Source of the DNA: Lachnospiraceae bacterium
Lineage (GTDB): Bacteria > Bacillota > Clostridia > Lachnospirales > Lachnospiraceae
Length of the DNA stretch: 64,000 nt
Assembly: GCA_021770755.1 (NCBI GenBank)
Contig: JAETQI010000009.1
Coordinates: 1-64,000, forward strand
Direction of reading: 5' to 3'
The notes beneath the pieces were generated by a model. The model saw only the letters and a program-made list of their open reading frames with translations. It was not told the origin of the DNA and searched no databases. Position 1 is the stretch's first letter; the number at the start of each line of letters is the position of its first letter. The position numbers were made by a program, and so were the translations under genes. Positions 1-64,000 of the stretch are shown here, in pieces.

Positions 1-96
1 GAACCGATTGTGTTCCACTGGAAATATAATCTTGATGACATTGATGTATCGGAAGAAATCATTGTTGATACTCTGCCTGTCAAAAAGTCGAGTTAA
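1..96 (+). CDS. C-terminal end of an unidentified protein (partial)
   Basis: The window opens inside a reading frame that runs for 31 codons to a TAA at 94-96. The residues are acidic with a short basic tail and match no family I recognise. The frame is the same as that of the SLOG-TIR reading frame that continues right after the stop. This end may therefore be the upstream part of the same gene, split by a nonsense mutation, or a separate gene whose end abuts a truncated one. The stretch is AT-rich like its neighbour. Confidence 0.4.
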   Translation, partial: EPIVFHWKYNLDDIDVSEEIIVDTLPVKKSS

Positions 97-1062
97 TTAA
101 AGGATGAAATACTAGTTGATAATGATTTTCAAATATATACAGGGTTTGGAGCAGGAGTTGGCAATTATATTTTGTCGGGTGTTTTGAAAAGTAGAAAGAA
201 AAATCCTTTGAATGTAGATGTTACAAATAGTGAAATACATATTAATAGTTTAATGGGTGTAGAAGATGGTTTAAAAGATGAAATCAGAAGAAGAATGATT
301 GGACAATGTAGCAGTATGATTGTTCTTTTTGGATATGGGGAAAATAGGGAAAAATCGGGAATTTTTCGAGAATATGATATTGCTCGTGAAAATGGAAATT
401 ATATTATTCCGATTAGGAACACTGGATTTGCGGCACAGATTATTTATGATGAATTGGAGGTGGGGAAACAACTACCTGAGGGCTTGGAATTTTTAAAGAC
501 CGAAGAGAATATAAAAGAGATGGTAGAAGGTATAGTTCATAATCTAAATGTCCATAGGAAAGAAAAAGAGGAAAAACTAAATGAACAGTTATTTTCAAGT
601 GTAGCAATGTATGGAATAGGAATATTTATAAGTTATCACTATGATAGTGATAATTGTATTGCGCGGGAAATAACAGAAATAATTAATACCGATAAAATAA
701 ACGTATTTTCTGTCGTGAGAGAAAATGAAAAGCAAAAAGACGATGAAATTATTAAAAATTGGGTTGATGAAGAGATCAAGAAAACTAGAATTACAATCTT
801 ATTAATAAGCGAAAAAACATTTGATAGGAAGTATGTTTCTTATGAATTGTCAAAAAGTTTATTAAATGGAAATACAGTAATTCCAATTTTGATAGATAGT
901 GAAGAAAATGCGTTTGACGAAGATAGTATAAATTTAGTTAATAAAAAATTAGATAAAGAGTTATCTGGTAGAAAGTTAAAGATAAGAAAATGGTTTCATG
1001 AAAATGGGAAAGAAAATATTTTACGATGGCTGAATGAGGCACTGGAAAAAGAGGAAAGTTAA
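97..1062 (+). pseudogene. SLOG-TIR fusion protein, Thoeris-like, apparently 5'-truncated
   Basis: The frame is open from the TAA at 94-96 to 1062. The first third has the marks of a SLOG nucleotide-binding domain: a GFGAGVGNYI glycine loop, then a MIGQ/IVLFGYG strand, then a REYDIARENGNYIIPI segment followed by NTGFAA. In ThsA of Thoeris, a SLOG domain senses a cyclic ADP-ribose signal. The last 150 residues look like the ThsB-type TIR fold: FISYHYDSD at its start, a WVDEEIKKTRITILLISEKT core, and YELSKSLLNGN. I see no convincing start: TTG at 172 has no ribosome site, and the first SLOG strand is missing. It is therefore probably the 3' part of a larger gene (a ThsA-like SIR2 domain would be expected upstream) inactivated by the stop. 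A working shorter protein cannot be excluded. Confidence 0.6.
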
Positions 1063-1211
1063 TGGATATGTGGCAACATTTTGGCAACAGAAAATCAGCA
1101 AGCCATAATAAATGATGTAATTGATGTAAAAAAGGGCGTGTATTTGTATAAAACTTAAACAAATACAGTTAAGAACAACGAAGAACACGCCGAGTTCGAA
1201 TAGTCGGAGTT

Positions 1212-1254
1212 AAGCCGCAAAGCCCGTAAACACTAGGGCTTTGCGGCTTTTTCT
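1212..1254 (+). terminator. Strong rho-independent terminator
   Basis: A perfect 14-bp stem (arms 1212-1225 and 1236-1249, AAGCCGCAAAGCCC) closes a 10-nt loop and is followed by TTTTTCTCTTTCT. It ends rightward transcription from the SLOG-TIR gene. The 150 bases between that gene and the stem hold no gene I can support. Confidence 0.85.
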
Positions 1255-1272
1255 CTTTCTCATTGCATTTTT

Positions 1273-1654
1273 CTATTCAACCTCTCTGTGGTAGATTGCG
1301 GTGTGCTGATTGCTTGTGTAATCGGCAATGCTGTGTGAAGCGGGTGTGTATGTCAGCACGCCCGTTAATTTATTGGCAACTTCAAGATTGCTGTTAGGGT
1401 ACAAATGCCCGTATGTTCCTAAAGTGGTCTGTATCTTCTCATGCCCTAGACGCTCTTTAATCAAAAGCGGGTTTTCTCCCATGCTGATTAAGAGGGAAGC
1501 GTGGGAATGTCGTAACGCATACCATTGGAGATAGTGATTCCGGCAGGTATACGCCCCTGTTTTTCTGTCGCAAAAAGCCCATTTTAAATTTTGCGATGTC
1601 GCAGGGATGCGGAGTACCTTTTGCGACACGGATTTGTACGGAAGGGAGGTCTGT
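1273..1654 (-). pseudogene. Tyrosine recombinase (integrase) C-terminal fragment
   Basis: About 125 residues of a phage/ICE-type integrase catalytic domain remain. They include the ALRHSHASLL box (catalytic Arg with His), LGHEKIQTTLGTYGHLYP with the second conserved His, and the nucleophilic Tyr in GTYGHLYP. The N-terminal arm-binding domain, core-binding domain and first catalytic Arg are absent. The reading frame stays open up to the edge of the ISL3-type element at 1655, so the IS insertion or an associated deletion removed the front of the gene. It marks this zone as the remains of an integrated element. It is not expected to be active. Confidence 0.75.
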
Positions 1655-2858
1655 GGTTCTTCCGCGAAAATCCGTACACCCCCTTTTTTAAGGCACCCGA
1701 TACATTAATTTTGCGGAGAGAAGTTTTATGCCGCAACGGCCATACATGGATCTTTTCATCATTTTTATTTTGTTGTTTGTTCCTCCCACAAATCCGCTGC
1801 TTATTGGGCTGGCAACTGCATTCTCCGCAGCCTCAGGGTCTTTTTCAAGCCCCCTGGCGAATGACGCAAGTTCCTTTGCCGAAGACTGTTTGTACCTATC
1901 AATAAACAAATAGAGAAGCGGCATGTCTCTTTTGTCAAAGATTTCCCGGAACTGACGGATACATAGCTCAATCTCCTGCAGTACCGGATATCTCTCCCAT
2001 AGCTGGCTGTAATGCCATGGGGGAAGTTCAATGTCCATTCAAAGGTGGTTGAAAATGCCTTTCCGCGTGATGTAGTCCGGTTTGGGCTTCCTGCCTTTAG
2101 CTGTGGCTTTCACGCCCTCCGGACAGGCATTGCTGTATTTGGCTATTTCAAGCCCATACGCACGAGCCGCGGAACAGATATACTGCCTCGCGTTTGAGAC
2201 CGTGCCGGTATACCCCATCCCTTCAGGCTGCCTGGCAATTGCTGCCTGTGTCAGCCCATTCCGAACTGCATTGACAATAAAGTCCCGAAACGCATCCAGG
2301 ATCTCATGTTTATTGCTTCTGCAAAGATTATAGGGATTCCCCTTCCAGATACTTTTTCACCGTATTGCGGTTCCTGCCGGTAATCCGTGCAATTTTATGT
2401 ATGGAAACGCCCTTTTGGTGCAGTTCCAGGATCATGTGGATAAGTTCCAGCCTTTACAACAGGGATTTTTTTACCTGTTTCAGGCACCTGGCTGGATCCA
2501 GGTTCAGCCTGGACATCGTCTGCCATGTCCGGTTTAAAGGGAGGTTCGGAATGTCCGCCTGCCTAAAATGGGAAGATCCTGCACTTTTCTTTCATATGTA
2601 CCATGTTTATGGGTGGATTCAGTTCCGCACTTTGGACATTTGCAGCTTTTTGTATAGGAATACATTTTAAATGACTTCTCCGAGTCATCTTGGTCTACTG
2701 CTGCAATTTGGAGTGTATCAGGATAGAATTTCTGCATGTTTAGGTGTTTGCCTAATTGTCTCATAACAACGAACCGTTCTCTTGTTGATAATATAGAAAA
2801 TTATATAGCATTTCATAATAACTTTAAAGAGGGCGGAACGGATTTTCGCGGAAGAATC
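1655..2858 (-). mobile_element. ISL3-family insertion sequence, degenerate inside
   Basis: Terminal inverted repeats bound the element: 1655-1675 (GGTTCTTCCGCGAAAATCCGT) and 2838-2858, matching in 20 of 21 positions. They enclose about 1.2 kb with recognisable ISL3 transposase pieces on the minus strand. The start GGTTCTTCCG is typical of ISL3 ends. I could not find the expected 8-bp target duplication: the 8 bases left and right differ. This suggests a rearrangement after insertion or recombination between copies. Confidence 0.75.
1688..2764 (-). pseudogene. ISL3 transposase remnant with internal loss and frameshifts
   Basis: Read from 2764 downward. A zinc-finger N-terminus with CPKCG and a KVQDLPILGRR motif is intact to 2534. 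The frame then breaks. A helix-turn-helix region (IHKIARITGRNRNTVKKYL) follows in another frame around 2440-2340. The final 116 residues (2038-1688) carry the well-conserved ISL3 C-terminus with GGTNNKIKMMKR and YGRCGIKLL. The central DDE core that should lie between is largely absent: the remnant spans 1.08 kb, whereas full ISL3 transposases need about 1.2-1.6 kb. It cannot be functional, although the intact ends could be mobilised by a related transposase elsewhere. Confidence 0.75.
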
Positions 2859-2865
2859 CTGTATT

Positions 2866-3000
2866 TCATATTATTTTAAACATTTTCGTAATTCCCCAAA
2901 TGAGATATAGAGCAATCTTACGGACACCGCCTATCCTGTCGGCAGAGGTTCTTTCTAATGTTTGGATCATTTGTTGGATGTACTCTCTAAAGTATGGCAA
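2866..3000 (-). other. Short reading-frame remnant between the IS and the DUF3795 gene
   Basis: On the minus strand 44 codons run from a TTG at 3000 to a TGA at 2866-2868, ending almost at the IS border. The translation is mixed hydrophobic and basic, with a closing LYLIWGITKMFK. No family is recognised and no ribosome site lies in front of the TTG. It is probably a fragment of a gene cut by the IS. Confidence 0.25.
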
Positions 3001-3001
3001 A

Positions 3002-3544
3002 TTACTTTTTCTTGCGTAGTTTTACAACAATATTTTTGTTTGTAGCAGCTTCCTGGAGTAAATTGGCGGCATAAGCGGCTTTCTCTTTTAATGAAAGATT
3101 TAGCGTATTTTTATCCAGTTCATTAACGATATTTTCCAACTCGTCCAATTCCAATAAATTGACTGCAACACAAAATAGAGTTTTCTTTCGTCCGTCATTA
3201 TAAGTATTCAGAAGATGATTTAACAAGACTTTCTTTCTCTGTTGTTCTGCGGAATAAAGCGCTATTCCCAGTCCTCTGAATTTTTCCATATCCTGTTTCT
3301 GATGCTGGTGTGTGATAAAAGAATCAAATTCGTCTATATTCTCATATCTTTCACATGGATAACTTTTACACTGGAAACAATATTCTACATTTCCATGCTG
3401 GAAACTGCATTTTGCTATGGAACAGGATTGGTTTCCCTCCCCTCCGCCACAACCGGGACAGTATTGATTAAGGTTCATAGGGCATAAGCCGCAATTTAAT
3501 CCACATAGGGAAAATATCAAATTTTCTCTCTTGAAATTTTTCAT
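3002..3544 (-). CDS. DUF3795 cysteine-rich protein
   Basis: This is a protein of about 180 residues. The N-terminal half has the DUF3795 cysteine pattern: CGLNCGLCP, then CPGCGGG, then CSIAKC and CFQCKSYPC. These probably bind zinc or a metal cluster. The rest is helical and lysine-rich. The chemical role of the family is not known. The start at 3544 is preferred over a TTG at 3571 because AGAGGA sits 7 nt upstream. A 46-codon gene ends 23 nt upstream on the same strand, so the two may be co-transcribed. The gene is AT-rich, like the rest of this accessory zone. Confidence 0.75.
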   Translation of the reverse strand: MKNFKRENLIFSLCGLNCGLCPMNLNQYCPGCGGGEGNQSCSIAKCSFQHGNVEYCFQCKSYPCERYENIDEFDSFITHQHQKQDMEKFRGLGIALYSAEQQRKKVLLNHLLNTYNDGRKKTLFCVAVNLLELDELENIVNELDKNTLNLSLKEKAAYAANLLQEAATNKNIVVKLRKKK

Positions 3545-3567
3545 AGGAAATCCTCTTATGGCAAGTG

Positions 3568-3708
3568 TCAAAGATATACTTCTGGCGTCTTTTTTACAAT
3601 CTTGCTGTCATTAAGAATATTTTGTTTAACAGCGGCTAAATCTTTTGAGAGTACCGCGATCGCTCGTTGGTGTTCTTTCTCTGACGAGAAGCGTTCCGTG
3701 TTATTCAA
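3568..3708 (-). CDS. Small hypothetical protein, 46 aa
   Basis: A TTG start at 3708 has AGGAGA 6 nt upstream and opens 46 codons ending at 3568. The product is polar, predicted helical, and rich in Lys, Glu and Ser, with no membrane segment. I do not recognise a family. Its stop lies 23 nt before the DUF3795 start, which suggests a two-gene transcript. Support comes only from the ribosome site and the spacing. Confidence 0.4.
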   Translation of the reverse strand: MNNTERFSSEKEHQRAIAVLSKDLAAVKQNILNDSKIVKKTPEVYL

Positions 3709-3752
3709 AAGGTTCTCCTGTAAATACCATAGTTATGTGCTCTTTCTGAAAA

Positions 3753-4259
3753 TTAGAGTGAATGTTTTGAAATGATCATGTTGCATCTGCTCCACAACTC
3801 ATTTTTATATGAAAATACATCTTTGTCAATCTTTCTTTCAACAAAACCGACTTTTTCATAGCATTGTTTTGCTAGAGCGTTTTCATTGAAAACATTCAGT
3901 TGAACCGCTGTTGCGCCGGTTCTCTGAAAAGCGTATTGCAGAGCCAGATTCAGCATTTCTGTTCCGTAACCTTTTCCACGTTTTGTTTTATCAACGACAA
4001 CAAATTTAAGAAAACCGATATTGTCTGCTGTATTGACAGAATAACAGAAGAAGCCGACTGCCTGTCCGTTACTTTCCGTTGCTACATAAGCACTTTCCGT
4101 CCAGTCCATTGCATTTTTCTCTAATAAATTGTGGAATGATTTTCGTGTTAAGGGGTATGGTAAAAGATCTGCACACCAAAAAGCATGAGTTCTTTCGTTA
4201 TCAATCCATTTTGAGATATATTCGTAATCTTTGTCTGGTATATATGGTCGGATTCTCAT
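3753..4259 (-). CDS. GNAT family N-acetyltransferase
   Basis: 168 residues with the GNAT fold: an N-terminal substrate part containing DKDYEYISKWIDNE, the acetyl-CoA strand FLKFVVVDKTKRGKGYG (the RGKGYG loop is motif A), and the C-terminal LNVFNENALAKQCYEKVGF segment. It resembles RimJ/RimL-like enzymes that acetylate amines on small molecules or protein N-termini. The substrate cannot be told from sequence. A second GNAT gene lies 38 nt upstream on the same strand; the two are divergent in sequence and are not a fresh duplication. Confidence 0.85.
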   Translation of the reverse strand: MRIRPYIPDKDYEYISKWIDNERTHAFWCADLLPYPLTRKSFHNLLEKNAMDWTESAYVATESNGQAVGFFCYSVNTADNIGFLKFVVVDKTKRGKGYGTEMLNLALQYAFQRTGATAVQLNVFNENALAKQCYEKVGFVERKIDKDVFSYKNELWSRCNMIISKHSL

Positions 4260-4297
4260 AAATGGAATGTCCTTTCTCCAATTTATTTATAAATTTG

Positions 4298-4771
4298 TTA
4301 TAGGTGGTACACCATGATGTATTCTTCTTCATTCTCCCTTACAATTTCAAAACCAATCTTCAAATACATCTTTGCCGCATAATTGGCTTTTTGAACAGAG
4401 AGAGAAACCTGGTTGTACCCATGTGATTTAAGCAGAGAAAGTATTTCTTTCATCATAGCTGTTCCAATACCAAAGCCCCGGTATTCTTTATAAAGAGAGA
4501 TTGCCAAAGAGGGCGTTTTATCATCTATATGTCCGTAATCGTTCATAATGCGAACCCATACAGCGCCGACAACCTTACCGTCAACCTCTGCAACGAATCC
4601 CAAATCATCTTTGGACTCCCCGAAATGCTCAACATAAACCTGCAATTCGGGAGAGGTAATGATGGTTTTGGGTGGAGGTTCGATACCCTCTGGAATAAAG
4701 ATTGCCTCATATAGAAAATTATCCAGTAACGGGTATTCCTGTTTTCGTATTTTTCGTGTTGTTACGTCCAT
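4298..4771 (-). CDS. GNAT family N-acetyltransferase
   Basis: 157 residues. The acetyl-CoA binding segment is SLAISLYKEYRGFGIGTAMM, followed by a helix and the conserved LSVQKANYAAKMYLKIGF tail typical of amino-group acetyltransferases. An N-terminal GIEPPP stretch is common in a Firmicute GNAT subgroup with no assigned substrate. It is the first gene of the pair with the next GNAT; AGAGGT stands upstream of the start at 4771. Confidence 0.85.
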   Translation of the reverse strand: MDVTTRKIRKQEYPLLDNFLYEAIFIPEGIEPPPKTIITSPELQVYVEHFGESKDDLGFVAEVDGKVVGAVWVRIMNDYGHIDDKTPSLAISLYKEYRGFGIGTAMMKEILSLLKSHGYNQVSLSVQKANYAAKMYLKIGFEIVRENEEEYIMVYHL

Positions 4772-4822
4772 AGCTTACCTCTCCATTCTGTATTCTCCAT
4801 ATATTTTAGCATAATTCAGACA

Positions 4823-5061
4823 ATGCAGCAGCAAAAACTTATCAGAAATGCTAAATTAAATAAAAATGAACTATTTGTAACTGCCGGGGAGACGCGCAGG
4901 AGTTGGGCGGGACGAGAGATTGAGGAATTGGAAGAAAAAGGTTGGCAGCGGGATATTTGATTATGGTGATCGGGATCGGAATGGTTGCTGTATCGTTTGT
5001 AATTGCTTTTTTGCAGTCGTGCAGGATCAGGAAAATTGAAGGGTATTCGGCAACGCTTTGA
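4823..5061 (+). other. Two weak small reading frames in an intergenic stretch
   Basis: 4823-4960 encodes 45 charged residues ending GWQRDI. 4963-5061 encodes 32 residues with one likely membrane helix (IGMVAVSFVIAFL) followed by basic residues. Neither has a good ribosome site. The first has the look of the end of a larger gene. The two together could be a frameshifted relic; I would not call either a gene. The region 5062-5182 shows nothing further. Confidence 0.2.
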
Positions 5062-5182
5062 GAGAGCATTTTGTTTTTTATGATTCATAACACCACCTGC
5101 GTTTTTCTGATATTATACTACGGTTTGCCTGTAACTTCAAACAGATCATGCTGCCCTCTGTGACAAAACGATCGATTTTTGG

Positions 5183-5212
5183 TTGCCATTTTCAGAAGAA
5201 CTGCTATATAAT
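5183..5212 (+). promoter_or_regulatory. Sigma-A-type promoter for the MATE gene
   Basis: TTGCCA (5183-5188) and TATAAT (5207-5212) are separated by 18 nt, about 110 nt upstream of the exporter start. A possible 26-codon leader frame (TTG near 5240, stop at 5312) lies between, too short to judge. Confidence 0.6.
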
Positions 5213-5324
5213 AGTAAAAATACAGAGGAAATCAGGATTGTTGCATTTGGGTGGCGGAGAAGAACTGGTAAAGGGAATTACGGTCTGCTATGATCTGCTG
5301 CCGCGGGAGGTTTGGGAATAGATC

Positions 5325-6695
5325 ATGGGTAGGGCAAGTTTATCTAAGGATTTTACGAAAGGGAACATTGTGTGGCAGCTTCTGATGTTCACGCTGCCTT
5401 TTATGGCGTCCAATGCGCTGCAGGTGCTCTACAGTACTATTGACATGGTGATCGTGGGAAAATATGTGGGAACGCCGGGACTGTCCGCTGTCTCTCAGAG
5501 CAGTCAGATCCTCAGTTTTGCCACTATGGTGTGCCTTGGCTTCTCCAATGCGGGACAGGTATTGATATCACAGGCGCTGGGGGCGGGAAAACGAAAGGAG
5601 ATCAACGAGATCATAGGCACGCTGTTTGGTCTGATCCTGGGCATGGGTCTGCTGCTGTCCTGTGTCATTTTACTGGCGCGGCCGTGGATCATGAGTGTCA
5701 TGAACATTCCTGCGGAGTCATGGGACATGGCGGCGGATTATATGATCATATGCGGCGGCGGGCTGGTCTTTACGGCGGGTTACAATATGGTGTCGGCGGC
5801 GCTGCGGGGAATGGGGGATTCCAGGCGGCCTTTTCTGTTCATCGGCATCGCGTCCGCTGTGAATCTGATCCTCGATATCCTGTTTACAGGGATAATGGGC
5901 TTTGGGGTTGCGGGGGCGGCATGGGCGACGATCATCGGGCAGGCGGTGTCGTTTCTGTTCTCGATCTATTATCTCTACCGCAACAGGGATGGCTTTGGGT
6001 TTGATTTTAAGCGCAAGAGCTTTATACCCCGCAAGAAATACGGAAAGATGATCGCGGAACTGGGCACGCCCATGGCGGTCCAGTCCGGGTGCATCAATCT
6101 TTCCATGCTGTTTGTCAACGCCATGGTCAACAATGTCGGGGTGGTGGCATCTGCGACCTTTGGCGTGGGCGTCCGGATCGACGATATTGTCAATAAGATC
6201 TCGCAGGGGCTGCAGTTTGCCGCCATGCCCATGATCAGTCAGAACATCGCGGCGGGAGAGCGGCGCAGGGCCAGGCAGGTCGTGTGGTTTGTCTGGTTGT
6301 TTGCCTTTGTGCTGATGGTGCTTTTTATGACTGTGTATTTCGTGTCTGGCAGGCAGTTGTTCATGCTGTTTTCGGATGATACGAAGGTGCATGATATGTC
6401 CGCTACGTTCATCAGGGCGATCCTGTGGATGTTTCCGGCGATGTCGGTCATGCGCGGCAGCAACGCTTTTATCCAGGGGATCGGCAATGCGAAGCTCAGC
6501 ATGGTGCTTGCCCTTCTGGATGGCGTGGTGCTTCGGATCGGTCTGAGCTGGCTCTTTGGCATTGTGCTGGACTGGGGCTTTTACGGGTTTGTGCTGGGGT
6601 ATGGGCTTGCGCCATATGGCTGTGCCGTGCCGGGGATGATCTATTTTCTGTCAGGAGTCTGGCAGCGCAGGAGGGTGCTGGCGGAGGATATATAG
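5325..6695 (+). CDS. MATE family multidrug/Na+ antiporter
   Basis: 456 residues with 12 predicted membrane helices in two six-helix halves, the standard MATE size. The N-terminal half has the family pattern NIVWQLLMFTLPFMASNALQ and STIDMVIVGKYVG. The second half starts with the matching GTPMAVQSGCINL. It should export cationic drugs or metabolites using an ion gradient, but the substrate cannot be read from sequence. A GGGAGG lies about 15 nt before ATG 5325, with its own promoter upstream. The GC content jumps here, marking the return to core-type DNA. Confidence 0.9.
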   Translation: MGRASLSKDFTKGNIVWQLLMFTLPFMASNALQVLYSTIDMVIVGKYVGTPGLSAVSQSSQILSFATMVCLGFSNAGQVLISQALGAGKRKEINEIIGTLFGLILGMGLLLSCVILLARPWIMSVMNIPAESWDMAADYMIICGGGLVFTAGYNMVSAALRGMGDSRRPFLFIGIASAVNLILDILFTGIMGFGVAGAAWATIIGQAVSFLFSIYYLYRNRDGFGFDFKRKSFIPRKKYGKMIAELGTPMAVQSGCINLSMLFVNAMVNNVGVVASATFGVGVRIDDIVNKISQGLQFAAMPMISQNIAAGERRRARQVVWFVWLFAFVLMVLFMTVYFVSGRQLFMLFSDDTKVHDMSATFIRAILWMFPAMSVMRGSNAFIQGIGNAKLSMVLALLDGVVLRIGLSWLFGIVLDWGFYGFVLGYGLAPYGCAVPGMIYFLSGVWQRRRVLAEDI

Positions 6696-6777
6696 TTTTT
6701 GATAGACTAAGCTGCAAAAATCCGGTATACTCTATATAATGGAAGGCAATGGATTTATGGAAAGCGAGGTATGAAGT

Positions 6778-8139
6778 ATGCGTTACGATGTGATCATAAT
6801 AGGGGCAGGACCAGGGGGGATCTTCTCGGCGTATGAGATGATCCAGAGGAAGAGCGATCTGAAGATCGCGGTCTTTGAGGCAGGGCATGCGCTTGACAGG
6901 CGGCACTGCCCGATCGACGGCGACAAGGTGAAAAGCTGTATCAAGTGCAAGAGCTGTTCGATCATGAGCGGATTTGGCGGCGCGGGCGCTTTTTCGGACG
7001 GCAAGTACAATATCACAAATGATTTTGGCGGGACACTCTATGAATATATCGGCAAGGCTAAGGCGATCGGGCTGATGGAGTATGTGGATGAGATCAATAT
7101 GAAATACGGCGGGGAGGGCACGCGGATGTACTCGACAGCGGGCACGCATCTCAAAAAGCTCTGCCTGCAGAACAAGCTGAATCTCCTGGATGCGTCTGTG
7201 CGTCATCTGGGAACGGATATTAACTATATCGTGCTGGAAAATCTCTATGCGGAGATGAAGGACAAGGTACACTTTTTCTTTGATACGCCTGTCACGGATG
7301 TGGAGGTAACAGGCGGGGGATACTGCGTACACTGCGGGGAGGACAGCTATGGATGTGACAAGTGTGTCATCTCTGTCGGCAGGAGCGGGAGCAAATGGAT
7401 GGAGAGTATCTGTGCCAAGCTTGCGATCCCTACGAAGTCAAACCGTGTGGATATCGGTGTGCGCGTCGAGCTGCCGGCAGTGATCTTCTCGCATCTGACG
7501 GACGAGCTGTATGAGAGCAAGATCGTGTACCGGACCGAGAAGTTCGAGGACAGGGTGCGGACATTCTGCATGAATCCCAAGGGGATCGTGGTGAACGAGA
7601 ACACGAACGGCATTGTCACTGTCAACGGACACAGCTACGAGGGTGCGGACAAACAGACGGAAAATACGAATTTCGCGCTCCTGGTCGCAAAGCATTTCTC
7701 GGAGCCGTTCAAGGACAGCAACGGATACGGAGAGAGCATCGCCAGGCTCTCGAACATGCTGGGCGGGGGCGTGATCGTGCAGCGGTTCGGCGATCTGGTG
7801 CGCGGCAGGCGCAGCAACACGAAGCGCATCGAGGAAGGGCTCGTCACGCCGACGCTCGCGGCGACGCCCGGCGACTTAAGTCTCGTGCTGCCCAAGCGGA
7901 TCCTTGACGGCATCATCGAGATGATCTACGCACTGGACAAGATCGCGCCCGGGACGGCAAACGACGATACGCTGCTGTACGGTGTGGAGGTCAAGTTCTA
8001 CAATATGGAGGTCGATATCGACGAGAACCTTGAGACCAGATACAAGGGGCTCTATGTGATCGGCGACGGAAGCGGCGTGACGCATTCCCTGTCCCACGCA
8101 TCGGCGAGCGGCGTGTATGTCGCGCGGCAGATCTGCTAG
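6778..8139 (+). CDS. FAD-dependent dehydrogenase of the COG2509 type
   Basis: 453 residues. The N-terminus is a classic FAD Rossmann fold, DVIIIGAGPGGIFSAYE. It is followed by a cysteine-rich insertion (CPIDGDKVKSCIKCKSCSIM) and GFGGAGAFSDGKYN, both typical of this group of uncharacterised flavoproteins. The C-terminus has the second FAD contact GLYVIGDGSGVTHSLSHASASG. Relatives occur widely in anaerobes. The substrate is unknown, and the CxxCxxC part could hold a metal. It has its own ribosome site, lies 82 nt after the MATE gene, and ends at a terminator. Confidence 0.85.
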   Translation: MRYDVIIIGAGPGGIFSAYEMIQRKSDLKIAVFEAGHALDRRHCPIDGDKVKSCIKCKSCSIMSGFGGAGAFSDGKYNITNDFGGTLYEYIGKAKAIGLMEYVDEINMKYGGEGTRMYSTAGTHLKKLCLQNKLNLLDASVRHLGTDINYIVLENLYAEMKDKVHFFFDTPVTDVEVTGGGYCVHCGEDSYGCDKCVISVGRSGSKWMESICAKLAIPTKSNRVDIGVRVELPAVIFSHLTDELYESKIVYRTEKFEDRVRTFCMNPKGIVVNENTNGIVTVNGHSYEGADKQTENTNFALLVAKHFSEPFKDSNGYGESIARLSNMLGGGVIVQRFGDLVRGRRSNTKRIEEGLVTPTLAATPGDLSLVLPKRILDGIIEMIYALDKIAPGTANDDTLLYGVEVKFYNMEVDIDENLETRYKGLYVIGDGSGVTHSLSHASASGVYVARQIC

Positions 8140-8153
8140 GAAAAAGCAAAAAG

Positions 8154-8187
8154 GGCACTTAGGAGAGATCTTAGGTGTCTTTTTTTA
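8154..8187 (+). terminator. Rho-independent terminator
   Basis: A 10-bp stem with some G-U pairs (8154-8163 with 8170-8179), a 6-nt loop and an 8-T tract follows the flavoprotein stop by 14 nt. Confidence 0.75.
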
Positions 8188-8241
8188 TGCGCAGACCCGT
8201 GCAGAGGAAAAATGTCAGCATGTGCCGGCTGATATACTTTA

Positions 8242-8285
8242 ATACAACAACATACCTTGACAGGCGAGGTATGTTGTTGTATAGT
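8242..8285 (+). promoter_or_regulatory. Promoter overlapped by a perfect palindrome, likely PadR operator
   Basis: A perfect 16-bp inverted repeat (8242-8257 and 8267-8282; arm TACAACAACATACCT plus flank) has a 9-nt centre. The -35 TTGACA (8257-8262) lies at its centre and the -10 TATAGT (8280-8285) at its right edge, with a 17-nt spacer. A dimer bound here would block RNA polymerase. The next gene is a PadR regulator, a family that usually represses its own operon at ATGT/ACAT palindromes, so autorepression is the simplest reading. Confidence 0.75.
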
Positions 8286-8399
8286 GTATGCTAAAGGAAG
8301 CGGCGGACCGGACTTCTGGCTGGCTGGAAGGACACAAGGCAGATGACGGTTCCGGGAGTCCTGTCGGGGAGACTATCAAATGGAAAGGAGGGGGATCCT

Positions 8400-8723
8400 A
8401 TGTCTATCACATCGGACATTCTCAGGGGGCATACAGAGGCGATCATACTGGCAAACCTGCTCGAGCAGGACAGTTATGGTTACCAGATCAACAAGGATAT
8501 CATGAAGAAGACCAACAACACCTATGAGCTGAAAGAAGCGACACTCTACTCGGCGTTTCGGCGGCTGGAGCAGGCGGGCTGTATCAGAACCTACTGGGGG
8601 GATGAGACGGTCGGGGCAAGACGGCGGTATTATGCCATCACAGAGGACGGCAGGAAGGCATATCAGGGATACAAACAGGAGTGGCAGGAGGCGAAGGAGA
8701 TCATCGACAAACTGTTAAAGTAA
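8400..8723 (+). CDS. PadR family transcriptional regulator
   Basis: 107 residues with the PadR winged-helix pattern: an N-terminal GHTEAIILANLLEQDSYGYQ helix, a KEATLYSAFRRLEQAG recognition helix and an RRRYYAITEDGRKAY wing. The short length places it among the small PadR-s2 group. The start at 8400 is chosen for AAAGGAGGGGG upstream; an ATG at 8343 in the same frame lacks a ribosome site. It heads an operon with the DUF1700 and DUF4097 genes, a well-known trio in Firmicutes in which PadR controls membrane proteins that respond to envelope stress. That functional link is inference from the family. Confidence 0.9.
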   Translation: MSITSDILRGHTEAIILANLLEQDSYGYQINKDIMKKTNNTYELKEATLYSAFRRLEQAGCIRTYWGDETVGARRRYYAITEDGRKAYQGYKQEWQEAKEIIDKLLK

Positions 8724-8803
8724 TCGTCTCCCGGAGTCGTCTCGCAGCATCAGCACAGAGAGACTTAAAAGGACGATCAATATTATGAGGAGGATAAGCA
8801 GAT

Positions 8804-9493
8804 ATGGATGAAAGGATCAGACAGCATTTCAATACGATTTTTGCGGAGGCACCCAAGACAAGGATGGCGCTCGACTTAAAACAGGAGATGACGCAGAGTG
8901 CCATCGACAAGTACAATGACATGGTGGCGGACGGATATTCTGAGGAGGACGCATATCAGAATGTCATTGATTCCATAGGGGACGTGACAGAGCTTTTTCC
9001 GGAGGTGGAGGAGAAGAACCTGTTCGCTCTGCCGGAGAAGGATCGGAAGAAGAAGGCGATGCTGACAGCGTGTGCGGTCGGTCTCTATATCTTTGCAGGA
9101 GCAATCTTTCTCGCCAGTGGGATGCTCAGTGAAGGTTTCGGATTTGATGAGCATATCGTGATGACGTATGGGTTTGTGCTGGCGATCATCATCTGCATAC
9201 CGCCGACGGTCATGCTCGTCTATGCGGCCAATATGTACCCTGGGTATACGAAACGGGAAAAGCAGGATATGGTCGACCAGATCAAGGAAGTAAATCATCG
9301 CACCAACAGGGAAAAGGCGGTGCTAAAGACGATCCGTTCCCTGATCTGGACGATCGCGCTCATCATTTACTTTACGATCAGTATTTCGACTTTTGCATGG
9401 AATGTCACATGGATCATTTTTCTGATCGCGGCGTGCGTGCAGAAGATCGTCCAGTTAGTTTTTGAATTGAGGACAGAGGAGAAGCATCTGTAG
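8804..9493 (+). CDS. DUF1700/HAAS-domain membrane protein
   Basis: 229 residues. The N-terminal 75 residues form the soluble HAAS-type helical domain, with DMVADGYSEEDAYQNVIDSI and GDVTELFPE. Then come about four membrane helices, roughly at residues 82-105, 118-145, 172-190 and 195-218. Members of this family sit between a PadR regulator and a DUF4097 protein, as here. They are thought to transmit or respond to envelope stress, but no activity is known. AGGAGG lies upstream of ATG 8804, 80 nt after padR. The next gene starts 15 nt downstream of its stop. Confidence 0.85.
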   Translation: MDERIRQHFNTIFAEAPKTRMALDLKQEMTQSAIDKYNDMVADGYSEEDAYQNVIDSIGDVTELFPEVEEKNLFALPEKDRKKKAMLTACAVGLYIFAGAIFLASGMLSEGFGFDEHIVMTYGFVLAIIICIPPTVMLVYAANMYPGYTKREKQDMVDQIKEVNHRTNREKAVLKTIRSLIWTIALIIYFTISISTFAWNVTWIIFLIAACVQKIVQLVFELRTEEKHL

Positions 9494-9508
9494 ATGCGGG
9501 AGGGAACA

Positions 9509-10819
9509 ATGAATATGAGAAAAATGAAAATGGTCACGCTCGTGCTGCTGTGCGTCCTCACAGCCGGTCTGTGCGGGATCTTTGCGTATGGCATGTCGGG
9601 ACGCGGGATCTATATAGGAGACCAGTCTTATGAATCTTACGGCGCTGATCCGAAGCTGGTGTTCGAGAAGGAGGTCCCGCTTGACGGGATCGACACGATC
9701 CTGGTGCAGTATGACATGAACAACAATGATATCTATCTCTATGAAGGTGAAAAGGATGTTCTGACGATCCGGGAGTACAACGAACTGGATCTGAAGGAGG
9801 GCGACCTTTCGACTGTGACTGTGACGGACAATAAGGTCGAAGTCCGGGGAAAAAGACGGAATGGGAAGGAATTTCAGGTGAAGCTTGGACGGTTTGGCTT
9901 CAGATCGGTCATTGGCTACACGGAGGTCATTCTGCCAGCCTCTTATAAGGGACAGCTCTCGCTGCTGACAGCAAGCGGGGATATCAAAAGGGAGACTGCG
10001 GTCGTGCTTGACAGGGGCTTTCGCGCGGAGACGAGCAGCGGCGACATCATGATCCCGGAGATCACGGCGGAAAATGTATCATTAAAATGTGTCAGCGGTG
10101 ATATCCAGGTCACATCGGTCAAGGCAGGCAGCAGCGACCTCGCGGGAAAGATCAGTATCGCGACAAGCAGCGGTGATATTGATGTGGATCAGTTAACGGG
10201 TGAGATGGACATCGAGAGCACGAGCGGGGAGATCACGCTCAAAAATCTTGCCGGCGGGACGAAGATCAAGAGCAGCAGCGGCGGCATTGAGTCCGAAGTG
10301 ATCACGGGAAACACCTGGCTTGAGACGACCAGCGGCGATGTCACGGTGCAGCGCATCGATGGAGATGTCCGCGCCGAATCATCGAGCGGCAATATCAGGA
10401 TCCTGGCAGGCGGCGGAGCGCGGACAGTCGGGACGACGTCGGGGGAGATCAGGCTGGAGGACACAGCCGGTGCGTGGGAGGCCAGATCGTCCAGCGGCGA
10501 CGTGTCGATCAGGGCACAGGAGGGCAGCGGCAGCATCGCCACGACGAGCGGCGACATCGATCTGGAGCTTGGGAAGCTCACGGGCAGTCTCGATATTGAC
10601 AGCAGCAGCGGCTGGGCGAAGATCCGGATCTCCGCGGACAATGCATTTGATTTCAGGGCGGATACTTCCAGCGGTGACATCGGAACCTTTTTCGATGATG
10701 ATCTGAATTTTTCCAGGAAGGGAGACAGCGCCCGCGGAACCTACGGGGATAATAAGGCGGGCAGCAGTATCGTGGTCAGGACGACCAGCGGTGACGTGCA
10801 GGTGACGGAGAAAAGATAA
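9509..10819 (+). CDS. DUF4097 beta-strand repeat protein, membrane-anchored
   Basis: 436 residues with one N-terminal membrane helix (LVLLCVLTAGLCGIFAYGM) and the remainder presumably outside the cell. From about residue 150 it is built of some 14 repeats of roughly 20 residues, each with an SSGD/TSGD/TSGE turn. This predicts a right-handed beta solenoid, longer than many relatives. DUF4097 proteins accompany PadR and DUF1700 and are thought to be adhesin-like stress-response partners. ATG 9509 is preferred over 9494 because GGGAGGGA lies 4-5 nt upstream. It is the last gene of the operon. Confidence 0.85.
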   Translation: MNMRKMKMVTLVLLCVLTAGLCGIFAYGMSGRGIYIGDQSYESYGADPKLVFEKEVPLDGIDTILVQYDMNNNDIYLYEGEKDVLTIREYNELDLKEGDLSTVTVTDNKVEVRGKRRNGKEFQVKLGRFGFRSVIGYTEVILPASYKGQLSLLTASGDIKRETAVVLDRGFRAETSSGDIMIPEITAENVSLKCVSGDIQVTSVKAGSSDLAGKISIATSSGDIDVDQLTGEMDIESTSGEITLKNLAGGTKIKSSSGGIESEVITGNTWLETTSGDVTVQRIDGDVRAESSSGNIRILAGGGARTVGTTSGEIRLEDTAGAWEARSSSGDVSIRAQEGSGSIATTSGDIDLELGKLTGSLDIDSSSGWAKIRISADNAFDFRADTSSGDIGTFFDDDLNFSRKGDSARGTYGDNKAGSSIVVRTTSGDVQVTEKR

Positions 10820-10917
10820 AAAATGATCTTCAAAAATTCTTCTTTATACAGAGATCGATATGTGCTATAATCGGTATCGTGGTTTTTAAAAAGTTATAGA
10901 AAGGACTAGGTATTGAG

Positions 10918-11520
10918 ATGTACATAACATGTTTGGATTTGGAAGGTGTGCTGGTTCCCGAGATCTGGATCGCTTTTGCCGAGGCGAGCGGCATTCCGGA
11001 GCTGAAGCGGACGACGCGCGATGAGCCGGATTATGATAAACTGATGAGATGGCGGCTGGGCATCTTAAAGGAGCACGGGCTTGGCCTGAAAGAGATCCAG
11101 GAGACGATCGCAACGATCGATCCGATGCCGGGCGCAAAGGAGTTTCTTGACGAACTCCGCTCCATCACGCAGGTCATCATCATCAGCGACACGTTCGCGC
11201 AGTTTGCGACGCCGCTGATGAAAAAGCTTGGCTGGCCGACGATCTTCTGCAATTCGCTCGAGGTCGCCCCGGACGGTGAGATCACAGGGTTTCGGATGCG
11301 CTGTGAGCAGTCGAAGCTCACAACTGTGAGAGCGCTGCAGTCGATCGGATACGAGACGATCGCCAGCGGCGACAGCTACAATGACCTGGGCATGATCAAG
11401 GCGGGCAAGGCGGGCTTCCTGTTCAGGAGTACGGACAGGATCAAGGCGGATAACCCGGAGCTTGCGGCCTATGAGTCGTATGATGAGCTGATGGATGCGA
11501 TCAGGAGAGCGATGGTATAG
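10918..11520 (+). CDS. thrH: Phosphoserine phosphatase / homoserine phosphotransferase (ThrH)
   Basis: 200 residues, the usual ThrH size. The HAD-fold motifs are visible: motif I as LDLEGVLVPEIW (a DxE form, the mark of ThrH, where most HADs have DxD), motif II as IISDTF, and motif IV as SGDSYNDLGMI. ThrH dephosphorylates phosphoserine and can move the phosphate to homoserine, linking serine and threonine synthesis. A TATAAT at 10866-10871 with a weak -35 could be its promoter. Its stop overlaps the convergent ABC-F gene by 20 nt. Confidence 0.85.
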   Translation: MYITCLDLEGVLVPEIWIAFAEASGIPELKRTTRDEPDYDKLMRWRLGILKEHGLGLKEIQETIATIDPMPGAKEFLDELRSITQVIIISDTFAQFATPLMKKLGWPTIFCNSLEVAPDGEITGFRMRCEQSKLTTVRALQSIGYETIASGDSYNDLGMIKAGKAGFLFRSTDRIKADNPELAAYESYDELMDAIRRAMV

Positions 11521-13072
11521 CAGGATCCGTCCGGATCAGTCCGTCGGCGGTCAGTTCATATATCTGGTCACAGACTTCGGCGATATACTTGCGGTCGTGG
11601 GATACGCTGATGATCGCGCCCCGGTAGCCGGCGAGCATGCGCCGTATGACCGGATTGGACAGCGGCGAGAAATTGCGGCTCGGCTCGTCGAGCAGGAGGA
11701 CATCGCAGCCGGAAGTGTCGAGGTAGAGCAGCATGATCTTTGCTTTCTGCCCGCCGGACAGTTCCCGCATCGGATGCGTCATCTCGTTCGCGGTGAATTT
11801 CATGCTCCCCAGATACGTGCGCATCATGGAGATGCTCTGTCTGCTGCCATCGGACAGAAATTCGACGGGGGTCTGCTCCAGCGGCAGAAGCTCCTCATAA
11901 TTCTGCGGCATGTAGGCGGCTTTGATGTCTGTGCGCTGCAGCAGCCCGTCCGCGAGGATGCGCATGAGCGTCGTCTTGCCGCAGCCGTTCCTGCCGGTGA
12001 TACAGACGTGCCGCGCACCCTGTATAAAGAGGCGGATACCGCGTGCGAGGACGGGACATTCCTGCGTGCCAAAGGCAGCCGGGACACAAAGTGCGTCCAG
12101 CGTGAAATCCAACACGACCTTGCCGTTTGGAATGGAAGCCTGGTTTCCGAACCTGGTGAACATTGCCTCCTCGTACTCGGGCATTTCTGTCATATTCTCA
12201 AATTCTTTTTCAAAGCGCGCTTCGTATGCTTTTACCCGGTGCATGGTCTTTTTTAACAGCGCTGCAGTGTGGGGATCCTGCCTGCTGACAGCATTTTGCT
12301 GATGCTCTACTTTCTGCTGGATCCGGCGGAACTTCTCCTGTTGCCTGTCATAGGCGCGGCGTTCATTGCCGGCTTCCTGCGCCTGTTTTTCAAACTGCCG
12401 GAGCCTGCCGGCGATATAGCTTCGGTAGTCCGCGTAAGCCACGGTACAGCGCGGGGCGGTCTTGCGCCTGAGCTGTTCGATGTGGATGATCCTGTTTGCC
12501 GTCCGCTCGAGGAGTGTCTCATCGTGGGAGATGTAGAGCACCGGGATCGGGCAGTCCTGGATAAAGCCCTCCAGCCATTCGAGCGTTTCGAGGTCAAGGT
12601 CGTTTGACGGTTCGTCGAGCAAAAGCATCGTCGGCTCTTCGACCAGCAGGCGGATGAGCTGGACTTTGATCTTCTCGCCGCCGGAGAGGATGCCCAGAGG
12701 TTCCTCTGAGTAAAGGCGCTCCAGGGAGAAGCCGATCTTCGCGCACAATTGTGCGAGCTCACGCGGATCCTTGTCGTAAAAGCGGTCTGCCGCGGTGAGA
12801 TATTCGTAAATGGTGCGCTGGCGCTGCGCCTCGGGCAGTTCCTGCGGGAGATAGCCAAAGCGCTCCCCGCTCCGCTGGATCTCACCCTCATATTCTGCGT
12901 ATGCCGCTGCCATGTCGGGGGCATAGATCAGTTTGAGCAGCGTGCTCTTGCCGTTGCCCTCCTCGCCGATCAGGGCGCATTTGTCCCCGGGATTGACGCA
13001 CAGGTTAAAGTCTTCTAACAGGACGCGGTAATCTTTTTTGTGACGTATGGTTAAATGTCTGATCTGTAACAT
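11501..13072 (-). CDS. ABC-F ATPase, probable ribosome protection protein
   Basis: 523 residues with two ABC domains and no membrane part, so ABC-F. Domain 1 has Walker A GEEGNGKST, signature LSGGEKIKV and LLLDEPSNDLD. Domain 2 has Walker A GRNGCGKTT, signature LSGGQKAKI and the altered Walker B flank LLLDEPSRNFSPLSNP. The P-site tRNA interaction linker between domains (about residues 220-300) is charged and helical. The gene has a long structured leader, a hallmark of antibiotic-responsive ABC-F genes, so protection from a peptidyl-transferase drug is likely; the drug class is unknown. The start at 13072 follows GGAGGG; upstream codons in the frame belong to the leader. Confidence 0.85.
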   Translation of the reverse strand: MLQIRHLTIRHKKDYRVLLEDFNLCVNPGDKCALIGEEGNGKSTLLKLIYAPDMAAAYAEYEGEIQRSGERFGYLPQELPEAQRQRTIYEYLTAADRFYDKDPRELAQLCAKIGFSLERLYSEEPLGILSGGEKIKVQLIRLLVEEPTMLLLDEPSNDLDLETLEWLEGFIQDCPIPVLYISHDETLLERTANRIIHIEQLRRKTAPRCTVAYADYRSYIAGRLRQFEKQAQEAGNERRAYDRQQEKFRRIQQKVEHQQNAVSRQDPHTAALLKKTMHRVKAYEARFEKEFENMTEMPEYEEAMFTRFGNQASIPNGKVVLDFTLDALCVPAAFGTQECPVLARGIRLFIQGARHVCITGRNGCGKTTLMRILADGLLQRTDIKAAYMPQNYEELLPLEQTPVEFLSDGSRQSISMMRTYLGSMKFTANEMTHPMRELSGGQKAKIMLLYLDTSGCDVLLLDEPSRNFSPLSNPVIRRMLAGYRGAIISVSHDRKYIAEVCDQIYELTADGLIRTDPAIPSLS

Positions 13073-13193
13073 GGAAATCCCTCCGTTTCGTGTATGATCT
13101 TTTTTTTGTTCTCGAAATGGGAAAACACGAGGGATGTTAGAATGTGTGTCAACTGTTTTGAATGCATCTGTATGCAGATGATATGCGGAAAAA

Positions 13194-13212
13194 TGCTGCA
13201 TGGTGCGCAGCA
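13194..13212 (-). terminator. Leader hairpin with T-run, proximal to the ABC-F gene
   Basis: On the minus strand a TGCTGC/GCAGCA stem with a 7-nt loop is followed directly by TTTTT (13193-13189), about 120 nt upstream of the ABC-F start. It is short but placed like a transcription attenuator. Confidence 0.4.
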
Positions 13213-13215
13213 AAA

Positions 13216-13237
13216 GCCAGAGACGATGATCTCCGGC
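13216..13237 (-). terminator. Leader hairpin with T-run in the ABC-F leader
   Basis: A 9-bp stem (GCCGGAGAT with GTCTCTGGC, two G-U pairs) with loop CATC is followed by TTTT on the minus strand. It stands immediately upstream of the hairpin at 13194-13212 and could form a tandem attenuator with it. Confidence 0.4.
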
Positions 13238-13318
13238 CCGCATTGATGCAGGAAGATGACGGCACACGGCTGCGGGACAGCGCAGCTATGTGGGAACAAA
13301 ACAAAATCACACAAAAAC

Positions 13319-13347
13319 GGACAATGCACGACGATGTGCAACTGTCC
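13319..13347 (-). terminator. Promoter-proximal attenuator-like hairpin, ABC-F leader
   Basis: On the minus strand GGACAGTTGCAC pairs with GTGCATTGTCC (one bulge) around a 6-nt loop, then GTTTTTGTG. It lies about 85 nt after the predicted transcription start and 35 nt after the tiny uORF. This is the arrangement expected if ribosome stalling on the uORF decides whether the terminator forms. Confidence 0.5.
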
Positions 13348-13381
13348 TGATCTAATATCTTGACTTGTGTTTTCTGTTTTG

Positions 13382-13411
13382 TTATCTCGTCATCTTCCCA
13401 CCGCCTTTCAT
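13382..13411 (-). CDS. Ultra-short leader peptide (uORF) of the ABC-F gene
   Basis: Within the leader, ATG at 13393 opens a three-codon frame Met-Thr-Arg ending in TAA at 13382, with AGGCGG 7 nt upstream. An in-frame ATG at 13411 would give the nine-residue MKGGGKMTR, but its ribosome site is poor. Very short uORFs are known in leaders of drug-inducible ABC-F genes, where a drug-stalled ribosome prevents terminator formation. The position between promoter and first terminator fits. The reading is inference from layout. Confidence 0.4.
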   Translation of the reverse strand: MKGGGKMTR

Positions 13412-13439
13412 GTGAAATGTGAAATTAGAATCTGCATTT

Positions 13440-13468
13440 ATTTTATGAAATAATTGCAGACTTGTCAA
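13440..13468 (-). promoter_or_regulatory. Promoter for the ABC-F leader
   Basis: Minus strand: -35 TTGACA (13468-13463), 17-nt spacer, -10 TAAAAT (13445-13440). Transcription would begin near 13433, giving a leader of about 360 nt before the ABC-F start. Confidence 0.7.
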
Positions 13469-13562
13469 GCCCTGTCTATATTGATAAAATTTGATGAATT
13501 CAAAGTTTTATGAATAAAAATGAAAACATTGAATAAAATGACATAAAAAACAACAGAATTTC

Positions 13563-13599
13563 ACATGTTATTGACATGTTGAAAGAAAGGTGGTAGCAT
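13563..13599 (+). promoter_or_regulatory. Possible promoter and direct repeats before the ATPase/TOPRIM pair
   Basis: TTGACA (13571-13576), a 17-nt spacer and a weak -10 TAGCAT (13594-13599) precede the gene. Two copies of ACATGTT (13563-13569, 13574-13580), 11 bp apart, overlap the -35 and could bind a regulator. The rest of 13470-13600 is very AT-rich with no gene. Confidence 0.35.
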
Positions 13600-13618
13600 A
13601 AACATGGAGGTGCGGAAG

Positions 13619-14968
13619 ATGTTCACGTATATAAAGCTAAATAATTTTATGTCATTTAAAGATGTTACTTTTGATTTGAGGAACGGAAGTAAAGGTGCCA
13701 AAAAATTTATCTCAGTATATGGAGAAAACGGAAGTGGAAAATCCAATTTTGTTAGCAGTATAAATTTATTAAGAAGAAGTATTGATTCTTTTGAAATGCT
13801 TGTTAATACAGATAAAATTAGAGAGCTGGCTCAAGATAAAGAGTTGCCTGACGGCTTATTGGAAATGGTTATAGGGGGAACCAGCATATTAAGATTAACT
13901 GATAGTTGCAGGATGATAGAATGCGATGAAGAAACAAGTGTTGAGTATGGATTTCAGATTGATGGGCATGAAGGTTATTATATATTAAGCTTTGGAGAAA
14001 GATTCGTATATGAAAAATTATATTATTTTACGGGAAAGCAAAGAGGTGTTTTATTTGAAATCGAGATGAATGAGGGAAAAATATCACCTGCATTTTCCAA
14101 TAAATTGTTTATCAATAAAAAAGTCGAAGAAGAAATTTGTGATGAAATTAATAAATATTGGGGAAAACATACATTTTTAAGTATTTTGAATAAAGAAAGA
14201 AATGAAAAAAACGAGCAATATATAAAGGATAATTATCTCTTATATGTTTTTGATATATTGGACATGTTACAGGAAATAACTGTCCATTATAAGAAAACAT
14301 CATATTCTGGAAGTGAAGTCAGGGCAGGAAAACCCAATAATATATTACACAGTTTGGATGTGGGAAAGGTAGATATAGTATATGAGTCACTTTTAGATCG
14401 TTCTGAGCGCATATTAAAAGATTTTTTCACACAAGCCTATGCAGATATTAAAGATATTTTTTATGAACGTAGATATGAGGAAAAAGAAATTTCTTATAAG
14501 CTTTATGTGAAGAAAATAATAGGTGGAAAAATTAGAAAGATTGATTTTAAATATGAATCAGCAGGAACGCAACATATACTTGAAATTATCCGCTCTTTAT
14601 TAGGTGTATTGTGCGGGGTGACGGTTGTATATGATGAAATTGATGATGGTATTCATGATCTGCTTTTGAAAAATATATTGGAATCCATGATGGATGATAT
14701 TTCAGGGCAATTAATCATTACCACACACAATACTTATATGTTGGAGAGCATTGATATTAAATCAGTTTATTTGATCACTGTTGATTATCAAGGAAATAAG
14801 GAAGTTAAATGTTTGGACAGATATCCAAGAATTCAAGGAACGAATAATCCCAGGATTATGTATTTAAAAGGTTTGTTTGGCGGCGTCCCGATTGTAGATT
14901 CGATAGACTATGATTTGATTTTGAATGAATTGCAGAATGGCGATATGGATGTAAAAGGGGGCGAGTAA
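13619..14968 (+). CDS. AAA-family (SMC-like) ATPase of a probable defence pair
   Basis: 449 residues. It opens with the AAA_15/AAA_21-type start MFTYIKLNNFMSFKDVTFDL and Walker A YGENGSGKSN. The distal part has AGTQHILEIIRSLLG, Walker B VTVVYDEIDDG and a switch His in ITTHNTYMLE. The middle is a variable, partly helical insert, as in OLD/RloA/AriA-like ATPases. ATG 13619 is chosen over 13604 because GGAGGTG sits 7 nt upstream. The stop is 2 nt before the next gene, so the two proteins are made together. AT-rich DNA sets the pair apart from its neighbours. Such ATPase plus TOPRIM pairs serve in abortive anti-phage defence (PARIS, AbiL-like); which kind this is remains open. Confidence 0.7.
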   Translation: MFTYIKLNNFMSFKDVTFDLRNGSKGAKKFISVYGENGSGKSNFVSSINLLRRSIDSFEMLVNTDKIRELAQDKELPDGLLEMVIGGTSILRLTDSCRMIECDEETSVEYGFQIDGHEGYYILSFGERFVYEKLYYFTGKQRGVLFEIEMNEGKISPAFSNKLFINKKVEEEICDEINKYWGKHTFLSILNKERNEKNEQYIKDNYLLYVFDILDMLQEITVHYKKTSYSGSEVRAGKPNNILHSLDVGKVDIVYESLLDRSERILKDFFTQAYADIKDIFYERRYEEKEISYKLYVKKIIGGKIRKIDFKYESAGTQHILEIIRSLLGVLCGVTVVYDEIDDGIHDLLLKNILESMMDDISGQLIITTHNTYMLESIDIKSVYLITVDYQGNKEVKCLDRYPRIQGTNNPRIMYLKGLFGGVPIVDSIDYDLILNELQNGDMDVKGGE

Positions 14969-14970
14969 TA

Positions 14971-15615
14971 GTGCCTTTTGACACATTAAAATATACCAGA
15001 TGCGCCGTTATTGTACATGGTAAATCTGAATTTCATTTGGTTCGATTTATATATACGAATCTTCACCTTTCAGTGAAAATTATATCAAAAGATAAAGGAA
15101 GAGGAAGTATTCAGATAAATGGACTAAAGGAGCTGCTAAATAAAAAATGTCACAGAACTTTAAGCGCATTTTCCAAAGAATATTCAGTGGAGTATGATAA
15201 AAAGGAAAAGAAGTTAAAAAATTTCAAGTTGTTCATTATTATGGATACAGATGATTGTAGTGAGAAAAATAAAAGTGAATTTATATCTGGTGAAATGTTT
15301 AGGGGTCATCCATTACAAGAGTATATTGTACCAATATATAATATAACAAATCTCGAAGATGTGATGATAAAAGCAGGTATAATGATAAAGCGCATATCGG
15401 ATTCAGAAAAAGGAACTTATTATAGTAAAATTTTTCCTATTAATACGGAGCCTGTTAGTAATGACACGCTTAAACAGATAAGAATGTTTGCATCAAAAAT
15501 TAAAGGTGTCGAACAAACAAATATGTTGGAATTTGTGGAGTATTGCTTTGAACAAATTCCTGATGAAAAATTGTGGGAAGAAGGAGGGGAAGATTCGAAA
15601 GAGCAGATAAAGTAA
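14971..15615 (+). CDS. TOPRIM-like (RloB/AriB-like) effector partner
   Basis: 214 residues starting at GTG 14971, 2 nt after the ATPase stop, with AAGGGGG upstream. The N-terminus CAVIVHGKSEFHLVRFIY resembles the TOPRIM strand that ends in a catalytic Glu (here in GKSE). The next conserved strand LFIIMDTDDC supplies the acidic DxD-type metal site. NLEDVMIKAG further on is common in RloB-like proteins. These features suggest a metal-dependent nuclease held in check by the ATPase. I cannot assign it firmly to RloB, DUF4435 (AriB) or another TOPRIM group. The DNA is AT-rich, with signs of horizontal acquisition. Confidence 0.55.
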   Translation: MPFDTLKYTRCAVIVHGKSEFHLVRFIYTNLHLSVKIISKDKGRGSIQINGLKELLNKKCHRTLSAFSKEYSVEYDKKEKKLKNFKLFIIMDTDDCSEKNKSEFISGEMFRGHPLQEYIVPIYNITNLEDVMIKAGIMIKRISDSEKGTYYSKIFPINTEPVSNDTLKQIRMFASKIKGVEQTNMLEFVEYCFEQIPDEKLWEEGGEDSKEQIK

Positions 15616-15725
15616 AAGGATGAGGCATTCGATAAGGAATAAGGGGTTGGTCATTTTTCTTGTGGCATATATCAATCGGTAATTATGCTGATGTATTAAG
15701 TTTATCCTAAAAGGAGAGAAGAAGA

Positions 15726-16430
<705 letters not shown>

Positions 16431-16438
16431 GTGATGTT

Positions 16439-19400
16439 ATGAAATCCATGATGAGAAGAACGACATTGCGGGAAATCTGGCAGAGCCTTGGGCGTTATCT
16501 TGCCATCTTTGCGATCGTGGCGATGGGAGTCGGGTTTTTTGCGGGGCTTAAGATCACAAGACCGGTCATGGTGGAGTCTGCCAACGCGTATCTGGGGGAA
16601 AAACAGCTATATGATTACCGGCTTTTGTCCACGCTCGGGTTCGAGGAGGAGGATGTGGCGGCGCTGGCGGCAAAGGATGATGTCCGCGCTGTGGAGGGCG
16701 CGGTGGACGCGGATATCCTCTATGTGAACGAGGAGGGAAATGAGGATGTCATCAGGGCGCATTCCCTGATGAAAAGTATTAACAAACTGGAGATCGTGGC
16801 GGGGCGTCTGCCGCAGGACGATACGGAATGTGTAGTCGATGCGGTCTTATACGACGAGAGTGCCATAGGAAGCAGCATTATTTTATCTGAAAATAACGAT
16901 CAGGAGGATCTGGACAAATTTGCGCATGACCGGTACACGATCGTCGGCGTCGCGCAGGCGTCTGCCTATATCCAGTTCGAGCGCGGGACGACTTCCCTTG
17001 GAAATGGCAGGATCAGCGGTTTTATGTATCTGATGCCCGAGGGTTTTGCGACAGATTATTTTACGGAGATCTACGTGAAATTCGACCAGGATCACCCGAT
17101 CTATTCTGAGGAATATGACCATTACATGAATGAGAGAGAGAAGCTGTGGGAGGACTACTGCAGGGCGCAGGGGGAACGCAGGTATCAGGCGGTCGTCGCG
17201 GAGGCGGAGAGCGAGCTTGCCGATGCGGAGGCAGAGCTTGCCGATGAGCGGGCGGACGCGGAGGCGGAGCTTGCCGATGCGAGAAAGGAGCTTTTGGATG
17301 CGGAGGCGGAACTTGCCGACGGGCAGGAGCAATTGAGGGACGGCGAGGACGAGATCGCGGACAACCGTGCTGTGATAGACAGTCGTGCGCGGGAGCTTGC
17401 CGATGCAGGGCGCGCGCTGGACGAACAGCGCGCAGAGCTTGCGGCAGCGATCGAGCAGGCAGATGCAGTGCCTATTGAGTATCTGGACGAGGCGGCACTG
17501 CTGCAGTATCAGGTTTCGATGCAGCAGTTTGAGGCAGCGGCGGCACAGCTTGACGAGGCGGAGAGACAGCTTGCGGACGGCGAGGCACAGCTTGCGCGCG
17601 GGCGCAGGGAGCTTGCCGATGCGGAGGCGGAGATCGCGGAGAACCGGCAGAAGCTGCTGGACGCGGAGGCGGAGATCGCGGACGGCTGGGCGGAGTACAA
17701 TGATGCCTGCGCGGAGTTTGAGGACGAGATCGCCGATGCAGAGCGGGAGATCGCGGAGGCGAAGGCGGATATCGCCGCGATCGAAACGCCGGACACGTAC
17801 GTCCTTGACCGGGATACCAATATCGGCTATGCCTGTTTTGAGAACGACTCCAGCATTGTGGAGGGGCTTGCCAATGTTTTTCCCGTATTTTTCTTTCTGG
17901 TGGCGGCGCTGGTCTGTATGACGACCATGAACCGCATGGTGGAGGAGCAGCGCACGCAGATCGGCGTGCTCAAAGCGCTTGGCTACGGCGAGGCGACGAT
18001 CATGGGCAAGTATCTGTTTTATTCGGGAAGCGCCGCGCTGACAGGGTGCATCGCGGGATATTTTCTGGGAATCCATCTGTTTCCGTATGTGATCTGGCAG
18101 GCGTACGGTATGATGTACGAGATGGGGGACATCGTGTTTGTATCCGACGCCGTGACGGCGCTGCTGTGCCTAGCGTGCGCGCTGCTGTGCTCCATGGGGA
18201 CGACATGGTTTTCCTGCCGCCGCGAGCTGCGGGAGGTGGCAGCGGATCTGATGCGCCCCAAGACGCCGCGAGCCGGGAAGCGCGTCTTTCTGGAACGGGT
18301 GCCTTTTGTCTGGAACCGTTTAAAGTTTCTGCATAAAGTGTCCGTGAGAAACATTATCCGATATAAGAGGCGCTTTCTCATGATGGTGATCGGTATCAGC
18401 GGATGCACGGCGCTGCTGGTGACAGGGTTTGGCGTCAGGGATTCTGTCACGGACATTGCGGACCAGCAGTTTATGGAGATCCAGACATACCAGATCGGCG
18501 TCACCTTAAAGAACGGCGTGCAGGGCGCGGGATCCGCTTCCCTGGACGGGATCAGGGAAGCGCTTGCGGCGTATGGCGGAACCTGCATCGCTTCATTGGA
18601 GACAACAATGGACATGGAGACGGCGGACGGTGTGAAAGCGGTGAATCTGATCGTTGTGGAGGACCCAGTACAATTAAGCGGCTATATCGATCTGCACACG
18701 CCTGCGGGGGAGGCACTCGCGTATCCGCAGGACGGCGAGGCGGTCATCTGTGAGAAGCTGTCGGAGCGGTACCGCATTAGGATTGGCGACACGATCCATC
18801 TGGTTGACGAGGACCGCAGGGAGATCGAGGCAGTCGTGAGCGGCATCTGCGAGAATTATATTTACAATTATGTATATCTGAATGCCGGGACATATGAGAA
18901 AGCACTCGGTGACCTGTCCTACAAAAATCTCTATGTTGATCTGGCAGAGGAGGCGGATGTCCACGCGGCGGGCGCGGCGCTGATGAAGGCGGACAACGTG
19001 ACGGCAGTCTCCGTCAATGCGGATATGCTGACACGCTTTTCGAGCATGATGGGCAGTATGGATTACATCGTGTTTGTCATCATCGCATGCGCGGCGGCGC
19101 TTGCGTTCATCGTGCTCTACAACCTGAACAACATCAACATCACGGAGCGGATCCGCGAGATCGCGACGATCAAGGTGCTGGGATTCTACAAAAACGAGAC
19201 GGCCTCCTATGTGTTTCGCGAGAATACAGTGCTGACAGCGATCGGCTGCGCGGCGGGGCTCCTCCTTGGCAAAGCGCTGCACCTGTATGTGATGCACAAG
19301 GTTGACATCGACCTCATGTCCTTCGATATCCATATCAGGGCGGTGAGTTATCTGTTGAGCGTTTGCCTGACATTTGTGTTTACATGGGTGGTCAACCGGA

Positions 19401-19459
19401 TCATGTCCGTGAAGCTTGACACGATCAATATGGCGGAATCGCTAAAGTCGGTGGATTGA
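16439..19459 (+). CDS. FtsX-like ABC permease with a long extracytoplasmic coiled coil
   Basis: 1006 residues. An N-terminal membrane helix (YLAIFAIVAMGVGFFAGL) is followed by a large outside domain. From about residue 235 to 450 this contains a striking heptad-rich stretch of repeated DAEAELAD/AEIAD units, a long coiled coil. Three further helices form the first FtsX core (about 485-610). A second periplasmic-type domain and a second three-helix FtsX core (about 870-1000) complete the MacB-like duplicated layout. ATG 16439 has AGGTGA upstream; an overlapping ATG at 16424 has none. With the ATPase it likely exports or senses a cell-wall-active compound or drives a wall process. The substrate is unknown. 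Confidence 0.85.
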   Translation: MKSMMRRTTLREIWQSLGRYLAIFAIVAMGVGFFAGLKITRPVMVESANAYLGEKQLYDYRLLSTLGFEEEDVAALAAKDDVRAVEGAVDADILYVNEEGNEDVIRAHSLMKSINKLEIVAGRLPQDDTECVVDAVLYDESAIGSSIILSENNDQEDLDKFAHDRYTIVGVAQASAYIQFERGTTSLGNGRISGFMYLMPEGFATDYFTEIYVKFDQDHPIYSEEYDHYMNEREKLWEDYCRAQGERRYQAVVAEAESELADAEAELADERADAEAELADARKELLDAEAELADGQEQLRDGEDEIADNRAVIDSRARELADAGRALDEQRAELAAAIEQADAVPIEYLDEAALLQYQVSMQQFEAAAAQLDEAERQLADGEAQLARGRRELADAEAEIAENRQKLLDAEAEIADGWAEYNDACAEFEDEIADAEREIAEAKADIAAIETPDTYVLDRDTNIGYACFENDSSIVEGLANVFPVFFFLVAALVCMTTMNRMVEEQRTQIGVLKALGYGEATIMGKYLFYSGSAALTGCIAGYFLGIHLFPYVIWQAYGMMYEMGDIVFVSDAVTALLCLACALLCSMGTTWFSCRRELREVAADLMRPKTPRAGKRVFLERVPFVWNRLKFLHKVSVRNIIRYKRRFLMMVIGISGCTALLVTGFGVRDSVTDIADQQFMEIQTYQIGVTLKNGVQGAGSASLDGIREALAAYGGTCIASLETTMDMETADGVKAVNLIVVEDPVQLSGYIDLHTPAGEALAYPQDGEAVICEKLSERYRIRIGDTIHLVDEDRREIEAVVSGICENYIYNYVYLNAGTYEKALGDLSYKNLYVDLAEEADVHAAGAALMKADNVTAVSVNADMLTRFSSMMGSMDYIVFVIIACAAALAFIVLYNLNNINITERIREIATIKVLGFYKNETASYVFRENTVLTAIGCAAGLLLGKALHLYVMHKVDIDLMSFDIHIRAVSYLLSVCLTFVFTWVVNRIMSVKLDTINMAESLKSVD

Positions 19460-19491
19460 ATGAAGTATATATATAAAATCAGGAGGAAAAT

Positions 19492-21279
19492 ATGAAAGTA
19501 TTATGTTACACAAGACAACCAAAGGATGATATGATCTACGGCAGGCGCATGGCTTACAGTATGCATCTTGCCGTCTGGGACGCCGCAGAGGAACGGTTCC
19601 AGCCGCTGCATCACAATGAGGGGATTCTCTACGCAAAAGCGGTGCAGAATGCACAGGACGGCACACTGGATGCCAGAACCCTGACAGCGCCATGGCTGTT
19701 TGCGCTGGAAAAAGGCGGGTTTGGTGTGGCAGCCGTCCGCACGAACGCTGACGGGGAGCCGGATCCGGAGAGCGAAGGGTGCGTTCTCTTTTTTACAAGC
19801 AGTGATCTGGTTCATTATGAGGAAGCGGGGCTCTGCAGGCTGGAGGAGAAGGGATATATCGCGGAGGTGCGCTGCAGGTACGATGAGGAGACGCACCAGT
19901 ACCGCATCTGCTGGCGGGATGATAAGGCGCAGTGGATGGAGGGAACCTGCACGGTCGGCGGGGAGATGAAGCTGTGCCCGGACTCCGTGCGCGCGTGTGA
20001 GGTTCCGGGAGTCCGGTCAGAGCCTTTGGATGAGCGGTCGACGGAATCAATCGAAGGGATCATTACGGGCAATCAGATCGAGATCCCGGAGGCGTGCGGG
20101 GCGTATCTGTTGAAGAAGCTGACAGTTCCTGTCTGCGTCGGCATGACTCTCTCAGGCGCGGAGACGGTCACAGGGGCAGCCGATCTGGAAAACGTGAGAG
20201 CGGTGGCATCCTACAGTGACGGCACAACAGTGGAGCGCGGGATCGACTGGGATGATACGGACGGGGATGTCATCCGGGGCAGGGTGCGGCAGGAGTCCAT
20301 TCCGGCGCCGATCGCAGAGAACAGGGCAGATCCTGTCTGTATGTACAGGGATGGGAAATATTATTTTATCGCGACAAATGATGCGGACGGCAACCGTACT
20401 TTATATATGCGGTGTGCGGATACCCTTGGGGGGATCGCTGCGGCGGAGGAGGTGCTCTTTTTGGATACCAATATGTATCCTGGCATCGGAGGACTTCTCT
20501 GGGCGCCGGAGTTTCATGAGATCGGCGGGAAGCTCTACGTCTTTCACGCTGCGACTTCCGGGGAGTTTTTCTGTGAGGAGAGCCGTGTCCGCGTGCTGAG
20601 GGACGGAGGGGATCCCATGTGCAGGGAGGACTGGTCGGAGCCGGTCATGGTGGTCAAAAAGGACGGTTCGCCCCTGTGCGAAGAGGGAAAGGTCATCTCG
20701 CTGGACATGACCGTCTTCTCATACGGGGAAAAGACGTATGCCATGTGGTCGCAGCGCCAGTTCCTGCCGGTGGATCAGGGGGCGTGGCTCTACCTCGCAC
20801 AGATCGATGAGAAGGAACCGTGGCGGCTTGTCAGCGATCCTGTCTGTATCGCCACGCCAGAGTATAGCTGGGAGAACAACCATACGTATGTGGTGGAGGG
20901 ACCCTATGCGCTGGAGCGGGATGGCCAGTTGATGGTCACTTACGCGGCGGCGGCAGTGGATGCGACATACACGGTCGGGCTGTTGAAGCCTGTGATGGGG
21001 AGTGATATTCTGGATCCTGCCAACTGGCGCAAGAACAATTATCCGCTCATGTCGTCCAACTCGGCAAAAGGGCAGTACGGCACCGGACACAATTCGTATC
21101 TGACAGATCCCGACGGTCTGGTCTGGAACTTTTACCACATGCGCTGCGGTGTGGACGGTCCGCGGTCGGCGGCAGCCCGCCGGGTTCATTTCGATATCGA
21201 CAACGAACCCATGCTCGATGTGACACAGGAGTATGATCTGCCGCAGCAGTACAGAGACGTGGAGATCCGGATATCCTAG
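19492..21279 (+). CDS. Glycoside hydrolase family 43-like protein with N-terminal accessory domain
   Basis: 595 residues and no signal peptide, so cytoplasmic. The C-terminal 320 residues form a GH43 five-bladed propeller. The catalytic base is in ENRADPVCMY, the WAPEFHEIGGKLYVF blade carries the pKa-tuning region, and the general acid Glu is probably in VVEGPYAL. TGHNSYLTDPDG is a typical later blade. The N-terminal 270 residues look like a second, degenerate propeller or a sugar-binding part followed by a beta domain. Expected activity is alpha-L-arabinofuranosidase or beta-xylosidase. AGGAGG lies upstream, 32 nt after the permease gene, so it may share that transcript. Confidence 0.75.
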   Translation: MKVLCYTRQPKDDMIYGRRMAYSMHLAVWDAAEERFQPLHHNEGILYAKAVQNAQDGTLDARTLTAPWLFALEKGGFGVAAVRTNADGEPDPESEGCVLFFTSSDLVHYEEAGLCRLEEKGYIAEVRCRYDEETHQYRICWRDDKAQWMEGTCTVGGEMKLCPDSVRACEVPGVRSEPLDERSTESIEGIITGNQIEIPEACGAYLLKKLTVPVCVGMTLSGAETVTGAADLENVRAVASYSDGTTVERGIDWDDTDGDVIRGRVRQESIPAPIAENRADPVCMYRDGKYYFIATNDADGNRTLYMRCADTLGGIAAAEEVLFLDTNMYPGIGGLLWAPEFHEIGGKLYVFHAATSGEFFCEESRVRVLRDGGDPMCREDWSEPVMVVKKDGSPLCEEGKVISLDMTVFSYGEKTYAMWSQRQFLPVDQGAWLYLAQIDEKEPWRLVSDPVCIATPEYSWENNHTYVVEGPYALERDGQLMVTYAAAAVDATYTVGLLKPVMGSDILDPANWRKNNYPLMSSNSAKGQYGTGHNSYLTDPDGLVWNFYHMRCGVDGPRSAAARRVHFDIDNEPMLDVTQEYDLPQQYRDVEIRIS

Positions 21280-21314
21280 AGCGTGTTTGAGCGTGTTCGA
21301 GATCCCGGAAACGG

Positions 21315-21343
21315 TTGACGAACCAGCAAATTTTTTATATAAT
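21315..21343 (+). promoter_or_regulatory. Promoter for ispE-gntR
   Basis: TTGACG (21315-21320), a 17-nt spacer and a consensus TATAAT (21338-21343) lie 41 nt upstream of the ispE start. Confidence 0.75.
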
Positions 21344-21384
21344 ATAAAAAATTGTACGCAAAAAAATACAAAAAGGGGAAACGG

Positions 21385-22272
21385 ATGGAAAAACTAAAAT
21401 ACAAGGCAAGGGCGAAGATCAATCTGGCGCTCGACGTGTGCCGGCGTCTGGAAAACGGATATCATGAAGTCCGGATGGTCATGCAGACGGTTGACCTGTA
21501 TGATGAACTGGAATTTCAGAGGAGAGAAGACCCGGATATCATACTGTCCGTCAACAGCAGGGATTATCTGGGCGATCTGGAGAACAACCTGATCTTTCGC
21601 GCGGCAAAACTCATGAAGCAGCGCTACAACATACAGCAGGGTGTGGAGATCAGACTCAAAAAAAATATCCCGGTAGCGGCAGGTATGGCGGGGGGGAGTA
21701 CGGATGCCGCCGCCACGATGCTTGCCATGAACGAGATGTATGATCTGGGACTCACCAGAGAACAACTGATGGAGCAGGCAGTGAGTCTGGGCGCCGATAT
21801 TCCTTTCTGCATTATGGGAGGAACCGCTCTTGCGGAGGGGATCGGGGAGAAGCTCTCGCAGCTTCCGGCACCGCCCGGCGCCTCCCTTCTGATCGTCAAA
21901 CCGCCGATCATGGTGCCCACGAAGTGGGTGTATGAGAGACTGCAGTTGGATCGGCTGGCGCGTCATCCGGACATCGACGGCATGATCGGGGCGCTCCAGC
22001 AGCACGATCTGAAAGGGATCGCGCTCCGCATGGAAAATGTGATGGAGAGCGTGACGGAGAGCGAATACCCTGTCATCACGGATATCAAGAAGATGATGAA
22101 GGGAAACGGTGCGATGAACGCACTGATGAGCGGTAGCGGTCCAAGTATTTTTGGCGTCTATCTGGAGGAGGCCGCCGCGCGGGCAGCGGCAGTCTATATC
22201 GACCAGACACTCCGGACAAGGGGGATCAACGCACAGGTAAATGTAACTGGATTTTACAACATGGATTCGTGA
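21385..22272 (+). CDS. ispE: 4-diphosphocytidyl-2-C-methyl-D-erythritol kinase
   Basis: 295 residues, the normal IspE size. It is a GHMP kinase: an N-terminal KARAKINLALDV with the conserved Lys, the glycine-rich ATP loop PVAAGMAGGSTDAAA, and a C-terminal MSGSGPSIFGVY motif. It phosphorylates CDP-methylerythritol in the MEP pathway for isoprenoid precursors. ATG 21385 follows AAAAAGGGGAAA. A GntR regulator gene follows after 13 nt, an arrangement seen in several Lachnospiraceae. Confidence 0.92.
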   Translation: MEKLKYKARAKINLALDVCRRLENGYHEVRMVMQTVDLYDELEFQRREDPDIILSVNSRDYLGDLENNLIFRAAKLMKQRYNIQQGVEIRLKKNIPVAAGMAGGSTDAAATMLAMNEMYDLGLTREQLMEQAVSLGADIPFCIMGGTALAEGIGEKLSQLPAPPGASLLIVKPPIMVPTKWVYERLQLDRLARHPDIDGMIGALQQHDLKGIALRMENVMESVTESEYPVITDIKKMMKGNGAMNALMSGSGPSIFGVYLEEAAARAAAVYIDQTLRTRGINAQVNVTGFYNMDS

Positions 22273-22285
22273 TGGGAGGGCAGCT

Positions 22286-22972
22286 ATGAGTATGATAAAG
22301 GACGAAGAATATTTACCGCTCAGGGATGTAGTGTTCAATACGCTGCGGCAGGAGATACTCACCGGAAAGCTCAAACCCGGAGAGCGGCTGATGGAGATCC
22401 ACCTGGCGAACAAGCTTGGCGTGAGCCGTACGCCGATTCGTGAGGCGATCAGAAAACTGGAGCTGGAAGGCCTGGTGATCATGATACCCAGGCGCGGTGC
22501 CGAGGTGGCACAGATCACGCTGAAAAGCCTGAAAGATGTCATGGAAGTGCGGCGCGCGCTGGACGTGCTTGCGATCGAGCTTGCCTGCGAGCGCATGGGG
22601 CAGGAGGATCTGGAAAGCCTTTATCAGGCATGTGAACACTTTAGGGCTGCCGTCAAGACCGGGGATACGCGGATGCTCGCAGAGGTGGATGTCGCATTTC
22701 ATGACCGGATCGTGCTGTCTACCGGAAACACCAGACTGATCCAGTTGGTCAGCAATCTGTCGGAGCAGATGTACCGTTACCGGTTCGAGTACCTCAAGGA
22801 TGCATCCTCCCACGAGATGCTGCAGCAGGAGCATCTGGAGATGTATCACAGTATTTTGAAGAAAGACAAGACTACGGCGGCGGATGTCGTGCGTAAGCAC
22901 ATCAACAATCAGGAGGAAGCCATTATCAAGCAGCTCCAGCTTGAAAAAGATGTTCGAAAAAAAAGTGTATAA
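22286..22972 (+). CDS. GntR family regulator, FCD (FadR-like) subgroup
   Basis: 228 residues. The N-terminal winged helix has VVFNTLRQEILTGKLKPGERL and LGVSRTPIREAIRKLELEGLV, the GntR signature. The C-terminal all-helical FCD domain has conserved metal-type residues in DVAFHDRIV and later HLEMYHSIL. The effector of FCD regulators is usually a small organic acid; here it cannot be told. It is co-transcribed with ispE. Whether it regulates that gene or something distant is unknown. Confidence 0.88.
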   Translation: MSMIKDEEYLPLRDVVFNTLRQEILTGKLKPGERLMEIHLANKLGVSRTPIREAIRKLELEGLVIMIPRRGAEVAQITLKSLKDVMEVRRALDVLAIELACERMGQEDLESLYQACEHFRAAVKTGDTRMLAEVDVAFHDRIVLSTGNTRLIQLVSNLSEQMYRYRFEYLKDASSHEMLQQEHLEMYHSILKKDKTTAADVVRKHINNQEEAIIKQLQLEKDVRKKSV

Positions 22973-22982
22973 ACATTTGATT

Positions 22983-23040
22983 TATGTCCATACTTACGAA
23001 TAGAAAAGAATTGCTGCAGGAAGCGGGAGGTATGGACATA
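22983..23040 (+). promoter_or_regulatory. Inverted repeat enclosing a ribosome binding site
   Basis: TATGTCCATAC (22983-22993) and its exact reverse complement (23030-23040) flank the GGGAGG ribosome site of the next gene. The right arm ends on the A of its ATG. In mRNA the start region would sit in a hairpin. It could equally be a DNA operator. Confidence 0.5.
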
Positions 23041-23285
23041 TGTTTTTGTGGAAAAAATATCTGAAAAATGCACTGATGGCATTGGGCGTCGTTCTGTGGG
23101 TGGGCGCACTGAGCCCCGAGATCTTCGTCAGGACGGGACTTGGCTGCATCCTTGACGAAAACGGCGAGGAGCTAACGGCGGACGATGCAAAGGAATTTAT
23201 GGAATCCTATTTTTATGGAAATGCGGATGGGAATGCCACAGTGGAGATACAATATAAGTTTGCGTTGTCGGAGCTTTTTCGATAG
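23040..23285 (+). CDS. Small membrane-anchored hypothetical protein
   Basis: 81 residues with one likely membrane helix near the N-terminus (ALMALGVVLWVGALSPEIF) and a polar tail rich in Asp and Glu. No family is recognised. The start is supported by GGGAGG 7 nt upstream and lies inside an inverted repeat. The DUF1934 gene follows after 29 nt, so they probably share a transcript. Confidence 0.6.
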   Translation: MFLWKKYLKNALMALGVVLWVGALSPEIFVRTGLGCILDENGEELTADDAKEFMESYFYGNADGNATVEIQYKFALSELFR

Positions 23286-23314
23286 GGGATCCTGACTGCG
23301 CGGGAGGTGATGAC

Positions 23315-23779
23315 ATGACAAAAGAAGTGCTTGTATCGATACGCGGCCTTCAGTTTGTTGACAATGAGGTAGGGCAGTCGGCTTCGGACGAGGAGATCGA
23401 CCAGATCGAGACGATCTGTCCGGGAGAGTATTATTACCGGAATGATGCGCATTATGTGCGGTATGAGGAAATTATGGAGGATTTTCCGGAATCCATACGG
23501 AATCTGATCAAGCTGAAAGGGAAAGAGTTTTCGCTGTGGAAAAAAGGACCGGTCAATGTGCAGCTAGTGTTTTCCGAGGGGAAAAAAACCATGACAGATT
23601 ATTTTACCCCTTTTGGAAATATTCTGGTTGCGATGGACACCAGGGAAGTCCGTGTGGCGGAGCGTGAGGATTGTCTGGAGATACATATTGCCTACGGACT
23701 CGAGGCGAACTACCAGTTCATAGCGGACTGCAACATCACGATCGAGATCAGGAGCGGCGGCAGCCCGGCTGGCCAGTGA
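23315..23779 (+). CDS. DUF1934 (YwiB-like) protein
   Basis: 154 residues, soluble, built of beta strands. It starts MTKEVLVSIRGLQF and has YVRYEE, an FSLWKKGPVN region and a TDYFTPFGNI segment, as in DUF1934 proteins of Firmicutes (YwiB of Bacillus). These have a calycin-like barrel of unknown ligand. GGGAGGTGATGAC stands before the ATG. It ends 14 nt before the convergent alarmone-synthetase gene. Confidence 0.75.
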   Translation: MTKEVLVSIRGLQFVDNEVGQSASDEEIDQIETICPGEYYYRNDAHYVRYEEIMEDFPESIRNLIKLKGKEFSLWKKGPVNVQLVFSEGKKTMTDYFTPFGNILVAMDTREVRVAEREDCLEIHIAYGLEANYQFIADCNITIEIRSGGSPAGQ

Positions 23780-23793
23780 CCAGCCTGCCCCTT

Positions 23794-24546
23794 CTATTGC
23801 ATCGGCTCCTGCGGATTGTCCCTGCGGATCTCATCGAGCAGGTGTTTCATGCGCCGTTCCATCTCGGAGAGCTCCCCGGAGTAATTGCGGAATGCGTCGG
23901 TAGTCTCATCGGGTGTTTCGCCTTTGTAACAGATGCGGTGCTCCATGCTGGCCCACAGATCCATGGCGAGCGTGCGGAACTGTATTTCTACTGGATAGTA
24001 CTGCATTCCCTCAATGCGGTAGACCGGGATGCCAAGCACCATGTGGTAGCTCTTGTATCCGCTGTCTTTGGGATAGTGGATATAGTCGCTTTCTTTCAGG
24101 ATCAGCAGGTCGGTCTGCGTCTTTACGAGGGAGAGGATACTAAAGATATCCTCCACAAAATAACAGATTACGCGGATGCCTGCGATGTCTGTCAGGTTAT
24201 CTTTTGCCGTGTAGGCTGTGACAGGGAGACTTTTGCTGGAGAGTTTCTTCTCGATGCTCTTTCTGCTCTTGATGCGCGCCTGTATATTGTGGATCGGATA
24301 ATCCCTGTATTTTTTCCGATAATCCTCATTCAATCCATTCATACGGACCTCGAGCCTTGTCATGGCTTCGCGGTATGGTTCTACAAGCTGGTCGTACTCT
24401 TCCTGAGGGATACGCTCTGTTTTAGAAGGTGATATAAAAGAGAGAGCCTTTGGCGGTTCATAGATACCTTCGCTGTTCATTTCCTTCAGTATATCATTTT
24501 GAAATTCATTTTTTCTTGCAATCAAAATTTCCGCCCCCTGATGCAT
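23794..24546 (-). CDS. Small alarmone synthetase, (p)ppGpp synthetase family
   Basis: Up to 250 residues of a single RelA/SpoT synthetase domain without HD, TGS or ACT parts, as in RelP/RelQ. Recognisable are HNIQARIKSRKSIEKKL (basic substrate loop), DIAGIRVICYFVEDIF, the YPKDSGYKSYHMVLG segment with the conserved catalytic surroundings, and VEIQFRTLAMDLWASMEHR. It makes pppGpp/ppGpp from ATP and GTP/GDP. ATG 24546 is poorly spaced from any ribosome site; a TTG at 24525 with GGGGGCGG upstream is a good alternative. Up to 24807 the DNA is AT-rich with no gene. Confidence 0.88.
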   Translation of the reverse strand: MHQGAEILIARKNEFQNDILKEMNSEGIYEPPKALSFISPSKTERIPQEEYDQLVEPYREAMTRLEVRMNGLNEDYRKKYRDYPIHNIQARIKSRKSIEKKLSSKSLPVTAYTAKDNLTDIAGIRVICYFVEDIFSILSLVKTQTDLLILKESDYIHYPKDSGYKSYHMVLGIPVYRIEGMQYYPVEIQFRTLAMDLWASMEHRICYKGETPDETTDAFRNYSGELSEMERRMKHLLDEIRRDNPQEPMQ

Positions 24547-24807
24547 GCAGCTATTATTGACATGATTGAATAGACCCCTTTTGCCACTCTAATATAGTAT
24601 GCACAATCCTGCGATTGTTTCATGCAAAAAACAGATAACAGAAGAATGTGCGTGAAGCTTCTGCATGCTATATTACTTCTATATTATCAATATAGCTCAA
24701 AATTGCTGTGAAAGCAATGAGAAATGTATAAAATTAACAAAAAAATTATGAAATGGTCATACTTTTTGTTAAATATAGAAAATGTATCTTTTGTCGTTTG
24801 CCATTAA

Positions 24808-25665
24808 CTACAAAAGTTTAGGCATGATCGCATCGGCGGTGGCGGAGCGTGCCTTCGAGTAGACTTCGGGGTTGCGCTTGCAGAATACATAGAACAAACA
24901 TTCTATAATAAAGAGCTGCCCGATCTTGGCGGCGACGGATCCGGATTGCAGCGGACTTTCGTTGTAACCGCACAGAAGCGTGACATCTGCGTATTTGGTA
25001 GCGCGTGAGTTAGGGAAATGAGTGACCAGTATAACGGAAACGCGTCGTTCCACAGCGATGCGCATGATATCCTCCATGTCCTTGGTGGAGCCGGAGTAGG
25101 AGAAGAACAGGATGACATCCTTGTCCGTGGCAAGGGAGATGTTCATCACCTGCATGTGGGAGTCCTCGATGTGGACAAAGCGTGATGTCGCGATGGAGAA
25201 GCGCGCCCACGCTTCCATCGCCATGACCATGCTGCCGCCGTTTCCAAGACAAAATACCCTGTCAGCGGAGGAGATCAGATCGACTGCCCGGGAGATCTCA
25301 GTCTCATCTAACAATTCCATCGTTTCATTCAGGGAGAGCACATTGGAGTCGTAAAGCTTGTGAAAGATACTGTTGAGCGTATCTTCCGAGGTGATCGTAT
25401 CAGGGGTGTCCGAGGGATCCCCGATATCCGTCACGTATGCCGCTTTGGCGAGGGCGAGTTTCAGGTTGTTGTAGCCTGAGAGTCCCAGGCTGCGGCAGAA
25501 ACGGGTGATGGATGCCTCGGACACACCGCAGTTTTCCGCAAGACTTGAGATGGACATATATTGTGAATCATGGGCGTTGGCAAGGATATAGTCAGCCAGT
25601 TTCCGGCTGGAACGGGTGAGTGAGTGGTATTGTTCTGTGATCAGTTCCAAAATATTTCCAGTCAA
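24808..25665 (-). CDS. RpiR/MurR family regulator of the nan-nag locus
   Basis: 285 residues, TTG start at 25665 with AAGGAGATG upstream. The N-terminal HTH has SSLAENCGVSEASITRFCRSLG. The C-terminal SIS domain has RVFCLGNGGSMVMAMEAWARF, ILFFSYSGSTKDMEDIMRIA and a basic RRVSVILVTH strand. SIS domains of this family bind phosphosugars such as GlcNAc-6-P or ManNAc-6-P. It is the last gene of the nagB-nagA-ROK-rpiR operon and is the obvious candidate to bind the inverted repeats in the divergent promoter region near 28.6 kb. Confidence 0.88.
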   Translation of the reverse strand: MTGNILELITEQYHSLTRSSRKLADYILANAHDSQYMSISSLAENCGVSEASITRFCRSLGLSGYNNLKLALAKAAYVTDIGDPSDTPDTITSEDTLNSIFHKLYDSNVLSLNETMELLDETEISRAVDLISSADRVFCLGNGGSMVMAMEAWARFSIATSRFVHIEDSHMQVMNISLATDKDVILFFSYSGSTKDMEDIMRIAVERRVSVILVTHFPNSRATKYADVTLLCGYNESPLQSGSVAAKIGQLFIIECLFYVFCKRNPEVYSKARSATADAIMPKLL

Positions 25666-25689
25666 CGGATCATCTCCTTCGCAATTTTG

Positions 25690-26571
25690 TCAATAACGTT
25701 CTAGTGCAGCGGCGCCCAGCATACCGGCACGGTTGCCCAGCGCTGCCTTTTCGATCTGTACATGGCGGAAACTTGACATGATATTGGGATACAGTTTTTC
25801 GCGGAGCTGTTCCAGCACATAGGGCTGTTCCATGATGCCGCCGCCAAGGATCACGCATTCCGGGTTCAGCATATGGATGACGGAGGTCAGTCCGTACACG
25901 ATCTCCAGGATCCAGCGGTCAACAAGCGCCCTTACCGCCGGCTCATCAAGACGCTCAAATATCCTGCGCCCGCTGTCCAGCGAGGGATCCGTCCGTACTG
26001 CGCTTTCCACGAGTGCAGTGGCGGAGGCGTATTTCTCGTAGCAGCCGGAAAACATGTCGGTTTCGATATCGCGGTCTTCCGGGTGCGTGACGATCGCGCC
26101 GAACTCGCCGGCGGAATAGCTGCATCCGGAGTAAAGCTTTCCGCCGGAGAAGATCGCACCGCCCACGCCTGTCCCGTAGGTCAGACAGACGAACTCTTTG
26201 CGCCCTTTTCCGGCGCCAAAGACAGATTCGCCGATCGCCGCCGCATTGACATCGTTCTCGACCGCTGTGGGGACATGAAAGGTCTGCGTGATGATCTCCC
26301 CCAGCCGGGTGCCCGTGTAGCCGGGAATATTCTCGTTTGCGTAGATGATCTGCCCGCGGACAGGATCTACCTGCCCTGCGGTGCTGATGCCGATGCGGTC
26401 GAAGGAACAGCGCTGCTGGTATGAAGCGATGATGTCCTTTGCGCGCTGTACGACATGGTCTCCGCCCTGTCTTGCCTCGGTGGGGGTTTCCCGGATGTCC
26501 GACAGGGTCTCGCCGTCGAAAAGTCCGGATTTGATCGCGGTTCCTCCGATATCAAGTACCATGGTAGCCAT
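25690..26571 (-). CDS. ROK family sugar kinase, likely N-acetylmannosamine kinase
   Basis: 293 residues. ATP-binding VLDIGGTAIKSGLF, the DVNAAAIGE segment with the catalytic-type Asp, and TYGTGVGGAIF are all in place. The usual ROK zinc motif CxCGxxGC is absent; its place is taken by HPEDRDIETDMFSGCYEKYA. This marks a zinc-less ROK branch. Its setting between nagA and rpiR, opposite nanA and nanE, indicates phosphorylation of ManNAc, the step needed between NanA and NanE. Glucokinase or GlcNAc kinase activity cannot be excluded. GAAGGAGG precedes the ATG. Confidence 0.8.
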   Translation of the reverse strand: MATMVLDIGGTAIKSGLFDGETLSDIRETPTEARQGGDHVVQRAKDIIASYQQRCSFDRIGISTAGQVDPVRGQIIYANENIPGYTGTRLGEIITQTFHVPTAVENDVNAAAIGESVFGAGKGRKEFVCLTYGTGVGGAIFSGGKLYSGCSYSAGEFGAIVTHPEDRDIETDMFSGCYEKYASATALVESAVRTDPSLDSGRRIFERLDEPAVRALVDRWILEIVYGLTSVIHMLNPECVILGGGIMEQPYVLEQLREKLYPNIMSSFRHVQIEKAALGNRAGMLGAAALERY

Positions 26572-26589
26572 AATCAGTCCTCCTTCTTG

Positions 26590-27741
26590 TCATTCGATCG
26601 GTATAGCGCGGTGAAATACGGTTTTCAGCGCCAGATCTTTGTCCAGTATCGCGATATTTGCATATTTGCCGGGCGTGAGGCTTCCGTAATCCGCGTAGAT
26701 CCCGACTGCTTTTGCCGGGTTGACAGCCGCGCACTTGACGGCGCTGGCAAGCGGTATGCCCATATCCCGCACAGCGGTGCGCATGCAGTCCATGAGGTTT
26801 GTCACGGAGCCTGCGATGGTGCCGTCGTCCAGAACTGCCAGATTGCCTTTGACGTTGACGTTCTGTCCGCCCAGGTCGTACTGCCCGTCCGCAAGACCTG
26901 CAGCCCGCATGCTGTCGCTGATCAGGATGATCCGGTCGTCGCCAAAGATCCTGAATGTTGTGCGCACAACGGCGGGATGGATGTGTATGCCGTCGCAGAT
27001 CAGCTCTGCCCTGCAGCGCGCATCGTCAGCGGCTGCCCCGATAGGACCGGGAGCGCGGTGCGTGAAGGGCGGCATGGCATTGTAGGTGTGCGTCAGTTGT
27101 GAAGCCCCGCAGGAGATCGCCTCCCTGGCAGTGTCGTAATCCGCCGCGGTGTGCGCGATGGAAATGTTGATGCGGCTGCCGTTTTCGCGGATAAAGTCCA
27201 TGGCGCCCTCCGTCTCGGGGGCGATCGCCACCGTGCGGAACATGCCGCCTGAGAGCTCCTGCAGACGCTCAAGCATGGCGGTGCTGGCGGCGGTGATGTA
27301 TTTTCCGTTCTGGGCGCCCTTTTTTGCCATATTGATAAAGGGACCCTCCATGTAGAGCCCGCAGAAGTCCGCGGCGTCTGTCTCTGCCGCATCGTGAAAT
27401 GCTCTTGCGGCGCGGCAGATCTGTGCCAGCACATCCTCCGGCATCGTCATGGTGGCGGGGGTGATCGAAGTCACGCCCTTGCGGACCTCGTAGCGCGCCA
27501 TCGTGCGCAGCGCCTCCACGGTGCCGTCGCAGCAGTCGCTGCCCATGCATCCGTGGAAATGGATGTCGGTCAGACCGGGGATGACGTAGCATCCTGCGGC
27601 GTCAGTCACCGTCTCCTCGCCGGATGCGCTGTGGTACTGTTCCTCGGAAACGATCCGCTCGCCGCACAGATACACAGTGCCGGGAGCAAAGGAGCCGTCC
27701 TCATGAAAGACGGAGCCGTTTACGATTTTTCGCAATGTCAT
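26590..27741 (-). CDS. nagA: N-acetylglucosamine-6-phosphate deacetylase
   Basis: 383 residues of the amidohydrolase fold. Metal and substrate residues are visible in PGLTDIHFHGCMG, YMEGPFI, SIAHTAADYD, QLTHTYNAM and CDGIHIHP, with the catalytic Asp in ILISDSMRAAG. It removes acetate from GlcNAc-6-P, the product of NanE, giving GlcN-6-P for NagB. ATG 27741 has GGAGGG upstream; the frame extends to 27783 into nagB but without a ribosome site. It begins 16 nt after nagB ends. Confidence 0.92.
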   Translation of the reverse strand: MTLRKIVNGSVFHEDGSFAPGTVYLCGERIVSEEQYHSASGEETVTDAAGCYVIPGLTDIHFHGCMGSDCCDGTVEALRTMARYEVRKGVTSITPATMTMPEDVLAQICRAARAFHDAAETDAADFCGLYMEGPFINMAKKGAQNGKYITAASTAMLERLQELSGGMFRTVAIAPETEGAMDFIRENGSRINISIAHTAADYDTAREAISCGASQLTHTYNAMPPFTHRAPGPIGAAADDARCRAELICDGIHIHPAVVRTTFRIFGDDRIILISDSMRAAGLADGQYDLGGQNVNVKGNLAVLDDGTIAGSVTNLMDCMRTAVRDMGIPLASAVKCAAVNPAKAVGIYADYGSLTPGKYANIAILDKDLALKTVFHRAIPIE

Positions 27742-27757
27742 GTTGTCTGCCCTCCGC

Positions 27758-28483
27758 CTAACATTTTGAGAGAGCCGCTTCATCGGCGACCAGTGTTACA
27801 TTGCGGTGGAGCTGCAGGATGGAAGCCGGCACCTGCGGTGTGATGGGACCGAAAAATGCGCGCTTTACGATCTCTGCCTTATCCTCGCCGGATACGATGA
27901 TCAGGATCCGGCGCGCGGACATGATCGTCTTGATGCCCATTGTGTACGCCTGGCGCGGCACTTCATCGAGGGTTTCGAAAAAGCGTGCGTTTGCATTGAT
28001 CGTCTGTTCCGACAGGTCGATGCAGTGTGTCTCTGTGGAGAAGCTCTCTCCGGGTTCGTTGAATCCGATGTGGCCGTTGTGTCCCAGTCCAAGAAGCTGG
28101 AGATCCACGTCACCCACGGCGCGCAGGATCTCATTGTAATTCTCGCAGGCGGTATTGCTGTCCGGCTCTGTCCCGTCCGGGAGGAAGGTTCTGGTCTTGT
28201 TGATGTTCACCTTTCCGAAGAGATGTTCATTCATAAAATAATAGTAGCTCTGCGGGTTATCGCGTGTCAGCCCTTTGTATTCGTCAAGGTTTACGGTCAT
28301 GACCTCCGAGAAATCGAGATCGCCCTTTTCATACCATTCCACGAGCTGGCGGTAGGTGCCGACGGGGGTGGACCCGGTGGCGAGCCCCAGCACACAGTTG
28401 GGTTTCATGATGATCTGTGCCGAAATGAGGTTGGCAGCCTTGCGGCTCATGTCGTTGTAATCTTTTGCTCTGTAAATTTTCAT
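27758..28483 (-). CDS. nagB: Glucosamine-6-phosphate deaminase
   Basis: 241 residues, the short Gram-positive NagB. GLATGSTPVGTYRQLV is the phosphate loop. VNLDEYKGL holds the catalytic Asp. LLGLGHNGHIGFNEPG contains the ring-opening His, and IVSGEDKA follows. It converts GlcN-6-P to fructose-6-P plus ammonia, the exit of sialic acid breakdown into glycolysis. It is the first gene of the leftward operon, with AGGAGG and its own promoter. Confidence 0.95.
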   Translation of the reverse strand: MKIYRAKDYNDMSRKAANLISAQIIMKPNCVLGLATGSTPVGTYRQLVEWYEKGDLDFSEVMTVNLDEYKGLTRDNPQSYYYFMNEHLFGKVNINKTRTFLPDGTEPDSNTACENYNEILRAVGDVDLQLLGLGHNGHIGFNEPGESFSTETHCIDLSEQTINANARFFETLDEVPRQAYTMGIKTIMSARRILIIVSGEDKAEIVKRAFFGPITPQVPASILQLHRNVTLVADEAALSKC

Positions 28484-28523
28484 AGGGATACCTCCTGTTT
28501 TTTGATATTTTTTGTATAAGGTT

Positions 28524-28552
28524 AATATATCATATTATTTTTGCTGTGGCAA
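28524..28552 (-). promoter_or_regulatory. Promoter of nagB-nagA-ROK-rpiR
   Basis: Minus strand: -35 TTGCCA (28552-28547), 17-nt spacer, -10 TATATT (28529-28524), 41 nt upstream of the nagB start. Confidence 0.65.
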
Positions 28553-28557
28553 TTGTA

Positions 28558-28614
28558 TTGAAAGAAAAATGAAAAAAAATTTCAAAAATTAAAAAATGAA
28601 AAAATTTCTTTCAA
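28558..28614. promoter_or_regulatory. Inverted repeats between divergent nan/nag promoters, likely operator
   Basis: TTGAAAGAAA (28558-28567) recurs as an exact reverse complement at 28605-28614. Inside lies a further imperfect palindrome with TGAAA and TTTCA arms. The sites lie between the two -35 boxes, so one bound protein could control both operons. RpiR regulators of amino sugars bind TGAAA/TTTCA-type palindromes. The match is suggestive, but the stretch is also A-rich. Confidence 0.5.
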
Positions 28615-28621
28615 AAATGTA

Positions 28622-28650
28622 TTGACAAAAATACAAATCAAAAGTACAAT
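28622..28650 (+). promoter_or_regulatory. Promoter of the sialic acid transporter operon
   Basis: TTGACA (28622-28627), 17-nt spacer, TACAAT (28645-28650), 81 nt ahead of the binding-protein start. Confidence 0.75.
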
Positions 28651-28731
28651 GATGTCAAATCTAACTGTAGTTACACTTTTTTTACAGTTTTTTTAAAATT
28701 TTTTAACATTTCCATCAAAGGAGGGCTTATT

Positions 28732-30138
28732 ATGAAGAAGCGTAAAGTTATGGCACTGGCATTGAGCTGCGTTATGGTATGTTCCCTGGCTGCATGCGGC
28801 GGCAAAGATTCGGGGGCAGACCAGACAACGGCAGATCCCGCACCGGCACCTGCAGAAAAGACGGAAGCGCCTGCAGAGAAGACAGAGGCACCTGCAGAGA
28901 AGACGGAGGCATCGACAGAAGCAGCGGCGCCTGCAGACACTGCACAGGCAGCAGATATCACACTGTGGACCTACCCGGTCGGCAAATGGGGAGATTCCGC
29001 TGTGGTTGACGGTCTGATCGCAAACTTTAATGCGGTTTACCCTGACATCCATGTCACGGTCGAGTATCTTGATTACACCAACGGCGATGACCAGATCAAC
29101 ACCGCGATCGAGGGCAAACAGGCACCGGATCTCGTTCTGGAAGGACCGGAGCGTCTGGTGGCAAACTGGGGTGCGAAAGGATTGATGGTGGATCTTGCGG
29201 ATCTGTGGACAGACGAGGCGAAGTCTTTGATCTATGATTCCGTACAGAGCGCATGCAAGGGCAGCGACGGTGTATTTTATGAGTATCCGCTCTGCATGAC
29301 AGCACATACAATGGCAATCAACAGGGACATCTTCGAGGCGGCAGATGCGCTTCAGTATCTGGATGAAGAGACTGGTACATGGACGACGGAGAATTTCCAG
29401 AAGGCAGTTCAGGCGGTGTATGATTACGGCCAGACCAACGTAGGTGCAGTGTACTGCAGCGGGCAGGGCGGCGACCAGGGAACACGTGCACTGGTGAACA
29501 ACCTGTACGGCGGAACGTTCACGAACGCGGAGCACACAGAGTACACGGCAAACAGCGAGGAGAATGTCAAGGCGCTCGAGCTGTTAAAGAGCATGGACGG
29601 CATCAACTTTGACGCTTCCATTGCCGGCGGCGACGAGGTCAATATGTTCTGCAACGGTACATTTGCAATGGCATTCTGCTGGAACGCGACACAGGAAAAG
29701 AATAATCAGGATCAGGGAAATATCAATTTCGAAGTCCTGCCGATGGCATTCCCTTCAGAGGATGGCAGACCACAGCTCTGCGGCGGTATCTGGGGATTTG
29801 GTATTTTCGATAACGGCGATGCGGCAAAGATCCAGGCAGCAAAGACCTTTATAGATTTTATGGCAAACGACGAGAAGCAGGCTGTTGAGAGCGTGAAGGC
29901 ATCCAACTTCTGGCCTGTAAAGGATCTTGGAGACATCTATGCAGGCGACGAACTTATGACAGAGTACGCAAAATTTGTTGAGTATATGGGCGACTACTAT
30001 CAGGTAGTAGGCGGATGGGCAGAAGCTCGTACAGCATGGTGGAATATGCTTCAGCAGATCGGCTCCGGCGCAGACGTCAAGACAGCAGTCGAGGAGTTTG
30101 TGACAACAGCAAATGCGGCGGCGACAGCAGCACAGTGA
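28732..30138 (+). CDS. ABC sugar-binding lipoprotein, probably for sialic acid
   Basis: 468 residues. A lipoprotein signal peptide ends in the lipobox SLAACGG, followed by a low-complexity linker of repeated PAEKTEA units. The mature part is a family 1 solute-binding fold (DITLWTYPVGKWGDSAVVDG start; FNAVYPDIHVTVEYLDY; an IWGFGIFDNGDAAKIQAAKTFIDF end region). It heads a transcript with two permeases and nanQ, nanA and nanE homologues. Free sialic acid (or its anhydro form) is therefore the likely ligand. The ATPase is not encoded here, as is common in Firmicutes that share one MsmK-like ATPase. Confidence 0.85.
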   Translation: MKKRKVMALALSCVMVCSLAACGGKDSGADQTTADPAPAPAEKTEAPAEKTEAPAEKTEASTEAAAPADTAQAADITLWTYPVGKWGDSAVVDGLIANFNAVYPDIHVTVEYLDYTNGDDQINTAIEGKQAPDLVLEGPERLVANWGAKGLMVDLADLWTDEAKSLIYDSVQSACKGSDGVFYEYPLCMTAHTMAINRDIFEAADALQYLDEETGTWTTENFQKAVQAVYDYGQTNVGAVYCSGQGGDQGTRALVNNLYGGTFTNAEHTEYTANSEENVKALELLKSMDGINFDASIAGGDEVNMFCNGTFAMAFCWNATQEKNNQDQGNINFEVLPMAFPSEDGRPQLCGGIWGFGIFDNGDAAKIQAAKTFIDFMANDEKQAVESVKASNFWPVKDLGDIYAGDELMTEYAKFVEYMGDYYQVVGGWAEARTAWWNMLQQIGSGADVKTAVEEFVTTANAAATAAQ

Positions 30139-30168
30139 TATTTAGCATGCTGTAGAGCAGGCAGGATC

Positions 30169-30201
30169 GCGCCCCTTCCAGAAATGATGTGGGAGGGGCG
30201 C
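30169..30201 (+). terminator. Stem-loop between binding protein and permease genes
   Basis: An 11-bp GC-rich stem (30169-30179 with 30191-30201) with an 11-nt loop is followed by TTCTTAAT. Such hairpins after binding-protein genes usually act as partial terminators or protect the 5' message, so that more binding protein than permease is made. Confidence 0.6.
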
Positions 30202-30233
30202 TTCTTAATAAGATTTTGGAAGGAGGAATCCTC

Positions 30234-31136
30234 ATGGCAAAAAATAGTGGCAGCAGTATGAGCAAAGCACTGGTACGCCGGGAGACGATAGCGGGGTATG
30301 CATTTATGCTCCCGAGTCTGCTCTTCTTTCTGGGATTTGTCATCTATCCCATGGTGCAGTGCGTGTTCACAAGTTTTTTTGATGCGACGATGAACCGCGA
30401 GGACATCTTTATCGGCTTTGCCAATTATGTGGAACTGTTTCAGGATAAGGTATTTCTCGGTGCACTGAAAAATACCGTGATCATCGTAGTGGTCTCCGTG
30501 CCGGTGACCTGTATCTTCTCACTGTGGGTGAGCTCGGTCATCTACGACCTTGCAGGACCGGCCTGCTCGGCGTTCCGCTGTATCTTCTACCTTCCGGTCG
30601 TGACGGGTTCGGTTGCCGTGGCGGTTGTGTGGAAGTGGATGTTCAACAACTATTATGGTATCTTTAACTACATAGGGACCAGCACAGGGCTGATCGAGAA
30701 GAATATCAACTGGTTGGGCGACGAGAAGTTTGCCCTGGGATGTATCATACTGATCCTGCTGACAACCTCGGTAGGACAGCCGATCGTGCTGTACGTATCG
30801 GCGCTCAACAATGTGGATCAGTCGCTCGTGGAGGCGGCGGAGGTGGACGGCGCGACCAAGTTCCAGTGCTTCTGGAAGATCAAGTGGGCACAGATCATGC
30901 CGACCACGCTGTATATCCTGGTGATCACGACCATCAACAGTTTCCAGTGTTTCGCGCTCATACAGCTCTTGACAAGCGGCGGACCAAACCACAGCACGGA
31001 CACGATCATGTACTATATCTACTACAATGCATTCAAACTGTACCGCTATGGTTACGGAAATGCGATGGGCGTTGTGCTGGCGATCATCATAGCCCTGCTC
31101 TCCGCAGTGCAGTTTAAGATGACAGAGAGCAAGTAG
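30234..31136 (+). CDS. ABC sugar permease (MalF type)
   Basis: 300 residues with six membrane helices. The first is ETIAGYAFMLPSLLFFLGFV. The cytoplasmic EAA loop reads VEAAEVDGATKFQCFWKIKWAQI, the ATPase contact. ATG 30234 has GGAAGGAGG upstream. It forms the membrane channel with the next gene product for uptake of the ligand of the preceding binding protein. Confidence 0.9.
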   Translation: MAKNSGSSMSKALVRRETIAGYAFMLPSLLFFLGFVIYPMVQCVFTSFFDATMNREDIFIGFANYVELFQDKVFLGALKNTVIIVVVSVPVTCIFSLWVSSVIYDLAGPACSAFRCIFYLPVVTGSVAVAVVWKWMFNNYYGIFNYIGTSTGLIEKNINWLGDEKFALGCIILILLTTSVGQPIVLYVSALNNVDQSLVEAAEVDGATKFQCFWKIKWAQIMPTTLYILVITTINSFQCFALIQLLTSGGPNHSTDTIMYYIYYNAFKLYRYGYGNAMGVVLAIIIALLSAVQFKMTESK

Positions 31137-31153
31137 GAAAGGAGGAAATGCAT

Positions 31154-32059
31154 ATGAAACAGAAGCAGTTTAACCGTTCGGCCTGTTACAAGATCATATC
31201 GGTCATCATCATAGCGATCCTGGCATTTACATTTGCCTTTCCGCTCTACTGGATCATCATCGGATCCTTCAAGACATCGGCAGCCATCAATTCCACGACA
31301 CCGCAGTGGTGGCCGCAGGAGTGGGTGCTCGACAACTACAGGAAGCTGTTCAGCAGACAGGTGGCAGCCCTGTGGGAGATCAATATCCCGTTTACCAACA
31401 TCAGCCTGGCAGGACCGGATGTGCCGGCGGCGATCCGCTGGCTGCTGAACACGGTGTTCATGGCGGTGGTGGCGATGCTGCTCACCTGCATCACGTCGGC
31501 TATGGCTGGCTATGCGCTTGCCAAGAAGCGTTTTATCGGCCGCACGGTCGTGTTTTCCCTGATCGTGTGCGCGATGGCGCTGCCAAAGCAGGTTATCCTG
31601 GTTCCTCTGCTGCGCGAGATGGCTTCGCTGGAGCTGTACAATACGATCTGGGCAGTCATCTTCCCGATCGTGGGCTGGCCGTTTGGCGTATTCCTGATGA
31701 AGCAGTTCTCCGAGGGTATTCCGGGCGAGATGATGGAGGCTGCAAAGATTGACGGTGCCAATGAGTGGAAGACGTTCTACACGATCGCGCTCCCGCTGAT
31801 CAAGCCGGGTATCGGCGCGCTGGCGATCTTTACTTTCATCAATTCCTGGAACGACTATTTCATGCAGTTGATCATGCTGACCAGCACGAAGAATCTGACC
31901 ATCTCCCTCGGTATCGCGAAACTGCAGGCGGAGAACGCGACGGATTTCGGCCTGATCATGGCGGGCGCATCGCTGGCGGCGATCCCGATCATTGCGATCT
32001 TCCTTATTTTCCAGAAGTATTTTACCAAGGGGATCACGATGGGCGCAGTCAAAGGATAG
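31154..32059 (+). CDS. ABC sugar permease (MalG type)
   Basis: 301 residues and six membrane helices. The EAA loop is MMEAAKIDGANEWKTFYTIALP. A FINSWNDYFMQLIML segment is typical of the MalG-like second subunit. ATG 31154 is chosen because AGGAGG is 8 nt upstream; the ATG at 31148 is too close. It lies 17 nt after the first permease and 10 nt before nanQ. Confidence 0.9.
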   Translation: MKQKQFNRSACYKIISVIIIAILAFTFAFPLYWIIIGSFKTSAAINSTTPQWWPQEWVLDNYRKLFSRQVAALWEINIPFTNISLAGPDVPAAIRWLLNTVFMAVVAMLLTCITSAMAGYALAKKRFIGRTVVFSLIVCAMALPKQVILVPLLREMASLELYNTIWAVIFPIVGWPFGVFLMKQFSEGIPGEMMEAAKIDGANEWKTFYTIALPLIKPGIGALAIFTFINSWNDYFMQLIMLTSTKNLTISLGIAKLQAENATDFGLIMAGASLAAIPIIAIFLIFQKYFTKGITMGAVKG

Positions 32060-32069
32060 GAGGTTTGAG

Positions 32070-32522
32070 ATGATCTATACAGAGATAGCGAATATAAAAC
32101 ATTACCGCGGTCTGGGCGAATATCTGGATAAGGCGGTCGATTATCTGGCAAGTCATCCGCTGGACGGCATACAGGCGGGACACTATGACATTGACGGCAA
32201 GATGGTGTACATGAATGTGTTTGACTACGAGACAATCCCCGAGGAGGAAGGTTTTTTTGAAGCGCACAAAAAATATGCGGATATCCATATGACGGTGACG
32301 GGCGAGGAGATCGTGGGCGTATCGGATATGGCGAGAGTGTCCGTGAAGACCTTTGACGAGGAGAAAGACCTGCTGGAGGTGGAAGGACCCGTGGAGCACT
32401 ATATCAGGCTGACGCCGGGTAAGGCGCTGATCACCCTGCCGGAAGACGCGCACAAGGTCAAGCTGGCGGCGGGCAGTCCTTCCGCGGTAAAGAAAGCAGT
32501 CATTAAAGTGTATGTAGGATAA
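32070..32522 (+). CDS. YhcH/NanQ family protein (DUF386)
   Basis: 150 residues of the cupin-like YhcH/YjgK/YiaL fold. Conserved parts are FFEAHKKYADIHMTVTGEE, with its two metal-type His, and LPEDAHKVKLA with a third. E. coli NanQ speeds anomerisation of N-acetylneuraminate so that the alpha form made by sialidase can be used by NanA. Its place directly in front of nanA supports the same job. GGATAGGAGG precedes ATG 32070. Confidence 0.88.
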   Translation: MIYTEIANIKHYRGLGEYLDKAVDYLASHPLDGIQAGHYDIDGKMVYMNVFDYETIPEEEGFFEAHKKYADIHMTVTGEEIVGVSDMARVSVKTFDEEKDLLEVEGPVEHYIRLTPGKALITLPEDAHKVKLAAGSPSAVKKAVIKVYVG

Positions 32523-32562
32523 AAAATAAAGGGCGTGCAGCGGCGCGCAGAAAGGGGCAGAA

Positions 32563-33483
32563 ATGAGAGATATCAGCAAATATCAGGGAATCATTCCGGC
32601 GTTCTATGCCTGCTATGATGAGAAGGGCGAGGTTGACGAGGGACGCGTGGAACAGCTTGCGGAATATATGGTGAGGAAGGGCGTAAAAGGCGTATATGTA
32701 GGCGGTTCTTCGGGTGAGTGTATCTATCAGAGCGTGGACGACAGGAAGCGGACACTGGAGCGCGTGGTGCGCGTGAGCGGCGGGAAGCTGACCATTATCG
32801 CACATGTGGCGTGCAACAACACGGCGGAGAGCATGGAGCTTGCAGCGCATGCGCAGAGCCTTGGCGTGGATGCCATCGCAGCCATTCCGCCGATCTACTT
32901 CCATCTGCCGGAGTATGCTATCGCGCAGTACTGGAATGACATCTCGGGCGCGGCGCCGGACACGGATTTTGTCATCTACAATATTCCGCAGCTTGCGGGA
33001 GTTGCCCTGACGATGCCGCTGTTTCGCGAGATGATAAAAAATCCGAGAGTGGCTGCCGTGAAGAACAGCTCTATGCCGACACAGGATATCCAGATGTTCA
33101 AGGCTGAGGGCGGCGAGGGATTTGTCGTGTTCAACGGTCCCGACGAGCAGCTTGTGGCGGGTCTGGCGATCGGTGCGGACGGCGGGATCGGCGGTACATA
33201 CGGTGTGATGCCCGAGCTTTATCTCAAGATCATGGAGCTGACAAAGGCTGGAAAACTGGAGGAAGCGCAGCAGGTTCAGTATGCGGCGAACGAGATCATC
33301 TACGCGATGTGCGCATGCCACGGAAACCTGTACGGCGTGATCAAGGAGATCATCAAGATCCGTGAAGGACTGGATCTTGGCAGTGTCCGCAGACCGCTCC
33401 CGGCACTCATTCCCGAGGATATGCCCCAGGTGAAGAAGTGCGCGGAGATGATCGATCAGGCGATGGAGCGCTTTATCGTATAG
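32563..33483 (+). CDS. nanA: N-acetylneuraminate lyase
   Basis: 306 residues, a TIM barrel of the DapA/NanA superfamily. The VGGSSGE loop (46-52) binds the carboxylate, Tyr139 in FVIYN is the proton relay, and Lys167 in VAAVKNSS forms the Schiff base. It cleaves Neu5Ac to ManNAc and pyruvate. The NanA reading rests on neighbours nanQ and nanE, since barrel relatives such as DapA share these residues. GAAAGGGG lies upstream, 40 nt after nanQ. Confidence 0.9.
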   Translation: MRDISKYQGIIPAFYACYDEKGEVDEGRVEQLAEYMVRKGVKGVYVGGSSGECIYQSVDDRKRTLERVVRVSGGKLTIIAHVACNNTAESMELAAHAQSLGVDAIAAIPPIYFHLPEYAIAQYWNDISGAAPDTDFVIYNIPQLAGVALTMPLFREMIKNPRVAAVKNSSMPTQDIQMFKAEGGEGFVVFNGPDEQLVAGLAIGADGGIGGTYGVMPELYLKIMELTKAGKLEEAQQVQYAANEIIYAMCACHGNLYGVIKEIIKIREGLDLGSVRRPLPALIPEDMPQVKKCAEMIDQAMERFIV

Positions 33484-33523
33484 AAAGTATTATTTTATTA
33501 TAGAAAGGACAGGGATCAGCAGT

Positions 33524-34222
33524 ATGACAAAACAGGAATTATTTGAACGGATCAAAGGCAAAGTGATCGTATCCTGTCAGGCCGTTCCGGGGGAACCCCT
33601 GTATGTGGAGGAGAAATCGATCATGTATCTGATGGCGCGCGCCGCAAAGCAGGCGGGAACGCCGATGATACGCACCAGCAGCATCCGCGATGTCGTGGCG
33701 ATCAAGGAGGAGACAGGGCTGCCCGTCATCGGTCTGATCAAAGTGCAGTACGATGGGTTTGAGAGCTATATCACGCCCACGATGAAAGAAGTGGATGCGC
33801 TCGTGGAGGCGGGCTCGGACATCATCGCACTGGACTGCACGGATCAGAAGCGCGGGGATGGAAAGAGCATCAGCGAGTTCATCACCGAGGTGCGCACGAA
33901 GTATCCGGACGCAGTCCTGATGGCGGATATCTCCACCTACGAGGAAGGTGTGAACGCGTGGAAGCTTGGCATGGATCTCGTGGGGACAACGATGAGCGGC
34001 TACACTGCGCACTCTGTCAAACTGGACGGACCGGATTACGAGCTGGTGAGAAAACTGTCTGCCACGGTGGACGTTCCGGTGATCGGAGAGGGAAGGGTGC
34101 ACAGCCCGGAACAGGCGGTGGAAATGCTGGATGCCGGCGCCTACGCCGTTGTGGTCGGCGGCGCCATCACTAGACCGCTCGAGATCGCACAGCGTTTTAT
34201 CAAGGCAGTAGAAGGCAGGTAG
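33524..34222 (+). CDS. nanE: N-acetylmannosamine-6-phosphate 2-epimerase
   Basis: 232 residues, TIM barrel. VIVSCQAVPGEPLY is the conserved start, VIGLIKVQYDG and DIIALDCT hold the catalytic Lys and Asp, MADISTYEEG follows, and VPVIGEGRVHSPEQA with VVVGGAITRP forms the phosphate site. It turns ManNAc-6-P into GlcNAc-6-P, joining NanA/ROK kinase to NagA/NagB. AGAAAGGA precedes the start; it begins 40 nt after nanA. Confidence 0.93.
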   Translation: MTKQELFERIKGKVIVSCQAVPGEPLYVEEKSIMYLMARAAKQAGTPMIRTSSIRDVVAIKEETGLPVIGLIKVQYDGFESYITPTMKEVDALVEAGSDIIALDCTDQKRGDGKSISEFITEVRTKYPDAVLMADISTYEEGVNAWKLGMDLVGTTMSGYTAHSVKLDGPDYELVRKLSATVDVPVIGEGRVHSPEQAVEMLDAGAYAVVVGGAITRPLEIAQRFIKAVEGR

Positions 34223-34225
34223 GAT

Positions 34226-34882
34226 ATGAGAAAGCACATCGTATGTTTCGGGGATTCCAACACGCACGGATACTGTGCTGTCACTGGCGGGCGGTTTGAT
34301 GAGACGCAGCGCTGGTGCTGCCTTCTCCAGGAAAAGCTTGGGGACGGATATCTTGTGATCGAGGAAGGGCTGAGCGGCCGCACGACCTGTTTTCAGGATC
34401 CGATCCACGAGGGACTGAGCGGACTGGATTACATCTATCCGTGTCTGATGAGCCATGAGCCGGTAGACCTGCTGGTGATCATGCTCGGGACGAATGACAC
34501 CAAGGAGCGGTTCGGTTCCTCGGCGGCATGTATCGCACTAGGACTGAAACGGCTTGTCGCCAAGGCAGTCGCGACGACGGACTGCTGGAGCGGCGGGAAG
34601 GCCAATATCCTGATCGTGTCGCCGCAGAACATCGACGGGCAGTACATCACTTCGGACGTCGGCGCGACGATGGGGCGCGGCTGTGCAGAGAAATCGGAGG
34701 AGCTTGCGCAGGAGTTCGCAAAGATCGCGGAGCTTGCGGGCTGTCATTTTATGGATGCGGATGCAGTGCTCACGGCGCCCGTCAACGATATCGATTTTAT
34801 GCACCTGACGATGGAGGGGCACAGACAACTGGCAGATGCGCTGGCGGAGAAGATCGCCGGGATCTTCCGGGATAAGGAATAG
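34226..34882 (+). CDS. SGNH/GDSL esterase, candidate sialate O-acetylesterase
   Basis: 218 residues, no signal peptide. SGNH blocks: CFGDSNTHGY with nucleophile Ser11, GLSGRT with the Gly, MLGTNDTKERFG with the Asn, and DFMHLTMEGH with the catalytic Asp and His. It starts 3 nt after nanE, so it is part of the sialic acid operon. Removal of O-acetyl groups from sialic acids, which block NanA, is a natural role. Direct homology to NanS is not evident, so the substrate is inferred from position. Confidence 0.8.
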   Translation: MRKHIVCFGDSNTHGYCAVTGGRFDETQRWCCLLQEKLGDGYLVIEEGLSGRTTCFQDPIHEGLSGLDYIYPCLMSHEPVDLLVIMLGTNDTKERFGSSAACIALGLKRLVAKAVATTDCWSGGKANILIVSPQNIDGQYITSDVGATMGRGCAEKSEELAQEFAKIAELAGCHFMDADAVLTAPVNDIDFMHLTMEGHRQLADALAEKIAGIFRDKE

Positions 34883-34899
34883 GATCAGTAGAAAGAGAG

Positions 34900-34922
34900 G
34901 GCTGCTTCTGGCAGCCTTCTTT
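34900..34922 (+). terminator. Terminator of the sialic acid operon
   Basis: A GGCTGC/GCAGCC stem (34900-34905, 34911-34916) with a 5-nt loop is followed by TTCTTT, 17 nt after the esterase stop. Confidence 0.7.
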
Positions 34923-35064
34923 ATGCACACGGGCACCCAGGATTCTTTCCTACTTGATTAAGTTTTTAAAAACAGTGGAAAAGACAGGCGGGTTGGTGGT
35001 ATACTGTATTTATGCACTAGAGGTATCAATGTAGAATATATAAATAAGAAAGGATGGACAACAA

Positions 35065-35706
35065 ATGAAGATTGCACTGATCAACGAAAACAGCCAGGCG
35101 GTAAAGAACGCCATGATCTGCGAGACACTCAAAAAGGTCGTGGAGCCGATGGGGCACGAGGTATTTAATTATGGGATGTACGCTGCGGAGGACGAGCATC
35201 AGCTAACGTATGTGCAGAACGGGATCCTGGCAGCGGTTTTATTAAATTCCGGAGCGGCGGATTTCGTCGTGACAGGCTGCGGCACAGGCGAGGGTGCGAT
35301 GCTTGCGTGCAACGCATTTCCCAAGGTGCTCTGCGGACATATCGAGTCGCCGCTTGACGCGTATCTGTTCTCCCAGGTGAATGACGGAAACTGTGTGGCG
35401 CTTCCGTTTGCGGAGAATTTTGGCTGGGGCGGGGAGCTCAATCTGGAATACATATTCGAGAAGCTGTTTGGCACACCGGGCGGCGGCGGATACCCGAAGG
35501 AGCGCGTCGTACCGGAGCAGAGAAATAAAAAGATCCTCGACGAAGTGAAGACAGTGACGCATACAGACCTGTGCGATATCCTGCCAAAGCTTGACAGGGA
35601 GCTGTGCAAGGGCGCGCTGAGCGGTGAGAAATTCAGAGAATATTTCTTTGCAAACTGCAAGTGTGACAAGATCGCGGCGGCTGTGAAGGAAATCATCGGG
35701 GAGTAG
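35065..35706 (+). CDS. RpiB/LacA/LacB family sugar-phosphate isomerase
   Basis: 213 residues. The N-terminal 150 residues follow the RpiB/LacAB fold: KIALINENSQAVKN start, GMYAAEDE, and the VVTGCGTGEGAMLACNAFP catalytic loop with its Cys. The C-terminal 60 residues are an extension beyond the 150 of typical RpiB, as in a Firmicute subgroup. Expected reaction is aldose-ketose isomerisation of a 5- or 6-carbon sugar phosphate; the sugar is unknown. AGAAAGGATG precedes it. A TATACT at 35000-35005 may be its -10 box without a clear -35. The DUF3006 gene follows after 6 nt. Confidence 0.82.
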   Translation: MKIALINENSQAVKNAMICETLKKVVEPMGHEVFNYGMYAAEDEHQLTYVQNGILAAVLLNSGAADFVVTGCGTGEGAMLACNAFPKVLCGHIESPLDAYLFSQVNDGNCVALPFAENFGWGGELNLEYIFEKLFGTPGGGGYPKERVVPEQRNKKILDEVKTVTHTDLCDILPKLDRELCKGALSGEKFREYFFANCKCDKIAAAVKEIIGE

Positions 35707-35712
35707 TGCAAC

Positions 35713-35892
35713 ATGCTGTTAGATAAGATTTATTATACGGTCGACAGCCTCGAGGGCGACTACGCGTATCTGCGGAAGGATGGCGATGCGCCGGGCGAGA
35801 CAAAGTGTGTCGCGCGTGCGCTGCTTCCGCCCGAGATCGCGGAGGGCTCGCGGCTCGTCTACGAGATGATGGAGTACAGTCTGTCAGAATAA
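35713..35892 (+). CDS. DUF3006 small protein
   Basis: 59 residues: YYTVDSLEGDYAYLRKDGD, then ARALLPPEIAEGSRLVYE, the pattern of DUF3006 (a small beta-barrel that begins with an EGDxAxL strand and has a PxEIxEG turn). Function unknown. ATG 35713 is only 6 nt after the isomerase stop. The stop TAA overlaps an ATG at 35892 in the frame of the next gene. Confidence 0.65.
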   Translation: MLLDKIYYTVDSLEGDYAYLRKDGDAPGETKCVARALLPPEIAEGSRLVYEMMEYSLSE

Positions 35893-35905
35893 TGGGATCA
35901 GGAGA

Positions 35906-35932
35906 GGGACTGTCAGGAAACGGGCAGTCCCT
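35906..35932 (+). other. Hairpin in front of the second MATE gene
   Basis: GGGACTG and CAGTCCC (7 bp) enclose a 13-nt loop, 25 nt upstream of the MATE start. No T-run follows, so it is not a plain terminator; it could shape translation of the exporter message. Confidence 0.35.
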
Positions 35933-35957
35933 TACAGTTATGGGGATGGGATTTGGG

Positions 35958-37307
35958 ATGAAAGATAAGACGGCGGAAAGCATCGTAAAAGAAACGTTAC
36001 ATATGGCATGGCCTGCAGTGTGCGAGTCCTTTTTCGTATCACTGGCGGGCATGATCGATTCGCTGATGGTAAGCTCCATCGGTTCATACGCCGTGGCGGC
36101 GGTGGGGCTCACCACACAGCCAAAGTTTATGGGACTGGCGCTGTTCATCGCGATGAATGTCTCCATATCAGCGCTGGTCGCCAGACGGCGCGGCGAGCAG
36201 AAGAAGGACGAGGCGAACCGGATCCTGCTGACGGCGCTCCTTTTTATCGTGGCGGCGGTGGCGGTGGTGTCCGCGCTCTGTGTGCTCTTTGCCAACCAGA
36301 TCATTCACTTCTGCGGATCTGCGCAGGACACACATGACACGGCTGTTATTTATTTCCGGATCATCATGGGCGGTATGGTCTTTAATGTGATCTCGATGGG
36401 GATCAACGCGGCGCAGAGAGGGGCTGGAAATACCATTATTGCCATGCGGACAAACATCACGTCCAATGTCGTGAACGTGATCGGAAATTACCTGCTGATC
36501 AACGGTCATCTGGGATTTCCGGCGCTCGGGATCCACGGGGCGGCGATCGCTACCGTATTTGGCACAGTGGTGGCGTGCGTCATGAGTGTCTGCTCCCTGT
36601 TCCCGAAGGACAATTTTGTGAGTATACCGTATATCGTCGGCACGCGGATCAAGGCTTCCGCAGAGACGCTGGGGCACATCATAAAGGTGGGGTATTCCGT
36701 ATTTATCGAGCAGGTGCTGATGCGTGTCGGTTTCATGTCCACTGCGATGATGGCGGCGGGGATGGGTACGGCGGCGATGGCGGCGCACCAGGTCGGCATG
36801 AATATCCTGGGACTGACATTTTCGTTTGGCGACGGGATGCAGGTGGCGGCGGTGGCGCTGATCGGCAGGAGTCTCGGAGAAGGGCTGCCGGACAAGGCGA
36901 AGGAGTACGGAAAAGTCTGCAGGCGTATCGGTATGTGTATCTCGGTGGCACTCGCGGTGATCTACCTCTTTGGTGGGGAGACGCTCTATCGGCTGTTCTT
37001 TGAGGAAGATCATATCGTGGCATACGGTGTGCAGATCATCCATGTGATCATTGTCATCGTGCTCTTCCAGGTATCACAGGTTATTTATATGGGGTGTCTC
37101 CGCGGTGCGGGTGACACGGCTTACACGGCGATGGCGTCGACAGTCAGCGTGACCGTGATCCGGACACTCTTCTCCTACGTGTGCGGCATTGCGCTCGGCT
37201 GGGGGATCACCGGCATCTGGCTCGGTGTGCTGGCTGACCAGATCTCACGGTTTCTGTTTGCCTCGATCCGGTTCAAGGCAGGGAAGTGGACTGGGATCAA
37301 GATCTAA
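35958..37307 (+). CDS. MATE family efflux transporter
   Basis: 449 residues, 12 membrane helices. Family patterns include TLHMAWPAVCESFFVSLAGM and MIDSLMVSSIGS in the first half, and IEQVLMRVGFMSTAMMAAGMG at the start of the second. It is distant from the MATE at 5325-6695 and so not a recent copy. The start is uncertain: ATG 35958 has GGGGATGGG upstream and is preferred, while ATGs at 35940 and 35892 are possible, the latter overlapping the DUF3006 stop. The substrate is unknown. Confidence 0.85.
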   Translation: MKDKTAESIVKETLHMAWPAVCESFFVSLAGMIDSLMVSSIGSYAVAAVGLTTQPKFMGLALFIAMNVSISALVARRRGEQKKDEANRILLTALLFIVAAVAVVSALCVLFANQIIHFCGSAQDTHDTAVIYFRIIMGGMVFNVISMGINAAQRGAGNTIIAMRTNITSNVVNVIGNYLLINGHLGFPALGIHGAAIATVFGTVVACVMSVCSLFPKDNFVSIPYIVGTRIKASAETLGHIIKVGYSVFIEQVLMRVGFMSTAMMAAGMGTAAMAAHQVGMNILGLTFSFGDGMQVAAVALIGRSLGEGLPDKAKEYGKVCRRIGMCISVALAVIYLFGGETLYRLFFEEDHIVAYGVQIIHVIIVIVLFQVSQVIYMGCLRGAGDTAYTAMASTVSVTVIRTLFSYVCGIALGWGITGIWLGVLADQISRFLFASIRFKAGKWTGIKI

Positions 37308-37335
37308 GACGTGTTTAGGAGATGTAGAAAATAAA

Positions 37336-37857
37336 ATGAAGATAAGTAATGATTTGTTCGGCAGCCATATTTGCATCACAAATTACAGGGAAGATGATCT
37401 GGCGTTTCTCACGGATATGTGGTTTGACGAGGAGAACGGCAAGTATCTGAGCGATCCGACAAGGGAATACGTCGATGAGGCATTTCAGAAGGCGCTGGAC
37501 ACGCTCGGAGAAAGTATGTCAGGCTATTATCTTGTCATCGTGCTTGCGGACACGGGAGAGCGTGCAGGCTCGTGCTGTATGTTTCCGGATGAAGCGGGGA
37601 AGGTTTATGACATCGGCTACTGTATTCACAGGAAGTTCTGGCGGCGTGGATATGGCAGCGAGGCGCTGCGGCTGATGCTTGACTGGATGAAAGCACATGG
37701 GGCAGAGAAAGTGACTGCGGAGGTCGCAGTCGAGAATGTGCCGTCAAACCGAATGCTTGATTCGCTCGGGTTTGTTGTTGAGAAGAGGGCGGAATTTCAC
37801 AAATACCATATGGATGTATTTTTTGATAGTTTCATATATGGGAAGGAATTGTTATAA
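37336..37857 (+). CDS. GNAT family N-acetyltransferase (RimJ/RimL-like)
   Basis: 173 residues. ITNYREDDLAFLTDMW is a RimL-like start, GYCIHRKFWRRGYGSEAL is the acetyl-CoA loop, and AEVAVENVPSNRMLDSLGF is the C-terminal motif. It begins 28 nt after the MATE stop; the ribosome site is weak (GGAG 14 nt away), so translation may depend on the upstream gene. Substrate unknown. Confidence 0.82.
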   Translation: MKISNDLFGSHICITNYREDDLAFLTDMWFDEENGKYLSDPTREYVDEAFQKALDTLGESMSGYYLVIVLADTGERAGSCCMFPDEAGKVYDIGYCIHRKFWRRGYGSEALRLMLDWMKAHGAEKVTAEVAVENVPSNRMLDSLGFVVEKRAEFHKYHMDVFFDSFIYGKELL

Positions 37858-37938
37858 TGTATGTTAAAATCCGCAAATTGGGAACATTGGAAGGAACAGG
37901 GGCGGTAATATATCATATCAGGACAGAGGTGGGATATC

Positions 37939-38318
37939 ATGCGCATCGCATATTGTGAGGATGAGCCTGTGCAGGCAGCGCTTGTCCGCGCCATGATCGC
38001 ACAGTGGGCGAAAAGCTGGAAAACAGCGGCGGAGGTGATCCTGTATGAAAGTGTGGAGGAATTTTTGTTTAAAAATGACACGCTTGTAAATGAAACATCT
38101 CCCTATGATGTCGTTTTCCTGGATATCGCGATGCGGCAGATGAACGGCGTGGAACTTGCGCGTGCGATCCGGCAAAAGGACAAAAGAATATCAGCCTGAT
38201 TTTTATATCTCATGTCATTCAGGTACAGATTGATACCATCTGTGCCTTTTTCTGTGCAAAAACGGGGGAAGATGATAATATGGAGACAGCAGAGCAGGAA
38301 CAAAGGAGAGAACAAACC
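37939..38318 (+). pseudogene. Response regulator receiver domain, frameshifted remnant
   Basis: From ATG 37939, residues MRIAYCEDEP to VVFLDIAMRQMNGVELARAI form the front of a receiver domain like those of LytTR regulators. The acidic pair and the phospho-Asp (in FLDIAM) are present. The frame ends at 38199. In another frame the expected next strand, SLIFISHVIQV, continues from about 38188, showing a frameshift. The rest of the receiver and the whole DNA-binding domain are missing. That second frame runs straight into the ABC exporter frame. It was probably the regulator of the exporter pair. Confidence 0.7.
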
Positions 38319-40140
38319 ATGAAGCAGTATTCAATATGGAGCAACTATCGATATGCGTATGTACCACTGTGGAACAAGAAGAAAAAGATCGCCCTCTGCA
38401 CGATCGCGGAGGCTGTGTTTTATGTCTTTGTGCCGGTCGTGGGAATGATGATCACTTCCATGATTATAGGCGGCCTGGAACAGGGGATCTCCGCGCCGGA
38501 TCTTGTGGTCCGCATCCTGACCGCGTTTGCGGTTTACGGCGTACTGAATATGGTAAAAGGCTATCTGGAAGCACGCGGCGGCGAGCAGTATATCGAGGTG
38601 AGAACGGAACTGTTCATCATGGATCAGATCGAGAAGGATCTGACAGTCAGCATGGAACAGTACGAGGACAAGGAGATCCACAAATTGAAGGAAAAATCAG
38701 ATGAGTGCCTGTGGGCGAACATGTCGGGGCTGGAAGGATTTTACCGCCACAACAGTGATCTGCTGAAAAGTGTGCTGGGACTTGTGGTCTATGCACTGCT
38801 CGTGGGCAGCATGAACTGGAAGATCCTGCTGATGCTCGTCGGAATGTCGGCAGTCAGCGCCGCGGCAGCGTACAACGTGACGCGCTATTATCAGAAGATC
38901 AAGGATCCGCTTGCCGAGCAGTATATGACAATGCACTATATCAACCGTGCGGTAGACGACATACAGGGAGGTAAGGATATCCGCATTTTCGGGTTGGAGG
39001 GCTGGATCATCGGAAAGTTTGATGCGGCGATCAGACGGTGCCGCCAGCTTCGTTTTCACAGGGATATGCGCTCGTATGGCAGCAATATCCTGGACACGGT
39101 GCTGGATGCGGCGCGTGATCTGGTTTGTTATGGGTATCTGATCGTGCAGCTCGCCAACGGTATGCGGTTGTCGGAGTTTGTCTTTTATCTGGGTCTGATC
39201 GCCGGATTTTCGAGCTGGATCGGCATGATCAGCAAAAGCCTGGTATCGGTCAGACAGGACAGCGACAGTATCAACGACCTGCGCGCCTATCTTGATCTGG
39301 AGGAGGAAAAACCATCGGGTGAGGCGGTGGACTGCAGTGCGTGGACGGACATCGAGATCGTGTTTGACCATGTCAGCTACCGCTACTGCGGCGCGGAGGC
39401 GGAGACGCTGCACGATGTCAGTTTCCGTCTGGCGGCGGGCGAGAAGCTTGCCCTTGTCGGCGTGAACGGCGCGGGCAAGACAACGATCGTCAAGCTGATG
39501 GCAGGGTTGTATCTTCCGACCTCGGGCACCGTGTATGTCAACGGCGTCAGCACGAGGGATCTGGACAGGAAAAGCTACTTTGCACGGCAGGCGACTATTT
39601 TTCAGGAACCGTTTCAGATTTCTTACAGCATCGGTGAGAACATCGCGCTTTCGGAGACGTATGACCGTGAAAAACTGTGGCGGGTGCTCGCGCAGGCAGG
39701 ACTGGATCAAAAGGTGAGGAGTCTCGCAGGACAACTGGATACCCATCTCGGAAAGGATATCGCGCCGGACGGTATCGCGCTTTCCGGCGGGGAGATGCAG
39801 AATTTTGCTTGCGCGGGCGCTTTACCGCGACGCGTCGCTCATCATGCTCGATGAGCCGACAGCGGCGCTGGACGCGCTGGCAGAGACGGAGATCTATGAG
39901 AAGTACCGGACGCTGCTGCAGGGAAAAAGCGTACTCTTCATCTCGCACAGGCTTGCCTCCACCCGGTTTTGCGACAGGATCCTCCTGTTATCCGGGGGCT
40001 GTGTCCGTGAACAGGGGACGCATGAGGAGCTGATGCGGCAGCAGGGCGCTTATCACGATATGTTCCAGGTGCAGAGCAGGTATTATCAGGATGCAAAACA
40101 GAAAAACGGCGGTCTGCAGCAGGGCGCTGCGGGAAAATGA
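38319..40140 (+). pseudogene. ABC exporter half-transporter, frameshifted in the signature motif
   Basis: ATG 38319 (AGGAGAG upstream) opens a fused membrane-ATPase half exporter: six helices in about 315 residues, then an ABC domain with Walker A GVNGAGKTT. The frame breaks at a TTTT run (39803-39806), right after LSGGEMQN, and stops at 39854. The other frame resumes LARALYRDASLIMLDEPTAALD, the switch His in FISHRLAS, and ends at 40140. Removing one T restores a protein of about 607 residues. Its partner follows directly. The change may be a real mutation, a slippage site or a sequence error. Confidence 0.8.
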
Positions 40141-40194
40141 TCCTGTTAAGGATGATATGAAATGGATGCGAAATGGATATCGGGGAGGCGTATC

Positions 40195-42027
40195 ATGAAG
40201 AAAAAAATGACAGTTCAGGAGATGTGGCACTATATCATATTTCAGACAAAAGGCTATCGGACGATCAAAGCGGCGATCGTGGTCGGCGCACTGACCGCGG
40301 CGGCAGTGCCCTATATCAACAATGTTTTTTATGCGGGGATCCTGGACCGTCTCGTGCTTGCAGAATATGACACAGCCGTCATATTTGTGATCTGGATGGT
40401 GTCCGCGGCACTTGTCCTGAGACTTGCGGCAAAGGGCTGTGAGCGGGTCGTGGATCATTACTGCAAGCCGTGCGCGGACGAGATCAAGAAAAGGACGGCA
40501 CAGAAAGCGTTCTCAATGGAATACGAGATGATCGACCGGACGGAGACGCTGGAGGCGTTCCGCAGGGTGCGCGCGGGAGAGATCGGGATGGGCGGCGTGG
40601 AGCGCCAGCTACAGACGATATACGCTTTTTTCCAGGAGCTTGCAGGCATCGTCTTCTCGTGCGGTTTTGTGCTGGTGCTCTTTGCAAGGACGGACAGTGA
40701 TAAGGAAAACATGGTGTTGTCGGTGTCTCTGGCGGTACTGATGATCGCTGCGTTTGTGCTGGTACTGGTGCTGAGCAATCATTTTTCCCAAAAAGAGGGT
40801 GAGGCAATGGTGCAGACAGAGCTGAAAAATGAACATGTCAACACACTGTCCGCATATCTGCTCAGCCTGATCAACAAGGAAACATATGTGAAAGATATCC
40901 GGCTTTTTAGATTAAAGGACTATCTGTACAAAAAGACAGAGGTGTTCCGCACAGTGGGCAGAATGTACAAGGAGATGGGCTGCTACAGCGGCAAGTGCCG
41001 TGCGCTGCCGACCTTTGCGGCGCAGATGTTTGCGGCGGTGACGTATATCTGCATCGCGGCAAAAGCGATCGCAGGAAGCATCACGATCGGTGAAGTGACC
41101 ATGTACGCCGGCGCGGTCATCACGATGGTCGAGGGGGTTCAGAGACTGCTTGGCAAATATCAGGATATCAACTATATGAACGAGTACCTGGGCACCTACG
41201 AGGAATTTATCACACGCCCGAACATGCATTACGACGGCACGCTGCCGATCGAGAAGCGTGATGACAACAAGTACTGCCTGGAGCTGTCCCATGTCAGTTT
41301 CCGCTATCCGGGGACAGGGCAGGACATCTTAAAGGATGTGTCCATGACCTTCCGGGTCGGGGAGAAGCTTGCGCTCGTGGGCATGAACGGCGCGGGGAAG
41401 ACGACGCTCATCAAGCTTTTGTGCCGCCTGTATGAGCCGACAGAAGGAGAGATCCGGTTAAACGGCATTAATATCGAGAAATATGATTATGACGAGTATG
41501 TCCGGATCTTTTCCGTCGTCTTTCAGGATTTCCGGCTGTATGATTTTGCGCTGGATGAAAATGTCGCTTCCGGCAGCGAAGTCGATGGGGAGCGACTGCA
41601 GCATGCGCTGGAGCTTGCCGGGATCTGGGAGCGCGTGCAGGAGCTTCCGCAGAAGGAGCGGACGCTGCTCGGGCATGAGAACGGACAGGGTGTGCTGCTC
41701 TCGGGCGGTGAGGCGCAGAAAGTGGCGATCGCGCGGGCGTTGTACAAGGATGCGCCGTTCATCATACTCGACGAGCCAACAGCGGCGCTCGATCCGATCG
41801 CGGAGGCGGAGATCTATGAGAATTTTAACACGCTGATCCAGAATAAGACAGCGGTCTATATCTCCCACCGCATGAGTAGCTGCAAGTTCTGCGACCGTAT
41901 CGTGGTGCTCGGGGACGGGCGGATCCTGGAGGAAGGGAACCACGAAACGCTGCTGGCGCAAAAGGGAACGTACTACAGACTGTACAGCGCGCAGGAGGCG
42001 TATTACAAAAAGATGCCGGAAGGGTGA
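40195..42027 (+). CDS. ABC exporter half-transporter (membrane-ATPase fusion)
   Basis: 610 residues. Six membrane helices in the first 330 residues are followed by an ABC domain with Walker A GMNGAGKTT, Q-loop VFQDFRL, signature LLSGGEAQKVAIARAL, Walker B FIILDEPTAALD and switch His in YISHRMSS. It should form a heterodimer with the frameshifted gene in front. ATG 40195 has GGGGAGGCG upstream; ATG 40162 is the alternative. Type: peptide, drug or lipid exporter; the substrate is unknown. Confidence 0.88.
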   Translation: MKKKMTVQEMWHYIIFQTKGYRTIKAAIVVGALTAAAVPYINNVFYAGILDRLVLAEYDTAVIFVIWMVSAALVLRLAAKGCERVVDHYCKPCADEIKKRTAQKAFSMEYEMIDRTETLEAFRRVRAGEIGMGGVERQLQTIYAFFQELAGIVFSCGFVLVLFARTDSDKENMVLSVSLAVLMIAAFVLVLVLSNHFSQKEGEAMVQTELKNEHVNTLSAYLLSLINKETYVKDIRLFRLKDYLYKKTEVFRTVGRMYKEMGCYSGKCRALPTFAAQMFAAVTYICIAAKAIAGSITIGEVTMYAGAVITMVEGVQRLLGKYQDINYMNEYLGTYEEFITRPNMHYDGTLPIEKRDDNKYCLELSHVSFRYPGTGQDILKDVSMTFRVGEKLALVGMNGAGKTTLIKLLCRLYEPTEGEIRLNGINIEKYDYDEYVRIFSVVFQDFRLYDFALDENVASGSEVDGERLQHALELAGIWERVQELPQKERTLLGHENGQGVLLSGGEAQKVAIARALYKDAPFIILDEPTAALDPIAEAEIYENFNTLIQNKTAVYISHRMSSCKFCDRIVVLGDGRILEEGNHETLLAQKGTYYRLYSAQEAYYKKMPEG

Positions 42028-42149
42028 AAGATGCAGCCAGCGTGTTTGAGGGGTTTAGGGAGAGGCATTCTCAGGGTACTGCATTGTAAACAGTGCATAG
42101 AGGGAAAATTATTTGAACAATGTTGACAATAGATATATAGAGACCTTAA

Positions 42150-42178
42150 AACCCGCCTAAAGAAAGGCGGGTTTTTTG
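42150..42178 (+). terminator. Strong rho-independent terminator
   Basis: AACCCGCCT (42150-42158) pairs with AGGCGGGTT (42165-42173) and is followed by TTTT. It ends the exporter transcript. The 120 bases before it show no gene. Confidence 0.85.
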
Positions 42179-42392
42179 TCGGGAACTGTTAAGGAATTAT
42201 TTTCAGATTGTGTGTCCATGGGATGTAGTGAGTTACTGCCATGCCCTGAAAATGCTGTCGTCTATAGATCCGCAGAATTACTGGGTGGCGTCCGAATCCG
42301 AAACGCAGCGATAAGACAATTGTGAAAATTGAATAAGTTTCCCGCACAAATATGGGTAATTTAACGAAAAGGCAGGAAACGAAAAAAATGTA

Positions 42393-42420
42393 TTGCAAAA
42401 AAAACAAAAACCTTTATAAT
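42393..42420 (+). promoter_or_regulatory. Promoter of the arabinose-releasing operon
   Basis: TTGCAA (42393-42398), 16-nt A-rich spacer, consensus TATAAT (42415-42420), 77 nt ahead of the GH43 start. The stretch from 42179 to 42390 has no gene and no clear operator. Confidence 0.65.
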
Positions 42421-42497
42421 TTAGGTAAGGTTGAACTGTTTTAATTTTTACAAAAATAAAAACGGATCAAAACAGCAGAACAGGAGGAAGATAAGAA

Positions 42498-43451
42498 GTG
42501 GATACACAGTTAACATACAATGAACCCTGGATATTGCAGCGTGCAGATCCGTTCATCTGCAGACAGGACAACGGCAGATACTATTTCACGGCGTCCGTTC
42601 CGGCATATGACAGGATCGTGTTGCGGTGTGCGGACACGCTCGCAGGGATCGCAGACGCCAGGGAGGTGACGATCTGGCACAAGCATGAGTCCGGCATTAT
42701 GAGCGAACATATCTGGGCGCCGGAGCTTCATCGTCTGGACGGAAAATGGTACATCTATTTTGCCGGCGGGGAGAAGGAAAATATCTGGAATATACGTCCC
42801 TATGTGCTGGAATGCGCGGACGAAGATCCGATGACCGGGACGTGGAGAGAGCTTGGAATGATGCAGTGCGCAGACGACGATGAATTTTCATTCCGCGCTT
42901 TCTCGCTTGACGGCACCGTGTTTGAGGACAGCGGGAAACGCTACTATGTGTGGGCGGAGAAGGTCGGAGTGGGCAGGCAGATCTCCAATCTCTACATCGC
43001 CGAGATGGAGACGCCCAACAGATTAAAGACCGTACAGGTGCTTCTGACCACGCCCGACTATGACTGGGAGCGGGTCGGATTCTGGGTGAACGAGGGACCG
43101 GCTGTGATCAAAAGAGACGGAAAGATATTCCTCACATACTCGGCAAGTGAGACAGGCGCGCCCTACTGTATGGGTATGCTCACGGCGGACAGCGGCGCGG
43201 ATCTGCTCGATCCGCTGTCGTGGAAAAAAGAGCGCTATCCGGTGCTGGCATCCGACCCTTCCATAGAGGTATACGGACCGGGACACAATTCCTTTACGGT
43301 GGACGAGGAGGGCAACGATATCCTCGTGTACCATGCGCGCAAGGAGAGCGTGATCGAGGGAGACCCGCTCTACAATCCAAACAGGCACACGATGCTCATG
43401 AAGATCCGGTGGGAAGACGGCAGGCCAGTCTTTGATTATAAGAGCAGATAA
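42498..43451 (+). CDS. Glycoside hydrolase family 43, probable arabinofuranosidase/xylosidase
   Basis: 317 residues, cytoplasmic, one five-bladed propeller. The catalytic base is Asp17 in LQRADPFICR, SEHIWAPELHRLDGKWYIYF is the typical second blade, the general acid Glu is probably in WVNEGPAV, and YGPGHNSFTVDEEGND ends the fold. GTG start with CAGGAGGAA upstream. It is followed 26 nt later by a GH51 arabinofuranosidase, so the two likely process imported arabino-oligosaccharides. Confidence 0.88.
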   Translation: MDTQLTYNEPWILQRADPFICRQDNGRYYFTASVPAYDRIVLRCADTLAGIADAREVTIWHKHESGIMSEHIWAPELHRLDGKWYIYFAGGEKENIWNIRPYVLECADEDPMTGTWRELGMMQCADDDEFSFRAFSLDGTVFEDSGKRYYVWAEKVGVGRQISNLYIAEMETPNRLKTVQVLLTTPDYDWERVGFWVNEGPAVIKRDGKIFLTYSASETGAPYCMGMLTADSGADLLDPLSWKKERYPVLASDPSIEVYGPGHNSFTVDEEGNDILVYHARKESVIEGDPLYNPNRHTMLMKIRWEDGRPVFDYKSR

Positions 43452-43477
43452 ATATATCTTAGGAGGCATATATTAAA

Positions 43478-44986
43478 ATGGCAAAACTTTACATCAATGA
43501 AAAGAACAAAAAAGGACACATCAACGCGGAGATCTACGGAAATTTTTCAGAGCATCTCGGACGCTGCATCTACGAGGGGATCTATGTGGGAGAAGACTCT
43601 GAGATCCCCAACACAAACGGAATGCGAAATGATGTCGTGGCGGCTCTGCGCGAGATGAAGCTGCCGGTACTGCGCTGGCCGGGCGGATGCTTTGCCGATG
43701 AGTATCACTGGATGGACGGCATCGGGCCAAAAGATTCGAGAAAGAAAATGATCAACACGAACTGGGGCGGTGTGACGGAAGATAACAGCTTTGGCACCCA
43801 TGAGTTCTTTGAGCTGTGCGAACAGATCGGCTGCAAGACATACATCAACGGCAATGTCGGCAGCGGCACGGTGCAGGAGATGTCCGAGTGGGTGGAGTAC
43901 ATGACGTTTGACGGTGTCTCTCCCATGGCAGAGCTTCGGAAACAGAACGGCCATGAGAAGGCATGGCATGTTGATTATTTCGGCGTGGGCAATGAGAACT
44001 GGGGCTGCGGCGGAAACATGACGCCGGGCTACTATGCCAACTTATATAGAAGATATCAGACTTTTGTGAGAAATTACAAAAAGGACCAGAAGATCTTTAA
44101 GATCTGCGGCGGTCCCAATGTGGACGACACCTACTGGACGGAGGAAGTGTTAAAGACCTGCTATGAAAATGCGCCGGATGGCTCCCATGGGTTTATGGAC
44201 GGGTTGTCCATGCACTATTATGTACACCCCGAAGGCTGGGAGAAGAAAGGCAGCGCCACAAAGTTTGACGAGAAGACATGGTACAAGACGCTGTACAAGG
44301 CATTGTATATAGAAGAATTGATCAAGATGCACACCAACATCATGGACAAATATGATCCTGAGAAGAAGATCGGACTGATCTGTGACGAGTGGGGAACGTG
44401 GTTTACCTGCGAGCCGGGGACGAATCCGGGATTTTTATATCAGCAGAGCACCATGCGCGACGCGCTGGTGGCAGGGCTCTCGCTCAACGTGTTCAACAAG
44501 CACTGCGACCGCGTGAAGATGGCGAACATCGCGCAGTTGGTCAATGTGCTCCAGGCAGTGATTCTCACCGACGGACCAAAGATGCTGCTCACACCGACAT
44601 ACCACGTATTCCATATGTACAGGTATCATCAGGATGCGGAGCTTGTCGACAGTTATCTTGAAGGCGCAAAAGAGATCGGCATGGACGAGGACTACATGGT
44701 TCCGAACATCCAGGAGTCTGTCTCCGTTGACAAGGACGGCGTGGTGACGATCACCCTGAACAATCTTTCTGTCACAGACAGCGAGGTGATGGAGATCGCT
44801 TTTGCAGAACTCATGCCAGGCGAAGTGACAGCGGCGATCGTGACGAATCAGATGGACGCGTACAATACCTTTGACGAGCCTGACAAGGTGAAGGAAACTG
44901 CGTTTAATGATTTTCAGATCATTGACAAGGGGATCACTTTCACGATGCCCGCGTGCAGTGTCGTGCAGTTCCGCGTGAAAAAGTGA
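43478..44986 (+). CDS. abfA: Alpha-L-arabinofuranosidase, GH51
   Basis: 502 residues, the standard intracellular GH51 size and layout: a TIM barrel then a C-terminal beta domain. The acid/base Glu173 is in [12 protein letters not shown], the nucleophile Glu304 in ICDEWGTWF. The N-terminal [18 protein letters not shown] and [13 protein letters not shown] motifs are diagnostic. It removes arabinose from arabinan or arabinoxylan fragments. No signal peptide. AGGAGG precedes the ATG. Confidence 0.94.
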
Positions 44987-45051
44987 AATGGCAGTATGCC
45001 CGCATAAAGAGAATGGGATCTGGGATTCAGATGAAGATGGAGGAGAAAGCC

Positions 45052-45321
45052 TTGGAGACAAACGGACAAGGGGCAGACAAAAGGCACTGTCGAAAGTGCC
45101 TCCTGCGCGAGATGGACAAGGAAGCCTACATGGACAATCTATACGACTACATCCGGAGACTGGATGAGGATATCAAAGCTGATCAGGCGCTCTACGAGGA
45201 GCGCCTGTCTGTCTGTAAGGCGTGTGACTATCTGGAGGCAGGCATGTGCAGGGCGTGCGGGTGCTTCGTGGAGCTGCGCGCAGTGATCCGGGACAACGTG
45301 TGCTCTTACGGGAAGTGGTGA
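45052..45321 (+). CDS. DUF6171-like small cysteine-rich protein
   Basis: 89 residues from a TTG at 45052 that has GGAGGAG 6 nt upstream; ATG 45031 is an alternative. CRKCLL, then a helical charged middle with YDYIRRLDEDIKAD, then CKACDYLEAGMCRACGCFVELR and a final CSYGKW. The paired Cys suggest a zinc-bound treble-clef-like site. Function unknown. It stands 65 nt after abfA and before the fatty acid promoter. Confidence 0.65.
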   Translation: METNGQGADKRHCRKCLLREMDKEAYMDNLYDYIRRLDEDIKADQALYEERLSVCKACDYLEAGMCRACGCFVELRAVIRDNVCSYGKW

Positions 45322-45403
45322 ACAGTGCATCTGCGGAAAAGGAAACCAAAAATAAAATTCAGATAAAATTCAGATAAAATCAAAAAAAACTGGAAAAAAA
45401 TAG

Positions 45404-45432
45404 TTGACAATCAGACTGTCAGGGTATATTCT
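45404..45432 (+). promoter_or_regulatory. Promoter of the fatty acid synthesis operon
   Basis: TTGACA (45404-45409) with -10 TATTCT (45427-45432) at 17 nt, or TATATT (45425-45430) at 15 nt. It is placed just upstream of three FabT-type boxes, about 150 nt before acpP. Confidence 0.65.
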
Positions 45433-45447
45433 ATTGCCTGTAAATAC

Positions 45448-45492
45448 TTTGATAATCAAAATATTTGAATATCAAAACATTTGATCATCAAA
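45448..45492 (+). promoter_or_regulatory. Three tandem FabT-type operator boxes
   Basis: TTTGATAATCAAA (45448-45460), TTTGAATATCAAA (45464-45476) and TTTGATCATCAAA (45480-45492) are 13-bp palindromes or near-palindromes set exactly 16 bp apart. They match the published FabT site type (TTTGATTATCAAA). They lie just downstream of the promoter, so a bound repressor would block initiation or elongation. The fabT-like gene at the operon end would make this an autoregulatory loop. Confidence 0.8.
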
Positions 45493-45582
45493 ACAAATCA
45501 AAGTATTGAAACATTATTTTTCAAAGAATTGCAAAAACAAAGTAAATGAAAAGAGAAATGAAAAAGAAAGGATGGAAACAAC

Positions 45583-45816
45583 ATGTCAGAAAAGATTAGA
45601 GAGATCATCGAGGGACAGCTTAACATTGAGGGCGTGGAGATCACGGAGGAGACACGTTTCAAGGAGGATCTGAACGCGGATTCGCTCGATCTGTTCGAGC
45701 TTGTGGACGCATTTCAGGAGGAGTACGGCGTGGAGATCCCGCCCGAGGATTTAGAGCAGATCACAACAGTCGGCGCCATCATCAAGTATCTGCAGGATAA
45801 AGGTGTCGAGGTGTAG
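45583..45816 (+). CDS. acpP: Acyl carrier protein
   Basis: 77 residues, acidic, four-helix. The phosphopantetheine Ser34 is in the DLNADSLDLFELV motif. It carries growing acyl chains between the Fab enzymes encoded after it. AGAAAGGATG lies upstream; first gene of the operon, with a long AT-rich leader behind the FabT boxes. Confidence 0.95.
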   Translation: MSEKIREIIEGQLNIEGVEITEETRFKEDLNADSLDLFELVDAFQEEYGVEIPPEDLEQITTVGAIIKYLQDKGVEV

Positions 45817-45828
45817 TCAGGAGCTTGC

Positions 45829-46776
45829 ATGAAAACAAGAATCACAGAACTTTTAGGAATTGAATATCCGGTCATACAGGGCGGCATGGCATGGGTGGCG
45901 GAGCACAATCTGGCCGCGGCAGTGTCAGAGGCCGGCGGGCTGGGGATCATCGGCGCGGGCGGCGCGCCGGCGGAATTTGTGAGAGAGCAGATCCGGAAAG
46001 TAAAGGAAGCGACAGACAGACCCTTTGGCGTCAACATCATGCTGATGAATCCGGAGGCGGATGCGATCGCGCAGGTGGTTGTCGACGAGGGTGTCAAAGT
46101 CGTCACGACCGGAGCCGGGAATCCGTCTGGGTACATGGAGATGTGGAAGCGGGCGGGCGTCAAAGTCATTCCGGTGATCGCGAGTGTCGCGATGGCGAAG
46201 CTGATGCAGCGCGGCGGCGCGGACGCAGTCGTCGCCGAAGGCATGGAGAGCGGCGGACATATCGGTTCGCTCACGACCATGGCGCTCGTGCCGCAGGTGG
46301 CGGACGCAGTGGAGATCCCGGTGATCGCGGCGGGCGGTATCGCGGACGGCAGAGGATTTGCGGCAGCGTTCATGCTGGGCGCGGAGGCAGTGCAGATCGG
46401 CACGCGCTTTGTGGCGGCAGCGGAATCCATCGTACATGAGAATTACAAGGCGATGCTCATCAAGGCAAAGGATATCGACTCTGCAGTCACGGGCATGACG
46501 ACCGGACACCCTGTCAGGAGCATCCGCAATAAGATGACGCGCGAGTACCTGAGACTTGAGCAGGAGGGCGCGGATTTTATGGAGCTTGAAAAGCTGACGC
46601 TCGGTTCTCTTAAGAAAGCTGTCGTGGAGGGCGATGTGGTGAACGGTACAGTCATGGCAGGGCAGATCGCGGGACTTGTGAAGAAAGAACAGCCGTGCAG
46701 GGAGATCATCACTGAGATCATGGAGCAGGGCATGGCGCTCCTTGGCAGGACATATGGAACAGGGCACATAGAATAA
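45829..46776 (+). CDS. fabK: Enoyl-ACP reductase II (FMN type)
   Basis: 315 residues. FabK features: YPVIQGGMAWVAEHNLAAAV at the N-terminus, GVNIMLMNPEADAIAQVVVDEGVKVV, EGMESGGHIGSLTTMALVPQV with the conserved His, and VIAAGGIADGRGFAAAFMLGA FMN-phosphate loop. It carries out the last reduction of each elongation cycle using NAD(P)H. It begins 12 nt after acpP. A second, clearly different FMN oxidoreductase follows further down the operon, so this one is the likely true FabK. Confidence 0.92.
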   Translation: MKTRITELLGIEYPVIQGGMAWVAEHNLAAAVSEAGGLGIIGAGGAPAEFVREQIRKVKEATDRPFGVNIMLMNPEADAIAQVVVDEGVKVVTTGAGNPSGYMEMWKRAGVKVIPVIASVAMAKLMQRGGADAVVAEGMESGGHIGSLTTMALVPQVADAVEIPVIAAGGIADGRGFAAAFMLGAEAVQIGTRFVAAAESIVHENYKAMLIKAKDIDSAVTGMTTGHPVRSIRNKMTREYLRLEQEGADFMELEKLTLGSLKKAVVEGDVVNGTVMAGQIAGLVKKEQPCREIITEIMEQGMALLGRTYGTGHIE

Positions 46777-46788
46777 GAAAGGCAAACA

Positions 46789-47712
46789 ATGAGCAGAACA
46801 GCATTTATTTTCCCGGGACAGGGTTCACAGTATGTGGGCATGGGAAAGGATTTTTATGATACATATGAGGAAGCAAAGCGTGTCTACCGGCTGGCGGGCG
46901 AAGTGTCGGGACTGGATATGGAGGCGCTCTGCTTCACGGAAAATGACAGGCTCAACATCACAGAGTACACGCAGATCGCGATGCTCGCCACAGAGGTGGC
47001 GATCCTTAAGGTGCTCGAGCAAAAGGGCGTCAGGGCGGATATCACGGCGGGTCTGAGCCTGGGTGAGTACGGCGCGCTGGCAGCGGCGGATGTCATGGAT
47101 CTAAAGGATCTGTTTTACATTATCCGAAAGCGCGGGATCTTTATGCAGGAGGCGTATCCGGAAGGCGGCGCCATGACAGCGGTGCTTGGTCTTGCGAGCG
47201 ATACGATCGAGGAGATCTGCCGCCAGACAAAAGGGATCGTGACCATCGCAAACTACAACTGTCCTGGTCAGATCGTCATCACAGGCGAGGCGGGTGCAGT
47301 GTCGGAGGCGGCAAAAGCACTCTCCGATGCCGGCGCAAAGCGCTGCGTGCCGCTCAAGGTCAGCGGACCGTTCCACTCCCGGCTGCTTGCCGGCGCAGGC
47401 GACAGGCTTGAGAAGGAACTGTACGGTATCAGGCTCAGACAGCCTTCCATCCCGTACATCAGCAATGTAAACGCGCTTGAGGTGACAGAGGCCGCGCCAG
47501 TCAAGTCTCTTCTGAAAGATCAGGTGTCAAACTCCGTGTGCTGGCAGCAGACGATCGAGAAGATGATCGCGGGCGGTGTCGATACGTTTATAGAGATCGG
47601 GCCGGGAAGGACGCTCAGCGGCTTTGTCAAAAAGATCAGCAAGGATGTGAAATGCCTGAATATCGACAAGCTGGCTGACATGGATAAAGCATTGGAGGAA
47701 TCGGGATGTTAA
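46789..47712 (+). CDS. fabD: Malonyl-CoA:ACP transacylase
   Basis: 307 residues. IFPGQGSQYVGMGKD start, nucleophile Ser90 in GLSLGEYGAL, catalytic His in VSGPFHSRLL, and EIGPGRTLSGF at the end. It loads malonyl units on ACP. Its end overlaps the fabG start by 7 nt, indicating translational coupling. Confidence 0.95.
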   Translation: MSRTAFIFPGQGSQYVGMGKDFYDTYEEAKRVYRLAGEVSGLDMEALCFTENDRLNITEYTQIAMLATEVAILKVLEQKGVRADITAGLSLGEYGALAAADVMDLKDLFYIIRKRGIFMQEAYPEGGAMTAVLGLASDTIEEICRQTKGIVTIANYNCPGQIVITGEAGAVSEAAKALSDAGAKRCVPLKVSGPFHSRLLAGAGDRLEKELYGIRLRQPSIPYISNVNALEVTEAAPVKSLLKDQVSNSVCWQQTIEKMIAGGVDTFIEIGPGRTLSGFVKKISKDVKCLNIDKLADMDKALEESGC

Positions 47713-48446
47713 CGGGTAAGGTAGCCCTTGTGACAGGGGCAGGCAGAGGTATTGGCAGTGCGGTCGCACGCATGCTGGCAAAAAACGGCGCGACGGTCAT
47801 CGTGAACTATAACGGTTCAAGGGAGAGCGCGGAGGCGGTTGTCGCCGGGATCGAGCGGGACGGCGGCAGTGCGGAGGCAATGCAGTGCAACGTGTCTGAT
47901 TTTGCGTCCAGCGAGACATTTGTCAAGGCGGTTCTGGAAAAGTACAAGAAGGTGGATATCCTTGTCAACAATGCGGGTATTACCAGGGATAACCTGATCA
48001 TGCGCATGTCCGAGGAGGATTACGATGCGGTGCTCGACACGAACCTAAAGGGTGCCTTTAACATGATCCGCCATCTCTCGCGCAGCATGGTCCGGCAGAG
48101 AAGCGGGAAGATCATCAACATTTCTTCGGTGAGCGGTATCCTGGGAAACGCGGGACAGTCGAACTATTCCGCGTCAAAGGCGGGGCTGATCGGTCTTACC
48201 AGGAGCGTCGCAAGAGAGCTTGCGGGCAGGGGGATCAATGTCAATGCGGTAGCGCCGGGATTTATCGATACGGATATGACCAGAAATATGACAGAAGAAG
48301 CTAAGAAGGCGCTCAATGGCATGATCCCCATGGGAAAGATGGGAAGTGCGGAGGATATCGCGGATCTCGTCCTGTTTCTGGCGGGAGAGCACTCGGACTA
48401 TATCACCGGACAGGTGATCTGCGTGGATGGCGGCATGGCGATGTGA
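47706..48446 (+). CDS. fabG: 3-oxoacyl-ACP reductase
   Basis: 246 residues, a classical short-chain dehydrogenase. NADPH loop VTGAGRGIGSAVA, NNAGITRDNL, catalytic Ser in NISSVSGILGNAG, and YSASKAG with the Tyr-Lys pair. It reduces 3-ketoacyl-ACP. ATG 47706 overlaps the end of fabD. Confidence 0.95.
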   Translation: MLTGKVALVTGAGRGIGSAVARMLAKNGATVIVNYNGSRESAEAVVAGIERDGGSAEAMQCNVSDFASSETFVKAVLEKYKKVDILVNNAGITRDNLIMRMSEEDYDAVLDTNLKGAFNMIRHLSRSMVRQRSGKIINISSVSGILGNAGQSNYSASKAGLIGLTRSVARELAGRGINVNAVAPGFIDTDMTRNMTEEAKKALNGMIPMGKMGSAEDIADLVLFLAGEHSDYITGQVICVDGGMAM

Positions 48447-48486
48447 GCCGTCCGGCGGTAACAGTTCGAAGGGAAAGGATGAGGGT

Positions 48487-49728
48487 ATGAAGAGAAGAGT
48501 AGTTGTAACAGGCATGGGGGCAGTGACCCCGATCGGCAACGACGTCGCGTCTTTCTGGGACGGCGTGAAGGCGGGAAAGACCGGCTTTGGACCGATCACC
48601 TATTTTGATACATCGGACTACAAATGCAAGCTGGCGGCGGAGGTCAAGGACTTTAACGCGGCCGATCACATGGACAAAAAAGCCGCGCGCAGGATGGAGC
48701 CTTTCTGCCAGTTTGCGGTTGCGGCGGCAAAGGAAGCGGTCGGGGACGCTGGTCTGGACATGACAAAAGAGGATCCCTACAGGGCAGGCTGCGCGGTGGG
48801 AAGCGGCATCGGAAGCCTGCAGGCGATGGAGCGGGAACACACCAGGCTGGTGGAAAAAGGACCTTCCAGAGTGGCGCCGCTTTTGGTCCCGCTGATGATC
48901 TCCAACATGGCGGCCGGAAATGTCAGCATCGCGCTCAATCTCAAGGGCAAGAGCATCAATGTGGTGACGGCATGTGCCACGGGTACGAACTCCATCGGCG
49001 AGGCGTTCCGGACGATCCAGTACGGTGACGCGGATATCATGGTGGCGGGCGGAACGGAGAGCTCGATCACGCCGATCGGGATTGCGGGATTTTCATCCCT
49101 GACAGCGCTCTCGACCTGTGAGGATCCGGCGCGCTGTTCGATTCCGTTTGACAAGGACAGAAGCGGTTTTGTCATGGGCGAGGGTGCGGGCATTGTCGTG
49201 CTTGAGGAGCTGGAGCACGCCAGGGCGCGCGGCGCAAAGATCTATGCGGAGGTTGTGGGATATGGCTGCTCATCGGACGCGTACCACATCACATCGCCGG
49301 CGGAGGACGGCGCGGGAGCGGCGGCGGCGATGCTTGGCGCCGTGAGGGATGCAGGCGCCTTGCCCGAGGAGATCACGTATATCAACGCCCACGGAACGGC
49401 GACACATCACAACGATCTGTTTGAGACGAGGGCGATCAAGCTTGCGTTTGGCGACCATGCAAAGAAGATCAGGATCAACTCTACCAAATCGATGGTAGGG
49501 CATCTTTTGGGCGCGGCGGGGGCAGTCGAGTTTGTCGCCTGCGTGAAAGAGATCCAGGAGGGCTATATCCATCGGACAGTCGGACTCACAGCGTGCGAGG
49601 AGGAGATGGACTTAGACTACTGCAGGGAGAGCAGCAGCGGTGACTTTATGTACGCACTCAGCAACTCCCTGGGATTTGGCGGACACAACGCGAGCATATT
49701 AGTGAAAAAATATGCGGAATCAATATGA
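48487..49728 (+). CDS. fabF: 3-oxoacyl-ACP synthase II
   Basis: 413 residues, thiolase fold. Nucleophile Cys163 in VVTACATGTNSI, His in INAHGTATHHND and His in TKSMVGHLLGAAG complete the Cys-His-His triad. It condenses malonyl-ACP with acyl-ACP. ATG 48487 follows GGGAAAGGATGAG; the frame extends upstream without a ribosome site. It is the only elongating condensing enzyme in the operon, no FabB being present. Confidence 0.95.
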   Translation: MKRRVVVTGMGAVTPIGNDVASFWDGVKAGKTGFGPITYFDTSDYKCKLAAEVKDFNAADHMDKKAARRMEPFCQFAVAAAKEAVGDAGLDMTKEDPYRAGCAVGSGIGSLQAMEREHTRLVEKGPSRVAPLLVPLMISNMAAGNVSIALNLKGKSINVVTACATGTNSIGEAFRTIQYGDADIMVAGGTESSITPIGIAGFSSLTALSTCEDPARCSIPFDKDRSGFVMGEGAGIVVLEELEHARARGAKIYAEVVGYGCSSDAYHITSPAEDGAGAAAAMLGAVRDAGALPEEITYINAHGTATHHNDLFETRAIKLAFGDHAKKIRINSTKSMVGHLLGAAGAVEFVACVKEIQEGYIHRTVGLTACEEEMDLDYCRESSSGDFMYALSNSLGFGGHNASILVKKYAESI

Positions 49729-49783
49729 GGAATAAATAGTTAGACAGAGCGTGTATTATATATAGAAGGAAAAGGTGACACAT

Positions 49784-50215
49784 ATGTCGGTTTATACAGC
49801 AAAGGAGATCATGGAAATCATCCCGCACAGACATCCGTTTCTGCTGATCGACACCATCGAGGAGCTCGAGGAAGGCGTAAGGGCAGTCGGGAAAAAGTGC
49901 GTGAGCTTTAATGAGCCGTATTTTGCAGGGCATTTCCCAGGCAATCCCGTCATGCCGGGCGTACTGATCGTGGAGGCGCTGGCGCAGGTCGGGGCGGTCG
50001 CGCTGCTGGGGCTTCCGGAGTGGAAGGGCAAGACGGCGTACTTTGCAGGGATCAACAAAGCGCGGTTCAAACAGAAGGTGCTGCCGGGCGATGTGCTGAT
50101 GCTTGAGACGAAGATCACGAAGGTGAGCGGGCCGATCGGTGTCGGCGAGGCGATCGCCACAGTCGACGGCAGGACAGCCTGCAGGGCGGAGCTGATGTTT
50201 GCCATAGGAGTCTAG
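49784..50215 (+). CDS. fabZ: 3-hydroxyacyl-ACP dehydratase
   Basis: 143 residues, hot-dog fold. [12 protein letters not shown] holds the catalytic His, and [20 protein letters not shown] holds the catalytic Glu. It dehydrates 3-hydroxyacyl-ACP to the trans-2-enoyl form. FabZ-type enzymes do not normally isomerise to cis-3, so unsaturated fatty acids need another enzyme. The start at 49784 has AAGGAAAAGGTG upstream. Confidence 0.94.
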
Positions 50216-50226
50216 GAGGTTGGATG

Positions 50227-51993
50227 ATGGAAAGATCACAGCATATCAGGACTGGAAGAAGATTTCCCGTTAATCTGTACAATAAGATAGAAGAAAAGCT
50301 GAAAAACAGGTCGGATGAAGCGCAGGAGGCGGCGACTGAAAAGAAAGAGGATACAGGACTCGTCAAGTGCCCTAAGTGCGGCAGGATGGTGGAGCGCGCC
50401 CGCGTGGTAAAGAAAAAATACGTGTGTTATGAGTGCGGCGGCTATTTCCGGGTGAAGACCAACAACCGGATCCGCATGGTCGCTGACGCGAAGAGCTTTG
50501 AGCCGTGGTTTGAGGACATGGCGGTGAGCAATCCGCTCGACTATGAGGGATATGAGGATAAGCTCGCGGCAGCGCGGGAGAAGACGGGGTTACAGGAGGC
50601 AGTGACTGTCGGGCGCTGCAAAGTGTTTGGTGACGACATCGTCCTTGGCGTGTGCGATTCCCGCTTTATGATGGCGAGTATGGGACATGTGGTGGGTGAG
50701 AAGATTACAAAGGCGATCGAGCGCGCGACGGAGTTAAAGCTTCCGGTATTCCTGTTCTGCTGTTCCGGCGGCGCGAGAATGCAGGAGGGGATCGTTTCGC
50801 TGATGCAGATGGCAAAGACATCGGCAGCGATCCGGCGGCACGGCGATGCCGGACTGCTGTACTGCACGATACTGACAGATCCCACGACGGGCGGCGTGAC
50901 GGCAAGCTTTGCGATGCTTGGCGATGTGATCATGGCAGAGCCGGGGGCGCTGATCGGTTTTGCAGGGCCAAGAGTGATCAAGCAGACGATCGGCCAGGAG
51001 CTTCCGGAGGGCTTTCAGACATCGGAATTTTTGGTGGAGCACGGGTTTGTGGACGGTATCGTGCTGCGGGAGAATTTGAAGAAGACGATCCATTTTCTGA
51101 TCCGGTCCCATCAGGGCACAGGCAGACAGCGGTACACCAACTTTTATCCGGGCACGGATTTTCAGTTTAAGCTCAGCGAGGAATTAAAAGAACAGACGTG
51201 GAAGTCCCGTCCGCGCAGTGCGTGGGAGAAAGTGAAGGCAGTCCGGCAGGTGGAGCGCCCGTCCGCGTTTGACTATATGGACAGCATATTTGACATCTTT
51301 GTCGAGGCGCATGGCGACAGGGGATTTGCCGACGACAAGGCACTGATCGGCGGTATCGCATTTCTTGAGGGGCAGCCGGTGACTGTGGTGGCGGACATCA
51401 AGGGCAAGGATTTCAAGGAATGCCAGGAGAGAAACTTCGGCATGCCGCTTCCTGAGGGCTACCGCAAGGCACTGCGCCTGATGAAGCAGGCGGAGAAATT
51501 CAACCGTCCGATCATCAGCTTTGTCAATACCTCCGGCGCATTCTGCGGTCTGGAGGCGGAGGAGCGCGGACAGGGCGAGGCGATCGCAAGAAACCTGCTG
51601 GAGATGTCGGGACTTAAGGTTCCGGTGCTGTGCATCCTGATCGGTGAGGGCGGCAGCGGCGGCGCGCTTGCGACGGCAGTCGGAAATGAAGTGTGGATGA
51701 TGGAGAATGCGACGTACTCGATCCTCTCGCCGGAAGGGTTCGCGTCGATCTTGTGGAAGGATTCCAACAGGGCGCAGGAGGCGAGCGAGGTCATGAACAT
51801 CACCGCACAGGACTTAAAACGTCTTGGCGTGATCGAGCGCATCATCCCGGAATTTGGCGGCGCGGACAAGAAGACGGCAGCGGCGATCGGCGGTTACATG
51901 AAGGAGCATATCAAGGAATTTCTGGAGAAGTATGACGGGAAGAGCGGAGAGCAGATCGCAGGCGAGCGCTATGAGCGTTTCCGCAATTTTTAG
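50227..51993 (+). CDS. accDA: Acetyl-CoA carboxylase carboxyltransferase, beta-alpha fusion
   Basis: 588 residues. Residues about 45-300 are AccD: a zinc ribbon with CPKCG and CYECGG, then [12 protein letters not shown] and a [17 protein letters not shown] core. Residues about 310-588 are Acc[21 protein letters not shown], a [10 protein letters not shown] strand, [16 protein letters not shown] and [11 protein letters not shown]. In most bacteria these are two genes; here there is one uninterrupted frame. The biotin carrier (accB) and biotin carboxylase (accC) are not in the operon. ATG 50227 has AGGAGG 7 nt upstream; ATG 50224 is also possible. Confidence 0.92.
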
Positions 51994-52004
51994 AGGACAG
52001 GATT

Positions 52005-53039
52005 ATGAGTGAGTTAAGGATAGGCAGTCTCTGCGCGCGCATTCCCGTGATACAGGGCGGCATGGGAGTCGGTGTGAGCCTGTCAGGTCTGGCGGGCGCA
52101 GTGGCGGCGGCAGGCGGCGTGGGTGTGATATCGACCGCCCAGATCGGCTACCGCGATCCCGACTTCGGCAGACATCCGATCGAGTGCAACCTAAAAGCGG
52201 TCGGTGAGGAGATCAGAAAGGCGCGCAGCGCGGCAGGCGGCGGTATCGTCGGCGTCAATATCATGGTGGTGACAAGGCGGTATGAGGACTATGTAAAGGC
52301 GGCGGTGTCAGCGGGTGCCGATCTGATCATATCCGGCGCGGGACTTCCCATGAATCTGCCGGAACTTGCAGGCGGCGCGGCGATCGCCCCGATCGTCTCG
52401 AGCAGGAAAGCGCTGCATGTGATCGCCAGGCACTGGAAAAAGAAGTATGACAGAAAACCGGATCTCGTTGTGGTCGAGGGACCTTTGGCGGGCGGACATC
52501 TTGGCTTCTCCAAAGAAGATATCGAGGCGTACACGGCGGCAAAGGAAAAGGATTATGACGATGAGGTGCGGTCGATCATAGCGCTCGCAGACGAGCTGGG
52601 AACACCGGTCGCGGTGGCGGGCGGCATCTATGGGCGCGGGGATATGGAGCATTATCTTGCGATGGGGGCAAAGGGTGTGCAGATCGCCACACGCTTTGTG
52701 ACGACGCGGGAATGCGATGCCTCCGAGGCATACAAACAGGCGTACATCGACGCGAAGCAGGAGGACATCGTCATCGTCAGAAGCCCGGTGGGAATGCCGG
52801 GGCGCGCGATACACAATGCGTTTCTTGACAGGGTACAGTCGGGAGAGCGCTTTATGAGAGGCTGCAGACAGTGCATCACGACGTGTAAGCCGGACACGGC
52901 GCCCTACTGCATCACGGAAGCGCTGATCAACGCGGTGGAGGGAAGGCTCGACGAGGGACTGATCTTCTGCGGGAGCAATGCCTACAGGGCGGACAGGATC
53001 GAGACCGTAGCCGATATAATGGAGGAATTTTCTCAATGA
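52005..53039 (+). CDS. FMN oxidoreductase of the nitronate monooxygenase/FabK family with Cys cluster; FabX-like candidate
   Basis: 344 residues. The TIM-barrel FMN fold is clear: IPVIQGGMGVGVSLSGLAGA, GVNIMVVTRRYEDY, VVVEGPLAGGHLGFS with the active-site His, VAVAGGIYGRGDMEHYLAMGA. Unlike FabK it has a C-terminal cluster GCRQCITTCKPDTAPYC, a CxxCxxxCx7C pattern suited to a [4Fe-4S] centre. FabX of Helicobacter pylori is an NMO-family enzyme with an iron-sulfur cluster that makes the double bond of unsaturated fatty acids by dehydrogenation and isomerisation. Position inside a fab operon that lacks FabA, FabM and FabN fits this. It lies 11 nt after accDA and overlaps fabH by 4 nt. Function remains inference. 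Confidence 0.75.
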   Translation: MSELRIGSLCARIPVIQGGMGVGVSLSGLAGAVAAAGGVGVISTAQIGYRDPDFGRHPIECNLKAVGEEIRKARSAAGGGIVGVNIMVVTRRYEDYVKAAVSAGADLIISGAGLPMNLPELAGGAAIAPIVSSRKALHVIARHWKKKYDRKPDLVVVEGPLAGGHLGFSKEDIEAYTAAKEKDYDDEVRSIIALADELGTPVAVAGGIYGRGDMEHYLAMGAKGVQIATRFVTTRECDASEAYKQAYIDAKQEDIVIVRSPVGMPGRAIHNAFLDRVQSGERFMRGCRQCITTCKPDTAPYCITEALINAVEGRLDEGLIFCGSNAYRADRIETVADIMEEFSQ

Positions 53040-54031
53040 CGATACAGATAACCGGAACAGGAAGTGCACTGCCGGAAAAAATAGTGACCAATTTTGACTT
53101 GGAGAAGCTGGTGGAGACCTCCGACGAGTGGATCCAGAAGCGGACCGGGATCGCAGAGCGCAGGATCTCTGCCGGGGAGACAGTGTCCTCACTGGCGGCG
53201 GACGCGTGCAGGAAAGCGCTGGAGATGGCAGGAAAGCGCGCAGATGAGGTGGATCTGATCCTCGTGGCGACCTGTTCCCCGGAGCTTCTGCTGCCGTGCT
53301 GCGCCTGCCAGGTGCAGGAGATGATCGGTGCCTCCTGCGCGGTGGCGTTTGACTTAAACGCCGCATGTTCGGGTTTTTTGTTCGCGCTCAACACAGCGTA
53401 TGCGTATCTCCATACCGGGATCTACCACAATGCGCTGGTGGTGGGAAGCGAGGTGCTGTCAAAGCTTGTGGACTGGAAGGACAGAGGTACCTGTATCCTG
53501 TTCGGAGACGGTGCAGGCGCGGCATTTGTGGAGGCGTCCGCGGAGGATATCGTCCGGGACAACGGGCGCAGGGCAGGCATGGAGTGCATGGTTCAGGGAT
53601 CAGACGGAACAAAGGGCATGGTGCTCTCCTGTGCGGAGCGCGCAGGGAACAATGCGTTCATCCCGGAAAACCCGCCGGAGAACCCGTATATCCATATGGA
53701 TGGACAGGAGGTCTACAAGTTTGCCACAAAACAGGTGCCGGCATGCATCCAGGATGCGCTGGACAGGGCAGGGCTTGCGGTGGACGATGTGGACTGGTTC
53801 ATGCTGCATCAGGCAAATGTCCGCATCATAGAGTCGGTCGCAAAGAGACTTCGGGCGGATATCGCAAGATTTCCGATGAATATACATAAGATCGGCAATA
53901 TGTCCTCCGCCACGATACCGGTGCTGCTCGACGAGTGGAACCGCAAGGGCAGCATCAAAACGGGCGACAGGCTGGTGCTGTCAGGATTTGGAGCCGGATT
54001 GACGTACGGCGCCAGCATACTTGTCTGGTAA
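53036..54031 (+). CDS. fabH: 3-oxoacyl-ACP synthase III
   Basis: 331 residues. Catalytic Cys111 in DLNAACSGFLFAL, His in WFMLHQANVRI and Asn in KIGNMSSATIPVLL. It starts chains by condensing acetyl- or branched acyl-CoA with malonyl-ACP. The ATG overlaps the stop of the preceding gene. fabH often heads such operons in Firmicutes; here it stands near the end. Confidence 0.94.
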   Translation: MTIQITGTGSALPEKIVTNFDLEKLVETSDEWIQKRTGIAERRISAGETVSSLAADACRKALEMAGKRADEVDLILVATCSPELLLPCCACQVQEMIGASCAVAFDLNAACSGFLFALNTAYAYLHTGIYHNALVVGSEVLSKLVDWKDRGTCILFGDGAGAAFVEASAEDIVRDNGRRAGMECMVQGSDGTKGMVLSCAERAGNNAFIPENPPENPYIHMDGQEVYKFATKQVPACIQDALDRAGLAVDDVDWFMLHQANVRIIESVAKRLRADIARFPMNIHKIGNMSSATIPVLLDEWNRKGSIKTGDRLVLSGFGAGLTYGASILVW

Positions 54032-54051
54032 GGGCTTAAGGGGGAAGGAAC

Positions 54052-54507
54052 ATGGAAAAGACGACGAGAAGGGTGTTGAATGAGACGCTGGTAAAGCTCT
54101 TCAACGATGTCATGAGCATCGAGGAGAAGGCGGTCATCACCGAGGAGTACAAGGATATCACGAACAATGACATGCATATCATCGAGGCGGTCGGGATCGA
54201 GGAACCGCGCAGGATGTCCGATATCGCAAAGCGCCTTGGCGTGACCATGGGCACGCTCACCACGAATATGAACAGCCTTGAGGAAAAGGGATACATCGTA
54301 CGGGAGCGGAGCACGGCAGACAAGCGGGTGGTGCTGGTCGTGCTCACACCCAAAGGAAAAAAAGCGTTCTACCATCACCGGGGATTCCACCAGAACATGA
54401 TCAAGGCGATCGTGAAAGGTCTCGACGAGGATGAGATGAAAGTGATGATCAAATGTCTCCTGAATCTGAATGAATTTTTTGAGCAGTATGCGCAGTCCTG
54501 TCATTGA
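54052..54507 (+). CDS. fabT: MarR family regulator, FabT-like
   Basis: 151 residues with a winged helix: MSDIAKRLGVTMGTLTTNMNSLEEKGYI and the wing RSTADKRVVLVVLTPKGKKA. N- and C-terminal helices form the dimer. FabT represses fatty acid synthesis genes when bound to long acyl-ACP. The three FabT-type boxes before acpP and its place in the operon support this identity; gene order differs from streptococci, where fabT comes first. GGGGGAAGG precedes the ATG. Confidence 0.82.
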   Translation: MEKTTRRVLNETLVKLFNDVMSIEEKAVITEEYKDITNNDMHIIEAVGIEEPRRMSDIAKRLGVTMGTLTTNMNSLEEKGYIVRERSTADKRVVLVVLTPKGKKAFYHHRGFHQNMIKAIVKGLDEDEMKVMIKCLLNLNEFFEQYAQSCH

Positions 54508-54527
54508 GTGTCAATGGCAGGATTTTT
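54497..54527 (+). terminator. Terminator of the fab operon
   Basis: CCTGTCATTG (54497-54506) pairs with CAATGGCAGG (54512-54521), one G-U, followed by ATTTTTTG. The stem begins inside the last codons of the fabT-like gene. Confidence 0.82.
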
Positions 54528-54533
54528 TGGGTC

Positions 54534-54561
54534 TTGAAACTGCGGAAAAATTTGGTATAAT
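54534..54561 (+). promoter_or_regulatory. Promoter of cheD
   Basis: TTGAAA (54534-54539), 16-nt spacer, TATAAT (54556-54561), directly after the fab terminator and 66 nt before the cheD start. Confidence 0.65.
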
Positions 54562-54627
54562 AAAACTGAAAATCGTTTGCCGTGGTGGTTCCAAAGCGAT
54601 GGGATCCAGGCTGGCTGGAGGTGAAAA

Positions 54628-55146
54628 GTGGCGACATTTACAGTAGCAGAACTGCAGAGTATGCTCCTTGTGAATATGGGGGATTACAAGACGGCCAGGG
54701 GAGATCAGAAACTGCTGACAAAGGACCTGGGATCGTGTGTAGGCGTGGCAGTGCGGGATCCGCAGACCGGTGTGGGCGGACTGCTGCACGTCATGCTCCC
54801 GCATTATCACGCGGCATATGAGGAGGGAACAATGGCTGCTGCGGCAAAATATGCCGACACAGGTCTTGACGAGATGATCAGGGTTCTTGTGATGCAGGGT
54901 GCGGAGCGCAGCCGCATGGTGGCAAAGATCGCGGGCGCAGCCCACATGATCAGAAACGCAGCGATACCCGAGAGCAGGGATATCTCCGCAAGGAATCTGA
55001 CCGCAGTGAAGGAAAAGCTCGAGGAGCTCCAGATACCGCTGCTCGCCGCCGATGTGGGAGAGCATTTTCCGAGGACTGTCGTGTTTGAGCCGGGGAGCGG
55101 CACATTCAGGATCCTCACTCCGGGCAGAGAGGAAAAATGGATTTAA
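54628..55146 (+). CDS. cheD: CheD-like chemoreceptor glutamine deamidase
   Basis: 172 residues, GTG start with GGAGGTG upstream. TKDLGSCVGVAV holds Cys37 and Thr31, and GLLHVMLP holds His54. The spacing matches the Cys-His-Thr triad of CheD. KYADTGLDEMI and AKIAGAAHM are family motifs. CheD deamidates glutamines of chemoreceptors and works with CheC. No other chemotaxis or flagellar gene is present here, so it may act in trans. A 65-residue gene follows after 14 nt. Confidence 0.85.
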   Translation: MATFTVAELQSMLLVNMGDYKTARGDQKLLTKDLGSCVGVAVRDPQTGVGGLLHVMLPHYHAAYEEGTMAAAAKYADTGLDEMIRVLVMQGAERSRMVAKIAGAAHMIRNAAIPESRDISARNLTAVKEKLEELQIPLLAADVGEHFPRTVVFEPGSGTFRILTPGREEKWI

Positions 55147-55160
55147 AAGGAGGCTGACGC

Positions 55161-55358
55161 ATGGAAGAGGAGAACAGGGAACTAAACGAGATGGAACTGT
55201 TGGAGAGAAATATCATCAAAAGCTACAATGAACTGTTAAAGACCCTGCTCGAAGAGGGGGACATGGATACGCTCGAACGGGTGATCACGGACGACGCGTA
55301 CCGCAACAAGCTGATGGACATGCACACGAGCAGACTGAAACTTGAGCATGAATTGTAA
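55161..55358 (+). CDS. Small acidic helical protein, 65 aa
   Basis: 65 residues, strongly Glu/Leu-rich (ELNEMELLERNIIKSYNELL), predicted as one or two amphipathic helices able to form a coiled coil. No family recognised. AAAGGAGG precedes the ATG, 14 nt after cheD, and a strong terminator follows, so it is a real co-transcribed gene. Confidence 0.65.
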   Translation: MEEENRELNEMELLERNIIKSYNELLKTLLEEGDMDTLERVITDDAYRNKLMDMHTSRLKLEHEL

Positions 55359-55361
55359 AAG

Positions 55362-55394
55362 AAGTGCGTTCCCAGACAGGAACGCACTTTTTCT
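55362..55394 (+). terminator. Strong terminator, possibly two-way
   Basis: AAGTGCGTTCC (55362-55372) pairs perfectly with its complement at 55379-55389 and is followed by TTTCTT; a run of A precedes it on the other side. It sits between the cheD operon and the convergent PHP gene, whose stop lies at 55394. Confidence 0.85.
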
Positions 55395-56167
55395 TAATGA
55401 TTTAAGAGCGATAACGCGTTTTTCCTTTTGTGATGGCGGTACATGCTTGCAAAGTGGTTGTAAAACCAGAAGCCTTCCACCAGAACATGATTGAATACGC
55501 CGATCTTGCCCTTTACGGTGCCGTGATAATACTCTCCGCCATAGTTTGTACTCTTTTTTTCCCGGATGTAGCGGATGAGATCGGACTCGCATGCGATGTC
55601 CGTCTTAAGCTCCGTGTAGGCGGTGCCCACACAGTCCGGGTGATGGGAGTCGCTTCCGCCAAACATGGCAAGACCGTACCGGGCGGCAAGCCTGCGCGCT
55701 TCCGAGTTGGATTCCTGCGACTCGCACGAGTTGAACGCCTCGAGAAAGTCAAAATGCCTCATGATGTCGGGATTTCTCTTGTAGGCGCGCGTGCGCGTGA
55801 TGCTTAAGTGGCGCTCGCCGCAGGGATGGGCAGGACCGAGGATACCGCCGTGCCTGTGCACGACATCCTGGAGAACCCGCACAGGAAGGCCGCGGCATTC
55901 CATCAGGAGCAGTTTCACATTTTCAGGCAGGATCACAAGGATGTGCCCGGCGTCGATCGTATCGTATTCGATCCCTTTCAGGACGATAAAAGGATCGATC
56001 TTTCCTTTCAGATGATCGCGGTATGTACGAAAACCGTTGTAGGAATCATGGTCCGTGACAAGCATACCGTGGAAGCCCTTGGATTTTAAGATCTGTATAT
56101 ATTCAAAGATCGGGATCTTTCCATCCATGGAACCTTCCTTTGTGTGGCAGTGCATATCGAATCTCAT
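55394..56167 (-). CDS. PHP domain phosphoesterase
   Basis: 257 residues. The PHP metal motifs are MRFDMHCHTKEGS, LVTDHDSYNG, a later GPAHPCGERH and a final GGSDSHHPDCVG. This is the polymerase/histidinol phosphatase metal site, here in a stand-alone protein. It probably hydrolyses a phosphate ester or cyclic phosphodiester; the substrate is unknown. ATG 56167 has GGAGG 10 nt upstream. Confidence 0.85.
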   Translation of the reverse strand: MRFDMHCHTKEGSMDGKIPIFEYIQILKSKGFHGMLVTDHDSYNGFRTYRDHLKGKIDPFIVLKGIEYDTIDAGHILVILPENVKLLLMECRGLPVRVLQDVVHRHGGILGPAHPCGERHLSITRTRAYKRNPDIMRHFDFLEAFNSCESQESNSEARRLAARYGLAMFGGSDSHHPDCVGTAYTELKTDIACESDLIRYIREKKSTNYGGEYYHGTVKGKIGVFNHVLVEGFWFYNHFASMYRHHKRKNALSLLNH

Positions 56168-56451
56168 CAAGATCAATCCTCCATATTTTTAATATTCCTT
56201 ACTCATTCAGTGTACTCGAAATATACGAAATAATCAAACATCATTTTATGGAAATTATATAAAAAATTGTATAAAAATCACGGGCAGATATTGTGGATTC
56301 CTATTAGCCGGATCAAAACGCAGGCAAAATTGCACATGAAAATGAAATTTTTATTAAAAATATTGCCGAAATTGTGCGTCAGGGATCTATTTGGAGAAAA
56401 TAAGAATGCTTAAGATTTTATGAAGAATACTTAAAGATTTGCAATTATAAG

Positions 56452-56480
56452 TTGACTTTACAATATGTATAATCTATAAT
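56452..56480 (+). promoter_or_regulatory. Promoter of the PAP2 gene
   Basis: TTGACT (56452-56457), 17-nt spacer, TATAAT (56475-56480), 28 nt upstream of the start. The 280 bases from 56170 to 56450 are AT-rich with no gene or repeat that I can support. Confidence 0.7.
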
Positions 56481-56508
56481 GATGAAGCTAGAAGGAGGGG
56501 GAATTATT

Positions 56509-57195
56509 ATGAAAGAGAAAGCGGGTCATATCTGCAGGCAGGCGTCCGGGCTTGTCATGCAGTACAAGTCACTGGCTGTCATGACGGTGTACGCGTTTTT
56601 TTATCTCATTGCTTTTTTCTATCTGGAGCGGCGGGATGTGGCGGTACACGAGATTAATTTTGGGATTGACGACTATATACCGTTTTGCGAGATCTTTATC
56701 GTGCCGTATCTGTTATGGTTTGCCTATGTGGCGTTTACGGTGGTGTTTTTGTGTATCAGGGACCAGGAGGAGAGCGATAAGCTGGTCGCGTTTCTGATGG
56801 CGGGAATGACGATCTTTATCGTCGTGTCAGCGGTCTTTCCAAACGGGCATAATCTCAGGCCAAAGGTTTTTGAGCGGGACAATATTTTTATCGATCTGAT
56901 CAGGCATCTGTACGCGACGGACACACCGACCAATATCCTGCCGAGCATCCATGTGTACAACTCTGTCGCGATCATGATCGCGGTGTGGCGGAGCAGATGT
57001 TTTGCAGGCCACAATATCATCAAGACATTGATGATGGGGCTTGGTGCGAGCATCATATGCTCGACAGTGCTGATCAAACAGCATTCCATGCTCGATGTGC
57101 TCTTAGCGCTTCTGCTGTCGGCGGTGATGTACTCGATCTGTTATAAGAGAACGGCAGTCAGGGAGAAAAGCGTATTTACAATAAGGATTAAATAG
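56509..57195 (+). CDS. PAP2-superfamily membrane phosphatase
   Basis: 228 residues with about six membrane helices. The PAP2 signature is present in reduced form: TPTNILPSIHVYNSVAI stands for the PSGH motif with its catalytic His, and VLIKQHSMLDVL gives the second catalytic His and Asp. This resembles the inositol-phosphoceramide-synthase-like branch rather than undecaprenyl diphosphatases. It should act on a lipid phosphate at the membrane. ATG 56509 has GAAGGAGGGGG upstream. Confidence 0.8.
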   Translation: MKEKAGHICRQASGLVMQYKSLAVMTVYAFFYLIAFFYLERRDVAVHEINFGIDDYIPFCEIFIVPYLLWFAYVAFTVVFLCIRDQEESDKLVAFLMAGMTIFIVVSAVFPNGHNLRPKVFERDNIFIDLIRHLYATDTPTNILPSIHVYNSVAIMIAVWRSRCFAGHNIIKTLMMGLGASIICSTVLIKQHSMLDVLLALLLSAVMYSICYKRTAVREKSVFTIRIK

Positions 57196-57211
57196 GGATC
57201 AAATAAAAAAG

Positions 57212-57238
57212 GCAGCTCCTGCGGGAGCTGCTTCTTTA
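57212..57238 (+). terminator. Terminator after the PAP2 gene
   Basis: GCAGCTCC (57212-57219) pairs with GGAGCTGC (57224-57231) and TTCTTT follows. It is placed 16 nt after the PAP2 stop. Confidence 0.8.
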
Positions 57239-57252
57239 TGCACTTTTTTGAT

Positions 57253-57453
57253 CTAATGCAGTGCGTTCTCGGATGTATTCACCATGATCATGCGGGTGAT
57301 GTTGTCGTAATTCTTCTCGGGCATGATGAAGACCTTGCGTCCGCTCTTTAAGGAGAGGGCGATGGCTTCGCTGCCATTGTTGACCTCGTCGCACAGTTCG
57401 TCGAAATTGTTCTTTAGTGTCGTGAAATCCGTTTCTCTTACTAAATCCTTCAT
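57253..57453 (-). CDS. Phd/YefM family antitoxin, without a visible toxin
   Basis: 66 residues. KDLVRETDFTTLKNNFDELCDEVNNG is the YefM/Phd DNA-binding front; SGRKVFIMPEKNYDNITRM is the conserved following strand and helix. A RelE/YoeB-type toxin gene would be expected directly downstream (below 57253), but only 57 nt separate it from the PAP2 gene and none is there. GGAGGA lies upstream of the ATG. It is either an orphan regulator or the survivor of a lost pair. Confidence 0.75.
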   Translation of the reverse strand: MKDLVRETDFTTLKNNFDELCDEVNNGSEAIALSLKSGRKVFIMPEKNYDNITRMIMVNTSENALH

Positions 57454-57627
57454 ATGGGAATCCTCCTAATTCCTGTTCCAAAGAACTGCGGCTGCAGTTC
57501 TGATAAATGTGTTGCCGTTAGTTAACAGCTTCTGATCACTGTTATAATCAGTATCGACCATTTTTTAGGAAAATATTATATCAAATCCAATAAATATACA
57601 GAAATTAGCGGAATTTTTGATACAATT

Positions 57628-58524
57628 TCATTCATTTGCAGTCCGCTGCTGTCTGGCGGGAAAGAAACCCTCGAAGATAAACAGGTCAAAGCTTCTCGAA
57701 ATCTTGTCGAGTTCCTCCTGCGAGCGGACAGTCCATGCGACGCTCAGGCTCTTGTAGAATTTCCGGCAGATATTCCTCGAGAGTTCATCCTTGTGCTTGC
57801 AGTTGTATGCGATGAAGTCCGGTGAGGCGTAGCAGTTGCCGATCAGGTGTGACAGCAGAAAGTACGGGATGTTCAGTTTCTGCCTTGTAAAATCCTCGGA
57901 GAGCTGTCCGCGCACGATGTTGGGTCTGTGGATCTTGTACCAGCGCACAGCCATCGGATGAAAAGATTCGATACAGTACAGCCCTTTATAATCAGAAAGG
58001 ATGCCGTCACAGATCCGGCACAGCTTGTCAGCGTTTTTTTCTACCTTGTATTCGATGATCAGCGGAACCCTGCCGTCAACCATTTTCAGGATATCGGCAA
58101 AAGCGGGGATGCGCTCGTTGGTGCCCAGCAGGCGAAACTGCTGCAGCTCCTCGTATGTATAGTCCCGCAGATTACCCCTGACACCGCAGATGCGGTTCAG
58201 CGTGTCGTCATGAAAGACGACCGGGATGTCGTCTTTGGTGAGATGCACGTCGAATTCGATACCGTAGCCAAGGTCTGCCGCCCGCTTGATGGCGGCGTAA
58301 GAATTTTCGGGAAGATTTTCAGCGGGGGCTGGCTTCCCGATCCCTTTGAGCTTCTGGATCGCCGGATTCATGTTGTGAAGCCCGCGGTGGGCATACATAT
58401 GGCCGAAAAATGGCTTGTAATCAGGCCGCCCGTGGATGCGCGGCTTGATGGATATCAGATATAAGACCGACACGGTGACGAATGACAAAAAGATTCCCAA
58501 TATGTTAAACAATAATCCCATCAT
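57628..58524 (-). CDS. Glycerophosphodiester phosphodiesterase, membrane-anchored
   Basis: 298 residues. One N-terminal membrane helix (LGIFLSFVTVSVLYLI) is followed by a GDPD barrel: GHMYAHRGLHN with the catalytic His, LPENSYAAIKRAADLGYGIEFDVHLTKD with the metal Glu and Asp, VVFHDDTLNRI with the second His, and IIEYKVEKN. It splits glycerophosphodiesters to glycerol-3-phosphate and an alcohol at the outer membrane face. AGGAGG precedes the start. It lies 174 nt upstream of the antitoxin gene without a clear link. Confidence 0.9.
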   Translation of the reverse strand: MMGLLFNILGIFLSFVTVSVLYLISIKPRIHGRPDYKPFFGHMYAHRGLHNMNPAIQKLKGIGKPAPAENLPENSYAAIKRAADLGYGIEFDVHLTKDDIPVVFHDDTLNRICGVRGNLRDYTYEELQQFRLLGTNERIPAFADILKMVDGRVPLIIEYKVEKNADKLCRICDGILSDYKGLYCIESFHPMAVRWYKIHRPNIVRGQLSEDFTRQKLNIPYFLLSHLIGNCYASPDFIAYNCKHKDELSRNICRKFYKSLSVAWTVRSQEELDKISRSFDLFIFEGFFPARQQRTANE

Positions 58525-58606
58525 AACGTAAAAAACCTCCTACATTCCTATACTACGCGTTTTTGTGGTGTTTGTAAACAGATAAAACGATAATTGTGAA
58601 AAGTCG

Positions 58607-58766
58607 TTACAGTTCAGTCTAGAGCATTTTTCAAACACGCTCTAGGAACTTTGCACTACGCTGCAAAGTCCGTAAGAACACATAGTGGTTGAGATGCATC
58701 AAGCCATCGCGAAGCGATTTTGCATGGCTTGATGCTGTAACAGGAAGCCAAAGGCTGAACTGTTAC
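58607..58766. repeat. MITE-like structured intergenic repeat
   Basis: About 160 bp, bounded by GTTACAGTTCAG (58607-58618) and its near-complement CTGAACTGTTAC (58755-58766). Nested inside are TAGAGC/GCTCTA, ACTTTGCA/TGCAAAGT around 58650-58670, a perfect 12-bp pair GCATCAAGCCAT/ATGGCTTGATGC (58696-58734), and AGCC/GGCT near the right end. There is no coding frame. The 16 bases at 58631-58646 recur exactly, inverted, at 21275-21290. This is the look of a dispersed non-autonomous repeat or a highly folded RNA. Confidence 0.6.
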
Positions 58767-58874
58767 AAAAAGTCGGTTAAGATTTGAATAGAATTATTGT
58801 CATTTGTATGATTTTGTTATAAGATAGAGATATCTGTGATGAGATCAAATTATGGTAGAGAGAGGATAACCGGC

Positions 58875-61007
58875 ATGAAAAAGAGAATACTGGCGTTACT
58901 GATGGTGTCCGTATTGACGCTGCAGCTTGCAGGGTGCGATACAGCGAATACCGATACGGTGGGAAAAGAGACACAGGACAGTATCAAGGATATGTTCAAC
59001 AGTGCGAGAAATGACAGGGAAAACACAGAAGAATCCTCCGCTGGGGAGGATACGGAGGCGCTGGAGACAGAGGAGCCAGGTACGGAGGATGCGGATACTG
59101 ATACGGAGGTCAGATACCAGGACGACTATTATGAGTTTGTCAACCAGAATCTTTTGTCGAAGATCGAGCTTGCCGCGACAGACGCGCATTGGGACTGGTT
59201 TGGCGAGCTGAACGCTGTCGTGAGTTCGGAGATGGAGGACATCATCGATGAGCTGGCAGGCGATGGGAATACGTATGAGAAGGGCAGCTCCGAGCAGAAG
59301 ATCAAGGATATGTACGAGTGTGTGACCAATATGGAGAACCGCGAGAAGACGGGGCTTGGACCGCTCAAGCCGCACATGGACAGCATACGCAACGCGTCGA
59401 GTATCGACGAGTATGTCGATGCGCTGGCGCACCTAAGCGGCGAGTTTGGGTTCAGCAGCATCGTCGGCGGCTACAATATCATGCAGGATAAGGCGGATTC
59501 CAGCGAGTATGCCGTTTATATGATGTACGCGGACACCCTGATCGGCAAAGAGTACGTCGAGGGTGAGAACACGCAGGAATATATGGATCTGTATCTCGAC
59601 TATATTAACGATATGCTCATGGAGTTTGGCATGACTGCTGACGAGGCGGCTCAGAGCACGGACGCCATCGAGGGACTCCTGCGCGAGATCTGCGCGTCGA
59701 CGCTGACGACAGAGCAGCTCTACGATCCGGCGGTGACTTACAATGTATATACCGCGCAGGATCTGCAGGCGCTCTATTCCAACATCGATGTGCCAAAGAT
59801 GCTAAAGACGCTCCGGATCGACGGGCAGGATAGATATATCGTCATGGATGTGGAGCAGGCAAAGAAGGTCAATTCGCTGCTTGAAGAGGAGAATCTGCAG
59901 GCGCTTAAGGACTACTCGACGTTTGTCATGCTAAACGACACGGCAAAGTACGCCAATGCCAACTACGCGAAGCTCAGCGATGATATGCGCAATGCGCTGT
60001 ACGGCATCACCGAGAGCTGGGGGGACGAGAAGACGTGGAAAAATCTGACGCAGGATATGCTGCCGTGGGACTTTGGCATGATCTATGTGGAGGAGCATTT
60101 CTCCGCCAGGGATAAGGAGGCAGTCGAGGAGATGATCGGTCAGATCCTGGAGGAGTATGAGACGATCATCAAAAGGCAGGACTGGATGAGCGACGCGACG
60201 AAGCAGAAGGCGATCCGGAAGCTGGATACGATGCAGGTCAAGATCGGCTATCCCGACGAGTGGCCGGCAGCGCGCGACATGATGCAGGTGACACCGGTCT
60301 CGGAGGGAGGAAGCCTGCTGTCCAACCTGCTGGTGAGCATGCAGGTGGCGATCGAGGACAGTCTGAACAAGCTTGGAACCAAGGTTGACCGGTCAGAGTG
60401 GGATGTGACGCCGCAGACGATCAACGCGATGTACGATCCGCTGAACAATGAGATCATCTTTCCGGCAGCGATCCTGCAGGCGCCGTTTTATGACAGGGAT
60501 AACAGCTACGGCGCAAACCTGGGCGGGATCGGGTTTGTCATAGCACACGAGGTCAGCCACGCGTTTGACTCGAGCGGCGCCCTGTATGACGAGTACGGCA
60601 ACTACAATGTGTGGTGGACAGAGGAGGAGCTTGCCGAGTACAAGAAGATGTCGGAGTCCATCGTGGACTATTACAGCGAATATGAGATGATGGGCGTCAA
60701 GGTGAACGGCGACCTGACACTGATGGAGAATATCGCGGATCTCGGTGCGATGACGTGTATCACGTCGATCATCGGCGACGACGCGAAGGCGCTCGACGAG
60801 GCGTTCGGGCAGATGACCTACAACTGGGCGAGCGAGGACACGGCAAGCTTTATGATGTATCTGCTCAACACAGACACACATTCGCCGAACAAGGTGCGGG
60901 TCAATGCCGTGCTGAGCTCCTGTGATGCCTTTTACAAGATATATGACATCAAGGAGACGGACGGAATGTACGTGGCGCCGGAAGACCGGGTAGGGATCTG
61001 GAAGTAG
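58875..61007 (+). CDS. M13 family zinc metallopeptidase, lipoprotein
   Basis: 710 residues. A signal peptide ends in the lipobox LQLAGC, then an acidic Glu/Thr-rich linker of about 55 residues, then the neprilysin-like catalytic body. The zinc site is His558-Glu559-Val-Ser-His562 (AHEVSHAFD), and the third ligand lies in LMENIADLGAM. NEIIFPAAILQAPFYD is the conserved substrate-binding stretch. It should cleave peptides outside the cell, perhaps host or bacterial signalling peptides. GAGAGGAT lies upstream of ATG 58875. Confidence 0.9.
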   Translation: MKKRILALLMVSVLTLQLAGCDTANTDTVGKETQDSIKDMFNSARNDRENTEESSAGEDTEALETEEPGTEDADTDTEVRYQDDYYEFVNQNLLSKIELAATDAHWDWFGELNAVVSSEMEDIIDELAGDGNTYEKGSSEQKIKDMYECVTNMENREKTGLGPLKPHMDSIRNASSIDEYVDALAHLSGEFGFSSIVGGYNIMQDKADSSEYAVYMMYADTLIGKEYVEGENTQEYMDLYLDYINDMLMEFGMTADEAAQSTDAIEGLLREICASTLTTEQLYDPAVTYNVYTAQDLQALYSNIDVPKMLKTLRIDGQDRYIVMDVEQAKKVNSLLEEENLQALKDYSTFVMLNDTAKYANANYAKLSDDMRNALYGITESWGDEKTWKNLTQDMLPWDFGMIYVEEHFSARDKEAVEEMIGQILEEYETIIKRQDWMSDATKQKAIRKLDTMQVKIGYPDEWPAARDMMQVTPVSEGGSLLSNLLVSMQVAIEDSLNKLGTKVDRSEWDVTPQTINAMYDPLNNEIIFPAAILQAPFYDRDNSYGANLGGIGFVIAHEVSHAFDSSGALYDEYGNYNVWWTEEELAEYKKMSESIVDYYSEYEMMGVKVNGDLTLMENIADLGAMTCITSIIGDDAKALDEAFGQMTYNWASEDTASFMMYLLNTDTHSPNKVRVNAVLSSCDAFYKIYDIKETDGMYVAPEDRVGIWK

Positions 61008-61034
61008 GTTTTGGATATTGAAGGGGAAAGAGGT

Positions 61035-61946
61035 ATGATACAGACAAAAGAACTGGGTATGAGACTGGCAGGAGCGCTGATGGCAGCGGTAGTGGCGCTG
61101 GGCGCGGCACAGTCGTGCGGGATCAACAGGCAGCTTCATAAGACATATGCGGCAGAGTTCACTGTCACGGAGAACAAGGCAGTGCTCTACAGCAATGACA
61201 AGACAAAGGTGTATAAACAGCCGGATGTCAACTCGGAGGTAGTGACCGTCATAGCGCCGGATATCCCGGTCAACGTGACGGGCATCACCTCCAACGGGTG
61301 GTTCCGGATATCCTTAAACGGCACGTACTATGTGATGGGAGAGGGGCTGGTATCCAAGAATGCGAGCACGGCAAATTCGGTGGTGACAGGCTCGGACATC
61401 AAGGCGCTGACCAAGGGGACGTTCTCCTTCTACAGAAATCCGGAGCTTAGCGACTTTGACTCCGACGATGTCGAGGATATGGACGAAAATACATATATCA
61501 AGTATCTGGATTCCTTCCTGATGGGGTATGCGATGCTGGACAACTGTATCCTGCAGGACAGCGGCAAGCTCCTAAAGGAAGTGTACGAGAGCGAATCCAA
61601 GGTAGACAAGAAGGTTGCCGGTATGACGATGCAGGCGTATCTGATCAATTACCGCAACAATTATCTGAGCAACAGCCTTGCAGGTCCGTTCCGCAATGAC
61701 AGGGACCTGAAACTGGCACTGAACCGGGCGATCCGCTACGACATTGAGAAGTTTGGGACGGTGTACAGAAATTCCAGTGTCGGAAGCGACGAGTCAAAGG
61801 CCAGGAAAGCGATGGAACAGGTCGTCAACGAGATGAAGGCGGAGCAGGGTGTGTCGTTTACATGCCGCATGGAGTATGGCGATTACAAGACGAATGACGG
61901 CAGTGAAGGCAAGGGTTGGATCATAGAGTTTACCAAAAAGGATTAA
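61035..61946 (+). CDS. Secreted protein with SH3-like domain
   Basis: 303 residues. An N-terminal signal or anchor helix (AGALMAAVVALGAAQSCG) is followed by a bacterial SH3-like barrel (about residues 45-105: KVYKQPDVNSEVVTVI and GWFRISLNGTYYVMGEGL). A helical region then follows, with no family that I recognise. SH3b domains usually bind cell-wall peptides. It begins 27 nt after the M13 gene and ends 3 nt before the HD gene, so the three form one transcript. Confidence 0.7.
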   Translation: MIQTKELGMRLAGALMAAVVALGAAQSCGINRQLHKTYAAEFTVTENKAVLYSNDKTKVYKQPDVNSEVVTVIAPDIPVNVTGITSNGWFRISLNGTYYVMGEGLVSKNASTANSVVTGSDIKALTKGTFSFYRNPELSDFDSDDVEDMDENTYIKYLDSFLMGYAMLDNCILQDSGKLLKEVYESESKVDKKVAGMTMQAYLINYRNNYLSNSLAGPFRNDRDLKLALNRAIRYDIEKFGTVYRNSSVGSDESKARKAMEQVVNEMKAEQGVSFTCRMEYGDYKTNDGSEGKGWIIEFTKKD

Positions 61947-61949
61947 GTG

Positions 61950-62723
61950 ATGAATCAGAACGAACATTTTGTAAGAGCAGACCGTGAAGGATACTTCTAT
62001 TGCAGGGCAGTGGATGGTTTTTTGAATGTCAGGAAAGAACAGCATGTGTGCGGGCGCGGATGTCCTTTTTTCACTGGAAAGTCGCAGTGTGAAAAAGGGG
62101 AGTTCGTGTGCCGCTATAACGAAAAAGGGATGGGTGAGCAGCCAGCCCTTTTTCCGTCTGTTGAGGGACTGGATGAACGGCTTTACAGGGCGTATGCGTA
62201 TGCTGCAAAGGCGCATCTGGGACAGTACAGGAAGAAGACAAGGATCCCGTATTTCACCCATATCATCACGACCATGAACTATGCGCTGGCGCTCACGCAG
62301 GATATCGAGGTGCTGCAGGGGGCGATCCTGCACGATACGGTTGAGGATACCTGGGTGACGTTTGACGATCTGAAAAGGGAGTTTGGCGAGCGGGTTGCCA
62401 GACTGGTGGAGACAGAGACGGAGAACAAGCGCCGCGACATGCCTGCCGCCCAGACATGGAAGATCAGGAAGCAGGAGACGATCGAGCACTTGAGGAATGC
62501 CTCGCCGGACGCAAAGCGGATCGTCCTTGCGGACAAGACCGCCAATCTGGAGTCGATCGCGCGGGAGCAGCATTATCTTGGGACCGAGATCTGGGACAAG
62601 TTCAACCAGCCGGACAAGGCGATGCAGGAATGGTATTTCAGGGCGGTCAGGGAACAGCTTGCGGAATTTTATGACACGAGTGTCATGAAAGTGTACGACG
62701 GCTATCTGGATATTTTATTCTGA
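61950..62723 (+). CDS. HD-domain protein, SpoT hydrolase-like
   Basis: 257 residues. The C-terminal 190 residues resemble the HD hydrolase half of RelA/SpoT and the small Mesh1-type hydrolases: AYAAKAHLGQYRKKTRIPYFTH, LQGAILHDTVEDTWVTFDDL with the HD pair and ED, and RIVLADKTANLESIARE. The N-terminal 65 residues have a CGRGCPFF Cys pair and look separate. Hydrolysis of (p)ppGpp or a related nucleotide is likely. AAGGA lies 6-7 nt before ATG 61950. Its stop overlaps the convergent deacetylase gene by 9 nt. Confidence 0.82.
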   Translation: MNQNEHFVRADREGYFYCRAVDGFLNVRKEQHVCGRGCPFFTGKSQCEKGEFVCRYNEKGMGEQPALFPSVEGLDERLYRAYAYAAKAHLGQYRKKTRIPYFTHIITTMNYALALTQDIEVLQGAILHDTVEDTWVTFDDLKREFGERVARLVETETENKRRDMPAAQTWKIRKQETIEHLRNASPDAKRIVLADKTANLESIAREQHYLGTEIWDKFNQPDKAMQEWYFRAVREQLAEFYDTSVMKVYDGYLDILF

Positions 62724-63554
62724 GGCGCTCACAAAGTCTTCCAGCGTGCGGAAGGTGTAGCCCATTTCCTCCCAGTGCGTCAGCAGCTCGTCAAGGATCT
62801 CGCCGTTTGTACTCGAGGTGCTGTGCAGCAGGACGATGGCGCCGGGGTGGATGCGGCCCAGAAGCTTTTTGAAGGCTTCCTCCCTCGTTGGCTGCTTATC
62901 CTGATACCAGTCGACGTAGGCAAGACTCCAGAAGAAGGTGTGATAGCCCATCTCCTGCGCCATCTTAAGATTATTGGTATTGTACTTACCCTGCGGCGGA
63001 CGGTAGAAGCGCGCAAGCTCTGTGCCTGTGATCTCCTGGAACAGTGTTTCCACATCGTGCATTTCTTTCTCGAAGGATTCTTTTGAGGCAATGGAGGACA
63101 TATCCAGATGATGGTAGGTGTGGTTGCCCACAAAGTGCCCGTCCGCGACCATCTGCTTTACGAGTTCCGGTGCGGATTCCAGATAATGTCCCACAACGAA
63201 GAACGTGGCAGGCACATGGTGCTTTTTCAGCGCATCCAGGATCGGCTGGGTGTTTCCGTTCTCATATCCGGCGTCAAAGGTCAGATAGATCACTTTGTCC
63301 GTGCTGCCGCCCACGTAGTGGGCATCGTATTGTTTCAGTTCCTCCGCGGAGGCGTTTCCGGTGGGCTGACTGCCCTCCTGCCCGAAGCCAAGTCCCCAGT
63401 TGGCGGATGACACGCTTCCGGAGGCAGGGACTGCCCGCCCACTGACCTTTTCGTATCTGACATATGCGATGCCTCTGCCCACCAGGAAGGCGGCGGTCAG
63501 GAGTATGGTCAGCAGCGCTGCTTTTTTCAGGTTTGTCTTGATCTTGATCTTCAT
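62715..63554 (-). CDS. Polysaccharide deacetylase, PdaA-like
   Basis: 279 residues. N-terminal membrane anchor (KKAALLTILLTAAFLVG), then an NodB fold: YLTFDAGYENGNT (metal Asp, with Ala in place of the usual second Asp, as in PdaA), HFVGNHTYHHLDM (metal His pair), ARFYRPPQGKYN and IVLLHSTSSTNGEIL. PdaA removes acetyl groups from N-acetylmuramic acid in spore cortex; the sequence fits this group, suggesting a spore former. ATG 63554 has GAGG 6 nt upstream; ATG 63566 is the alternative. Confidence 0.88.
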   Translation of the reverse strand: MKIKIKTNLKKAALLTILLTAAFLVGRGIAYVRYEKVSGRAVPASGSVSSANWGLGFGQEGSQPTGNASAEELKQYDAHYVGGSTDKVIYLTFDAGYENGNTQPILDALKKHHVPATFFVVGHYLESAPELVKQMVADGHFVGNHTYHHLDMSSIASKESFEKEMHDVETLFQEITGTELARFYRPPQGKYNTNNLKMAQEMGYHTFFWSLAYVDWYQDKQPTREEAFKKLLGRIHPGAIVLLHSTSSTNGEILDELLTHWEEMGYTFRTLEDFVSASE

Positions 63555-63640
63555 TTTCAGCCTCATTTCAGTGCTTCATAAAGGTTCTTAATAAAGAATA
63601 TTTTCCACATAGAAAAAAATGCCTGAATCCATATAAATTT

Positions 63641-63670
63641 TTGGACTTTTGACAAAAAAGCGTGTATGAT
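63641..63670 (+). promoter_or_regulatory. Possible promoter of the XRE gene
   Basis: TTGGAC (63641-63646), 18-nt spacer and TATGAT (63665-63670) lie 33 nt ahead of the start. A nearby TTGACA at 63649 has no well-spaced -10. Confidence 0.4.
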
Positions 63671-63703
63671 AGGAGTATAATAAGATAGGGAGGCATCAGG
63701 AAT

Positions 63704-64000
63704 ATGAAAAAGAAGACATGTTTATCGCTTGATATGAGAATGACCGGACAGGTATTGAAGCAGATGATCAGAAAGAAAGGCTATACGGTCAGCGAGATCC
63801 AGCGGGAGCTGAGGCTCTCATGCCCGCAGCCGATCTACCGCTGGATCAACGGGCAGACCATGCCGTCCATCGATAATCTGTACAAACTGAGCATGATACT
63901 GGACGTACATATGGAAGATCTGGTGCTGCCAAGGCAGGATGAGGTGTGGATGGTGCAAAAAGGGCGGAATCCGCGCCGGATCCGCCGGCTTCAGATGTAT
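63704..64000 (+). CDS. XRE-type helix-turn-helix regulator (partial, runs off the window)
   Basis: 99 residues are visible from ATG 63704 (GGGAGG upstream) to the window edge, with no stop. RMTGQVLKQMIRKKGYTVSEIQ, then PIYRWINGQTMPSIDNLYKLSMILDV is a Cro/C1-type helix-turn-helix, and MEDLVLPR follows, as in XRE proteins. The tail is very Arg-rich. What it regulates cannot be seen. Confidence 0.75.
   Translation, partial: MKKKTCLSLDMRMTGQVLKQMIRKKGYTVSEIQRELRLSCPQPIYRWINGQTMPSIDNLYKLSMILDVHMEDLVLPRQDEVWMVQKGRNPRRIRRLQMY

Follow-up and report, generated by a model that had tools for sequence, protein, structure and literature searches.

The gene at positions 52005-53039 (+ strand) of the window, by which we mean the whole 64,000-nucleotide stretch of Lachnospiraceae bacterium DNA analysed here (assembly GCA_021770755.1, contig JAETQI010000009.1, positions 1 to 64,000), encodes a member of the FabX/UfaA family, a reading that is supported at the level of the family. 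It is a well-supported further member of a published family and not a new kind of enzyme. As its product is a close structural relative of Helicobacter FabX, the gene is the strongest candidate for encoding the enzyme that introduces the double bond into the membrane lipids of the presumably anaerobic host, and we consider it probable that its product is a FabX/UfaA-type acyl-ACP enzyme, with FMN and a predicted [4Fe-4S] cluster, that produces cis-3-decenoyl-ACP.

The open reading frame is intact, begins with ATG and encodes an NMO-family FMN protein of 344 aa whose predicted [4Fe-4S] site consists of four cysteines spaced exactly as CxxCxxxCx7C (C287, C290, C294 and C302, codons checked), as a first-pass annotation of this DNA had noted in describing a second FMN enzyme with this motif inside a fab operon. 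According to NCBIfam names, the operon comprises, all on the + strand, acpP for the acyl carrier protein (45583-45816), fabK for the operon's enoyl-ACP reductase (45829-46776; 484.2 bits with TIGR03151, cut-off 453.1), fabD (46789-47712), fabG (47706-48446), fabF (48427-49728), fabZ, the presumed source of trans-2-decenoyl-ACP (49775-50215), accDA (50224-51993), the fabX-type gene, fabH (53036-54031) and a MarR regulator gene (54052-54507), which we call FabT-like only, since its best NCBIfam match, TransRegFabT, reaches 151.6 bits, below the cut-off of 200. A gap of 11 bp separates the accDA stop (51993) from the start of the fabX-type gene, which shares 4 bp with fabH, the overlap that the annotation had also pointed out. 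The accD and accA parts form one 589-aa ORF in the window (NCBIfam accD at residues 25-298, accA at 319-588); two Blautia loci (L050, L066) have a comparable single ORF of 570-572 aa where accD and accA would stand, and none of the genes named in the operon of the window is accB or accC.

Pfam places the protein in the NMO family (PF03060, 148.5 bits), and it obtains 104 bits with the FabK model TIGR03151, the cut-off of which is 453.1, in agreement with the earlier description of an NMO-family protein distinct from FabK. It has no match to PF07977, the FabA/FabZ family. The best sequence matches in the PDB are the Helicobacter pylori FabX entries (E about 3e-69), after which FabK and NMO chains follow from E of about 1e-17. 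AlphaFold2, given 26 sequences from the window and the loci, yielded a model with a mean pLDDT of 93.4, and the five best Foldseek hits are all FabX entries, with TM scores of 0.86-0.92 on the query (0.92 for 9lt5); FabK and NMO chains come next at about 0.65-0.73 (FabK 0.68-0.72).

In H. pylori FabX, as described in PMC8626469, the [4Fe-4S] ligands are C300, C304, C308 and C320, the catalytic His182 is held by Ser273, the side chains of N99, E175, Q240 and T243 contact FMN, and contacts with ACP are made on helix alpha7. Position mapping onto FabX recovers equivalents of all four cluster cysteines in the window protein, namely C287 (codon 52863-52865, aligned with C300), C290 (52872-52874, C304), C294 (52884-52886, C308) and C302 (52908-52910, C320), together with H165 (52497-52499) for His182 and S260 (52782-52784) for Ser273, all codons being on the + strand. 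The likeness to the FabX cluster that the annotation had suggested thus extends to each individual ligand. All four FMN side-chain contacts are also present, as is the basic alpha7 ACP-binding helix, in which the K152 and R164 positions correspond to K135 and K147.

The four cysteines are found in 116 of 116 aligned FabX-type rows (window included, the rows leaning to close relatives) and none of the four in 44 FabK sequences, so the cysteine pattern is not due to chance. The cysteine counts are based on 121 ORFs (29 from the class search, 80 from named loci and 12 lower-ranked) plus the window, and include L137, an N-terminally short ORF with the cysteines. The H182, S273, E175 and Q240 positions are likewise kept in every one of the 116 rows, while FabK has mostly Arg, Met or Thr at the Ser273 position; the T243 position is Thr in 100 rows and Ser in 16. 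At the K152 position a basic residue (K/R) occurs in all FabX-type rows, against Ala, Gly, Leu or Ile in FabK, and the R164 position is K, R or H in 114 of them, against a gap in FabK. Conservation does not extend to the FabX ACP contacts T130 and R160 in these 116 rows, and the Y277 position is Met in 107. Relatives from Fusobacterium, Parabacteroides, cyanobacteria, Cupriavidus and the gonococcus keep the four Cys, the His and the Ser, with the R164 position occupied by Lys in Neisseria and Cupriavidus, Ala in Fusobacterium and Asn in Parabacteroides and cyanobacteria. In the aligned sequences, the catalytic and PPant positions and several that contact ACP resemble FabX and not FabK.

A phylogenetic tree of 69 rows has FabK on one side of a branch supported at 100/100, and H. 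pylori FabX joins, with modest support (91/78) and on a long branch, two distant clostridial FabX-type proteins. In an enlarged tree, to which the Fusobacterium, Parabacteroides, cyanobacterial, Cupriavidus and gonococcal relatives were added, a 100/95 branch sets off 37 FabX/UfaA rows and FabK lies behind a 100/100 branch, the inner order of the FabX side being weakly supported. By sequence, FabK is set apart from a group that holds the window protein, FabX and the UfaA-type protein of the gonococcus.

In six genomes of two Clostridia families we saw an NMO subfamily of shorter proteins (315-327 aa), whose four cysteines follow CxxCxxxCx4C (L128 2036-2989, L129 1985-2932, L130 2057-3010, L131 1976-2923, L132 1991-2974 and L133 1947-2921). 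The genomes with this subfamily also carry FabK; in the three loci inspected its genes are not beside fab genes, and two of the three are near a gene that we take, from its sequence, to be DEAD-box-helicase-like. The six proteins fall on the FabX side of the 69-row tree and on the FabK side of the enlarged one, so that their position relative to FabX and FabK varies with the tree, and these six intermediates were counted apart from the FabX-type proteins.

The annotation had remarked that fabA, fabM and fabN are absent from the operon, and this holds for the operon and extends to the host genome, which is 97.7% complete. The sole FabA/FabZ-family (PF07977) gene found there is the operon fabZ, the whole-genome PF07977 search having returned no second member, as FabA, FabN or FabQ would be, and FA_desaturase (PF00487), the single desaturase family searched, has no match. 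One crotonase (PF00378) is present, flanked by ORFs that, from their sequences, are presumably thiolase-like and 3-hydroxyacyl-CoA-dehydrogenase-like. As it sits in such a thl-crt-hbd-like cluster, it is more likely the crt of a butyrate pathway, and we rejected it as fabM. The searches of the host genome thus found no FabA or FabN, no FA_desaturase and no convincing fabM.

A class-wide sample of 393 Clostridia genomes gave 96 matches, which were split by hand into 86 counted as FabX-type (E of 3.8e-56 or lower), 6 intermediate (E of about 3e-51 to 2e-43) and 4 FabK-like (E of 4e-24 or higher); counts in this sample were made from the matches as listed, which agree in number with the tallies (96, 199 and 295). 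A FabZ-family gene was found in 84 of the 86 carriers versus 211 of the 307 remaining genomes (Fisher p 7e-10, with no correction for relatedness), with two such genes in 4 of the 84 FabZ-positive carriers and none found in 2 carriers. Since the fabX-type gene is absent from 211 of the 295 Clostridia genomes with FabZ, Clostridia do not depend on it alone. It is carried by 104 of the 116 genomes of the Clostridium-like family to which G290 belongs, the G290 protein grouping with a named Clostridium locus at 91/90 in the 69-row tree. Two FabX-type copies were observed in 3 of these 116 genomes (G259, at C14:68876-69913 and C27:26617-27651, G410 and G482).

Named genomes were represented by the best 80 of 571 confirmed relatives, a set that leans to close relatives and includes Coprococcus comes and strains of Blautia, Roseburia, Dorea, Romboutsia and Clostridium. 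The closest locus in this set, from a Lachnospiraceae MAG, encodes a protein of 85% identity and has the same operon order. A same-strand fab or acc gene lies within 1.5 kb in 53 of these best 80 loci, accA is immediately upstream in 45 of them, and in Clostridium sp. CF012 (L111) the gene stands beside fabT-fabH-acpP-fabK. Among the gene families that occur in at least 8 of 81 stretches (the best 80 loci and the window, with the fabX ORF located in 79 of the 81), no recurrent electron carrier was found; the families other than fab and acc are, as we take them from their sequences, a Sir2-like protein, a membrane protein and one antisense ORF. In 10 of the 81 stretches the gene for the presumed Sir2-like protein and the fabX-type gene are no more than 3 kb apart (for instance L049 11148-11885). 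A small Cys-rich DUF6171 protein (PF19668) is encoded upstream of the acpP operon in the window (44953-45321), and another directly 5' of a stand-alone fabX in L075 (9547-9819); as a redox partner it was rejected, being near the gene in one of the best 80 of 571 loci.

Copies of the FabX/UfaA lineage also occur on cyanobacterial plasmids (L141 7992-9071 and L142 7986-9092), with psbA 1.7 kb from the L141 copy and adjacent to the L142 copy, and with heme oxygenase beside one of them. Cyanobacteria make unsaturated fatty acids (UFAs) with O2-using desaturases, and their possession of the gene counts against the proposed role in UFA synthesis. The surroundings of the plasmid copies recall low-oxygen gene sets; the copies are perhaps a backup for such desaturases. 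No relative of the protein was found in viral contigs. Phage records with a match number 18, one of them full-length at 49% identity (MT835927.1, 1235-2272), and this full-length copy in a record filed as phage is probably bacterial DNA.

We infer that the host's FabX-type gene serves UFA production, in the following way. C287, C290, C294 and C302 would hold a [4Fe-4S] cluster, in addition to the FMN of the enzyme. FabZ would make trans-2-decenoyl-ACP, the putative substrate, which the FabX-type enzyme would take before FabK reduces it and would isomerise, with no net redox, to cis-3-decenoyl-ACP by means of FMN, His165 and a bent substrate tunnel. This predicted product is the branch-point intermediate of anaerobic UFA synthesis, and FabF and the other enzymes of the operon would extend it to cis-unsaturated chains. 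Given the role in UFA synthesis, we lean towards this redox-neutral conversion of trans-2 to cis-3 as the chemistry of the enzyme. The host is presumably a fermenter and strict anaerobe, to judge from its relatives. The acyl/enoyl thioester couple lies at about -10 mV, far above NAD or ferredoxin, and flavin/Fe-S or flavin isomerases are known in 4-hydroxybutyryl-CoA dehydratase/vinylacetyl-CoA isomerase and type 2 IPP isomerase. As NAD and ferredoxin are too reducing to act as acceptor and O2 would be absent, redox-neutral isomerisation is favoured. H. pylori FabX dehydrogenates decanoyl-ACP using O2, with no other acceptor known in the account of PMC8626469, according to which the isomerisation step needs no O2. 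Because the H. pylori enzyme needs O2 and a fermenter would be without it, its mechanism cannot be transferred whole, and the proposal of a FabX-like UFA enzyme made in the first-pass annotation therefore stands for the family, on fold, residues and trees, and not for the O2-dependent mechanism. Among Lachnospiraceae, C18:1 cis-11 dimethyl acetal is recorded in Lacrimispora (PMC11316579) and C18:1 in Fusimonas (PMC5741734); PMC10989990 describes several members of the family by saturated major acids only, a point against the proposed role.

A chemistry closer to that of H. pylori, in which decanoyl-ACP is dehydrogenated to the trans-2 and then converted to the cis-3 form while the cluster passes electrons to an anaerobic acceptor, is the less likely of these two possibilities but one that we take seriously. 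The His, the Ser and all cluster ligands are retained in each of the 116 FabX-type proteins, and the FabX cluster stores electrons (PMC8626469); such strict conservation of the cluster argues for retained redox chemistry, for a pure isomerase would have no obvious need of it. Fusobacterium is an anaerobe (PMC12921513) and its FabX is sister to that of H. pylori, so that the need for O2 may not be general among FabX proteins. Dehydrogenation would, however, oblige a fermenter to use an unusual acceptor, given the high potential of the thioester couple, and among the gene families shared by 8 or more of the 81 stretches no electron carrier recurs beside the gene.

That the protein is a second enoyl-ACP reductase, a FabK paralogue in which the cluster replaces the NAD(P)H site, appears improbable to us. 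The two proteins share a fold family, and PMC11091888 reports that induction of fabX in F. nucleatum weakly protects from a FabK inhibitor (MIC 3.1 ug/mL, compared with 0.4 when an empty vector was induced), which could reflect some enoyl-reductase activity of FabX. In addition, seven Lachnospiraceae loci (three of them named Blautia; two read gene by gene) have the gene in an operon from which fabK is absent. Yet these seven genomes, in which neither FabK nor FabI was found, all have a FabV-family gene, and the three FabV-family proteins inspected (two from the seven and that of G120) pass the NCBIfam FabV cut-off. A separate enoyl reductase was found in 83 of the 86 carriers of the 393-genome sample: FabK in 70 (E of 1e-60 or lower, including the doubtful G055 with a weak match of 8e-72), otherwise FabI in 9, otherwise FabV in 4, the FabV search covering 15 genomes. 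No such reductase was found in three carriers, all drafts: in G315 the fabX-type copy is close to the end of a contig, and G059 and G083 are about 90% complete. These other reductases argue against a plain enoyl-reductase role for the FabX-type gene, and, together with the bit score far below the FabK cut-off, the residues and the tree, they led us to reject the FabK paralogue. That the protein is a plain nitronate monooxygenase, detoxifying nitronates and present in the operon by chance, as the Pfam family and the annotation of many database entries of relatives might suggest, is very improbable, for 53 of the best 80 of 571 loci have the gene beside fab or acc genes, several ACP- and PPant-contact residues are conserved, NMO chains of the PDB score far below FabX, and monooxygenation requires O2.

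The window protein resembles H. pylori FabX (HP0773; PDB 7e1q and 9lt5) in its fold (TM 0.92), FMN contacts, His182/Ser273 pair, four cluster cysteines and basic alpha7 ACP helix, and in the absence of FabA from the host genome, as PMC8626469 states for H. pylori. The two proteins differ in that they are 38-40% identical, that the cysteine spacing is CxxxCxxxCx11C in H. pylori and CxxCxxxCx7C here, that the window gene lies in a fab operon beside fabH, and that H. pylori FabX uses O2 (PMC8626469) whereas the window host is presumably a strict anaerobe. Neisseria gonorrhoeae UfaA (NGO1024) has the key residues and lies on the same side of the tree, but it is a 391-aa protein of 33% identity to that of the window; we took the gonococcal sequence in the comparison to be NGO1024 on the strength of similarity rather than of a locus tag. 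Fusobacterium FabX (C4N14_08920 type) likewise comes from an anaerobe and has the four Cys and the same key residues except R164, but is sister to H. pylori FabX (100/100) and, over 73% of the window protein, is 38.8% identical to it; its role in UFA synthesis is assumed in PMC11091888. FabK shares the FMN TIM barrel, the catalytic His and the fab operon, and is distinguished by lacking the cluster Cys (0 of 44 sequences), by listed residues at position 273 that do not include Ser, by the missing ACP-helix extension and by its separate clade. Bacteroidales FabX is about 40% identical to that of H. pylori and helps B. theta, not E. coli, under ceftriaxone (PMC11300592).

The idea of a FabX-type UFA enzyme in anaerobes, which the annotation had offered as filling a known gap in clostridial lipid synthesis, has precedents. 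PMC11300592 cites the gonococcal homologue NGO1024 as essential for anaerobic UFA synthesis, with an acceptor described there as unknown, and the title of Isabella and Clark (2011), cited in the same paper, speaks of 'obligate anaerobes that lack FabA'; the gonococcal protein is named UfaA in PMC4549310. FabX homologues of more than 50% identity are reported from 1650 species of 31 genera and 7 phyla, mostly of anaerobic life (PMC8626469). In the open-licence literature we found no publication in which a clostridial member was tested. The locus tag CAC3580 likewise had no match in that literature.

The anaerobic UFA pathway was first proposed in Clostridia, and a 2009 paper left open how these bacteria make the cis bond (PMC2700279). 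Known beforehand were FabX and gonococcal UfaA, already extended to obligate anaerobes lacking FabA. The present analysis adds the conservation of ligands and active site in clostridial members, membership of the operon, the presence of the gene in most genomes of the Clostridium-like family and the test of co-occurrence with enoyl reductases. As the gene is often in or next to a fab operon (53 of the best 80 of 571 loci) and present in 104 of 116 genomes of that family, how Clostridia make the cis bond becomes a matter for a simple knockout, and the occurrence of a FabX-type gene in Clostridia bears on the drug claims made for FabX.
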